Made by a program: the position numbers and the translations under genes. From positions 1-37,920 of IMG/VR virus record IMGVR_UViG_3300046170_000096: DNA of 37,920 nt; one strand, 5' to 3'. This DNA is from a virus. Under the pieces are notes generated by a model that saw only the letters and a list, made by a program, of their open reading frames with translations, made no database searches and was not told where the DNA came from. Below, one piece after another: positions 1 to 37,920 of this stretch (positions are counted from its first letter, which is position 1; every line of letters starts with the position of its first letter).

Positions 1-2
1 TA

Positions 3-107
3 AAAATAGGAAGTGATTTTAACCCAAAACAAACTCTCTTAAGGCTTTTTCAAGCCCCTAGAGAACAAAATGGCAACATCTGGTATCAATCGACACAAAC
101 AAGCTAA
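3..107 (+). CDS. C-terminal end of an unidentified protein (5' truncated)
   Basis: The frame is open from the left edge and encodes 34 residues ending ...GNIWYQSTQTS before TAA at 105-107. There is no start codon inside the window, so this looks like the tail of a gene cut by the window edge. If the right edge is joined to the left edge, the same frame meets TGA at 37908-37910 with only a CTG after it, so simple circularisation does not supply a normal start. The composition is protein-like, but I recognise no family. It lies just upstream of the terminase genes. Confidence 0.4.
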   Translation, partial: KIGSDFNPKQTLLRLFQAPREQNGNIWYQSTQTS

Positions 108-128
108 AAACTTGACTACGAGCTAAAT

Positions 129-299
129 ATGAAGAAAAAAAAGGTAAAGAAGAAACAACCAAAAGACCCTTTTAAGGAGTTGGTTGATCTTATGCAGAAG
201 AAAACCCGTTACCCAGAAACGATGGGAAGAGGGCAAGTAAAAGGCAATGACGTAGCGAGAATACGAGACATTCTTAATGAAGATAACGATTCCGTATAA
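129..299 (+). CDS. small basic protein upstream of terminase
   Basis: This 56-residue ORF starts MKKKKVKKKQPKDPF and overlaps the terminase start by 23 bp in another frame, which suggests translational coupling. The N-terminal eight residues are nearly all lysine. The rest reads like a short folded segment with arginines and acidic residues (ARIRDILNEDN). I do not recognise a family. It is too short to be a standard terminase small subunit, and a better small-subunit candidate lies at 34657-35124. Its position, its overlap and its coherent composition support it being real. Confidence 0.6.
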   Translation: MKKKKVKKKQPKDPFKELVDLMQKKTRYPETMGRGQVKGNDVARIRDILNEDNDSV

Positions 300-1527
300 A
301 CCGAGACCGCATCAAGTTGACGTACATAATAAGTTACAACGATTTAATGTGTTGGTCTGTCATCGTCGATTTGGCAAAACTGTACTGTGTATTAACGAGA
401 TACTCAAGAAATGTTTAGAGAATAGACTTCCTAGACCGAGATACTACTATATTGCTCCAACATACCAAATGGCAAAACGTACTGCTTGGGATTATCTCAA
501 AGAATATACAAGTGTTTTACCAGACGTACAATACCATGAAACAGAACTAAGAGCTGATCTACCGAATGGTGGAAGAATACAGCTTCTAGGATGTGAAAGA
601 CCAGACAGTCTTCGTGGGTTGTATATGGATGGTGTTATTCTAGATGAGGTGGCACAAATGCCGACGAGGTTATGGACAGAAATTGTCCGACCTGCTTTGT
701 CTGATAGAGAAGGTTTCTTAATTGCTATTGGTACACCGCAAGGACACAATGCCTTTTGGACTTTATACGATCACGCAAATCATCAAGACGATTGGTACGC
801 AGAAACATTTAGAGCTTCGGAGACAAACATTATTTCCGAGTTAGAATTGAATGAAGCAAAAGCCTTAATGCCACCTGAAATATACGAGGCAGAATTTGAA
901 TGTAGTTTCGACTCCTCCGCAATAGGTTCAATCTATGCAAGAGGACTAAATAAAGCGGATGATGATAAAAGAATTACAAAAGTACCTTACGATGAAAGTA
1001 TTAAGGTTAATACATTCTGGGATTTAGGAATGGCAGATAAAACCGCTATATGGTTTGTCCAACAAAAGGGTAGTGCTTTTCATATTATTGATTACTTGGA
1101 AGAGAGTGGCGAAAGTTTAGAATACTACGCCTCTGCTTTGCAAGATAAAGGGTATTTGTATGACACGCATTATTTACCGCATGATGCTAATGTCCGAGAA
1201 ATTGGAACAGGGGTATCAAGGTTAGAGACTGCACAAAGTTTAGGACTTAGAACAGCTATCGTTCCTAAATTAAGTATAGAAGACGGAATTAATGCAGTAC
1301 GCATGATTCTTGCTCGTTGTTGGTTTGACCATGAAAAATGTAAAGACGGATTAGACGCACTTCGTCAGTACAGATGGGCTACCACCGATAAAGGAGAAAC
1401 AAAAAACAAACCCGTACATGATTGGACATCGCATAGTGCAGATGCCTTTCGGTACTTTGCAGTAGGAAAAAATCAATCAAGTGAGTGGAGTACAGATATT
1501 GAGTACCCACATTTAGGAATTATTTAA
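277..1527 (+). CDS. terL: phage terminase, large subunit
   Basis: This 416-residue protein is the ATP-driven DNA packaging motor and headful nuclease. The Walker A-type loop is CHRRFGKT (residues 28-35). The Walker B motif is VILDE (about 120-124), followed by the coupling motif IGTPQGHN (about 151-158). The C-terminal RNase H-like nuclease domain shows acidic residues in FWDLG (D249), LPHDA (D303) and HSADAFRYF (D389), the usual three-acid pattern. Length is normal for the family. It starts inside the preceding small gene and its stop overlaps the portal start (TAATG), typical of a packaging operon. The family is clear from the motifs. The packaging type (headful or cos) cannot be read from this. 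Confidence 0.96.
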   Translation: MKITIPYKPRPHQVDVHNKLQRFNVLVCHRRFGKTVLCINEILKKCLENRLPRPRYYYIAPTYQMAKRTAWDYLKEYTSVLPDVQYHETELRADLPNGGRIQLLGCERPDSLRGLYMDGVILDEVAQMPTRLWTEIVRPALSDREGFLIAIGTPQGHNAFWTLYDHANHQDDWYAETFRASETNIISELELNEAKALMPPEIYEAEFECSFDSSAIGSIYARGLNKADDDKRITKVPYDESIKVNTFWDLGMADKTAIWFVQQKGSAFHIIDYLEESGESLEYYASALQDKGYLYDTHYLPHDANVREIGTGVSRLETAQSLGLRTAIVPKLSIEDGINAVRMILARCWFDHEKCKDGLDALRQYRWATTDKGETKNKPVHDWTSHSADAFRYFAVGKNQSSEWSTDIEYPHLGII

Positions 1528-3506
1528 TGGCAAAATTATCAAAAACAAAATTATTGACGTTAATCTCACAGGAGGTGCAAAACTCTTTAGGATTTTACTC
1601 AAGTGAATTAGCAGAACAACGCAAAGACGCAATCAAGTATTACTTAGGCGAGCCTATTGGTAATGAAACAGAAGGTCGATCTAGTGTTGTTAGTCAAGAT
1701 TTATTAGAAGTTGTAGAGGCAATCCTCCCGAGCCTTATGCGAATGTTTACACAGCAAGACAAAGTAGTAAACTTTGAACCAACGCAACCAGAAGATGTGC
1801 CATACGCAGAACAAATTTCTGATTACTGCAATCATATTTTTACAAAAGACAATAATGGTTTTCACATATTGCATAGTATGTTTAAAACAGCACTACTGCA
1901 AAAAAATGGTTTTTGTAAAATTTATTGGAAAACTTCTAAAGAACAAAAAAAAGAAAGTTATAAAAATTTAACAGAGGCAGAATACCAAGCATTACAAATA
2001 GATAATGAAGTAGAAATTATTGGTGTTGATAGCAGAGAAGAGGATATGATGGGTATGCCTCAAACATTGTATGATGTTGATGTTAAAAGAGTACAAGATT
2101 ATTCCCGAGTACAAATAGACCCTGTACCACCAGAGGAAGTATTAGTTAGTAAAAGAGCTACATCATTACAAGATTGTGATTTTATTGCACAGCGAGTAAT
2201 GAAAACGGTGTCTGAATTAATCGACATGGGTTACGATAGAAAACAAGTAGAAAGTTTACCAACTTCCGAAGAACAAATTTATAATACCGAAGCAATCGTT
2301 AGACGTAGCTACGATGATGAAACGACTGACATGGATGTTAGCATGGTTGACCCTGCTCTTCGTGTAGTGCAAATTACCGAGTGCTACATGAAAGTTGACA
2401 TGGATGGCGATGGTATTGCCGAGCTAAGAAAAATTACTGTTGGTGGTAGTGGTTATAACAATTACGTTATTTTAGAAAACGAAGAAATACCGCTTATTCC
2501 TTTTGCGATGGTATGTGCTATTCCAATGCCTTTCCGTTTCTTTGGTTTATCTTTTTATGATTTACTTGCTGACTTACAATTAGTTAAAACAACTATCCTT
2601 AGAAATACATTAGATAATATGTATTTTCAAAACAACGCAAGAACGATTGTCGTTGATGGACAAGCAAACCTTGATGATCTACTAACCAGTAGAGCAGGGG
2701 GAATTGTTCGTGTTAAAAATCCTAATGCGGTAACACCATTACAAACACCTAACTTTTTAAATGATGGTTTAGCAATGTTAGGCAAAATAGAAGAATTAAA
2801 AGAGCAACGATCTGGTGTACCAAAACAACATTTAGGATTAAACCCAGACACCATTAATAAATCACATACAACAGCAACATCAACTAATCAGATGATGCAA
2901 GCCTCTACGCAACGTATTGAGTTAATAGCGAGAAACTTTGCCGAAGGAGTAAAAGATATATTTAAAAATATTTTAGCGATTGTTTGCGAGTATCAAGATC
3001 AAGAACGTATCATTCGTCTTCGTGGTAATTTTGTACCAATGAATCCGAGAGAATGGACAACACGATACGATGCAACAGTACAAGTAGGATTAGGAACAGG
3101 TAATCAAGATCAACGCCTTCAAGTATTACAACAGGTACTTAACGTACAAGAAAAATTAATACAGGCAGGCGGAATGGGTACATTAGTGACTCCACAAAAT
3201 GTCTACAATACATTACAGAAATTTTTAGAAAATGCAGGATATAAGGATGCGAGTCAGTTTTTCGTAAACCCTGCTACTGTACCCCCACAACCACCTAAAC
3301 AAGAAAAACCCGACCCCGCAATTCAATTAGCGGCACAACAAGTAGAAATGCAACGGCAAAAAGCAATGGCAGACATAGACATTAAAAATAAAAAATTACA
3401 ATTAGATGAACAGAAACTAGCGGCTCAACTTATTAAAGATCAAAATGTAGAGAACATAGAAAAAGAAAAACTAGCTTCTAAAATTATAGAACAAGGATTA
3501 AATTAA
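1527..3506 (+). CDS. portal protein, P22-like
   Basis: This 659-residue protein follows the terminase directly and matches the length of large podovirus portals. The portal is the dodecameric ring at one capsid vertex through which DNA is packaged and ejected. The N-terminal part (about residues 40-85) carries the characteristic RSSVVSQDLLEVVEAILPSL stretch seen in P22/epsilon15-type portals. The C-terminal 70 residues are rich in Gln, Lys and Ala (AAQQVEMQRQKAMADI) and should form the long helical barrel or coiled coil typical of this class. The start overlaps the terminase stop and its own stop overlaps the next start. Assignment rests on position, size and these sequence features. Confidence 0.9.
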   Translation: MAKLSKTKLLTLISQEVQNSLGFYSSELAEQRKDAIKYYLGEPIGNETEGRSSVVSQDLLEVVEAILPSLMRMFTQQDKVVNFEPTQPEDVPYAEQISDYCNHIFTKDNNGFHILHSMFKTALLQKNGFCKIYWKTSKEQKKESYKNLTEAEYQALQIDNEVEIIGVDSREEDMMGMPQTLYDVDVKRVQDYSRVQIDPVPPEEVLVSKRATSLQDCDFIAQRVMKTVSELIDMGYDRKQVESLPTSEEQIYNTEAIVRRSYDDETTDMDVSMVDPALRVVQITECYMKVDMDGDGIAELRKITVGGSGYNNYVILENEEIPLIPFAMVCAIPMPFRFFGLSFYDLLADLQLVKTTILRNTLDNMYFQNNARTIVVDGQANLDDLLTSRAGGIVRVKNPNAVTPLQTPNFLNDGLAMLGKIEELKEQRSGVPKQHLGLNPDTINKSHTTATSTNQMMQASTQRIELIARNFAEGVKDIFKNILAIVCEYQDQERIIRLRGNFVPMNPREWTTRYDATVQVGLGTGNQDQRLQVLQQVLNVQEKLIQAGGMGTLVTPQNVYNTLQKFLENAGYKDASQFFVNPATVPPQPPKQEKPDPAIQLAAQQVEMQRQKAMADIDIKNKKLQLDEQKLAAQLIKDQNVENIEKEKLASKIIEQGLN

Positions 3507-4447
3507 TGACACCTTTTATGCAAAGCACAGAGGCACAAAGTATTATTGATAATTACTTAACCAACCCTACGCCTAAACAAAACACAGGTGTCTTTCGTAA
3601 TCCTTTATTTGATTTACGAACCGAACAAGGTTTACCTGCTGATGCTTTATATCCTAATCCGCAAATAGATTTTTCCGCAGAAGATACACCAACTGACCCT
3701 TGCCCAGAAGGGTATATGTTAGTTGATGGTGTATGCCAACCCATAGAACAATTTGGTCAGTCATCATACCAACAAGATAATGGAAAATCTTTTGAAGAAG
3801 AACGAGCAGAAGAAAGACCTTATATGTCTATTGAAGATATGAAAAATGCAAGTGATGAGGAATTACTTAATTATTTAAAAGATGGTCGTTTAAGTAATAG
3901 TGCATTAGGTTTTTTACCAAGCAAAGGCAATTTAGTAACATTAAAAAAATCAAAATTTATGCCACTATTATTTAAACTTGCTTTTGGTGGACAAGATAAA
4001 ATGCGTGAAGAATTTATGTTAAGTGAACTAATGAAAAGAGGTTATTTTACAGGTAACTTTGATAAAAACCAAAATCCTCTTTTTGATATTGGCAGTAAAA
4101 ACGTCAATACAAATACAGGTGGTATAGAAAGTTTACTTCCACAAAATGTTCAAGGACAACCTGTGACTGATGTATTCGGAGACACTTATCAGCAAGTGTA
4201 TAATAGTGGCACAGGCGATACAGGTTACACATTTACATCTGGAACTCCATTACCTGCTGTTTCGCAACAAACACAAGGTGGAGTAGATTATGGGACAGGC
4301 AGAGGAGGAACATCAAGTAATCAAATGACTGGTGGTGGCACAGGCACACCTCTAAATTATGGTGGAAACGTAGTTATTAATCAAAATCCTCAACCTCCTC
4401 AAATGACAGATGCTCAACGACAATACATGGAAGATTACGATAAATAA
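3506..4447 (+). CDS. uncharacterised head-region protein
   Basis: This 313-residue protein lies between portal and scaffold and overlaps both neighbours at start and stop codons, so it belongs to the head operon. It is low in hydrophobic segments and rich in Gly, Asn, Gln and Thr, especially in the last 100 residues (repeated GGTG, GTGDTGYT), suggesting a flexible, possibly virion-associated tail. A short DPCPEGYMLVDGVCQP segment at about residues 62-78 carries two cysteines in a small EGF-like or laminin-like spacing. No enzymatic motif is visible. A structural or head-assembly role is inferred from position only. Confidence 0.8.
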   Translation: MTPFMQSTEAQSIIDNYLTNPTPKQNTGVFRNPLFDLRTEQGLPADALYPNPQIDFSAEDTPTDPCPEGYMLVDGVCQPIEQFGQSSYQQDNGKSFEEERAEERPYMSIEDMKNASDEELLNYLKDGRLSNSALGFLPSKGNLVTLKKSKFMPLLFKLAFGGQDKMREEFMLSELMKRGYFTGNFDKNQNPLFDIGSKNVNTNTGGIESLLPQNVQGQPVTDVFGDTYQQVYNSGTGDTGYTFTSGTPLPAVSQQTQGGVDYGTGRGGTSSNQMTGGGTGTPLNYGGNVVINQNPQPPQMTDAQRQYMEDYDK

Positions 4448-4692
4448 TGGAAAAAGATAAAGAAATACAAAAAGGAAATAGAGCCAAACAAATACTAGAA
4501 GATGAAATATTTGCAGAGGCAGTAAAAAGAGTTTCAGACGAGTTAGACTTAGAATGGATTAATTCGCCTGTAAGAGACACGGAAGGGCGAGAAAAAATTT
4601 ACATGATGAAAAAAATGTTAAATGTCCTTTTGGTGCAACTACGATCTGTTATGGAAACAGGTAAACTAGCATCCAAACAGATCAATCAATAA
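4447..4692 (+). CDS. small conserved head-operon protein
   Basis: This 81-residue, mainly helical, charged protein (RAKQILEDEIFAEAVKRVSDEL then REKIYMMKKML) begins on the overlapping stop of the preceding gene. Small proteins of this type with an 'I.sp..dtegRe..y' centre commonly sit between portal and scaffold in podoviruses. Their function is unknown to me. There is no signal peptide or membrane segment. A head-assembly role is suggested only by location. Confidence 0.75.
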   Translation: MEKDKEIQKGNRAKQILEDEIFAEAVKRVSDELDLEWINSPVRDTEGREKIYMMKKMLNVLLVQLRSVMETGKLASKQINQ

Positions 4693-4710
4693 TCTAAATA
4701 AGGAGTTACA

Positions 4711-5727
4711 ATGGCAGACACGCCTCAAGAGGAATCTGCTGTTTCAAAACCAACCTATACAACAGATGAAACAGCAAAGGCTTTCGCTACCCTTTTAAAT
4801 AACGAGACTGCAAGGAACGAAGAGCCTACAACGGAAGTATCAGAAAGTAAGGAAAGTGATCTTCAACAAGACACCACCGAACTTACGCCAGACGATATAG
4901 ACGTCAACGACATAGTAGATAACGAAGAAACTATTTCAAACAGCGAAGAGACACTTTACGAAATTACTGTCAACGGACAGAAACAACAAGTTACCCTCGA
5001 TGAGCTTATGAAAGGTTACTCTAGGGAATCAGACTATACCAAGAAAACAATGGAGCTAGGAGACAAGCGAAGAGAAATAGAAACTTTGCAAGGTGACTTA
5101 GCGAAAGAGTTAGAAGCAGTCAAAAATTCTAAAAGTCAATATGCACAACAACTAGATGATCTAACACAACAGTTAGGCACTAAGGAACAAAATATAGACT
5201 GGGAAACTTTATATCAAGATGACCCTGCGGAGTATGTTCGCAAAAAAGCAGAGTCAGATAGACGTAAAGAAATGTTGCAACAAGCACAAGTTGAAAAGCA
5301 ACGTCTTCAAGAAGAACAACGAGCAGAGCAAGAGAAAGTATATAACGAGTACATTGCAAAAGAACGTCAAATTTTAGAAGAAAAATTACCAATCTATAAG
5401 AATAAAGAAAAGAGAGAAGCATTTGTTAAAAACTTAACAAATTTTGCTAAAGAGAATGGTTATACTGACCAAGAAATTGCAATGATGGTAGATCATCGTG
5501 CAGTTATGTTGTTAGCTAACGCTTACAAATACGATCAGTTAAAGAAAACTAAACTCTCTGGTAAGAAAGTAAATACTCCTCCTAGAATTGTTCGACCTAA
5601 TGCGTCTAATGTGACGGAAGCATCTAACGATAAACAACGTATTGATCGCAGAATGACTAAACTGAAAAAATCTGGATCACTTCGAGATGCACAATCGGTG
5701 TTGAAAGAAATGATGCAAAACGAATAG
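4711..5727 (+). CDS. capsid scaffolding protein
   Basis: This 338-residue protein lies immediately upstream of the major capsid gene, the standard place for an internal scaffold. The first 80 residues are acidic and low-complexity (many Glu, Thr, Asp). About residues 110-250 form a long charged coiled coil (RREIETLQGDLAKELEAVKN, KRLQEEQRAEQEKVYNEY). The C-terminus is basic (RMTKLKKSGSLRDAQSVLKE), as expected of a scaffold's coat-binding helix. A clear Shine-Dalgarno, AAGGAGTTACA, precedes ATG. No protease motif is visible, so it is a scaffold rather than a prohead protease. The family is inferred from architecture and position. Confidence 0.85.
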   Translation: MADTPQEESAVSKPTYTTDETAKAFATLLNNETARNEEPTTEVSESKESDLQQDTTELTPDDIDVNDIVDNEETISNSEETLYEITVNGQKQQVTLDELMKGYSRESDYTKKTMELGDKRREIETLQGDLAKELEAVKNSKSQYAQQLDDLTQQLGTKEQNIDWETLYQDDPAEYVRKKAESDRRKEMLQQAQVEKQRLQEEQRAEQEKVYNEYIAKERQILEEKLPIYKNKEKREAFVKNLTNFAKENGYTDQEIAMMVDHRAVMLLANAYKYDQLKKTKLSGKKVNTPPRIVRPNASNVTEASNDKQRIDRRMTKLKKSGSLRDAQSVLKEMMQNE

Positions 5728-5736
5728 GAGTTAAAA

Positions 5737-6711
5737 ATGGCTGTACCTACAAATACAGTAGAAACTTTTGATCGTGTTGGTATAAGAGAAGACTTGGCTG
5801 ATGTTATTTACAATATAGCACCAACTGAAACACCTTTCATATCAAATGCGGCATCAGGTTCGGCGGCTCAAACTTTACATGAGTGGCAAACAGACGGATT
5901 AGCAAATGCGGCGGCAAATGCTCAAAAAGAAGGCGATGACTACGCACTAGGTAGCAGAGCGGCAACAGTAAGACTAAATAACTACACACAAATCTCAGCT
6001 AAAACTGTAGGTGTGTCTGGCTCTGACCAAGCAGTAACAAATGCAGGTCGAGGAGACGAACTTGCATATCAATTAGCAAAACTTGGTAAAGAGTTAAAAA
6101 GAGATATGGAGTTTGCAAACATCGGTGTAGAAAATGCAAAAGCGGCAGGTTCATCTGGCACAGCTAGAGAATCAGCATCAGTAGGTACTTGGTACGGAGG
6201 TAACATTGCAGGTACTTCTTCAAGTGCAGGAAACTTTTCTACTAATGGTTCTCCAAGTGCAAGCCCTGCAGGTACGGGAGCTACTGCAATCGCAGGTGGT
6301 ACTAACAGAACTTTTACAGAAGCATTGTTAAAAGCAGGTTTAAAAAAATGTTACGAGCTAGGTGGAAACCCAGACGTAGTATTAATGTCTGCTTCACATA
6401 AACAATTAGCATCTGCATTTTCTGGTGTAGCAACACTTTACAAAAACGCTGATGACAAAACTGTTATCGGTGCAGTAGATGTGTATGTGTCTGACTTTGG
6501 CGAAGTAAGTTTCGTACCAGACAGACATCAACAAGCTAACAGAGTTGATATTTTGGAAATGGATAAGTGGGAAGTATCTTACCTAAGACCATTCCAAACA
6601 AAAGACTTAGCATCAAGCGGAGACAACGATAAGAAACTACTCTTAACAGAGTGGACTCTTACTGCAAGATCGCCAAATGCTAACTACGGAATATTTAACT
6701 TAACTGCATAA
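5737..6711 (+). CDS. major capsid protein, SU10-like HK97 fold
   Basis: This 324-residue protein is the likely coat subunit. The N-terminus with IAPTETPFISNAASGSA and ALGSRAATVRLNNYTQISAK matches the family typified by the phage SU10 major capsid protein (formerly DUF5309), an HK97-fold group common in marine podoviruses. A Gly/Ser/Ala-rich insertion at about residues 155-195 could be a surface loop. Later segments such as LMSASHKQLASAFSG, VYVSDFGEVSFVPDR and WEVSYLRPFQTKDLA are typical of the family's C-terminal half. It has a good Shine-Dalgarno (AATAGGAGTTAAAA) and is followed at once by a strong terminator, fitting the most highly expressed late gene. Confidence 0.93.
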   Translation: MAVPTNTVETFDRVGIREDLADVIYNIAPTETPFISNAASGSAAQTLHEWQTDGLANAAANAQKEGDDYALGSRAATVRLNNYTQISAKTVGVSGSDQAVTNAGRGDELAYQLAKLGKELKRDMEFANIGVENAKAAGSSGTARESASVGTWYGGNIAGTSSSAGNFSTNGSPSASPAGTGATAIAGGTNRTFTEALLKAGLKKCYELGGNPDVVLMSASHKQLASAFSGVATLYKNADDKTVIGAVDVYVSDFGEVSFVPDRHQQANRVDILEMDKWEVSYLRPFQTKDLASSGDNDKKLLLTEWTLTARSPNANYGIFNLTA

Positions 6712-6727
6712 TTGTAGTCATAGGATA

Positions 6728-6758
6728 AGGAGGGGGTTTACCCCTCCTATTTAATTTT
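6728..6758 (+). terminator. rho-independent terminator after major capsid gene
   Basis: AGGAGGGG (6728-6735) pairs perfectly with CCCCTCCT (6741-6748) around a 5-nt loop, followed by ATTTAATTTT. It lies 16 bp past the capsid stop codon and probably trims or attenuates late transcription between head and connector genes. Confidence 0.85.
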
Positions 6759-6775
6759 AACATAAGGATATAACA

Positions 6776-6874
6776 ATGCGTGGAATGAAAAAAAGAGCAA
6801 AAAAGAAAATGAAAAAATCTCCTGTATTCAACGAAGATACAAAGAAAAAAGTTAAAAAGAAAAAGAAAAAGTAA
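6776..6874 (+). CDS. very small lysine-rich protein
   Basis: This 32-residue ORF (MRGMKKRAKKKMKKSP...) ends in a run of lysines and overlaps the next start codon (TAATG at 6872-6876). An upstream ATAAGGATATAACA provides a Shine-Dalgarno. Such mini basic proteins between capsid and connector genes recur in marine podoviruses. A role in binding packaged DNA is conceivable but unsupported beyond composition. Confidence 0.6.
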   Translation: MRGMKKRAKKKMKKSPVFNEDTKKKVKKKKKK

Positions 6875-7218
6875 TGAGTAAAAAAATCTGGCTTGATGAA
6901 AATACAAGTAAGAGTGTCATTAAAACTAAAATGCACATTGACGAAAGTGAAAACAAATATCATTTTGAAGATGTGCAAGACATTCAACCAATATTAGAAC
7001 GTAACAAGTTTGAAGCAAAAAATGACTTGTATAAGGTTCGAGGTATGCAAGATGCAAAAATGTATAAAGTTGCATCTATCCCTTTGATTGTAATTCAACA
7101 GCTAGCACAAAAAGGAATTATGTCTAATGCAGGTCGCATTATAGACAAAGATCGTTTTAAAAAATGGTTAAACGACCCAGAAAATAGACACTTTAGAGTA
7201 TATCAAGGAAATGTATAA
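6874..7218 (+). CDS. conserved phage protein of unknown function
   Basis: This 114-residue protein is translationally coupled to both neighbours by TAATG overlaps. It is mixed alpha/beta and charged, ending in DRFKKWLNDPENRHFRVYQG, a C-terminal pattern I associate with small proteins encoded between capsid and adaptor in podoviruses. There are no membrane segments or catalytic motifs. It may be a minor head or connector-assembly protein, from position only. Confidence 0.75.
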   Translation: MSKKIWLDENTSKSVIKTKMHIDESENKYHFEDVQDIQPILERNKFEAKNDLYKVRGMQDAKMYKVASIPLIVIQQLAQKGIMSNAGRIIDKDRFKKWLNDPENRHFRVYQGNV

Positions 7219-7844
7219 TGGCACTAGACACTTTTGCAAATTTAAAAACAACAATAGCAAATTATCTCAATCGTGATGATTTAACTGCGTACATTCCTGA
7301 TTTTATTTCTTTAACAGAAAAAAGATTGAATAGAGAGTTGCGTGTTAGAGAAATGATTAATACGGACACATCTACAACAACTGTGTCTGGTACACAAAAT
7401 TATAATGTGCCAACAGGTTTTATAGAAGCAATAAGTGTTATTTATCAAAGTGACCCATTTACTACTTTATCTTATATTAGTAATCACGACTTTTATCGTA
7501 GTTATAATTCAAGTGTTACATCTGGCACACCAACGTTCTTTACGATTGTTGGCGATAAAATAAAATTAGGTGTAACTCCCGATCAAGCAGTAACATTACA
7601 AATAGATTTTTACAAAACTGTAACTGCTTTAACAGATAGTAATACAACAAACGATATACTGACTAACTACCCAGAATTATATTTATATGGTTCTTTAGCA
7701 GAGTCATCGCCATTTCTAATGCAAGATGAAAGATTACAAACTTGGGCTAGTTTATATAAAGAAGCAGTAATTAAAGCAAACGAGTCATCATCTAAAGGGT
7801 CTTCATCAACACCATTATTAATGTCTGCAAGATCGGTGGTCTAA
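7218..7844 (+). CDS. head-to-tail adaptor protein (SU10/P22 gp4-type)
   Basis: This 208-residue protein starts MALDTFANLKTTIANYLNRD and continues FISLTEKRLNRELRVREMI, the hallmark N-terminal helices of podovirus adaptor proteins. These form a ring below the portal and gate DNA. A beta-rich central part (TTVSGTQNYNVPTGF, TIVGDKIKLGVTPDQ) and a helical C-terminus (LYLYGSLAESSPFLMQDERLQTWASLY) fit the family. It sits between capsid and hub genes, as expected. Confidence 0.85.
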   Translation: MALDTFANLKTTIANYLNRDDLTAYIPDFISLTEKRLNRELRVREMINTDTSTTTVSGTQNYNVPTGFIEAISVIYQSDPFTTLSYISNHDFYRSYNSSVTSGTPTFFTIVGDKIKLGVTPDQAVTLQIDFYKTVTALTDSNTTNDILTNYPELYLYGSLAESSPFLMQDERLQTWASLYKEAVIKANESSSKGSSSTPLLMSARSVV

Positions 7845-9330
7845 ATGATTAAGTTTGGCGATTTGCAAGCTGATCTACCTACGTTTCAAAACACAGGTGC
7901 GATTAAAGTTGATAATGTTATTCCCTTAAAAGATGGATACAAAAGTCTATCGGGCTTTCAAGCATTAAGTACAACAGGTTTAACTAATCCTGCTGTTGGT
8001 TTGTTTACATCATTCTCTAGTAGTGGTTCAACAAACTATGCAGGCGATAGAACAAAACTATATCAAATGGATAGTAGTCTTGTCTTTCAAGATAAAGTCA
8101 AAGTCTGGTGGATATAGCAATTCAACAACAGAAAACGAAAGAGACTTTTGGGCATTTACACAGTTTGGTAGTAACATTATTGCAACTAACCACGCAGACA
8201 ATATACAAAAGTTTGAAGAAGGTGTTGATAGTGCATTTAGTGATTTAGTATCATTAAAAGCTAAATACATTGCTGTTATCAGAGATTTTGTAGTAGCAGG
8301 ATATACAACAGAGTCATCAACAGAATATAACCAACGAGTAAAGTGGTCTGGTATTAATAATAGTTCACAATGGACACCAAGCCAATCAACACAATCTGGT
8401 TTTCAAGACATTGTAGGTTCACATGGTAATTTACAAGCAGTTGTTGGTGGCGAAAGTTTTGGTATTATATTTTTTGAAAGAGCAATATACCGAATGGATT
8501 ACGTTGGTACTCCGTTAGTATTTCAGTTTTCTAAAATAGCAGACAATGTAGGAGCATTTTCTCCTAAGAGTGTTGCCTCTTTTGGTAACATGATATTCTT
8601 TCTATCCCAAGATGGATTTTATAAATTAACAGGTGGACAACAGTTAGCACCAATAGGAAATGGTCGTATAGATAATTTCTTTTTTGATGATCTATCATCT
8701 AATTTAGATGGTATTTGTTCAGCAGTTGACCCCAACAATAGTGTTGTTGTTTGGTCATACAGAGGTAGTGGTTCAACAGGTACTTCGGACATTAATAACA
8801 AACTGTTAATTTATAATTATGCTGTTGATAAATGGAGTACGGGGTCTGGTATGGATTTACAATTTATATCAAGTGCCTCTCAAGAAGCATTTACAACATT
8901 AGAAAGTTTAGACGTATTAGGCGATTTAGATAATCTTCCTAAATCTTTAGACTCATACTTTTATAAAGAAGGTATCGTTGGTCTTGCAGGTTTTGATAGT
9001 AATAATAAGTTTGGAAAATTTATTGCTACATCATTAAATGCAACTGTTGATACAACGGAGTTTGAAGGTGCAGAGGGAAGACGATCTACATTAATTAATT
9101 GCCGCCCTATTGTTGATGGTACAACTAATACATCAGTTACAGTAACACCTATATCAAGGTCTTCACAGTTAGACACGATAAGTACAGGTAGTGCCGTATC
9201 AACAAGAGATAGTGGCGATTGTCCATTACGTTCTACATCACGCTATCATCGTTTACGAGTGTCCGTAAGTGGAAACTTTAATACAATGAGTGGCGTTGAT
9301 ATTGAGGCAAGACCCGAAGGCAAAAGATAA
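7845..9330 (+). CDS. tail hub / DNA-stabilisation protein (P22 gp10-like), frameshifted
   Basis: Two overlapping reading frames together make one about 494-residue protein. Frame A (7845 to about 8100) ends SSLVFQDKVK and then meets TAG at 8115-8117. Frame B continues from about 8102 with SGGYSNSTTENERDFWAFTQF. A single +1 step at GTCAAAGTCTGG (about 8095-8106) restores the reading. The whole resembles podovirus hub/stabilisation proteins, with beta-propeller-like repeats such as FGSNIIATNHADNIQKF and GNMIFFLSQDGFYKLTGGQQ. The role is to plug the portal channel and anchor the tail. I favour an indel error. A translated frame B alone would lack the N-terminal 85 residues. Confidence 0.8.
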
Positions 9331-9659
9331 TGGCTGACAACCAATTTCCCGTTGTTCCTTTATCCATGCCCGATCATGGTCAACATTTACGTCTTGTATC
9401 AACAAGTTTAAATAATACTATTGATGGTAAATTAAACTCAACAGGTACAGTTACCTTAACAGCTAGTGCAACATCAACAACATTATCTGATGTTCGTATT
9501 GGTGGTAACTCTGTTATTTTATTTACGCCAACAACATCAAACGGAGCAACAGCTCATGCTAACCTTTATGTGTCAGCAAAAGCAAGTGGTACAGCAACAC
9601 TAACACACGCTAGTTCATCGAACACAGATCAGACTTTTGATTATGTTGTTATTGGATGA
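9330..9659 (+). CDS. small beta-rich virion-region protein
   Basis: This 109-residue protein overlaps the hub stop and the next start. It is rich in Thr, Ser, Ala and Asn with alternating hydrophobics (TGTVTLTASATSTTLSDVRI, LYVSAKASGTATLTHASSS), suggesting an all-beta fold. Proteins of this style next to hubs may be trimeric virion decorations or fibre parts. No specific family recognised. Confidence 0.7.
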   Translation: MADNQFPVVPLSMPDHGQHLRLVSTSLNNTIDGKLNSTGTVTLTASATSTTLSDVRIGGNSVILFTPTTSNGATAHANLYVSAKASGTATLTHASSSNTDQTFDYVVIG

Positions 9660-10048
9660 TTACGCAAGTACCTCGAGAAGATATTAATTATGTATGGCAA
9701 CAAGTAGAGCCATTAATAATAAGAGCTTTAGATGATTCGTACACAGCACGGGATGTGTTGGATGGTATTATTAGAAACAAGTTTCAATTATTTATTAGTT
9801 GGGAAAATGACAAAGTGGAAAGTGCCGTTGTTACAGAGGTAGCAGACTATCCACGCAAACGTATCTTACGATATGTCCTCGCAGGAGGAGACAATTTGGA
9901 TAATTGGCTTGAGCCAATCCAAAACAAAATAGAAGAATTTGCAACTAACAATTATTGCCAAGCTATTGAGGTAGCAGGGCGTAAAGGTTGGTTGCGTAAA
10001 CTTAAAGGGTTTGAACAAAAAATATACATAATGAGTAAAGAACTATGA
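9656..10048 (+). CDS. GNAT-like (N-acetyltransferase-fold) phage protein
   Basis: This 130-residue protein matches a family found between hub and ejection-protein genes in many podoviruses: an N-terminal MITQVPREDINYVWQQVEPL, a central ESAVVTEVADYPRKRILRYVLAGG strand-helix unit, and CQAIEVAGRKGWLRKLKGFE near the end, which resemble the beta4-alpha3-beta5 part of GNAT folds. The canonical acetyl-CoA loop (Q/R-x-x-G-x-G/A) is not obvious, so catalysis is uncertain. Context and the overlaps with both neighbours suggest a virion-morphogenesis role. Confidence 0.7.
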   Translation: MITQVPREDINYVWQQVEPLIIRALDDSYTARDVLDGIIRNKFQLFISWENDKVESAVVTEVADYPRKRILRYVLAGGDNLDNWLEPIQNKIEEFATNNYCQAIEVAGRKGWLRKLKGFEQKIYIMSKEL

Positions 10049-10857
10049 GTAAAGGTAGCAATCCAAGTAACGTAACAACAACAACAAGTGCAGAGCCAAG
10101 TGAATTTGTACGCCCATATTTATCACAGGCTTTTGACCAAGCTCAAAACTTGTTTGAGTCTAGTGTACCTAATTATTATCCTAATCAAACGTATGCTGAT
10201 TTTTCTCCCGAGACAGAAACAGCATTACAATTAGCAACAGCTAGAGCTACGGGAGGCAATCCTCTTCTTGGTTCATCACAAAATGAAATAAATAATATCT
10301 TACAAGGTAACTATTTATCGCCAACATCTAACCCATACTTACAGGGTTTATATAATCAAATGGCAGGCGATGTTACAGCAGGAGTTCAATCACAGTTTTC
10401 TAAAGCAGGAAGATTAGGTAGTGCGGCTAACCAACGAGTTTTAGCAGATGAGTTAGGAGAGCTTGCAAACAAAGTGTACGCACCTAACTACCAAATGGAA
10501 AGACAAAACATGATGGCGGCTACACAGTTAGCTCCACAGCTTGCACAGGCTGACTATCAAGACATACAAGCATTAGCAGGTGTTGGTCAACAACGAGAAT
10601 CACAGGAAATGGCACAGATACAAGATGCTGTTCAACGTTTTGATTTTGAGCAACAAAAACCATATTACAAACTTCGTGAGTATCTTGCGTCTATTGGTTC
10701 TCCTTACGCACAAACAGTTTCACAAACACAACCTGTCTTTAGAAATCAAGCGGCAGGATTATTAGGAGGTGCAATGCAAGGGTATCAACTTGGTCAAAAC
10801 TTTGGAATGGGTGGTCTTGGTGCTATTGGTGGCGGACTGCTTGGAGGGTTCTTTTAA
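10045..10857 (+). CDS. ejection / internal virion protein (first of three)
   Basis: This 270-residue protein is rich in Gln, Ala, Asn and Gly. It contains TAGVQSQFSKAGRLGSAANQ at about residues 113-132 and ends in a glycine-rich hydrophobic segment (GMGGLGAIGGGLLGGFF) that could insert into a membrane. Proteins of this type come first in a three-gene set after the hub, like P22 gp7/gp20/gp16 or T7 gp14-16, and are ejected ahead of the DNA. It overlaps both neighbours. The function is inferred from architecture and gene order, not from a specific motif. Confidence 0.75.
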   Translation: MSKGSNPSNVTTTTSAEPSEFVRPYLSQAFDQAQNLFESSVPNYYPNQTYADFSPETETALQLATARATGGNPLLGSSQNEINNILQGNYLSPTSNPYLQGLYNQMAGDVTAGVQSQFSKAGRLGSAANQRVLADELGELANKVYAPNYQMERQNMMAATQLAPQLAQADYQDIQALAGVGQQRESQEMAQIQDAVQRFDFEQQKPYYKLREYLASIGSPYAQTVSQTQPVFRNQAAGLLGGAMQGYQLGQNFGMGGLGAIGGGLLGGFF

Positions 10858-12649
10858 TGGTACAATCAATTAAAGGTAATCCGTTTTTATCACAGAATAG
10901 ACCTAATACTTATATTAATCCAAATCAAAGAGTTCCAAACTTGTCATCAAATAGACAACCGCAAATTAATCAATTTAATGATAAACCTAGAACTAATACA
11001 CCCCCTAATTATAGAAACAATTTATTAGAGTATATTCTATCGCCTAAAGGTCAAGGAATGGCTCAAGGTTTATTAGAGGCTAGTGGGTATTCAACTAAAC
11101 CTGTTTCTTTTGGCGAAGCATTATCAAGAGGCATGGGTCGTTCAACAGAAGCACAACGATACGCAGATCAAATAGCATTTAGAGATAAACAATACCAAGA
11201 TGAAAAAGCATTTAGAGATCAACAAACTGCTTTCCAAAACCTCATGGCAGAAAAAACATTTGGTTTAGAAACTGACAAATTTGGTTTACAAAAAGATAAA
11301 TTTTTATCCGAAGAAGAAAGAGATTTATTAAGAATAGGATTTACTGAAGAGCAAATTAATGACGCTAAACAAAACAACATAGATTTATTAGCTTTTAAAA
11401 ATAAAAAATTATCATCAGATGAAAGACTAGCTTTGTAAAGGTTTAGACATACAAGCAACAACAAATAGATAATTTAGAAAATTATCAAACTAAGTCATTA
11501 GAGTTCCAAGAAAGAAAATTTACATCTGATGAAAAAATATCTTTAGCTAGACTTGGTATAGATGAAAGGAGATTAGAATTACAAGGTACTGACATCAATA
11601 ATAGATATGAAATTGGATTAAAAAATATTGGTTTAAAAGAAAAAGATATTAATAGCATAATTGAAAATAGAAAAAACACTTTTGATTTAGAAAAAGACAA
11701 ATTAGATTTTTCTAAAGAAAAATTTAGTGAAGAAACAAAACTAGCATTAAGAAAATTAGGTCAAACTGATACACAAATTGCAAATGCTGAAAAATACAAT
11801 GCAAGAAGATTAGATTTACAGGAAAAAGGTATAGACCTTCAACAACTTGAATATGAACTTAAAAAAGAAATTGCTAATTATGGTAATCAACCAAAATCAA
11901 GAGATATTAAAATTGCTGAATTAGTAGGTCAAGGTTTACCAAGAAATGAAGCAAGAGATATTGTAGATGGACTTTTACAAATTAATACAACAGATGAGGG
12001 TATAACAACAGTATTTAATCCTGTTACCAAAGAAACTAATAGATACGGAACTCCTATTACAGAAAATTCTACTGGTAGTTCTTTTCTTGACCCAAAAGAT
12101 TTAGACCCAAAAACTATTTCAGAAGAAAAAATTAATGTAATAACAACAGAAAAAATTATACCAAAAATAAAAAACATATCTGCAAAAGCAAATGACATAT
12201 TTGGTACGTTAAATAAAATAAAAGACATTGGTTCTGGTGTTGCAGGTATTATGCCTCCATCAATAGATAAATTTTTAATAGACCCAGATGTTGTGCAAGC
12301 AAAAAAAGAATATGGATTAGTTAAAAAAGAATTAGAACTTTCTTTAACTAATAATCCTAGATTTCCAGTAGCCGAAGTGCAAAGAATATTAGAATTATTA
12401 CCTGATGAAAAATCATTTTTACAAGACCCACAAGCGGCTTCAATAGCATTAAATACGATTGCTAATGATATACAAAATAAACTAGATGAGTCTAAGTCTA
12501 TTTTAACAGGCACAAAAGTTACAACTGACGTAATGCAAGGTTCTGGGGTTTCTTTAGATCCTTTTATGCCAAGTACAAATGAAGATTTTAGCAAAATAAA
12601 ATCTGGTCAATATTTTACTTACAATGGCGAATTAAGGATAATGAAGTAA
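10857..12649 (+). CDS. ejection-type coiled-coil protein (second of three), frameshifted
   Basis: Frame A runs from ATG 10857 to TAA 11436-11438. Coding character then continues in a second frame (KGLDIQ, about 11438-11455) and a third (11447-12649: KQQQIDNLENYQTKSLEFQE onward). Removing one base near 11436 and one near 11455 gives a continuous protein of about 596 residues. The middle has a degenerate repeat of about 30-40 residues around [SD]E[RK][ILD].L..LG (SDERLAL, SDEKISLARLGID, EETKLALRKLG), predicted as long helices. The last 130 residues (from 12251) are a separate domain. It is bounded by overlapping ejection-type genes. The two shifts 20 bp apart look like sequence errors. Confidence 0.75.
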
Positions 12650-15276
12650 TGGCTGAATTAGATATTGATGCTATTTCTACTGTTGTAGGACAAGCACCAC
12701 AAACACCAAATGCAGTAAAACAAAATCCTACATCTTTTAATATTGATGATGTTTCAACAGTAGCACCAGAGTCTAATATGCTTAATACAATGAAACAATT
12801 TGCAGGAGGATTTAATGAACTTTTGTTTTATTATCCCGACAAAACATATAAAGCAATAGCGAAAGGTTTTGCTGATGCAGGTTTAATTGAAGATGATGAA
12901 GTAACAGGTTTAACAGAATTTTTTAATCAAGGTGTTCCAGAGCCACAAACTACTGCTGATAAAGTTTTTAAAACAGCAGGTCAAGAAACTGCAAAAGCAA
13001 TACCATTTCTTACTGCACCATATTTAGCGGCTTCATCTAAAGTATATACAGGAATACAACCAATTAAAAAAACATCACAGGAAGTTGTTAAAACTGTGTT
13101 AAATCAAATGCGTAACAATCCTGCATCAACATTTCTTGCTGAACAATTAGCAACGATTGGATTTGGTACAGGAAAAGGATTAGCAGAAGAAACAGCACCA
13201 GATAGTTCTATTGCACAAACTCTTTATCCTGTAGCGGGAGCTTTTGCACCTGCTACTGTTGGAAGTATTGCTGTTAAAACACCTACTGCTATTGCATTAA
13301 AAACAGGAAGTAAATTAAAAAACTTTTTAAGTAAAGAGGCACAAGAACAACGAGCTTCTCAAGGAGTTGCAAAACAATTTGAATCTGCTTTTAGTACACC
13401 AGATGCACAAGCTAATATAAAAAGAGCAGAAGAATTAAAAAGTCAAATTGGGGATGATTATGTTCTTTCCCCTGCTGAACAATCTGGTAGCCCTCAATTA
13501 ATTGCATCACAAAAACAAATAGAAAATGATGCAACAGGTTCAGATTTAGATATGTTAGTTAAAAGAAAAGAAAACAATCTAAAAGCTGTGGAGGGTTACA
13601 TGGTAAAACATTTTCCTTCCGATGGCGATGAAGCACCATTTGTTTATGATACAATTACAAAGAAGTTTAATGATTTATCTAATATAAATCAAATACAAGC
13701 AAAAAGTACATTAGACAAATTAGAACAATCATCTGAAAAATTTCCTTTTGCAGAAAAATCAGTTATTGGTGCTAATTTACGATCAACACTAAAAGATTTA
13801 AGAAAAGAAGCAGTTGATGATTTTAATAAATATGCTGATGATTTAAACTTAAATTTAAAAGAAGAAATAAATTTTCAACCTTTAAAAGATGAAATAGCTA
13901 ATACATTAAATTTAAACGAAAAATTTAAACCATCTTCAAAATTTGCAGACACAAAAGGTTTACCTAGTGTAATTTACGACATCAAAAAAATTAAAAAAGA
14001 TGGTACAGTTACTTTTGGAGAGTTAAAAGATTTGCGTGAAAGAGTAAGTGATGATCTTTTAGATGCTTTAAGTAGTGCAACACCTCAAAGAAAACTAATT
14101 AAAAATTTAACTTTAGTTAAACAAAACATTGATAATTATTTAGATGAATCAGCAGAATTACTTGGTAAAGAATATCAAGAATTTAGAAATGCTTACAAAT
14201 CACGAATTATTGATAGGTTTGAAAAATCTGGTGCATACAAAGTAAAAGCAGTAGGTAACACGCAAGAATACACGATTGCTAATGAAAAAGTAGCTGATGT
14301 ATTTCTGTCTAATGTTGAAAGTGCTAAACAATTTAAAAAAGTTTTTACAAATCCTAATACTAAAATTATTGATGCAGATGCTTTACAATCATTAGAAAAT
14401 GCTGTTTTTGATAAAGTAAGAAAACAAGCATTTAAAGATGATTTATTAGATGCAAAAAAACTACAAAAGTTTATCAATACTAATAAAGAAGTATTACAAG
14501 AATTTCCTAGTATATTAAATAAACTTAATAGTGAGCAAAAAGTAGTTCAACAAGTATCAAATAGAATTAGTCAATTAAATAATCGTGCATCTTTAATTAA
14601 TGAAAATTTATTAGCTAAAAAACTTTCTTTCGGTCAATCTCCATTACTTAAAAAAGGAGAAGACATAGATAAAATTATATCTTCGGCAATTAAAGAACCT
14701 TCATTAATGTATAATGTAACAAATAGATTAAAAACTATTGAAGAAAAAGAAGCATTAAGAAAAGCTGTTGCAAAAGTTATTTTTAGTTCAACTGACGTAG
14801 TTAATAATCCTGATAAATTAAGAAAAGTATTATTAGCTAATGAAAAATCATTAAAATATGTTTTTACACCAGAACATAAAAATAGTTTAAAAACAATCGC
14901 TGATGCTTTTGAGTTTTCTTTAAGAACTCCTATGCCTCAAGGAATGGGAGAAACACCTCAAGGTCTATTAAGTAATATTACAAATATAACAGGACAAGGT
15001 GTTCCGTCTATGCTTTCTAGGTTATATGCGGCAGAAAGCGGAAGAACAAGTTTACGATATGTTGCAGGAGATTCTTTAGGAAGATTGTTTTTGCAACGAG
15101 GTAAAAAACAAGCAGAGGCTTTGTTTAAGGAAGCTATGTTCAATCCAAGTTTAGCAAAACAAATGTCAGAATATAGTCAACTTAAAAAGTATGACCCAAT
15201 AAAAACACAACGATTAAATTTAGTCTTATTTAACTTAGGCTATCCACAAAACGAGGAAAAGAATGACAATAAGTAA
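12649..15276 (+). CDS. large ejection / internal virion protein (third of three)
   Basis: This 875-residue protein is the largest in the window. The N-terminal 60 residues are variable. About residues 60-225 alternate hydrophobic and Gly/Ala-rich segments (FLTAPYLAASSKVYTG, LYPVAGAFAPATVGSIAVKT), consistent with membrane-active regions. From about 230 to the end it is a long, charged, mainly helical rod (ADDLNLNLKEEINF, KKLQKFINTNKEVLQEFPS). This organisation resembles large podovirus ejection proteins that form a trans-envelope channel. No lytic transglycosylase motif is visible. The stop overlaps the fibre start by 14 bp. Confidence 0.75.
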   Translation: MAELDIDAISTVVGQAPQTPNAVKQNPTSFNIDDVSTVAPESNMLNTMKQFAGGFNELLFYYPDKTYKAIAKGFADAGLIEDDEVTGLTEFFNQGVPEPQTTADKVFKTAGQETAKAIPFLTAPYLAASSKVYTGIQPIKKTSQEVVKTVLNQMRNNPASTFLAEQLATIGFGTGKGLAEETAPDSSIAQTLYPVAGAFAPATVGSIAVKTPTAIALKTGSKLKNFLSKEAQEQRASQGVAKQFESAFSTPDAQANIKRAEELKSQIGDDYVLSPAEQSGSPQLIASQKQIENDATGSDLDMLVKRKENNLKAVEGYMVKHFPSDGDEAPFVYDTITKKFNDLSNINQIQAKSTLDKLEQSSEKFPFAEKSVIGANLRSTLKDLRKEAVDDFNKYADDLNLNLKEEINFQPLKDEIANTLNLNEKFKPSSKFADTKGLPSVIYDIKKIKKDGTVTFGELKDLRERVSDDLLDALSSATPQRKLIKNLTLVKQNIDNYLDESAELLGKEYQEFRNAYKSRIIDRFEKSGAYKVKAVGNTQEYTIANEKVADVFLSNVESAKQFKKVFTNPNTKIIDADALQSLENAVFDKVRKQAFKDDLLDAKKLQKFINTNKEVLQEFPSILNKLNSEQKVVQQVSNRISQLNNRASLINENLLAKKLSFGQSPLLKKGEDIDKIISSAIKEPSLMYNVTNRLKTIEEKEALRKAVAKVIFSSTDVVNNPDKLRKVLLANEKSLKYVFTPEHKNSLKTIADAFEFSLRTPMPQGMGETPQGLLSNITNITGQGVPSMLSRLYAAESGRTSLRYVAGDSLGRLFLQRGKKQAEALFKEAMFNPSLAKQMSEYSQLKKYDPIKTQRLNLVLFNLGYPQNEEKNDNK

Positions 15277-17312
15277 CTTTAGTACAACAGCAAGCAATAA
15301 TACCAGTATCAATGGTGTTTCTATTGCAGAGGGTATGTCTCCTAGTGACGTTAATAACGCACTTAGAGAATATTCCAAAGATTTAAGGACTGTTTGGAAT
15401 GACAAAGAATGGTTTTTACTTGGTAGTGGAAATCAAACAGTAACGTACACCAGAGCTTCGGCTACAAGTGTTACGATCAATGCTGATGTGTCTTCTACTT
15501 ATCATGTTGGTCGTAGAGTAAAAGTTGTTGGTACAGCAACAGGCACTTTGTATGGTAAGATTGCTACGTCTTCTTATTCTTCTCCTAATACAACAGTTAC
15601 ATTTACTTTTGATAGTGGGTCTATTAACTCTGGCGATACAACTGTATCCGTATTTGTTGGTAGTGTATTTAATAACCCTAGTGTTCCTGTAATAGACACA
15701 GACGCTATGACAGAGGATAGTGCAATACTTCCTCCTTCACAGCAATCTGTTAAAGCATTTGTAGAGTCTGGTACTGTTACCATGACGAACAAAACATTAA
15801 CTAGCCCAACACTTACATCCCCTGTTCTAAATACATCTATTTCTGGTACAGCATTTAAAGATGAAGATGATATGTCATCAGATAGTGCTACTGCTGTTGC
15901 TTCTCAACAAAGTATTAAAGCATATGTAGATAGTCAAGTTACTGCACAGGATTTAGATATTACAACTGACTCTGGGTCTATTGCGATTGATCTTGATAGT
16001 GAGACACTTAGGCAGTACTTGGTGGCACAGGAATAACGTCAAGCTGCAACTGGTAATACTGTTACTCTTGCTATTGACGGAACAGTAGTCACAGAAAGCT
16101 CAACCGATACTCTTACAAACAAAACTATTTCTGGTAGCTCTAACACGCTATCTAATATTGGCTAATTCAAGTCTTACTAATTCATCTATAACTGTAACAG
16201 ATGGCTCTAACTCTACGGCAACAGCTCTTGGTGGTACAATTACTTATGCGGCAGGAGAAGGTTTAGATGTAGCAGAGTCTAGTGGAACAATTACTTACTC
16301 TGGCGAAGATGCAAGCACATCAAATAAAGGTGTAGCATCATTCTCTAGTTCTAACTTTGATGTTACCTCTGGGGCAGTTTCTATTAAAACAGCAGGTGTT
16401 GGTAATACAGCAGTTGCGACAGGAATTGCGGCTACTAAAATTGCCGATGGTTCAGTTACCGATACAGAATTTCAATACATTGGTGGTTTAACAAGTGATG
16501 CACAAACGCAATTAACTAGTAAACTAACTGCAAGTAATAACCTTAGTGATGTTTCCTCTGCTTCTACTTCAAGAACAAATCTTGGTCTTGGCACAATATC
16601 AACACAGGCTTCTAACAATGTTTCTATAACTGGTGGAGCTATAAGTGGTTTATCTTTGCCAACAGCAGACACCGAAGCAAGTTCAAAACTGTATGTAGAT
16701 AATGCAATCGCAGGAATGAGAACAAGAATTATTACTAAAGTTGCTACAACAGGTAATGTTAATTTAACAAATGGTTTAGAAAACGGAGATTCTATTGATG
16801 GCATAACTTTACAAACTGGCGATAAAATTTTAGTTAAATCACAAACAGACGCAACAGAGAATGGTATTTATATTTCTCCTAGCTCTGGTAGTGCTTCAAG
16901 AGATACGAATTATGACACAGTAGAAGAACTCGCAGGTCAAATGATTGTTGTCCAACAAGGCTCAACAAATGCAGATAAAATATTTTTATGTACTACTGAT
17001 AATTCTGGCTCAATAGGAAGTGTAGATATTGTGTTCTCACAAGTTACACCTGCAAATCAAGGTACTGTTCAAAGCGTAGCTGTGGCAGACGCAGGATCAA
17101 GTGAATTTACAATTACAGGAAGTCCAATTACATCATCTGGCACAATCAACTTGGCAGTTAATTCTATTAACGCAACTAAAATTGGTAGTGGGAATGTTGA
17201 TAATACAGAACTAGGTTACTTAAACGGAGTGACCTCAAATATACAAACGCAACTAGACAATTCAGCATCATTGGGTGACGCTATTAGTTTTGCAGTTGCA
17301 TTAGGTAGTTAA
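15263..17312 (+). CDS. tail fibre protein, interrupted by frame breaks
   Basis: The N-terminal part (15263-16036) begins MTISNFSTTASNNTSINGVS and holds the fibre repeats NKTLTSPTLTSPVLNTS and AVASQQSIKAYVDSQV. After TAA at 16034-16036 the reading still makes sense (ATGNTVTLAIDGTVVTESST). It then breaks again at 16160-16161, where dropping one G from TTGGCT gives IANSSLTNSSITV. Three extra bases around 16010, 16020 and 16043 plus the one at 16160 account for everything, yielding about 681 residues. The C-terminal half has VTDTEFQYIGGLTSDAQTQL-type repeats typical of trimeric fibre shafts. It would mediate host recognition. Confidence 0.8.
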
Positions 17313-17323
17313 GGAGAAAATAC

Positions 17324-17644
17324 ATGGCTAATAATTTTTCTGATGCTAGTGTCACAATTTCAAATGCTTCTTTAACCGATATATTTACTGCATCTAATAA
17401 GTCTATGGTAATAGCAGGAGTTGTTTCTAATACAGGAACAAGTGCAATAAATATTTCATTAAAGAAATATGACAACTCAGCAACAGCAACTTTTACAATA
17501 ATCAAAGATGCACCTTTACCTGTTGGAAGTAGTTTAGAAGTTCCTAAGATCGTTCTAAATACATCTGATAAGGTACAGGCACAATCTAGCAGTTCTAGTG
17601 GCAATATTGATGTTGTATTACAACTTTTAACAGATGTAGCATAA
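17324..17644 (+). CDS. small beta-structured fibre-associated protein
   Basis: This 106-residue protein has a good Shine-Dalgarno (TTAAGGAGAAAATAC) and follows the fibre gene. It is all-beta in character (SMVIAGVVSNTGTSAINISL, STATFTIIKDAPLPVGSS). The pattern resembles small virion proteins that cap or decorate fibres in marine phages. No catalytic motif. Function inferred from location. Confidence 0.7.
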   Translation: MANNFSDASVTISNASLTDIFTASNKSMVIAGVVSNTGTSAINISLKKYDNSATATFTIIKDAPLPVGSSLEVPKIVLNTSDKVQAQSSSSSGNIDVVLQLLTDVA

Positions 17645-17645
17645 T

Positions 17646-18488
17646 ATGGGATATGTAGGCGTACCACCTCAGAGTGGATTTATAACAACAGCAAAACAGC
17701 GTATTACATCAAGTACCAATAACTATGTAGACTTAGATCATTCTATTTCTTCCCTAGCAGATGTCATCGTCTGGGTAAACTTTGTCAAACAAGATAGTAC
17801 AAATTTATCTTTAACAACTTCTACTCGTATTACTCTTGGTGGAACATTAGTATCAAGTGATATTGTAGAAATTGCTTATCTAGGAAAAGCAGTAGCTACA
17901 CAAACACCTTCTAGTGGCACAGTTACAAATGATATGTTGGCAGGAAGTATAGCAAACTCTAAACTTTCTAACTCTAGTATTACATTAAATGGCTCGGCAG
18001 TTTCTTTAGGTGGCTCGGCAAGTGTTGGTGGAGATAATACACCTTCTTTTGGTGTTACAGCAAGTAGTACACAAAGTATAAGTGATGGTGGTTTTGTAAA
18101 AGTTGTTTTAAACACAGAAAATTGGGATACAGATTCAGCTTTTGATAGTTCTACAAATTATAGATTTACAGTTCCTAGTGGAGAAGGTGGAAAGTATTTA
18201 TTTAATTATGGTGGTTATTTAGTAACAATGACAACTAATGGTTACTTTCAATTACAATTATATAAAAATGGGTCACAGTTAAGAGAGTCTGCTCAAAGAG
18301 CTTATATGTCATCAACTAATTCTGCTTCAATGAGTATTGTTGGAAGTATAACTACTTTATTATCAGCAGGCGATTATATAGAATTTTATGTCATACAAGG
18401 CAATACTGATGGTGGAGGAGGGTCTCGTACTCTAAGTGACGCAAATTACAAACCATTTTTTACAGGTTTTAAATTAATAGGAGTATAA
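17646..18488 (+). CDS. fibre / adhesin with C1q-like C-terminal domain
   Basis: This 280-residue protein has three parts. Residues 1-85 form a beta-rich base (ITSSTNNYVDLDHSISSL, TRITLGGTLVSSDIVEIAYL). Residues 90-120 are a short shaft repeat (GTVTNDMLAGSIANSKLSNS). The C-terminal 135 residues look like a C1q/TNF-like jelly roll (FTVPSGEGGKYLFNYGGYLV, YFQLQLYKNGSQLRESAQR, LSAGDYIEFYVIQGN). Such heads bind cell-surface glycans or proteins. It starts two bases after the preceding stop and is probably a receptor-binding component. Confidence 0.78.
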   Translation: MGYVGVPPQSGFITTAKQRITSSTNNYVDLDHSISSLADVIVWVNFVKQDSTNLSLTTSTRITLGGTLVSSDIVEIAYLGKAVATQTPSSGTVTNDMLAGSIANSKLSNSSITLNGSAVSLGGSASVGGDNTPSFGVTASSTQSISDGGFVKVVLNTENWDTDSAFDSSTNYRFTVPSGEGGKYLFNYGGYLVTMTTNGYFQLQLYKNGSQLRESAQRAYMSSTNSASMSIVGSITTLLSAGDYIEFYVIQGNTDGGGGSRTLSDANYKPFFTGFKLIGV

Positions 18489-18489
18489 A

Positions 18490-18816
18490 TTGAGTACACT
18501 AAATAAAAAAATACAAGCATATTTAAATAGAACACCAGACTTCTTAGAAGAAGTTATACTTCAAGATGATGGTCAAGGTGCATACATCAAAGAATGGAAC
18601 GCAACAGATAAACCTAAACCCACAGACGCACAACTAAACGCATTATCTTCCCAAGCAGAAACTTTAGAAAAAAATGCAATCGCTGTAGCTAACAGACAAA
18701 AAGAATATGGAACTCCTCAAGAGATGATTGAGTACATTACAGAAAATGGTTTGGAAGCATGGCAATCAAAAGTTTCTGAAATAAAATTAAAATACAAAAA
18801 AAAGGAGAGTGAATAA
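18490..18816 (+). CDS. probable fibre/tail assembly chaperone-like protein
   Basis: This 108-residue protein starts at TTG, chosen because ATAGGAGTATAAA precedes it directly and the previous gene stops just before. The central IKEWNATDKPKPTDAQLNAL resembles the W-x(n)-P-t-x-x-q/e-L pattern of phage tail-assembly chaperones encoded next to fibre genes. The rest is helical and charged. Its stop overlaps the next start (TAATGG). The role in fibre folding or attachment is inference. Confidence 0.65.
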   Translation: MSTLNKKIQAYLNRTPDFLEEVILQDDGQGAYIKEWNATDKPKPTDAQLNALSSQAETLEKNAIAVANRQKEYGTPQEMIEYITENGLEAWQSKVSEIKLKYKKKESE

Positions 18817-19331
18817 TGGCTTTTACTTTATTAAAACCGACAGGAATTGATTTAAGTCAAACCTTTGCTTTTACTGGTAGTGTTACAGGTGTGAGTGGTG
18901 GCAAGATTGGACAAGTAGTTCACACTAAAAATACTACTTATAGAAGTATAACTTCTAATAGTTTTGTTGAATGTATAAGTGTTACAATCACACCTTCTGC
19001 AACTTCAAGTAAAATTTTAGTTTTAAATTCTGCACATTTGCATAAACGAGATAATGATACCGATATAATAGAAAGAATGTATAGAGTTGTGGGTGGAAGT
19101 GATACTGCAACACAAGTATTAAGTGATGTTACGGGAGATACAGGTAACTCTGATACTCTTGATTTAGGTTTTAGTGCAACTCAATTTTACGATACACCTT
19201 CATCAGTTGCCGCTATAACTTACAGTTATAGAATTGCGTCTTATGCCAATAACTCACAAGTTAGATACAATAACTATAATGCAAATGGAAGTTTTTCTTC
19301 ACAAATGACAGCTATGGAGATTTTAGCATGA
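18816..19331 (+). CDS. distal fibre protein, paralogue of 21174-21653
   Basis: This 171-residue all-beta protein carries the signature GGKIGQVVHTKN, SFVECISVTITPSATSSKIL and a C-terminal SSQMTAMEIL. The protein at 21174-21653 has the same skeleton (AKIGQVVQTTTK, SFVDCNNLSLNITPTSTSSK, LTLMEV), so two divergent copies sit 2.4 kb apart. This family is frequent at fibre tips of marine phages and probably contributes to receptor specificity. It is coupled to both neighbours by overlapping codons. Confidence 0.75.
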   Translation: MAFTLLKPTGIDLSQTFAFTGSVTGVSGGKIGQVVHTKNTTYRSITSNSFVECISVTITPSATSSKILVLNSAHLHKRDNDTDIIERMYRVVGGSDTATQVLSDVTGDTGNSDTLDLGFSATQFYDTPSSVAAITYSYRIASYANNSQVRYNNYNANGSFSSQMTAMEILA

Positions 19332-19555
19332 GCCATCACGATATTGAAAATAAATTTCATACAGCTGTTAAAACTTTAAGAGCTAATACAGAATATGTAA
19401 TAGTAAATAAAGCACCAGAAACAGAAGAAGAATTTAATTCTAATGTGGAGTGGGTAACTGGAAAAACAGAAAATAACAAAGCAATTTTAAGTAACACTTG
19501 TCCTCATTCAGAATTAACATGGACTAAAATTTTAGAGGAGATGTCAAAATTATGA
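19328..19555 (+). CDS. small fibre-cluster protein
   Basis: This 75-residue protein overlaps both flanking fibre genes by 4 bp (ATGA type), so it is co-translated with them. It has APETEEEFNSNVEWVTGKTENN and a C-terminal WTKILEEMSKL helix. Small partners of this size between adhesin genes may be fibre chaperones or attachment factors. I recognise no family. Confidence 0.65.
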   Translation: MSHHDIENKFHTAVKTLRANTEYVIVNKAPETEEEFNSNVEWVTGKTENNKAILSNTCPHSELTWTKILEEMSKL

Positions 19556-20994
19556 GTTACATAGGCAGAGGAATTGACCAAATAGATAACATATCAACTT
19601 TAGATAATTTATCATTCAATGGAAGTGACGCAACATTTAACCTAACACAAAACGGAGTTGCCTTTACTCCAATTTCAAGTTCGGCATTAAATATTCAGAT
19701 AGACGGAATTATCCAATCTAATAACTACTCTGTCAATAATGCTACTGTGACATTTGATTTTGTGCCATCGGCTAGTAGTGTATGCAATAATATTCGCCAT
19801 TATGGAGTAGGACTACTAACGACAGTTTCAGATGGTGCAGTTACAACAGCTAAACTTGGTGCAGACGCAGTAACAACAGCTAAAATAAATGATGGTGCTG
19901 TAACCTCTGGTAAAATTGCTAGTGGTGTTATTCCTACTTCAAGACCTAATGTTGCTCCTTTGTTAATGAATTGTAACATGGCTGTTAGTCAAAGAAATGA
20001 AGGAACAGCTACAGCTATTGATTCAGAAGCATATTCTTTAGATAGATGGTCTTTTAGAGAAATTTCTAATGGAAGTACAACAGTTCAACAAACAACAACT
20101 GTACCAAGTGGTAAAGGTTTTGCTAACTCTTTAAAAGTAGCTGTGACAGGAGCAGATACTTCTATTGTTGGAGATAATATAGTTGCTATTGCTCAAAAAT
20201 TAGAAGGTCAAGATACACAACTTTTAAAATTTGGAACAAGTGATGCACAAAAAGTAACTATTTCTTTTTGGGTAAGATCTAATGTAACAGGAACATATTC
20301 TGCAACTTTGCGTCATACTAATTCAAGTAACAATGGTTATGTAAACTCTTTAACTTTTTCTATTAGTTCTGGTGATACATGGGAGCAAAAAGTTTTAGTA
20401 TTTAATGCAAATACTTCACAAGATATTAGAAATACAAATACCGAAGGTATTAGATTAGAAATAATTTTAACTGCTGGTAGTGATTATACCAGTGGGGGTG
20501 GAGCAAATGCAAATACTTGGACAACAGGTAATACTAACAGAGCAAGTGCAAGTAATGTAAATATTTTATCAAGCACATCAAATACTTTTTATTTAACAGC
20601 TGTTCAAATGGAAGTAGGCGAATATACTTCTAGTTCTACTTTACCACCTTTTCAACATGAAACTTTTGGAGATAATTTAGCTAGGTGTCAAAGATATTTT
20701 CAAAAAGTTGGAGCAACTGTGGTATTTGGAAATCACACAGGAAGTACTTTAGCACTTGGAGCTACAAACATAAATCCTATGAGAGCAAATCCAACAGCAG
20801 GACAAACAGGAACTTTGACAATCAATGACAATGGAGTTGAAAACTTTACTCAATCATCTGAAAGCATAAATTTAGCAGGTGGAAATAAAGAAGCTATAGA
20901 ATTTGGAATTGATAATTTTAGTGGAATGACAGCTCGTAGAGTTATGAGATTGCGAGAAGGTGGAGAAGATATCACATTAGATGCGGAGTTATAA
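19552..20994 (+). CDS. receptor-binding tail fibre / carbohydrate-binding adhesin
   Basis: This 480-residue protein has an N-terminal virion-anchoring domain (to about residue 95). A shaft follows, made of tandem heptad-like repeats (DGAVTTAKLGADAVTTAKIN, then DGAVTSGKIASG). After PLLMNCNMAVSQRNEGTATA comes a jelly-roll domain (about residues 150-370) with VTISFWVRSNVTGTYSATLR and FYLTAVQMEVGEYTSSSTLP. The 'N.n.mavsQRg' start and 'Q.E.G..aT.fe' end are standard for phage carbohydrate-binding appendages. The last 100 residues hold another small beta domain. It is a likely host-range determinant. Confidence 0.82.
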   Translation: MSYIGRGIDQIDNISTLDNLSFNGSDATFNLTQNGVAFTPISSSALNIQIDGIIQSNNYSVNNATVTFDFVPSASSVCNNIRHYGVGLLTTVSDGAVTTAKLGADAVTTAKINDGAVTSGKIASGVIPTSRPNVAPLLMNCNMAVSQRNEGTATAIDSEAYSLDRWSFREISNGSTTVQQTTTVPSGKGFANSLKVAVTGADTSIVGDNIVAIAQKLEGQDTQLLKFGTSDAQKVTISFWVRSNVTGTYSATLRHTNSSNNGYVNSLTFSISSGDTWEQKVLVFNANTSQDIRNTNTEGIRLEIILTAGSDYTSGGGANANTWTTGNTNRASASNVNILSSTSNTFYLTAVQMEVGEYTSSSTLPPFQHETFGDNLARCQRYFQKVGATVVFGNHTGSTLALGATNINPMRANPTAGQTGTLTINDNGVENFTQSSESINLAGGNKEAIEFGIDNFSGMTARRVMRLREGGEDITLDAEL

Positions 20995-21174
20995 ATGAAT
21001 TTAGAAAATGTAAAAACAGTAAAATATTATGCAATAGATGGAAAAAATGTTTCAATACAAGTTATTGATAAAAATGATAAATGTTTTTCTGTACCTATAA
21101 CTAATGAAAACACAGACTACCAAACAATTCAAAAATGGGTAGCAGATGGTAATACAATACAGGAGGCTGATTAA
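20995..21174 (+). CDS. small fibre-linked protein
   Basis: This 59-residue ORF starts ATG directly after the adhesin stop (TAAATG) and its own TAA overlaps the next ATG. It reads MNLENVKTVKYYAIDG and ends YQTIQKWVADGNTIQEAD, a pattern of small proteins that accompany marine phage adhesins, reminiscent of XkdW-like partners. It is continuous, with both ends coupled and no competing frame. Function unknown, possibly a chaperone or clip. Confidence 0.7.
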   Translation: MNLENVKTVKYYAIDGKNVSIQVIDKNDKCFSVPITNENTDYQTIQKWVADGNTIQEAD

Positions 21175-21653
21175 TGGCACAGACATTTTTAAATTTAGCA
21201 CAAGGAGTTACAGGTACTTTGCCTACAAGTAATTATGGTGCAAAAATTGGTCAAGTAGTACAAACAACTACAAAAACAGAAACAGCAACAAATTCAACTT
21301 CTTTTGTAGATTGTAATAATTTGTCATTAAATATAACACCAACATCTACTTCTTCTAAAATTTTAGTAATTGCAAATATTGCTGGTATAATTTGTTCTGC
21401 AAATGATAATGATGCTGTTTCGTTAAGAATATTAAGAGATAGTACGCAAGTTTCTGTATTAATTAATGTAAATTATCAAACAAATGATGACCAAGTATTA
21501 AGTTGTGTTCCAATGACAGCTTTAGATAGTCCTTCATCTAGTAGTCAGTTAACTTACAAATTACAAATTAAAAACAGACAATCAAATAATGTTTCAATGA
21601 ATGGTGGTGGAGATAGTGATTCATCATTAACACTTATGGAAGTATTTTCTTAA
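21174..21653 (+). CDS. distal fibre protein, paralogue of 18816-19331
   Basis: This 159-residue all-beta protein has MAQTFLNLAQGVTGTLPTSN, AKIGQVVQTTTK and NITPTSTSSKILVIANI, with a C-terminal SSLTLMEVFS. These features recur in the protein at 18816-19331. The N-terminus is the usual attachment segment for this family. Likely a fibre tip or exchangeable adhesin unit. Starts on the overlapping stop of the 59-residue gene. Confidence 0.75.
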   Translation: MAQTFLNLAQGVTGTLPTSNYGAKIGQVVQTTTKTETATNSTSFVDCNNLSLNITPTSTSSKILVIANIAGIICSANDNDAVSLRILRDSTQVSVLINVNYQTNDDQVLSCVPMTALDSPSSSSQLTYKLQIKNRQSNNVSMNGGGDSDSSLTLMEVFS

Positions 21654-21654
21654 T

Positions 21655-21702
21655 ATGATTAATCCTTGTTGCGAAGATGGAAAGTGTACTTGTGGTAAAT
21701 GA
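21655..21702 (+). CDS. possible 15-residue cysteine-rich peptide
   Basis: ATG lies one base after the preceding stop and the ORF reads MINPCCEDGKCTCGK, with its TGA overlapping the next ATG (ATGA). Four cysteines (residues 5, 6, 11 and 13) in 15 residues could bind a metal. Double coupling to neighbours supports translation, but there is no Shine-Dalgarno of its own and the size makes chance possible. Confidence 0.35.
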   Translation: MINPCCEDGKCTCGK

Positions 21703-22061
21703 AAATATCAGACAACACGGCAATTTCAATGCCAATGCGAAATCTAATCGCTTTAATAATGGCAGTTGGAATTGGTATCTTTGCTTATAGTGATTTAACA
21801 CAAAGAATAACAGAATTAGAAACTGCAAGACAGCTCATGGAAGCTGATCTCTTAAAAAAAGCAGAACAAACTCCAGTAGATCAAGAGCAATATATGTTGT
21901 TAGAATTTTTATCTGGTCAGTTTGAAACAATGGAAAAAGAAATTCAATTCATTGAAAGCAATAATATCAACATAGACTTTTTAAAAAACCAAGTTGAAAA
22001 AATGCAAACAGATGTTGAAACATTAAAAGATAAAGTGAGGAATAATGGAAACCACAATTAG
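21699..22061 (+). CDS. single-pass membrane protein with coiled coil
   Basis: This 120-residue protein has a transmembrane helix near the N-terminus (LIALIMAVGIGIFAYSDL, about residues 16-33). A long charged helix with a heptad pattern follows (RITELETARQLMEADLLKKA, NINIDFLKNQVEKMQTDVET). With the N-terminus inside, the coiled coil would face the periplasm, as in i-spanins, but it is more than 1.5 kb from the endolysin and no embedded lipoprotein gene is evident. A lysis or envelope role is possible but unproven. Confidence 0.65.
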   Translation: MKISDNTAISMPMRNLIALIMAVGIGIFAYSDLTQRITELETARQLMEADLLKKAEQTPVDQEQYMLLEFLSGQFETMEKEIQFIESNNINIDFLKNQVEKMQTDVETLKDKVRNNGNHN

Positions 22062-22284
22062 CATGGTGTTCAGTTTATGTATGTTTGTTAATAACTCGTT
22101 AGATGGTCATATGATGACAGATGGATTATCAGAGTGCTTAAAAGCTAAAAGACAGGCTGAACGCAATTTGGCAGATAATAGAAGTAATGTTATTCGTTAT
22201 GAATGTGGTCAAGTTAAAGCAGAGTTAAGACCAGATGCAGAAGGTAACTTAAAAATTTATAAAATTATAGAGGATAAATACTAA
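22045..22284 (+). CDS. small exported-looking cysteine protein
   Basis: This 79-residue protein begins with a short hydrophobic stretch (TISMVFSLCMFVNNSL) that may be a weak signal peptide. It continues GLSECLKAKRQAERNLADNR and RYECGQVKAELRPDAEG, with two cysteines spaced about 24 residues apart. The architecture recurs in the next gene. It may be periplasmic. I know no function. It overlaps the preceding gene by 17 bp. Confidence 0.6.
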   Translation: METTISMVFSLCMFVNNSLDGHMMTDGLSECLKAKRQAERNLADNRSNVIRYECGQVKAELRPDAEGNLKIYKIIEDKY

Positions 22285-22311
22285 TGTTTGGATATTGTTT
22301 TTTTATGACAC

Positions 22312-22539
22312 ATGAAATGTATTATGTTTAAAATATTTGCAATGATTTGTATGCTTAATGTAGGAGAGTTAGATCAAACACTATGTTTTAAAAGTGAAGT
22401 ACCTTTAAACTTTAAAGATAATATAGAATGTAATTTAGCAAAAAACAACTTAGCTAATTATCTTGATGCAGATTTAAAAGAAAGAAGATTAACAGTTATA
22501 TTTCAATGTGGCTCAAACATAGGTAATTCAAATGTCTGA
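22312..22539 (+). CDS. second small exported-looking cysteine protein
   Basis: The longest frame gives 75 residues. ATG at 22324 (MFKIFAMICMLNVGELDQT) is an equally good start and leaves a signal-like hydrophobic segment. The remainder (IECNLAKNNLANYLDADLKE ... VIFQCGSN) has the same outline as the gene at 22045-22284: hydrophobic start, a helix beginning with Cys, then Cys-Gly near the end. They may be a divergent tandem pair. Overlaps the next start. Function unknown. Confidence 0.55.
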   Translation: MKCIMFKIFAMICMLNVGELDQTLCFKSEVPLNFKDNIECNLAKNNLANYLDADLKERRLTVIFQCGSNIGNSNV

Positions 22540-22726
22540 TTGGGAAAAAGAAATTGCAGAATTAAAAACTGATGTCAAATATATAAGAGAAGACGTTAAC
22601 ATCATGCAGAAAGAAATTCGTGGTATTAACAAAGTATCTAATATGGGTATCGGAGGATTAAAAGTAGCTTTGTTCATCGGAGGTATTTTAGGAGCAATCT
22701 ATACGTTCTTTAGATTGATAGAATAA
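22532..22726 (+). CDS. XhlA-like holin/haemolysin-type membrane protein
   Basis: This 64-residue protein has an N-terminal amphipathic coiled coil (EIAELKTDVKYIREDVNIMQ) and a C-terminal transmembrane helix (GGLKVALFIGGILGAIYTFF). That order is typical of the XhlA/haemolysin family of small phage membrane proteins that assist holins. It overlaps the preceding gene by 8 bp, and the phosphoesterase ATG follows its stop directly. Confidence 0.65.
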   Translation: MSDWEKEIAELKTDVKYIREDVNIMQKEIRGINKVSNMGIGGLKVALFIGGILGAIYTFFRLIE

Positions 22727-23431
22727 ATGAAAATATTGTGTATTTCAGATACACATTATCCTTACGCACATCCAGATCATTTAGAATTTTTAAAAGCTAT
22801 AAAGTCTAAATATAAATTTGGGGCAAAGGATAAATATGTGCATCTAGGCGATGAGTGTGATTACTCTGCATTGAGCTTTCACGACTCTGACCCAGACCTA
22901 CCAAACAGTACCAAAGAATTAGATTTAGCAAGAGAAGATATACATAAATTAGAAAAAGTATTTCCTAAACTAGATTTGTTAAATTCTAATCATGGTTCAA
23001 TGGTTTATCGTAAACGTAAGTTTCATGGTTTTCCGCAACAAGTTTTAAAAGACTATGCGGATATACTAGAAGTAAATAAAAAAAATTGGAAGTGGCACGA
23101 CAGCCTTATTGTAAAAGATAAGTTTGGTAGTTATTACTTTACCCATAATATGAACGCTGATTGTTTAAAGTCAGCACAGGCACTTAATTATGAGGGATAT
23201 GTGCAATCACATTATCATTCTCGTTTTGAGTGTAAGTTTTTTAGTTCTCCCGAAGCTCTTCGGTGGGGAGCTACAATAGGATGTTTAATAGACAAAGACT
23301 CTCTGGCTTTTGCGTATTCTCGAGTTAACATTAAAAGACCTGTTCTTGGTTGCATGGTTATCATTGATGGTGTTCCACATTTAGAACCCATGATACTACG
23401 CAAGGGTAACAGGTGGGTAGGTAAACTATGA
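22727..23431 (+). CDS. calcineurin-like metallophosphoesterase
   Basis: This 234-residue enzyme has the ordered metal-binding motifs of the superfamily: SDTH (D8, H10), GDECD (D42, D45), SNHG (N88, H89), FTHN (H140) and SHYH (H162, H164). It should bind two divalent metals and hydrolyse a phosphomonoester or diester. The substrate cannot be told from sequence. Stand-alone phosphoesterases of this size are frequent in marine phages, where roles in RNA or nucleotide turnover have been proposed. It starts immediately after the XhlA-like stop, and its own stop overlaps the next start. Confidence 0.9.
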   Translation: MKILCISDTHYPYAHPDHLEFLKAIKSKYKFGAKDKYVHLGDECDYSALSFHDSDPDLPNSTKELDLAREDIHKLEKVFPKLDLLNSNHGSMVYRKRKFHGFPQQVLKDYADILEVNKKNWKWHDSLIVKDKFGSYYFTHNMNADCLKSAQALNYEGYVQSHYHSRFECKFFSSPEALRWGATIGCLIDKDSLAFAYSRVNIKRPVLGCMVIIDGVPHLEPMILRKGNRWVGKL

Positions 23432-23661
23432 AAACAAAAGACCCATTAGTACAACGAGTATTAGATAGAATGGCAGACAGATCGGAGTCTGGTATTAAAA
23501 AGTTTGGTGTCACAATGGAAGATGCTGAACAAACTTTAGAGCATTGGATAACAAACACGCAAGAAGAGTTAGCTGATAGTATTTTGTATCTCGAAAAACT
23601 TAAAGAAGAAATTAGGAAAAAAGAAACGTTATGGAATTTGAAACATTGCGAGAAGAAATAA
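23428..23661 (+). CDS. MazG-like small protein
   Basis: This 77-residue protein has KDPLVQRVLDRMADRSESGI followed by TQEELADSILYLEKLKEEI. The E-E-x-x-D placement is like the metal-binding helix of all-alpha NTP pyrophosphohydrolases (MazG/dUTPase-like). It is short for a complete catalytic unit, so it may act as a dimer or be a related non-enzymatic protein. If active it would hydrolyse nucleoside triphosphates. Overlaps both neighbours. Confidence 0.6.
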   Translation: MKTKDPLVQRVLDRMADRSESGIKKFGVTMEDAEQTLEHWITNTQEELADSILYLEKLKEEIRKKETLWNLKHCEKK

Positions 23662-24062
23662 AAGAACATGAAGGATATAGGAATAAAGTTTACAAAGATA
23701 CTTTGGGAAAACGTACCATTGGATATGGTCATTTGTGTAGAGATGATGAAAAATGGGAAGACGATAAACAATACGATCATCGACATTTGGAAAAAACTTT
23801 TGAATATGATTTTTCTATTGCCTATCGTGGTGCTATGTCTTTGCACGATAATTTTGCAGAGTTGCCTAAACCTGTTCAAGAAGTTTTTATAGAAGCGTGC
23901 TTTGTTATTGGTACAACAGGCTTTAGCAAATTTAAAAAAACATTAGAGCTAATTAACAACAAACAATATACCGAAGCATCCGAAGAAATTAAAAATTCAA
24001 AGTGGTATCGTCAAGTACCGCAAAGAGTAGAAATGCTTTCTAAGAAATTACAAAATGTTTAA
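23631..24062 (+). CDS. endolysin, T4-lysozyme-like (GH24)
   Basis: This 143-residue protein carries the GH24 catalytic triad in its proper spacing: E14 in KEHEGYRNKVYKD, D23 (E-x8-D) and T29 (D-x5-T) in GKRTIGYGHL, equivalent to E11/D20/T26 of T4 lysozyme. It should cleave the MurNAc-GlcNAc bond of peptidoglycan. The C-terminal helical lobe (FIEACFVIGTTGFSKFKKTL) is present. There is no signal peptide, so it depends on a holin, and candidates follow directly. Confidence 0.93.
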   Translation: MEFETLREEIKEHEGYRNKVYKDTLGKRTIGYGHLCRDDEKWEDDKQYDHRHLEKTFEYDFSIAYRGAMSLHDNFAELPKPVQEVFIEACFVIGTTGFSKFKKTLELINNKQYTEASEEIKNSKWYRQVPQRVEMLSKKLQNV

Positions 24063-24156
24063 AGCAATATTCATCTTGTTGTTTGCAACGTTAGTCACAA
24101 TACAATTAGCGAATTTATTTATTTATTACAACCAAGTAGGCGGAAACTTATGTTAA
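24055..24156 (+). CDS. mini membrane protein of the lysis cassette
   Basis: This 33-residue ORF reads MFKAIFILLFATLVTIQLAN and so on: nearly one whole transmembrane helix, ending in Cys. It overlaps the endolysin by 8 bp and the holin by 7 bp. It could be a holin accessory, antiholin or pinholin-like peptide. The size limits certainty, but coupling to both lysis genes supports it. Confidence 0.6.
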   Translation: MFKAIFILLFATLVTIQLANLFIYYNQVGGNLC

Positions 24157-24533
24157 ATTTATTAATTAAACCATTGTTAGGAGTAGCAGGGGATGTTGTT
24201 AAGGGTGTTGTAGATACACGCAAAGCAAAAGCTGAACAAAAAGTTACAGAAATAAAAGCTAAAACTTCTTTAATGGAAAAACAGATTAAAGGAGAAGTTG
24301 ATTGGGATTTAGAGGCAATTAAAAATACGCAAGACTCATGGAAAGATGAGTGGTTAGTTTTGCTTTTTAGCATCCCATTAATTTTGTCATTCTGTGGAGA
24401 CTGGGGCAGAGATATTGTTTTCAATGGTTTTCAAGCATTAAGTCAAGCACCAGATTGGTACAAATATACTTTAGGTGTAATTGTATCAGCATCATTTGGT
24501 ATCAAAGGTGCAACTAAATTTTTCAAAAAATAG
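24150..24533 (+). CDS. holin, 3TM gene-transfer-agent type
   Basis: This 127-residue protein has an amphipathic N-terminus (LLIKPLLGVAGDVVKGVVDT), then a charged helix. KDEWLVLLFSIPLILSFCGD and WYKYTLGVIVSASFGIKGAT form membrane segments around a central WGRDIVFNGFQALSQAP. This matches the 'holin of 3TMs, for gene-transfer release' family known from alphaproteobacterial GTAs and marine phages. It would permeabilise the inner membrane to release the adjacent endolysin. Confidence 0.85.
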   Translation: MLNLLIKPLLGVAGDVVKGVVDTRKAKAEQKVTEIKAKTSLMEKQIKGEVDWDLEAIKNTQDSWKDEWLVLLFSIPLILSFCGDWGRDIVFNGFQALSQAPDWYKYTLGVIVSASFGIKGATKFFKK

Positions 24534-24541
24534 GAGGTAAT

Positions 24542-24661
24542 ATGAAATTATTACAAGACTTATGGAGTCACTTAAAAGAGTGGTCTGATTGGTCAATGAA
24601 AGATTGGATTAAAGCAGGTATCGTCGCAATAATCGTAATCGTAGTAATCGGAGCAATCTAA
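24542..24661 (+). CDS. 39-residue single-pass membrane protein
   Basis: A strong Shine-Dalgarno (TAGGAGGTAAT) precedes ATG. The N-terminal half is polar and Trp-rich (LWSHLKEWSDWSMKDWIKA) and the C-terminal half is a membrane helix (GIVAIIVIVVIGAI). It lies directly after the holin, so an antiholin or lysis accessory role is possible. No family recognised. Confidence 0.65.
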   Translation: MKLLQDLWSHLKEWSDWSMKDWIKAGIVAIIVIVVIGAI

Positions 24662-24664
24662 TTA

Positions 24665-24922
24665 ATGAAAGACCCAAGATTAAAAAGGGCGGGGGTAAGT
24701 AATTTTAATAAACCTAAACGTACCCCCAACCATCCTAAAAAATCTCACATCGTTGTTGCCAAAGAAGGTAGTAAAATTAAAACTATCCGCTTTGGTCAGC
24801 AAGGTGTTTCTGGAGACAAAAAAAATACGCCAAGAAGAAAATCTTTTATGGCTAGACATCGTAAAAATATTAACAAAGGTAAAATGTCTGCGGCTTATTG
24901 GTCTGCACGCACAAAATGGTAG
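24665..24922 (+). CDS. small basic conserved phage protein (DUF6321-like)
   Basis: This 85-residue, highly basic protein reads KDPRLKRAGVSGFN-style at its start (here VSNFNKPKRTPNHPKKSHIV), then IKTIRFGQQGVSGD, RRKSFMARHRKNINKGKMSA and AAYWSARTKW. This set of motifs is a well-conserved small-protein family in cyanophages and other marine phages, which I recall as DUF6321. The charge suggests nucleic-acid or virion binding. No function established to my knowledge. Confidence 0.8.
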   Translation: MKDPRLKRAGVSNFNKPKRTPNHPKKSHIVVAKEGSKIKTIRFGQQGVSGDKKNTPRRKSFMARHRKNINKGKMSAAYWSARTKW

Positions 24923-24928
24923 GGGTAT

Positions 24929-25075
24929 ATGTCATTATATAAAAATATTAACAAAAGACGTAAAAACAAAACGAGTAGAAGTAAGAAGAATAGTACAATA
25001 AGCCCAGAGGCTTACGCTAATATGAAAGCAGGATTTCCAAAAAAGAAAAAGAAAAAGAGTAAAAAGAAAAAGTAG
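24929..25075 (+). CDS. small lysine-rich conserved phage protein
   Basis: This 48-residue protein reads MSLYKNINKRRKNKTSRSKK, then STISPEAYANMKAGFPKKKK. The 'SxxAYxNMKAGFP' core with a basic tail is a recurrent companion of the preceding DUF6321-like gene in marine phages. A Shine-Dalgarno GGGGT is close by. Its TAG overlaps the next GTG start. Possibly nucleic-acid binding. Confidence 0.7.
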   Translation: MSLYKNINKRRKNKTSRSKKNSTISPEAYANMKAGFPKKKKKKSKKKK

Positions 25076-25608
25076 TGAGGTCTATTAAAGAAGACATCAT
25101 TTCTTGGTCAAAAGACTTTTTAGAAATACCTAATAAACATTTAAACAATTTCCCTGTTTGTCCTTACGCAAAAAAGAAAAGGCTAGACAATCACATAAAC
25201 ATAATAGAACACCACGACTCTAACACATACCTTGAGGCTATCACAAAAGAAGCTAATAAGTTTACAGGTAAAATTTCCATCGTTGCTTGTTCTGATTTAT
25301 CTATAACTGCTGATGAACTAGCCGACTATATTCATGCACTTAATTATGTGTATGTGCCAAGAGACGTATATTTAATGGCATCACACCCAGAAGATTTTGA
25401 TGAAGAAATAGATTTCTTACAAGATACAACTTGGGAAAGTCATAATGATTTTATGATGGTGTTAATACAGCCATTTGATGAACTCGAAGAGGCAAGTAAG
25501 TCACTAAAAAAAATTGGCTATTACAATAATTGGGATGATGATTATTTTAATGGCACAGTAAAACAAAGGCAATACTATAAACATTTGAGGAAACATGAAG
25601 ATAGTTAA
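25075..25608 (+). CDS. conserved marine-phage protein of unknown function
   Basis: This 177-residue protein starts at GTG, overlapping the preceding stop (TAGTG). It has an N-terminal SWSKDFLEIPNKHLNNFPVC-PYAKK segment, a central SIVACSDLSITADELADYIH and VYVPRDVYLMASHPEDFDEE. The C-terminus is rich in aromatic and basic residues. There are no clear catalytic motifs, signal or membrane helices. It sits last but one in the rightward late operon. Confidence 0.75.
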   Translation: MRSIKEDIISWSKDFLEIPNKHLNNFPVCPYAKKKRLDNHINIIEHHDSNTYLEAITKEANKFTGKISIVACSDLSITADELADYIHALNYVYVPRDVYLMASHPEDFDEEIDFLQDTTWESHNDFMMVLIQPFDELEEASKSLKKIGYYNNWDDDYFNGTVKQRQYYKHLRKHEDS

Positions 25609-25837
25609 AGTAACTTGGCTAGACACTAATGAGAACTCTGTGGGGTCTTGGATAGAAAAAACAGACCTAGATAACTCTAAATGTTGCTCTATTGATTCAC
25701 TAGGTTGGCTATATAAAGAGACAGATGATCTTGTTGTTATCCTAGCTGATAAAGATACTCACGATGAAGATGATCTATTTGGTAGATCACAAGTTATTCC
25801 TAAAGGAGTAATTAAAGATATTAAGTATTTAGATTAA
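25595..25837 (+). CDS. small conserved phage protein
   Basis: This 80-residue protein has KIVKVTWLDTNENSVGSWIE, SIDSLGWLYKETDDLVVILA and SQVIPKGVIKDIKYL. A short beta protein with 'vGyl.ket.d.vvv....' and 'ipK..I..I..l' is widespread in phages, function unknown. It overlaps the preceding gene by 14 bp. Its stop is directly followed by the CCA end of the opposite-strand tRNA, with no spacer. Confidence 0.75.
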   Translation: MKIVKVTWLDTNENSVGSWIEKTDLDNSKCCSIDSLGWLYKETDDLVVILADKDTHDEDDLFGRSQVIPKGVIKDIKYLD

Positions 25838-25913
25838 TGGTGGGTGTAACAGGATTTGAACCTGTGACCTTTTCCGTGTCGAGGAAACATTCTACCAACT
25901 GAACTATACACCC
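25838..25913 (-). tRNA. tRNA-Val(GAC)-like gene, probable attachment-site tRNA
   Basis: A complete 76-nt cloverleaf including encoded CCA folds on the minus strand. Acceptor GGGTGTA pairs with TACACCC. The D arm is GTTC/GAAT with loop AGTTGGTA. The anticodon stem is TTTCC/GGAAA and the T arm ACAGG/CCTGT with loop TTCAAAT. Discriminator is A73. The 7-nt anticodon loop is TCGACAC, so the anticodon is GAC (25878-25880), predicting valine. Position 33 is C instead of the near-universal U, which is odd. It lies 222 bp from the integrase gene, so it is probably the site of site-specific integration, carried whole by the phage. Confidence 0.9.
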
Positions 25914-25944
25914 TTAACTTATTATAGACCAACCTCACAACTTT

Positions 25945-25962
25945 TTGTACAGCTATTGTACA
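25945..25962. repeat. 18-bp repeat, copy 1 (TGTACA-N5-TGTACA)
   Basis: TTGTACAGCTATTGTACA here is identical to 26104-26121. Each copy carries two TGTACA palindromes separated by five bases. The two copies bracket the phased repeats between tRNA and integrase. Probable protein-binding sites for excisionase, a host bending factor or an autoregulator. Confidence 0.85.
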
Positions 25963-25967
25963 CAACG

Positions 25968-26037
25968 TTTGGTTAACTTTGGTTAACTTTGGTAAAAAAT
26001 TGTAAGGTTTGGTCAACTTTTGCATCGTCTGGTCACT
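25968..26037 (+). repeat. five phased 10-bp repeats (TTTGGTYAAC), probable integrase arm sites
   Basis: Related decamers start at 25968 (TTTGGTTAAC), 25978 (TTTGGTTAAC), 25988 (TTTGGTAAAA), 26008 (TTTGGTCAAC) and 26028 (TCTGGTCACT). The start-to-start spacing is exactly 10, 10, 20 and 20 bp, one or two helical turns, so all copies face the same side of DNA. Lying between a tRNA and a tyrosine integrase, they are best read as arm-type sites of attP. That function is inference. Confidence 0.75.
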
Positions 26038-26103
26038 TATAACTACATCGACACGGCTTGTCCATACCTTTTTTTTTGTTAGTTTTTAGCCACAAAATAA
26101 ATG

Positions 26104-26121
26104 TTGTACAGCTATTGTACA
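26104..26121. repeat. 18-bp repeat, copy 2
   Basis: Identical to 25945-25962 and 159 bp from it. It lies 15 bp beyond the integrase stop codon. A hairpin CTGCC-TATTAC-GGCAG (26129-26144) overlaps that stop but lacks a U-tract, so it is not a canonical terminator. Confidence 0.85.
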
Positions 26122-26135
26122 TCAACACCTGCCTA

Positions 26136-27242
26136 TTACGGCAGTAGATTGATCTTCTTGCGTGTTTCTTCTGGTACTGTTGAACCATAAACACTAATCA
26201 TATCTCTCGTTTTCCAACCTCCCAAATCCATTAGCTCACTATCATTAGCATTTGCATAACTAATTAAGAAAGTTGCGTAAGTATGTCTAACAGCGTGTCT
26301 TTTTTTCATTTGATCTACATTAGCCATATCAAGCATTTCTCTCCATGAATTAGTTAAACCATCTGGTTTATTTTTTTTGTGTTGTAGGTTGTTCCAAGGA
26401 AATAATTTATCGTTTCTATTATTTATTTTTTCTAGCCAAGCTCTCAATGTAGGATGTATTTCTATTACTCTTCCCTCATCTTGTTTGCTTTGCCATAAAA
26501 ATATTTGATTTTTTTCTAAGTCTATTTCTGGTCTATTATTGAAAAAGTTTTTGCCAGACCATGACACATTTAAGGCTTCCTGTAACCTAGCTCCTGTGTA
26601 CAGCATAAATACAAGAAGTAACTTAGTATAAAAAAAAGCATTACTTTCTAAACATCTTTTTATTTCTTCTAATGTAAACGTATATTTAGGTCTATTCTTA
26701 CCAGATAGTGTCCAAAATCTTTTAATACGCATATACTCACACCATTTATTATCATGTGCATAGTGCATTATCTTTGATACCTGTGTGATAAAGTTACGAT
26801 TAACTGTTGCGTGCTTAGACGATATATCTATTTGTTTATCTCGAGGCAAAGAAGTATATTTTAAATTCGTATATTCTTTAATGTTATTGTAACACTCAAT
26901 AGCTTTTTGACCAATTAACTTATTAGTTATTTTATTTAAATGAAAAGAGCCAAGATATTGAACTGTACGATGTAAGTTTCTTTCATCTTGTTTTGATATA
27001 GACTCATAAGGGTCATTTAATACTTCGTTTGTAGCGTCTTTATACGTTTTAACTTCATAACCGCTATTCTGCCTTTTGTAGTCTTCAATCCATTTTTCTT
27101 TAAAATTATCCCAAAACCTTTTTGTATATGTCTTGGAAGCAAGAACATTAGTCTTTGTCCAATTTATTTCTATTGTAATGGTAGCAACTTTAAAAGTGCC
27201 TCTTATATAGTAGTATTTTCCTCGTGGCTTTTCCGTAAGCAT
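26136..27242 (-). CDS. int: tyrosine-family integrase
   Basis: This 368-residue protein integrates and excises the phage at an attachment site. The C-terminal catalytic domain shows R219 (LYTGARLQEAL), K253 (WQSKQDEG), H316-x-x-R319 (RHAVRHTYATFLI), W343 in the second His/Trp position (DLGGWKTRDM) and nucleophile Y352 (ISVYGST), the complete tyrosine-recombinase set. Residues about 75-185 look like a core-binding domain. The N-terminal 60 residues are beta-rich and basic (KYYYIRGTFKVATITIEINW), like arm-binding domains, consistent with the phased repeats downstream. It overlaps the excisionase-like gene by 40 bp. Confidence 0.93.
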   Translation of the reverse strand: MLTEKPRGKYYYIRGTFKVATITIEINWTKTNVLASKTYTKRFWDNFKEKWIEDYKRQNSGYEVKTYKDATNEVLNDPYESISKQDERNLHRTVQYLGSFHLNKITNKLIGQKAIECYNNIKEYTNLKYTSLPRDKQIDISSKHATVNRNFITQVSKIMHYAHDNKWCEYMRIKRFWTLSGKNRPKYTFTLEEIKRCLESNAFFYTKLLLVFMLYTGARLQEALNVSWSGKNFFNNRPEIDLEKNQIFLWQSKQDEGRVIEIHPTLRAWLEKINNRNDKLFPWNNLQHKKNKPDGLTNSWREMLDMANVDQMKKRHAVRHTYATFLISYANANDSELMDLGGWKTRDMISVYGSTVPEETRKKINLLP

Positions 27243-27415
27243 AGTTTCATTACCTTTCCTAAATCTTCTCGTGTGAAGATTTGTTTATTTCTAATAAAAC
27301 GATGCAAGGACTCTTCGTTTGGATTTTTCAAACGCATTTCGCCCAACCATCTTTTACATGATCTTTTTGACATTTTCAACTTTATTGCTAAATCTTCTTC
27401 CGTGTAAAACTCCAT
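27203..27415 (-). CDS. excisionase-like helix-turn-helix protein
   Basis: This 70-residue protein has a winged-helix-type HTH near its start (FYTEEDLAIKLKMSKRSCKR-W, residues 3-23), then a basic KNQIFTREDLGKVM segment. Small MerR/AlpA-like proteins directly upstream of an integrase are usually excisionases or directionality factors that bend attP/attR. Its 3' end overlaps the integrase start by 40 bp, so the two are co-translated. Confidence 0.75.
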   Translation of the reverse strand: MEFYTEEDLAIKLKMSKRSCKRWLGEMRLKNPNEESLHRFIRNKQIFTREDLGKVMKLCLRKSHEENTTI

Positions 27416-27918
27416 TAGTATTTCCCCATTATTATATCTTGATTTTCTTCATCATTTTTTGCCTCTTCACTAATTTTTCTCCTAAATTCATCTAATTCTT
27501 TACGTTCTTCTTCCGTAGTAATACGTTTAGGATGAAATAAAGCCGAGTTTTCTGGTAATCTTTTCTTTGCTAGTTTCTCTTCTATCTCTTTATATTTCTC
27601 TTCATCTTTGCGTTGGTGTCCTAAATACAGCATATTACATATTTCATTCGTTGCTAATAAAACATCTTGATAATCCGTAAAAACAACGCACCATTGAATA
27701 ATTTTACGATCATCGTGTAAAACACTAACTCTTTTGTTAAAGTGATGTACTGTGTTGTTATATGCTTTTGATAGATATTCTTCCATTTTAGGCTTACCCA
27801 ATATTCTAATACTTCCGTCTTCAAATTCTAATTCCCATAAAGGCTTTTCAAATAAACCAGACTTAGGATTATTACCGCCTTCTTCTAATTGTGTTATCTT
27901 ACTAATTTCTTTACTCAC
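27415..27918 (-). CDS. uncharacterised early protein
   Basis: This 167-residue protein's stop overlaps the excisionase-like start by one base, and its start overlaps the preceding gene. It has an N-terminal beta-rich part (LWELEFEDGSIRILGKPKME) and a central ISVLHDD-like WCVVFTDYQDVLLATNEICN. The C-terminus is long, charged and helical (EEERKELDEFRRKISEEAKN). No known motif. Part of the leftward early operon. Confidence 0.7.
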   Translation of the reverse strand: MSKEISKITQLEEGGNNPKSGLFEKPLWELEFEDGSIRILGKPKMEEYLSKAYNNTVHHFNKRVSVLHDDRKIIQWCVVFTDYQDVLLATNEICNMLYLGHQRKDEEKYKEIEEKLAKKRLPENSALFHPKRITTEEERKELDEFRRKISEEAKNDEENQDIIMGKY

Positions 27919-28159
27919 TTATGATCTCCATTTCGCTGATAGGTATTACCCTTAAAGCTGTATTATTCTTAGCGATCATACTTTGACACTTCATGGCATT
28001 TTCTTTTGATATTTTATAGGTATGAGGATAGCGTTTATTTCCGTACTTATCTTTGTCTAGTATTTCTACTAACACCCCTTTGTCAGTAAAGTTTTTTTCA
28101 GCAATTCCAACACTCCCACCATTCTTCCACATAGCAGATTTTATAATTACTTTGTTCAT
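27911..28159 (-). CDS. small early protein
   Basis: This 82-residue protein is coupled by short overlaps to both neighbours. The sequence (VIIKSAMWKNGGSVGIAEKN, then VLVEILDKDKYGNKRYPHTY) suggests a small beta barrel. No family recognised. Its position between HNH-side genes and integrase suggests a DNA-metabolism accessory. Confidence 0.7.
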   Translation of the reverse strand: MNKVIIKSAMWKNGGSVGIAEKNFTDKGVLVEILDKDKYGNKRYPHTYKISKENAMKCQSMIAKNNTALRVIPISEMEIISE

Positions 28160-28524
28160 GTTTGATACCTACTCATTTTCATTTCATGTCGCTTATTTAC
28201 TTCGTCTGTTTGTTCTAAATCATCTAGCTTTTGTTTAGTGATGTAACGAACTTGTGAAATTAAAAACTTCTTGTGTATGTCTTGTTTAGTTGTTGTATGT
28301 TCAATAAATTCTTTTTGATTTGCTATTAGCTCTTTTGCTGTCGTTGTATTATGTCCATTGCTTTTCAATTCTTCAAAGATTTTACTTTTTAACGTAGCTT
28401 CTGTGTCTTTTAATGAATCGAAAGCTGTCTTGTTTTCAGCCCAATCTTCTCCTAGCTTTAATGTTTCATTCATCATAGCAACAGGGTCAAATCTATTTCT
28501 TCTTTTAAAATATTCATCACTCAT
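28156..28524 (-). CDS. helical early protein of unknown function
   Basis: This 122-residue, mostly helical, charged protein contains FDSLKDTEATLKSKIFEELK, AKELIANQKEFIEHTTTKQD and FLISQVRYITKQKLDDLEQT. The pattern resembles small coiled-coil proteins encoded next to phage recombination genes, but nothing specific is recognised. It overlaps the HNH gene and the next gene by 4 bp each (ATGA type). Confidence 0.7.
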   Translation of the reverse strand: MSDEYFKRRNRFDPVAMMNETLKLGEDWAENKTAFDSLKDTEATLKSKIFEELKSNGHNTTTAKELIANQKEFIEHTTTKQDIHKKFLISQVRYITKQKLDDLEQTDEVNKRHEMKMSRYQT

Positions 28525-28799
28525 AAATATTCACTCTCCAATTTATCTGCAATATCTCTAAGGTTGATGACTCTGGCTTTAATGTTGTATTGTTTGTCAC
28601 TATGACACCTCGAATGACAGCTTCGGCAGAGACAAATGAGATTTTCAATGTAATCTTTGAACTTACTCCCACCAGACTGACGATTTTTCAAGTGATGTAC
28701 GTCAGCACCCCAATCGCCACACATCGCACATTGTTCCGTTTGTGCTAGTGTTAATTCATCCCACCAAAATTGTCTGTATATGTCTATATGTTTTTTCAT
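28521..28799 (-). CDS. HNH endonuclease
   Basis: This 92-residue protein has the HNH zinc-supported nuclease core: C24-x2-C27 (QCAMCGDWG), then D33-V-H35-H36 (ADVHHLKN), N53 (IENLICLC) and C58-x2-C61-H62. It should make metal-dependent cuts in DNA. Here it sits in the leftward recombination operon rather than beside terminase, so a recombination or host-DNA role is likelier than a cos-cleavage partner. A 7-bp GC hairpin lies 12 nt upstream of its start codon. Confidence 0.88.
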   Translation of the reverse strand: MKKHIDIYRQFWWDELTLAQTEQCAMCGDWGADVHHLKNRQSGGSKFKDYIENLICLCRSCHSRCHSDKQYNIKARVINLRDIADKLESEYL

Positions 28800-28810
28800 T
28801 TTAATTTAGT

Positions 28811-28838
28811 GGGAGGGAATCCTATAAAAAACCCTCCC
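28811..28838 (-). promoter_or_regulatory. GC hairpin just upstream of the HNH start codon
   Basis: GGGAGGG (28811-28817) pairs with CCCTCCC (28832-28838) across a 14-nt loop. On the transcribed (minus) strand the GGGAGGG arm could act as ribosome-binding sequence only if unfolded, and no other Shine-Dalgarno is seen before the HNH ATG at 28799. It may reduce HNH translation. Inference. Confidence 0.5.
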
Positions 28839-28970
28839 TATTACTCACACTTTAAAAAAGATAAAAAATTAATTTGTTTTATTGTTATAACCCAAAAAAA
28901 CTTATCATCCTTTCCTTTGTTCCTTTTTGAATAACTGTCAGATAAGCGAACAATCTCTCTCCAACTAGCT

Positions 28971-29038
28971 TTTCTGCAACAACGCAGAAAACTGAATAAC
29001 AATTATTGCAGTTAATTTTGCAACCTCATGCTGCAAAA
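28971..29038 (-). other. three consecutive inverted repeats in an intergenic gap
   Basis: Three hairpins lie end to end. TTTCTGC-N6-GCAGAAA is at 28971-28990. AACTG-AATAA-N3-TTATT-G-CAGTT is at 28990-29013. TTTTGCA-N9-TGCAAAA is at 29016-29038. They fill the gap after the DIPF-tailed gene (stop at 29044). No ORF of note exists in 28800-29043. They could be terminators, a structured RNA or protein-binding sites. Confidence 0.6.
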
Positions 29039-29043
29039 ACTTT

Positions 29044-29304
29044 TTAAAATGGTATGTCTTCAAGTTTCTCTTCTTTAGTTACTGATTGTGTATCTGACTT
29101 AGGTTTCCAAGTGTTAACTTCGGTGTACCACTTGCCTTCCTTACTTTCTTTAACATCAAGGTTTATCCAATCTTCATCTTTGTTTTGTAACTTTTCTTTG
29201 TACCATTGTGTAAATTCATCTTTCTTTATTGATATTTTAAATTTAACAAAATCAACGTTAGATTCTTTTACAAATAATCCTTTAGCAAAATCTTTTTCTT
29301 CCAT
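29044..29304 (-). CDS. small recombination-module protein with SSB-like acidic tail
   Basis: This 86-residue protein has a basic, aromatic body (FVKFKISIKKDEFTQWYKEK, then WINLDVKESKEGKWYTEVNT) and ends KLEDIPF. The ending resembles the DDIPF tip by which bacterial SSB recruits partner proteins. The body is too short and unlike a standard SSB OB fold. It lies directly downstream of ERF, where phages often encode SSB. I infer a single-strand-binding or partner-recruiting role. Confidence 0.65.
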   Translation of the reverse strand: MEEKDFAKGLFVKESNVDFVKFKISIKKDEFTQWYKEKLQNKDEDWINLDVKESKEGKWYTEVNTWKPKSDTQSVTKEEKLEDIPF

Positions 29305-29313
29305 GTTATCTCC

Positions 29314-29787
29314 TTAACTTGCTAAGTTTCCGTCATCATCATCACTAGCTAATCCATATAATGATTGTAATCCATATCTCTTCGCATAGCTCACCGAACT
29401 ACCCATCCTCTGTGGATTTTCTTTATCATCGCCTTTAACTAAAACAGGTACACGACAAGAAAATTCTTTTTTATCAATATTGTGACGCATGGTTGTTGTT
29501 ACATAAATATCTTTTGTAACGTCTTCCCATTTTTTTACTGTTTGATTTCCTTCTTTATCAAACTGTGTTACTTCTTTTTTTACTATCATATTTTGATAAT
29601 CAACTGATTGCGTAAATGATAAACCAAACTTAGTTCCATAATTAACAGCATTGATAACACTTGTAAGATCAGAATATTTACTTTTAAAATGTGGGTTAAC
29701 TGATTCTTTAATTGCCTTAACATTCATTTCTTGAAACTTTGTAAGTGCTTCTTTTATTGTTTGTATTTCTTCTGGTTTATCTTTCAT
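29314..29787 (-). CDS. erf: ERF-family single-strand annealing protein
   Basis: This 157-residue protein carries ERF superfamily marks: IKESVNPHFKSKYSDLTSVI near the start (residues about 20-40) and MGSSVSYAKRYGLQSLYGLA near the end (about 128-147), with a D-D-D-D run after it. ERF proteins anneal complementary single strands during phage recombination. Its neighbours, a PD-(D/E)XK nuclease upstream and a DIPF-tailed protein downstream, complete a recombination set. Good Shine-Dalgarno absent. Start overlaps the nuclease stop (ATGA). Confidence 0.9.
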   Translation of the reverse strand: MKDKPEEIQTIKEALTKFQEMNVKAIKESVNPHFKSKYSDLTSVINAVNYGTKFGLSFTQSVDYQNMIVKKEVTQFDKEGNQTVKKWEDVTKDIYVTTTMRHNIDKKEFSCRVPVLVKGDDKENPQRMGSSVSYAKRYGLQSLYGLASDDDDGNLAS

Positions 29788-30149
29788 TTCTTTTTTCTCA
29801 TCCTTTTCTTTAGTTCTTTATCTTTCTCAAAAGCAGATAAATAAATCTTAAATTGTTTAAATGCTTCTTTCAGATCAGTTTTGTTAAACTCTTTAATCTC
29901 ATATTCAGAGTTATCTTTTGGAAAACGAGCTACTAAAAATTGATCTATCTCTATCTTATCGTTTTCTTTTACAAGCTGTGCATAAGCTGAACCTTGTAAA
30001 AGATTATCAACATACACATTGGAAGATGACTTAAAATCAATCAGAATATGTTTTCCATTTTTTTTGACGAGCAAATCTGGTGTGCCTCCGTATTTATATT
30101 TACGAGAGGTGTAATGTTTTTCTGTCCAAATGATTTCGGTATTAGACAT
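29784..30149 (-). CDS. PD-(D/E)XK exonuclease, C-terminal catalytic part (split gene)
   Basis: This 121-residue ORF holds the catalytic half of a RecB/Cas4-like exonuclease: GGTPDLL (D25), LIDFKSSS (D38-x-K40) and LLQGSAYAQL (Q of motif IV). The N-terminal half with motif I is in the ORF at 30142-30426. The two overlap by 8 bp, with the frame differing by one base. Together they make about 213 residues, the usual length. It would resect DNA ends to feed ERF. Either an indel splits it or two polypeptides are made from coupled starts (an ATG sits exactly at the junction). Confidence 0.8.
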   Translation of the reverse strand: MSNTEIIWTEKHYTSRKYKYGGTPDLLVKKNGKHILIDFKSSSNVYVDNLLQGSAYAQLVKENDKIEIDQFLVARFPKDNSEYEIKEFNKTDLKEAFKQFKIYLSAFEKDKELKKRMRKKK

Positions 30150-30426
30150 TAAATTCTTTCCACCATTTCATAAAACCATTGAAACAACTTTGTACTTCGG
30201 GGTCATCCGATAATGTAAATTCTTTTTTATTAATGATACATTCTGCGTGATCGTGAAATGTAGTTCCTATATCTTGAACTCGTTTCATTTCTTCCCAGTA
30301 TTTAATACCACTTAATCCTAGTTTATTTGACCATCCAGTTATTGCTCCGCTATCTTTAAAACGAGATATGATAGTCGTTACACTAGGTATTTTTTTATCA
30401 TCAAGTTTATAAGGTTTAGTTGGCAT
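30142..30426 (-). CDS. PD-(D/E)XK exonuclease, N-terminal part (split gene)
   Basis: This 94-residue ORF has IPSVTTIISRFKDSGAITGW, then QDIGTTFHDHAECIINKKEF with the motif I histidine (G-x-x-x-H), and ends CFNGFMKWWKEFNV. In intact family members that FxxWW segment runs straight into the strand leading to the catalytic aspartate, which here begins the next ORF. One extra base near 30145-30150 (in TTT of GAATTTAATG on the minus strand) would explain the break. It overlaps the 50-residue upstream gene by 11 bp. Confidence 0.75.
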   Translation of the reverse strand: MPTKPYKLDDKKIPSVTTIISRFKDSGAITGWSNKLGLSGIKYWEEMKRVQDIGTTFHDHAECIINKKEFTLSDDPEVQSCFNGFMKWWKEFNV

Positions 30427-30568
30427 TATCTGTTTCTATCAACTCTTCATTTTCTGCTTGTTCTAATTCCCATTCTTTTCTAGGTTCTCTTTGTTCTACT
30501 AATGGGCTTGGTAATGGGTAAACTTCCCAACCATATCTTTCTGTTAATATTTTTCCTATCTTGTCCAT
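30416..30568 (-). CDS. small acidic leader-proximal protein
   Basis: This 50-residue ORF reads MDKIGKILTERYGWEVYPLP, then an acidic tail ending ETDNAN, and overlaps the nuclease start by 11 bp. It is the first gene of the leftward operon, after a leader of about 130 nt with a 10-bp-stem hairpin. AGAAAGGCAGAC precedes ATG as a Shine-Dalgarno. Unknown function. Position is where lambda-like phages place small host-takeover or antitermination proteins. Confidence 0.65.
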   Translation of the reverse strand: MDKIGKILTERYGWEVYPLPSPLVEQREPRKEWELEQAENEELIETDNAN

Positions 30569-30586
30569 GTCTGCCTTTCTGGAACA

Positions 30587-30626
30587 AGAGGGTAGGAAAA
30601 ACTATTACGGAGGAAACCTACCCTCT
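30587..30626 (-). promoter_or_regulatory. 10-bp-stem hairpin in leader of the leftward operon
   Basis: AGAGGGTAGG (30587-30596) is perfectly complementary to CCTACCCTCT (30617-30626), with a 20-nt loop. In the leftward transcript it lies between the predicted start (about 30700) and the first ATG (30568). It lacks a following U-tract, so it is not a simple terminator. Possibly an antitermination, processing or attenuation element. Confidence 0.65.
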
Positions 30627-30707
30627 CTGTGCCATGTATCATCGACTACAAGAAGTAACCTTATGTCAAATCTTGCAATTATTGACCATTTCTAGCCAAT
30701 AGAGGAC

Positions 30708-30748
30708 AAAATATAGATTGAAATTAGTTTGTCAAGTTATTTTGACAA
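30708..30748 (-). promoter_or_regulatory. leftward operator/promoter (OL/PL-like)
   Basis: The palindrome TTGTCAA-GTTATT-TTGACAA occupies 30729-30748. On the minus strand one arm is a consensus -35 (TTGACA, 30735-30730), followed after 16 bp by TATTTT (30713-30708). The same operator and the same -35/-10 arrangement occur at 31594-31634. Repressor binding would cover the -35. It should drive the recombination, HNH, excisionase and integrase genes. Confidence 0.75.
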
Positions 30749-30755
30749 TGTAAAG

Positions 30756-31526
30756 TTATATAGCGATTTGTTCTATTTTATAATCTTCGTCAAATAGGGT
30801 AGCTGTAGTTATTCGTGGATAAATAGCATTAAATTCACAATCTTTAATTAATTGAAATTCATTAACCCACATATCTTTATAAGATACCATTCTGCCATGC
30901 TCTTTAAATTTTAGATCGTCTCTGTTTATGTGTTTGCTTTTCCACCATTGAAACACGCAAGAACCATCTTTATTAAATTCTAATACTTGACCATAATAAA
31001 ACATATTATTTGCTTTTCTTTGAAGAAATACATCAACATTAATTAATCTTTCTTTTAATTCTTTATCGTCAACCCAATTTTTGTGATCGAAGTCTATCAA
31101 GAGAAAATGCAGGAATATGATTACCTTCATAAGAACCCCAATAAAATGCTTTTTGTGTTGGTTTTAAATACGCATTGTTTAAAAAATAAATAACTTCTAT
31201 TGGCTCATCATAATTTCTGGGTACAAAATGACATTTTTCATAATCAAACTTTTCAATAATTTCTGTTTTGACAATATTATCACTAATAATACGATTTATT
31301 TTAACTTCTAAAATTCTTGCTAATTCTTGAAGCTGTGCAAAACTTTAGCATCTGTTTCGCCTTTTAGTATTGAATGAATTGTTTGATGAGACATTTTACC
31401 ATAACCAAGAGGTGCATCAGCAGTAAGTAAATGTAATGCTCTACCAGAAGGAGAATGACCTTTTTCTTTAACTAACGCATTTAGGTTAATTAAATATTTT
31501 TTATTATCTAACAATTTCATTTGCAT
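30756..31526 (-). CDS. probable phage repressor (XRE-type HTH), frameshifted
   Basis: The first frame gives 68 residues with an HTH (SHQTIHSILKGETDAKV) and then leaves frame. The next frame continues AQLQELARILEVKINRIISD to SLDRLRSQ. The third frame continues NWVDDKELKERLINVDVFLQ to the stop at 30756. A lost T near 31339-31342 and an extra A at 31078-31082 explain this, and the sum is exactly in frame (about 256 residues). A good Shine-Dalgarno (ACGAGGTAAAACT) precedes ATG. It is flanked by two identical operators, so it is the likely CI-like lysogeny repressor. Its C-terminal domain is not recognisably LexA/CI-peptidase. Confidence 0.75.
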
Positions 31527-31574
31527 AGTTTTACCTCGTAAGTTTTTATAGTCAAATTTATTGTGTGCTTAAAA

Positions 31575-31634
31575 ATATTGATATAATTTTACATTGTCAA
31601 TAAGTTTTGACAAATGTATAAAAATATTTATTTT
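31575..31634. promoter_or_regulatory. divergent operator/promoters (OR-like)
   Basis: The palindrome TTGTCAA-TAAGTT-TTGACAA is at 31594-31613. Rightward, TTGACA (31607-31612), 16 bp, TATTTT (31629-31634) forms a promoter for the LexA-like and replication genes. Leftward, TTGACA (31599-31594), 17 bp, TATTTT (about 31576-31571) could drive the repressor gene, giving autoregulation. Half-sites TTGTCAA (31662-31668) and TTGACA (31693-31698) lie further right. Confidence 0.75.
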
Positions 31635-31696
31635 ATATGAAATGGAAGTCTTTTGTAATATTTGTCAAAAAACTAAGGAAATACGCAATAATTTGA

Positions 31697-31912
31697 CAGT
31701 TAAAGGAAACTAAGGTTTTAGAATTTATAATTAATTTTACTAAAATCGAGAGAAAATCGCCATCTATGAGAGAAATTGCCGATGGTTTAGGTCTAAAATC
31801 TTTATCTGGGGTTGATAGATACGTTTATCGCCTCAAAGACAAAGAATATATCGCTAAAACTCCTTACATTAAAAGATCAATAGTAGTTTTGAAGGATATT
31901 ATTTGTGAGTAA
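31697..31912 (+). CDS. LexA-type DNA-binding domain protein, 5' end uncertain
   Basis: The open frame reads VLEFIINFTKIERKSPSMRE, then IADGLGLKSLSGVDRYVYRL and IAKTPYIKRSIVVL. This is the LexA winged-helix DNA-binding domain nearly end to end, without the serine-protease half. The frame has no ATG before the internal one at 31766 and meets TGA at 31694-31696. Dropping one G from AAAGG at 31701-31705 joins it to TTG at 31693 (MTVKETKVLEF), a sensible LexA start. It overlaps the initiator gene by 8 bp. A Cro-like or early regulator role is inferred. Confidence 0.7.
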   Translation, partial: QLKETKVLEFIINFTKIERKSPSMREIADGLGLKSLSGVDRYVYRLKDKEYIAKTPYIKRSIVVLKDIICE

Positions 31913-32720
31913 AATCTTCAAAATGGGTGTCCATGTTGACAAATTTATAGCCGATACTGTGCATTTATCAGATGATGAGATAGGCAAATATTTTCGTTTT
32001 CTTTGTTATGCTTGGAAGTTACAGGCGAAATTACCTAGCGACGTAAAAAGAATTAATCAAATTGCAAAGAACCCAAACATTAAAAAAACACAGTATTTAC
32101 TTGATACTTACTTTGATAAAACAGAGCAAGGGTACACCAATACAGCTCAATGTCACGAATGGAATCATGTTCAAAACGTATCTGAAAAAAATTCTAAAAA
32201 CGCAAATTTGAGATGGGATAACAAAAAAGTTATGCCAACGGATATGCCTAAAAATGCCAGTATAGAGTATAGAGTAAAGAGTATAGAGTATAATAATATA
32301 ATAGATAAGTGGAATAAGATTATTCCTACTTCCCATATTAAAGTTTTTAACGAACCAAGAAAAAGATTGTTTAAATCTAGGTTTAAATCTTTCTTCAATG
32401 AGAGCTACGAGGAATGGGAACAGTTTTTACAACGCATTTCCAAAATACCTTTTTTATGGGGAAACAACGATAGAGGTTGGAAAGCAGATTTTAATTGGGT
32501 GTTAAATGAAATTAACTATGCAAAAATCATAGAAGGAAACTACGAAAAAGATCAAAAGGAAGTCACACAAATAACGAAACAAACAAATGAAGAGATTGCT
32601 GCAAAATGGATAAAAGTTTGCAACAATCCAAGTGCATTTATGCTTTCTCAAGCAGAGAAAAAACTTTCAAGAAATACGAGATTTGTATCAACGAAAATTG
32701 TTAACTCACGAACAAATTAA
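31905..32720 (+). CDS. replication-initiator-like protein (DUF1376/YdaU-like)
   Basis: This 271-residue protein starts at GTG. It opens with KMGVHVDKFIADTVHLSDDE and IGKYFRFLCYAWKLQAKLPS, the winged-helix region of the DUF1376/YdaU family, commonly the replication-initiation protein of lambdoid and other temperate phages. A variable linker (about residues 105-135) contains DNA iterons. The C-terminal part (RLFKSRFKSFFNESYEEWEQ, WGNNDRGWKADFNWVLNEIN) resembles the common phage replication-protein C-terminal module. No helicase or primase gene accompanies it, so it would recruit host enzymes. Confidence 0.8.
   Translation: MSKIFKMGVHVDKFIADTVHLSDDEIGKYFRFLCYAWKLQAKLPSDVKRINQIAKNPNIKKTQYLLDTYFDKTEQGYTNTAQCHEWNHVQNVSEKNSKNANLRWDNKKVMPTDMPKNASIEYRVKSIEYNNIIDKWNKIIPTSHIKVFNEPRKRLFKSRFKSFFNESYEEWEQFLQRISKIPFLWGNNDRGWKADFNWVLNEINYAKIIEGNYEKDQKEVTQITKQTNEEIAAKWIKVCNNPSAFMLSQAEKKLSRNTRFVSTKIVNSRTN
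32259..32293 (+). repeat. five tandem 7-bp iterons inside the initiator gene
   Basis: AGTATAG, AGTATAG, AGTAAAG, AGTATAG and AGTATAA follow without gaps from 32259 to 32293, then an AT-only stretch TAATATAATA. They encode a variable linker. Iterons and an AT-rich region inside the initiator gene are the layout of the lambda origin in gene O. Candidate replication origin. Confidence 0.65.
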
Positions 32721-32734
32721 GGTGTTAGGTGTTA

Positions 32735-32854
32735 ATGTCCGATAAAAAATGTTGTCAATGTCCTAACAAAGCTCACATCTTACAGCATTATATTTATTAT
32801 TGTGCTGATTGTTTTCTTAAAATTTTAAAAAATGACAAAAAAAAAGAAAAGTAA
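32735..32854 (+). CDS. 39-residue zinc-ribbon-like protein
   Basis: This ORF reads MSDKKCCQCPNKAHILQHYI and on to YYCADCFLKIL, with C6-x2-C9 and C23-x2-C26, enough for a small zinc ribbon. It lies between the initiator and the next gene, overlapping the latter by 23 bp. AGGTGTTAGGTGTTA precedes the ATG. Possibly a small regulator or nucleic-acid binder. Confidence 0.55.
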   Translation: MSDKKCCQCPNKAHILQHYIYYCADCFLKILKNDKKKEK

Positions 32855-33338
32855 AAAAGCGATTGAACTTGGTAGCCAAGAGTTAATTTTAAATGATGAT
32901 CGTACTTTAACTCGTAAGGTTGATGGTGCTAAGTTTCGTTTTGCTTTTTATGGCGAAGATCGTCATTTAGAAAAAGTACATAAATCAGTTTTAGAAAATT
33001 ATCATGCGAGAGGTATGCTTTGTAATTATGATCGAGGTATTAATGATAAACGTTTCTTTGCAGGCTCAAAGTTTGAACAAATTTGTTATCATGCAGGCTT
33101 AGAACAAAGAGTAACCGCTAGTTTAAATGACATGGTAGTTGGAACTAAAGAAGATTTTATTTTAGATAACATAGACGCACACTCATATTTTCATCAAGTT
33201 TGTAAAGAGCTAGGCAAGTTTTGGAATATTTCTTGGTGGGTAATGGTACTTAACAGACCCGCTAATAAATATAAACGAAAAGGGATGGAAGACTTACAAG
33301 AGGCTTTAGATCGAATGGTAACTATCTTTGACTTTTGA
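32832..33338 (+). CDS. uncharacterised regulator-like protein (DUF6456-like, tentative)
   Basis: This 168-residue protein has a basic N-terminus (KKKKSKKAIELG), then YHARGMLCNYDRGINDKRFF, AGSKFEQICYHAGLEQRVTA and a C-terminal RKGMEDLQEALDRMVTIF. The order (an 'AG.kf...y..agl...vt' segment followed by a C-terminal helix ending in a dimer-like DLQEALD) resembles DUF6456-type proteins of alphaproteobacterial phages and chromosomes. The match is weak. Being last in the rightward early operon before a terminator, it could be a late-gene regulator. Confidence 0.6.
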   Translation: MTKKKKSKKAIELGSQELILNDDRTLTRKVDGAKFRFAFYGEDRHLEKVHKSVLENYHARGMLCNYDRGINDKRFFAGSKFEQICYHAGLEQRVTASLNDMVVGTKEDFILDNIDAHSYFHQVCKELGKFWNISWWVMVLNRPANKYKRKGMEDLQEALDRMVTIFDF

Positions 33339-33354
33339 ATATGACCCTTTGGTT

Positions 33355-33391
33355 AATTAATCAGCTAATCTGATTTTTTCTTTTTTTTAAT
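33355..33391 (+). terminator. terminator after rightward early operon
   Basis: AATCAG (33359-33364) pairs with CTGATT (33370-33375) around CTAAT, followed by TTTT-C-TTTTTTTT. It follows the 32832-33338 gene by about 20 bp and separates it from the convergent minus-strand genes. Confidence 0.75.
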
Positions 33392-33517
33392 CTCCTTGTA
33401 AGGAGACAAGTTATATAAATGACCATGCTTTTGAAAAAACTCTAACAGGTTTTTTTTTGCTTGGTTGTTACTTTCTTTATTGGATTGTTTTTGATTTTTC
33501 TTTTTATAGGAACTCAT
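33365..33517 (-). CDS. small basic protein (start uncertain)
   Basis: From ATG at 33517 this gives about 50 residues, MSSYKKKNQKQSNKESNNQA and onward, ending in a lysine run. The frame is open further upstream to 33565, but that part overlaps the next gene more deeply. A 14-bp overlap with the 33504-33761 gene suggests coupling. Low complexity makes it uncertain. No family. Confidence 0.4.
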   Translation of the reverse strand: MSSYKKKNQKQSNKESNNQAKKNLLEFFQKHGHLYNLSPYKEIKKKKKSD

Positions 33518-33761
33518 CATAATCATTCCAATCAATTTGGGTTGTTTTAATAGTTGGATAATCATTTATAATAAATTTTTTGACTAAACTTTTACAATGC
33601 TTACCACTATCCTTATATCTAAAAAAAACTTCATCAAAGTTTATGTTACTGTGAAATCTTTCTATGTAAATCCATTCTTGATTTTTTTCATCAAACATGA
33701 ATTTGTCAAAACCTACTGCAAAAGAAACCACAGGTTCATATTTAATTTTAGTTTTAATCAT
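33504..33761 (-). CDS. small protein with the shared GGAGTGTA leader
   Basis: This 85-residue protein starts MIKTKIKYEPVVSFAVGFDK. An upstream in-frame ATG exists, but the conserved leader ATGGAGTGTATT sits directly before the chosen ATG (33759-33773), exactly as in several other genes here, so GGAG is the ribosome site rather than coding. The body is beta-rich (EWIYIERFHSNINFDEVFFR). Function unknown. Confidence 0.65.
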   Translation of the reverse strand: MIKTKIKYEPVVSFAVGFDKFMFDEKNQEWIYIERFHSNINFDEVFFRYKDSGKHCKSLVKKFIINDYPTIKTTQIDWNDYDEFL

Positions 33762-33852
33762 AATACACTCCATTGTGTAAGGGTCATATTCACTTGTCAA
33801 AGAACAGTCTTTTTTAAAGACAGCCTATTATAACATATGGGTTTTTGAGATT

Positions 33853-34018
33853 TGGCTGTTTTCAGGGATTTTAGGAAATTGCTCTAGGTATTCCGCCAAA
33901 AATTAGGTGTTTTACCCTTAAAAGAAATCGCTTTTCCGCCAAAAACTAGACTAAAAATGGCTTATTTTAAGCAATTTGTTAAAAATAATGGCTGTTTTCT
34001 GGGCTAAACTTATCCACA
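33853..34018. other. non-coding region with paired repeats and a DnaA box (origin candidate)
   Basis: No gene is present from 33762 to 34188. The region contains TGGCTGTTTTCAGGG (33853-33867) and TGGCTGTTTTCTGGG (33989-34003), differing at one base. It also contains TTCCGCCAAAAATTAG (33891-33906) and TTCCGCCAAAAACTAG (33934-33949), again one mismatch. TTATCCACA, the perfect DnaA-box consensus, follows at 34010-34018 next to a run of Ts. This nested layout suggests an origin or a regulatory hub. Confidence 0.55.
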
Positions 34019-34039
34019 TTTTTTTTTATGGCATCTTTA

Positions 34040-34089
34040 GGTCATTTTTTTGACCGCAAGAACCAATGGACATAATTTATTATGTTCTT
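34040..34089. promoter_or_regulatory. inverted repeats downstream of the DnaA box
   Basis: GGTCA-N6-TGACC lies at 34040-34055. CATAAT-TT-ATTATG lies at 34071-34084, with outer arms AAGAAC (34058-34063) and GTTCTT (34084-34089). They may be operator or cruciform elements. I see no clear promoter pair tied to them. Confidence 0.45.
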
Positions 34090-34160
34090 GTTTTGTTCAC
34101 TTACAGAGTGCGAGGTAAATAGTCTAAAACAATTAAGATTCAAATTACTACGCAAGCAAC

Positions 34161-34185
34161 AACCCTCTTTATGAGGGTTTTTTTA
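34161..34185 (+). terminator. strong rho-independent terminator
   Basis: AACCCTC (34161-34167) pairs with GAGGGTT (34173-34179) around TTTAT, followed by TTTTT. It lies directly before the gene at 34189 and should isolate it, and the terminase small subunit, from rightward transcription through the non-coding region. Confidence 0.85.
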
Positions 34186-34188
34186 TTT

Positions 34189-34476
34189 ATGCAAACAGAA
34201 ACAAAATTGTTTGTGGCTGTAATTATTCAATCACTGATGGATAGTCTTAACAAGTTTATTGATATTGAAAGTAAGAATAGTTACCACCACATCACAGCAA
34301 AAGAATGGTTAGGTACTGATGATTTTCGATACATTTGTGAGCTTGCTAGTTTACACCCTAAAACAGTTTTAAAAATTTACAAAAAATTTAATCATTACAA
34401 AGATTACCTAACACCAGAAACAACAAAGATTTTATTACATGAAGCATTTAGCAGACATAAACAATTATCAATGTAG
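34189..34476 (+). CDS. small phage protein upstream of terS
   Basis: ATG 34189 gives 95 residues, starting MQTETKLFVAVIIQSLMDSL. An in-frame ATG at 34171 is rejected because it lies in the terminator hairpin. The centre, AKEWLGTDDFRYICELASLH-P, resembles a short WL-x-s-x-D-F-x-x-[IV]-C-x-L-A motif found in small phage proteins next to packaging genes. Mainly helical. Role unknown. Confidence 0.65.
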   Translation: MQTETKLFVAVIIQSLMDSLNKFIDIESKNSYHHITAKEWLGTDDFRYICELASLHPKTVLKIYKKFNHYKDYLTPETTKILLHEAFSRHKQLSM

Positions 34477-34483
34477 TTTATAC

Positions 34484-34627
34484 ATGGTAAAAAATCAGCA
34501 AACAAACAAAACAGAAATCGTTGTTAAGTTTGCAAATTTTGAAACAGATGAAGAGGCATTAGAATTTGCCGAACTATTTCAACTACAATCAAGTATAAAT
34601 GACATTGAACAATCAACAATTCATTAA
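34484..34627 (+). CDS. small acidic protein
   Basis: From ATG 34484 this gives 47 residues (MVKNQQTNKTEIVVKFANFE, then TDEEALEFAELFQLQSSIND). The frame is open to ATG 34439, but that part overlaps the preceding gene. A short beta strand followed by an acidic helix. No family recognised. Lies between the 34189 gene and terS. Confidence 0.5.
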   Translation: MVKNQQTNKTEIVVKFANFETDEEALEFAELFQLQSSINDIEQSTIH

Positions 34628-34656
34628 AGAGTTAAAAGAAATATTAGAGGTACTAA

Positions 34657-35124
34657 GTGGCGAGTTCAGAATTGGAAACGATAAAGACAGATACACCATC
34701 AACAGAGATAAAAACAAAAAAAGGGGCAAGAGGAAAGTATAAAGGTTCGCTTGTTAAAAAGATTCTTGAAGAGGTATCTTTAGGCGAGGCAATTACTAAA
34801 ATTTGCAAAAACAATAACATTTCATGGAATACATGGAACGCATGGTGCAAAAAAGACCCTTCACTTGATGAAGAATTCCAAAAGGCAAAAGAGCGATCAA
34901 TTTATTACACAATAGATTCTGTTGAAACTTTAACAAGAGACGCAATAGATAAAGCTAGAAAAGGCGAATACAACATGACCACAATTAAGGCTTTAGATAT
35001 TCATGTTAAGCATAAGCAATTTATGGCACAAAAAATGGCAGGAAAAGTTTTTGGTAGTGATAAAGAGAAATTGACCTTAACAAGTAGTCAAGGTCAAAAA
35101 CTAGAAATTGAGTGGTTAAAATAA
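34657..35124 (+). CDS. terS: terminase small subunit
   Basis: This 155-residue protein starts at GTG with TTAGAGGTACTAA as Shine-Dalgarno. After a disordered N-terminus, residues about 32-75 form the DNA-binding HTH (LVKKILEEVSLGEAITKICK, WNTWNAWCKKDPSLDEEFQK), typical of Sf6/P22-type small terminases. A helical oligomerisation part follows (AIDKARKGEYNMTTIKALDI) and then a beta-rich tail. It recognises the packaging site and stimulates TerL. It is unusual that TerL (277-1527) is not adjacent: a set of small genes, several on the opposite strand, lies between if the map is circular. Confidence 0.85.
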   Translation: MASSELETIKTDTPSTEIKTKKGARGKYKGSLVKKILEEVSLGEAITKICKNNNISWNTWNAWCKKDPSLDEEFQKAKERSIYYTIDSVETLTRDAIDKARKGEYNMTTIKALDIHVKHKQFMAQKMAGKVFGSDKEKLTLTSSQGQKLEIEWLK

Positions 35125-35376
35125 TTAATAATATTCGTAAGTAGGTTTTTTTATTTCTACATTTAAATCTGTTTCTTGACCCCAACCAGTTAAATGTTTT
35201 TCGATATTAAATTTTAATGTTTCATAAAATTCGCCTATATCGTAACAATTACCTTCAAATACAATTTTTTTTGTAATCTTAGGCTGTTTGTACTTTAATC
35301 TTTTTTTCTTTTTTTCATCGTAATAATCTTTTTCAGTTGTAACTTTAGTGATTTTTATATCGCCAATGTTTAACAT
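35125..35376 (-). CDS. small protein with the shared leader
   Basis: ATG 35376 (MLNIGDIKITKVTTEKDYYD) is chosen over the in-frame ATG at 35388, because ATGGAGTGTAAA before it is the repeated leader. The 83 residues are beta-rich and basic (KRLKYKQPKITKKIVFEGNC). The gene is convergent with terS, with stops abutting at 35124/35125. Unknown function. Confidence 0.65.
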   Translation of the reverse strand: MLNIGDIKITKVTTEKDYYDEKKKKRLKYKQPKITKKIVFEGNCYDIGEFYETLKFNIEKHLTGWGQETDLNVEIKKPTYEYY

Positions 35377-35411
35377 TTTACACTCCATGTGTTATAGTTA
35401 ATTCGTCAATA

Positions 35412-35426
35412 GATTTTACACTCCAT
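35412..35426 (-). other. orphan copy of the shared leader with no start codon
   Basis: On the minus strand this reads ATGGAGTGTAAAATC, identical to the leader of the flanking genes except that the final ATG is ATC, and a stop follows two codons later. It lies 38 bp upstream of the functional copy at 35374-35388. Likely a remnant of a lost gene or a leader duplication. Confidence 0.7.
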
Positions 35427-35436
35427 TGACAATCCC

Positions 35437-35757
35437 TTACTCTACTAAACTAGGGTAAGGGAAATTTTTATTTTCTTGTATCCAAAAATTTTCTACAAAA
35501 TTAAAAGCGTCTTCTAATTTTTTGTAAGTTATAATTTCAAAATCTTTACCAAATACAGTAAATATGTTTTTGTCTCTAATATTTATAACACCAAAATTAC
35601 CATAATTATTTACAGCTTTTTTATGAATATAATATTTAAACCATAATTCATCTGTAAATTTTTCTAAATTAGAATCATATTTATTTTGCTGAACATATAA
35701 AAAATTGCCTATTTCTTTAATTAGTTTTTGACCTTGTATTAATTTATAATCACTCAT
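35437..35757 (-). CDS. uncharacterised early protein
   Basis: This 106-residue protein reads KLIQGQKLIKEIGNFLYVQQ, then WFKYYIHKKAVNNYGNFGVI and FGKDFEIITYKKLEDAFNFV. It looks like a small alpha/beta fold. Its ATG overlaps the stop of the 25-residue ORF upstream (ATGA), so it may be translated by coupling. No family recognised. Confidence 0.65.
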   Translation of the reverse strand: MSDYKLIQGQKLIKEIGNFLYVQQNKYDSNLEKFTDELWFKYYIHKKAVNNYGNFGVINIRDKNIFTVFGKDFEIITYKKLEDAFNFVENFWIQENKNFPYPSLVE

Positions 35758-35831
35758 ACATTAACCCATTGAACAGTTAAAAAGATCATTGCATTAATAA
35801 ATAATACAATAACAAATAATTCTTTACTCAT
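35754..35831 (-). CDS. 25-residue membrane peptide with the shared leader
   Basis: MSKELFVIVLFINAMIFLTV-QW is almost entirely a transmembrane helix. ATGGAGTGTAAA (35843-35832 on the minus strand) gives it the same ribosome-binding leader as other genes in this cluster, and its TGA overlaps the next start. The leader strongly suggests real translation. Small phage membrane peptides can affect superinfection or act as toxins, but no specific role can be given. Confidence 0.6.
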   Translation of the reverse strand: MSKELFVIVLFINAMIFLTVQWVNV

Positions 35832-35856
35832 TTTACACTCCATATTATTTAATATA

Positions 35857-35885
35857 GCTTTATACAGGTAAAGACTTAAAGTCAA
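35857..35885 (-). promoter_or_regulatory. predicted leftward promoter for the 35831 operon
   Basis: On the minus strand TTGACTTTAAG...TATAAAGC runs from 35885. TTGACT is the -35, and TATAAA 15 bp on (or TAAAGC at 17 bp) is the -10. The segment TTGACTTTAA..CTTTACC matches the direct repeats at 37054 and 37297, suggesting a shared promoter/operator. Confidence 0.5.
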
Positions 35886-35897
35886 TATAAAAAATAC

Positions 35898-35925
35898 TTG
35901 TAATCGAAATTTATTTCTTTATAAG
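35898..35925 (+). promoter_or_regulatory. predicted promoter of the RHH gene (leaderless)
   Basis: TTGTAA (35898-35903), 16 bp, TATAAG (35920-35925). The expected start point, 7 nt downstream, coincides with the ATG at 35932. No Shine-Dalgarno is visible. Confidence 0.45.
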
Positions 35926-35931
35926 ATCATT

Positions 35932-36129
35932 ATGGCTAAACCAACAAAATATAACAACTCTATGCAATTAAAATTAGAGGATGATTTAAACGATTTTATA
36001 ATGAATGAGCAAATGGCAAATTTTCAGATAAATAAAACTATATTAAATAAATCTGAAACAGTAAGAAATTTATTATATCAAATAAAAGAAATAAAAGAAA
36101 AACAGAAAAAGAAAAAGCCCTCTAAATAA
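35932..36129 (+). CDS. ribbon-helix-helix DNA-binding protein (CopG/Arc-like)
   Basis: This 65-residue protein has a short strand MQLKLEDDLNDFIMNEQMAN followed by NKTILNKSETVRNLLYQIKE. The strand-helix-helix layout with 'KSETVRnLL' as the second helix is typical of dimeric ribbon-helix-helix regulators. The tail is basic. It is transcribed divergently from the 35831 operon, so it may repress that promoter and the related repeats. A leaderless mRNA is possible. Confidence 0.65.
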   Translation: MAKPTKYNNSMQLKLEDDLNDFIMNEQMANFQINKTILNKSETVRNLLYQIKEIKEKQKKKKPSK

Positions 36130-36137
36130 AGAGGGCT
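36116..36137. terminator. bidirectional terminator between convergent genes
   Basis: AGCCCTCT (36116-36123) pairs with AGAGGGCT (36130-36137) around AAATAA. On the minus strand it is followed by TTTTTCTTTTTC, giving an ideal leftward terminator. The plus-strand side is followed by a weaker AT-rich tract. Confidence 0.85.
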
Positions 36138-36145
36138 AATATTAA

Positions 36146-36334
36146 TTAATTTTTACTAAAAAATAGAAAACCAAATAGACTAAAAGATAACTTTAAATCA
36201 TTGTTACATTTTAAACATTTGTTATCATTAAGTTTAATTTGATTAGGTGTATAAAATTTTTGACAACATGGAGTTACTAAAAATTGATTATACAAAGTAT
36301 TTAGATATTCTCTTTGCTGTTTTAATTGATTCAT
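36146..36334 (-). CDS. small zinc-ribbon-like protein
   Basis: This 62-residue protein has a short helical start (QLKQQREYLNTLYNQFLV), then TPCCQKFYTPNQIKLNDNKC and LKCNNDLKL: a CC and C-x2-C pair able to hold zinc. The leader AAGGAGTGTAAAATT before ATG belongs to the shared set. It follows the 36339-36509 gene by 4 bp and ends at the bidirectional terminator. Confidence 0.65.
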   Translation of the reverse strand: MNQLKQQREYLNTLYNQFLVTPCCQKFYTPNQIKLNDNKCLKCNNDLKLSFSLFGFLFFSKN

Positions 36335-36338
36335 AATT

Positions 36339-36509
36339 TTACACTCCTTGTTTATTATTTAAAACTTGCAAAGGGTCATATTTTAAAATGTGTTCTAAAT
36401 TTTCTTTTATGGTTTTAGGATTATTTACAATTCCATACTTGCCATAATAACCAATAGGCACATACTTAACACCTTTTATAGTTTTAGGTTCAGTAATAAT
36501 ATTTTTCAT
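36339..36509 (-). CDS. 56-residue protein with the shared leader
   Basis: The ORF reads MKNIITEPKTIKGVKYVPIG, YYGKYGIVNNPKTIKENLEH and ends NNKQGV. AAGGAGTGTAAAACT immediately precedes ATG, the same leader as neighbouring genes. Interestingly, its last codons (caa gga gtg taa) are themselves part of the leader of the next gene, so stop and ribosome site overlap. Unknown function. Confidence 0.65.
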   Translation of the reverse strand: MKNIITEPKTIKGVKYVPIGYYGKYGIVNNPKTIKENLEHILKYDPLQVLNNKQGV

Positions 36510-36540
36510 AGTTTTACACTCCTTATAAATTGTTTATAAG

Positions 36541-36569
36541 TCTATAACACTTTACGGAATAGATGTAAA
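36541..36569 (-). promoter_or_regulatory. predicted leftward promoter
   Basis: On the minus strand TTTACA (36569-36564), 17 bp, TATAGA (36546-36541), about 30 bp upstream of the 36509 start. It faces away from the promoter at 36576-36602. Confidence 0.55.
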
Positions 36570-36575
36570 TACTTA

Positions 36576-36602
36576 TTGACATAAATATTTAAACATTATA
36601 CA
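36576..36602 (+). promoter_or_regulatory. predicted rightward promoter
   Basis: TTGACA (36576-36581) with TATACA (36597-36602) 15 bp downstream, or TACAAG at 17 bp. It should drive the acidic-protein gene at 36636 and is divergent from the promoter at 36541-36569. Confidence 0.5.
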
Positions 36603-36635
36603 AGATTAATATTAATTATTAATGGAGTGTATAAA

Positions 36636-36998
36636 ATGAACTATTACAAACAAGATGAAATCCAACAATACTTTTATGATTGGGTAGCAGATCAAGGGCA
36701 AGAGTGGATAAAAGAAAATAAAGACGATTTACATCATCACGCCTTTAATACTGATTATTATATAATCGGATATGGTAAAGCAGAGGAGTGGCTCGGAACT
36801 CATACTTTTGAAGTAATTAGAATTATTCAAGAATATGAAAAAGATATGTTCGGGGAATCTTATACTGATTTGTCAGATAGTGAAAAAGTCGTCAATATGT
36901 ATACCTATATAGTAGGAGAACAGATTGTATATGATTATATAGAAACATTAGAAGACGAAGACGAAGACGAAGAAGAATTAGAAACAGTTACAGCTTAA
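36636..36998 (+). CDS. acidic early protein with the shared leader
   Basis: This 120-residue protein starts at ATG 36636, preceded by ATGGAGTGTATAAA. It has a conserved-looking body (QQYFYDWVADQGQEWIKENK, GKAEEWLGTHTFEVIRIIQE) and an extremely acidic tail (LEDEDEDEEELE). Proteins with AEEWLG-type cores occur in marine phages, function unknown to me. The tail could mimic DNA, as in some anti-host phage proteins, but that is speculation. It ends before a strong terminator. Confidence 0.7.
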   Translation: MNYYKQDEIQQYFYDWVADQGQEWIKENKDDLHHHAFNTDYYIIGYGKAEEWLGTHTFEVIRIIQEYEKDMFGESYTDLSDSEKVVNMYTYIVGEQIVYDYIETLEDEDEDEEELETVTA

Positions 36999-37015
36999 AT
37001 TATTACATAAAAGGG

Positions 37016-37042
37016 GGCTATATTAATTTATAGCCTTTTTTT
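37016..37042 (+). terminator. rho-independent terminator
   Basis: GGCTATA (37016-37022) pairs with TATAGCC (37029-37035) around TTAATT, followed by TTTTTTTATTTTT. It ends the transcription unit of the acidic-protein gene. Confidence 0.88.
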
Positions 37043-37050
37043 ATTTTTAT

Positions 37051-37091
37051 CTATTGACTTTATACCTTTATTGCTTTACAGCTTTATTTAT
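37051..37091 (+). promoter_or_regulatory. promoter repeat, copy 1
   Basis: CTATTGACTTTATACC...TTTATTTAT matches 37294-37334 with five mismatches in 41 bp. TTGACT (37054-37059) and TACAGC 17 bp on form a weak promoter whose start would fall at the ATG at 37090, implying a leaderless transcript. Confidence 0.55.
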
Positions 37092-37293
37092 GAATATTTA
37101 CATATTAAGACATAAACCAAGCAAAGCACAAATGGTTAAGGCACATAATTCTTATGGCATATTTAAAGTGTTTCAAGCAAAGAATTTTGAGCAAGCAGAA
37201 CTTAAAGCAAAAAAACATTGTGAAAAAACTAAAAGCGAATTTGTCAAACTTTGGCAAGATAACGATTGGTTTAATATAGATAGTTATAAATAA
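37090..37293 (+). CDS. small early protein
   Basis: ATG 37090 gives 67 residues (MNIYILRHKPSKAQMVKAHN, SYGIFKVFQAKNFEQAELKA, ending WQDNDWFNIDSYK). An upstream TTG at 37054 is rejected because it coincides with the -35 box. There is no Shine-Dalgarno. The compact alpha/beta look is coherent, with no known family. Confidence 0.6.
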   Translation: MNIYILRHKPSKAQMVKAHNSYGIFKVFQAKNFEQAELKAKKHCEKTKSEFVKLWQDNDWFNIDSYK

Positions 37294-37334
37294 CTATTGA
37301 CTTTAAACCTTTACCGCTTTATACCTTTATTTAT
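37294..37334 (+). promoter_or_regulatory. promoter repeat, copy 2
   Basis: Second copy of the 41-bp repeat. TTGACT (37297-37302), 17 bp, TATACC (37320-37325). Unlike copy 1 it is followed by a 5' leader with the GGAGTGTAAA ribosome site before ATG 37358. Confidence 0.6.
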
Positions 37335-37357
37335 AATAATAAATGGAGTGTAAACCA

Positions 37358-37567
37358 ATGACTAGAAAAGATTATATTAAACTAGCTAAAATGTTTAAAA
37401 ATGCGATTACAATTAACAACGAAGAAAAAGAAATGCTAGGAGATAAAAATTTATCAAATCATACTGACAATATACTGTGTGATATGATTAACGAAGTAAT
37501 AGAAATTTGCGAGGATGATAATCCTAGATTTAATGAAGAGACATTTAGAAACGCTATAAGCAAATAA
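37358..37567 (+). CDS. small early protein with the shared leader
   Basis: ATG 37358 gives 69 residues (MTRKDYIKLAKMFKNAITIN, then DNILCDMINEVIEICEDDNP-RF). The leader ATGGAGTGTAAACCA precedes it, so the in-frame ATG at 37343 is leader rather than start. It is mostly helical. This pattern (RKDYi.lA...., ii..l...f..DNPRFd...F) is frequent in small phage proteins of unknown role. Confidence 0.7.
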   Translation: MTRKDYIKLAKMFKNAITINNEEKEMLGDKNLSNHTDNILCDMINEVIEICEDDNPRFNEETFRNAISK

Positions 37568-37585
37568 CATATACAACTATATACA

Positions 37586-37615
37586 AAGCCCTATAATCAA
37601 ACATAGGGCTTTTTT
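37586..37615 (+). terminator. rho-independent terminator
   Basis: AAGCCCTAT (37586-37594) pairs with ATAGGGCTT (37603-37611) around an 8-nt loop, followed by TTTT. It closes the last rightward gene before the non-coding right end. Confidence 0.9.
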
Positions 37616-37616
37616 A

Positions 37617-37920
37617 ATGCCAAATACACATGAAATAAGGTTAAACTGTTATTAATTGGATAGGGTTATATAAGTAAATGCTAGGGTTAAATGGCTTGAT
37701 ATATGAGCTTATTACATAATATTATAATAAACAGATCATTTTCTTATAAAGCAGCTTAACAAGGGCTAATAACGGCACAAAACAAGCAATAAATAAACAA
37801 AATCCGTACAGTAAGCGTACAAACAAGCAATAAATGGCTAAATATAAGGGTTAACTACTGCCTAACTAATGCAAATACAGGCACAACACAGGCAGACCCA
37901 CCCCCATTGACTGTTAGAAA
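37617..37920. other. non-coding right end with short repeats
   Basis: No convincing gene occurs in these 304 bp. AAACAAGCAATAAAT is repeated exactly at 37780-37794 and 37821-37835, 41 bp apart. AGGGTTA recurs at about 37663, 37683 and 37847, with AGGGCTA near 37762. CGTAC occurs twice between them (about 37804-37820). The region could hold packaging, origin or regulatory signals. I see no terminal repeat shared with the left end. Confidence 0.5.

Follow-up and report, generated by a model that had tools for sequence, protein, structure and literature searches.

What kind of attachment site is built from a row of 10-bp units held between two identical 18-bp repeats, and which protein would read which element? 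This question is raised by a short region of a 37.9-kb IMG/VR virus record (37,920 bases; this whole stretch of DNA is the window referred to below), in which the gene order runs from a 70-aa gene overlapping the start of int, through int and the repeats, to an intact tRNA-Val(GAC). Our analyses suggest, with a probability of roughly 0.78, that the region is the attP of a temperate marine podovirus that would integrate into its host's only tRNA-Val(GAC) gene, disrupt it and supply its own copy, a strategy known as tRNA-dependent lysogeny. At the sequence level, this is supported by paired arm-like repeats, a seven-unit track, a core that matches a single bacterial order, an adjoining intact tRNA gene and the conservation of the arrangement. 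An earlier note on this DNA had already read the region as attP, and its interpretation is partly supported, but it had overlooked the core as well as the intact tRNA-Val next to it and what this tRNA implies.

The portal protein of the phage matches Pfam SU10_portal, the terminase is closest to those of HTVC010P-type pelagiphages (about 50% identity), and portal and capsid are closest to those of HTVC106P, Sinorhizobium phage phiM5 and environmental contigs. Searching IMG/VR with the integrase gave relatives at 98-99% identity and three contigs at 79-81%, and the relatives compared here represent two phage clades (99% and 80%). The order of tRNA, repeat, array, core, repeat and int is kept in 6/6 aligned contigs, with zero gaps between the repeats. 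For more remote relatives, alignment searches with the integrase or the winged-helix protein returned the same contigs only, a core-pattern search yielded new loci that were chance matches, many of them in one conserved stretch without arm repeats, and a relaxed arm-pattern search yielded single copies. Elsewhere in the window, a 2-kb stretch close to the right end has six copies of TTTACACTCC (35377, 35415, 35832, 36338 and 36513 on the plus strand, 37345 on the minus strand). Most of them lie where short open reading frames end or in the gaps between these, and the element may be a promoter or operator of the phage. The heptamer AGTATAG is repeated about five times in tandem at 32259-32292, and a small HNH endonuclease-like gene lies in the early operon (28521-28799).

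Probable arm sites, decamer track and the proteins that may read them

The two 18-bp repeats occupy positions 25945-25962 and 26104-26121 of the plus strand, and the earlier description of them as exact bracketing copies was confirmed. Each consists of two TTGTACA heptamers 11 bp apart (at 25945 and 25956 on the left, at 26104 and 26115 on the right) and has dyad symmetry (TGTACA-N5-TGTACA), and the spacing of 159 bp between the copies is unchanged in relatives whose integrase is about 80% identical. Counted over both strands of the 37,920 bases, TTGTACA has four occurrences in total, each of them within these repeats, and with up to three mismatches allowed, the whole contig contains two copies of the 18-bp sequence, a number reached in 0/100 shuffles. 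The left repeat is identical at 18/18 positions in all relatives and the right one at 17/18 in the 80% relatives, where the single variable base lies between the two heptamers. When IMG/VR was scanned for TTGTACAGCNNTTGTACA, paired copies 159 bp apart were found only in this phage family, and the other matches were single copies without a matching integrase or tRNA-Val. Judged by sequence, the 18-bp repeats and not the decamers fit best as putative integrase arm sites, because they are paired, flank the core without a change of orientation, are unique and are nearly invariant, and their exact spacing around a core favours an intasome.

Between the left repeat and the core, seven contiguous 10-bp units fill positions 25968-26037 (plus strand), and we propose that they form an excisionase (RDF) track. 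In the window, they read TTTGGTTAAC TTTGGTTAAC TTTGGTAAAA AATTGTAAGG TTTGGTCAAC TTTTGCATCG TCTGGTCACT, with a G at position 5 in every unit. The five TTTGGTYAAC-like units of the earlier note are all present, exact at 25968, 25978 and 26008, with two mismatches at 25988 (TTTGGTAAAA) and three at 26028 (TCTGGTCACT); their spacing of 10, 10, 20 and 20 bp was also correct, but each 20-bp gap is filled by a degenerate unit (AATTGTAAGG at 25998 and TTTTGCATCG at 26018), and the array therefore has seven units and not five. Its period-10 score of 124 compares with 58.5 ± 5.6 in 3,000 dinucleotide shuffles, none of which reach 124, and the array is the strongest period-10 region of the contig. A lone decamer with two mismatches is common (116 matches in the contig vs 118 expected), so the improbable part is the regular array and not the single decamers.

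In the 80% clade, the array reads TTTTGCAAGA AAATGTAAAC TTATGTAAAA AAATGTAAGG TTTGGTCAAC TTTTGCATCG TCTAGTAACC. Units 1-3 are identical to the window at 18-19 of 30 positions and units 4-7 at 35-36 of 40; the first three are TTTGGTTAAC-like in one clade and AAATGTAAAC-like in the other, with the 10-bp register, the unit number and the total length exact, and the G at position 5 is found in 14/14 units across the two clades compared. Despite the altered units 1-3, the period-10 score is still 109-111 (contigs L010, L011 and L014; 58-61 in shuffles), which argues that the 10-bp register is conserved whereas many letters of these units are not. What an excisionase track cannot do without may be read from the 80% relatives, which serve as a natural experiment and point to the register of 10 bp instead of the individual letters. 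The earlier note had counted a loss of repeat spacing in relatives among the refutations of its reading, and the spacing is indeed conserved there; its view that such regularity is unusual did not hold, as the RDF sites described in the literature are also direct repeats spaced by one turn of the helix (PMC7498355). Direct repeats of this kind, on a single side of the attP core, are present in both clades, and by analogy the one-sided, contiguous, degenerate and partly turned-over decamers would fit an excisionase (RDF) track.

The tyrosine integrase (368 aa, 26136-27242, minus strand) was recognized by PF00589 (E=2.3e-11) and as a PHROG integrase, and R219, H316, R319 and Y352, assigned by eye from conserved motifs, are its candidate catalytic residues. 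Its N-terminal approximately 58 residues are predicted with fair confidence to fold as beta-beta-beta-alpha (pLDDT about 77-87 over residues 1-50), which is the fold type of arm-binding domains; together with the PF00589 match, this supports the earlier reading of an attP region served by a tyrosine integrase. The identity of the domain was judged by topology; the structure model is poor beyond residue 58, which makes a fold search with it meaningless, and Foldseek with the integrase model gave zero significant matches. The 70-aa protein (27203-27415, minus strand) is a predicted winged-helix protein (pLDDT 85) whose gene stays beside int in relatives. Foldseek with its model gave weak matches to the DNA-binding domains of RacA, MerR-type proteins and BldC (E 0.2 or worse, below significance), and searches of Pfam, NCBIfam, PHROGs and PDB sequences gave no significant match, which places it outside every named RDF family. 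It is the probable excisionase of the phage and may work like an RDF.

The predicted core, the phage tRNA and the probable host

The predicted attP core ACTACATCGACACGGC lies at 26042-26057 (plus strand) and is identical at 14-16 of 16 positions in relatives. With the tRNA-Val(GAC) of the candidate host (ACTGCCTCGACACGGCAG), it shares 14/16 positions, including an exact common core of 10 bp, TCGACACGGC (26048-26057), and within it lies the predicted 7-bp overlap TCGACAC (26048-26054), which is the anticodon loop. The best match among 265 other 141-bp segments of the contig was 13/16, and the exact 10-bp match to the host tRNA would by itself occur in about 1% of segments of the same size (20/1864). 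Neither half of the host tRNA is rebuilt beyond the core in attP (18/45 and 20/40 matches, core included), and integration there would therefore break the gene. Between the core and the right arm pair, a T9 tract (26069-26077, plus strand) may bend the DNA; an IHF consensus with at most one mismatch was not found between the arms, and a scan of the attP region for terminators or sigma-70 promoters found none.

The phage tRNA-Val(GAC), at 25838-25913 on the minus strand, is intact with its CCA encoded, and its anticodon loop is TCGACAC with a C at position 33 (ARAGORN). It is the sole tRNA in the contig according to ARAGORN and is present in every relative scanned, and its best-scoring match among the collected tRNA-Val genes falls in the candidate host order. 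A TATAAT box at 25921-25926 (minus strand), 7 bp before the tRNA 5' end and invariant in six aligned contigs, is the probable -10 element of the tRNA promoter; it was seen by eye, and a full promoter was absent in the sigma-70 scan. Across 25921-25951, the -35 region of this promoter would run into the left arm repeat, and integrase binding might thus affect tRNA expression. The phage tRNA and the attP core also have TCGACACGG in common, in the anticodon arm (25874-25882) and at 26048-26056, in inverted orientation; recombination between the two would invert about 0.17 kb, and all relatives keep one orientation. Compared with the host tRNA, the phage tRNA carries two compensated base-pair changes in the anticodon stem, and these may keep the integrase off the phage's own tRNA, whose loop equals the core overlap in inverted orientation. 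Other stems of the phage tRNA are likewise AT-shifted, which makes self-protection only one possible reading of these changes. The wider idea that the decamer track is read by phase more than by sequence, and that the stem changes may spare the phage tRNA from the integrase, is a tentative one that we hold at low odds.

U33 is nearly universal in tRNA anticodon loops. We scanned genomes with a tRNA-Val pattern containing YGACACGG and took the candidate hosts from among the matches listed, where low-GC marine Alphaproteobacteria single-cell genomes have a tRNA-Val(GAC) with the same unusual C33 loop. The loop TCGACAC with C33 occurs in 76/162 genomes of one order, with one copy each, and in a class-wide sample, 2/385 genomes have this loop, both belonging to this order. 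One such genome gave 31 tRNA matches; of the 30 that could be typed, Val(GAC) and Val(TAC) account for one each. Apart from the 76 genomes of this order (that of G001), a C33 tRNA-Val was seen in two Corynebacterium, one Prochlorococcus, one Verrucomicrobiae and one Acidimicrobiales (loci L069, L115, L076, L041 and L116). SAR11 proper is less likely as host, as four sequences that we take to be SAR11 16S probes have 3 to 9 mismatches to the 16S of one candidate genome. The host probably belongs to one order of small marine Alphaproteobacteria, HIMB59/AEGEAN-169, based on these mismatches, on the naming of the single-cell genomes (AG-891 and AG-916 series) and on size and GC in comparison with published values (PMC10734472). 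The attP gives a sharp host prediction from 10-16 bp.

In the mechanism that we propose, the N-terminal domain of the integrase would bind the TTGTACA pairs, and the enzyme would cut where the 7-bp TCGACAC overlap begins and ends. Along the decamers, the 70-aa winged-helix protein would bind head to tail with about one monomer per turn, bend the left arm and drive excision. Insertion into the anticodon loop of the single host tRNA-Val(GAC) gene would disrupt that gene, and the phage tRNA-Val(GAC) would keep the lysogen alive. The predicted attL consists of the 5' half of the host tRNA-Val(GAC) and TCGACACGGC joined to TTGTCCATACC, and the predicted attR of ATAACTACA and TCGACACGGC joined to AGGGGTC. 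A search for matches to the integrase in 162 genomes of the candidate order, run without a positive control, and in the genome contig collection found none, and the attL and attR junction patterns had no true match in IMG/VR, where the one match to the attR pattern (L147) is an unrelated GC-rich contig.

Other readings of the repeats and the tRNA

The earlier note had assigned the elements the other way round, with the decamers as integrase arm sites, which would leave the 18-bp repeats to another protein such as the excisionase. Arm sites are indeed short repeats, some spaced by about one turn, and each 18-bp repeat could bind a dimer at its dyad; the decamers, however, lie on only one side of the core and are degenerate and turning over between the clades (18/30). 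The 18-bp repeats, by contrast, occur to either side of it and hardly change, and the phages of PMC10865867 have a core flanked by pairs of arm sites. We therefore judge the decamers less likely as main arm sites and this assignment as a whole improbable. Given their dyad symmetry, the 18-bp repeats could instead serve a phage repressor as operators for the control of int or of the tRNA promoter, whose -35 region the left repeat would cover. That is quite improbable given that the contig, early region included, has zero further copies, that the right copy lies past the int stop codon and not at a promoter, and that exact spacing around a core suits an intasome better. Least credible is an origin of the decamer array by chance or neutral tandem duplication without any binding role: a recent duplication could explain the two perfect neighbouring copies, and units 1-3 are unlike between the clades, but the 80% relatives retain a period-10 score far above shuffles with other unit sequences, and no unit of either clade lacks the G at position 5.

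A different objection concerns the tRNA, which might serve lytic translation and be unrelated to integration, with attB located elsewhere. Many lytic phages carry tRNAs, and zero integration junctions were found. Yet this tRNA is the only one of the contig and adjoins attP, its isotype and its rare C33 loop are shared with the core and with the one matching order, and HTVC011P, which is reported to integrate at tRNA-Leu, has the same layout. Moreover, across 11 large open reading frames of the phage, no Val codon is used less often than GTC (17/286), although the tRNA may also read GTT (122). We consider a purely lytic role unlikely, and the region is in our view best described as an attP whose phage tRNA would replace the disrupted host gene.

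Comparison with known attachment sites

In attP intasomes of the lambda and L5 type, two arms, each with its arm sites, enclose the core, and RDF sites lie on one side beside it. The present site resembles them in having a core flanked by arms with arm sites and one-sided putative RDF sites next to the core, and differs in that an IHF consensus was not found, that the arm-site pairs are exactly equal and that attB would be an anticodon loop. For the track, the closest parallels are Apl of phage 186, for which attP has five direct repeats at 10-11 bp spacing, one helix turn apart, that are bound head-to-tail and cooperatively with weak sequence demand (PMC7498355), and RdfS, of which each monomer takes up 10 bp (PMC11963761). 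The spacing of direct repeats by one turn and a loose sequence need are common to Apl, Xis, Cox, RdfS and our track (PMC7498355; PMC11963761), whereas seven strictly 10-bp units and a 70-aa candidate RDF without detectable similarity to a known RDF family set the present phage apart.

The HTVC019P-group III pelagiphages HTVC011P and HTVC025P and the phage uv-Fonsiphage-EPL integrate at tRNA-Leu(TAG), and the tRNA-Leu of the Fonsibacter phage is said to replace the lost function (PMC6811365). In HTVC011P (L247), the tRNA-Leu(TAG) spans 5592-5676; 12 bp of its anticodon region, GTCTTAGGAACT (5622-5633), recur 164 bp downstream at 5786-5797, with TGTTGCA at 5699, 5711 and 5730 between the tRNA and the second copy. 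The shared features are a marine or freshwater podovirus, a phage tRNA beside attP and a separate copy of the anticodon region downstream. The integrases, however, are not detectably related (BLASTP E=0.43), HTVC011P has no strong period-10 array in its attP, and our phage differs from that group in its SU10-type portal and other structural genes and in its tRNA. The same layout with unrelated integrases suggests convergence, and that marine podoviruses reached this layout at different tRNA genes, in streamlined bacteria with one copy of such tRNAs.

The strategy as such was defined in actinobacteriophages, in which cores of 8-17 bp (short cores of about 10 bp) do not rebuild the tRNA and the phage carries the cognate tRNA, which was shown by genetics to be required for viable lysogens; the authors asked about its reach beyond Actinobacteria (PMC10865867). 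Like Fionnbharth, LeBron and Gaia (PMC10865867), the present phage has a tyrosine integrase, a core in a host tRNA that is left unrebuilt, a cognate phage tRNA and paired arm-type sites flanking the core. In contrast to these phages, it would use other hosts and a core in tRNA-Val(GAC), it is known from sequence alone, and it has a regular contiguous 10-bp track between arm and core. In conclusion, the locus is real and biologically coherent, and it is a further example of a strategy known in a few other viruses; the parts worth following are the 10-bp register, which stays exact while the sequence turns over, and the host group, which is probably new.
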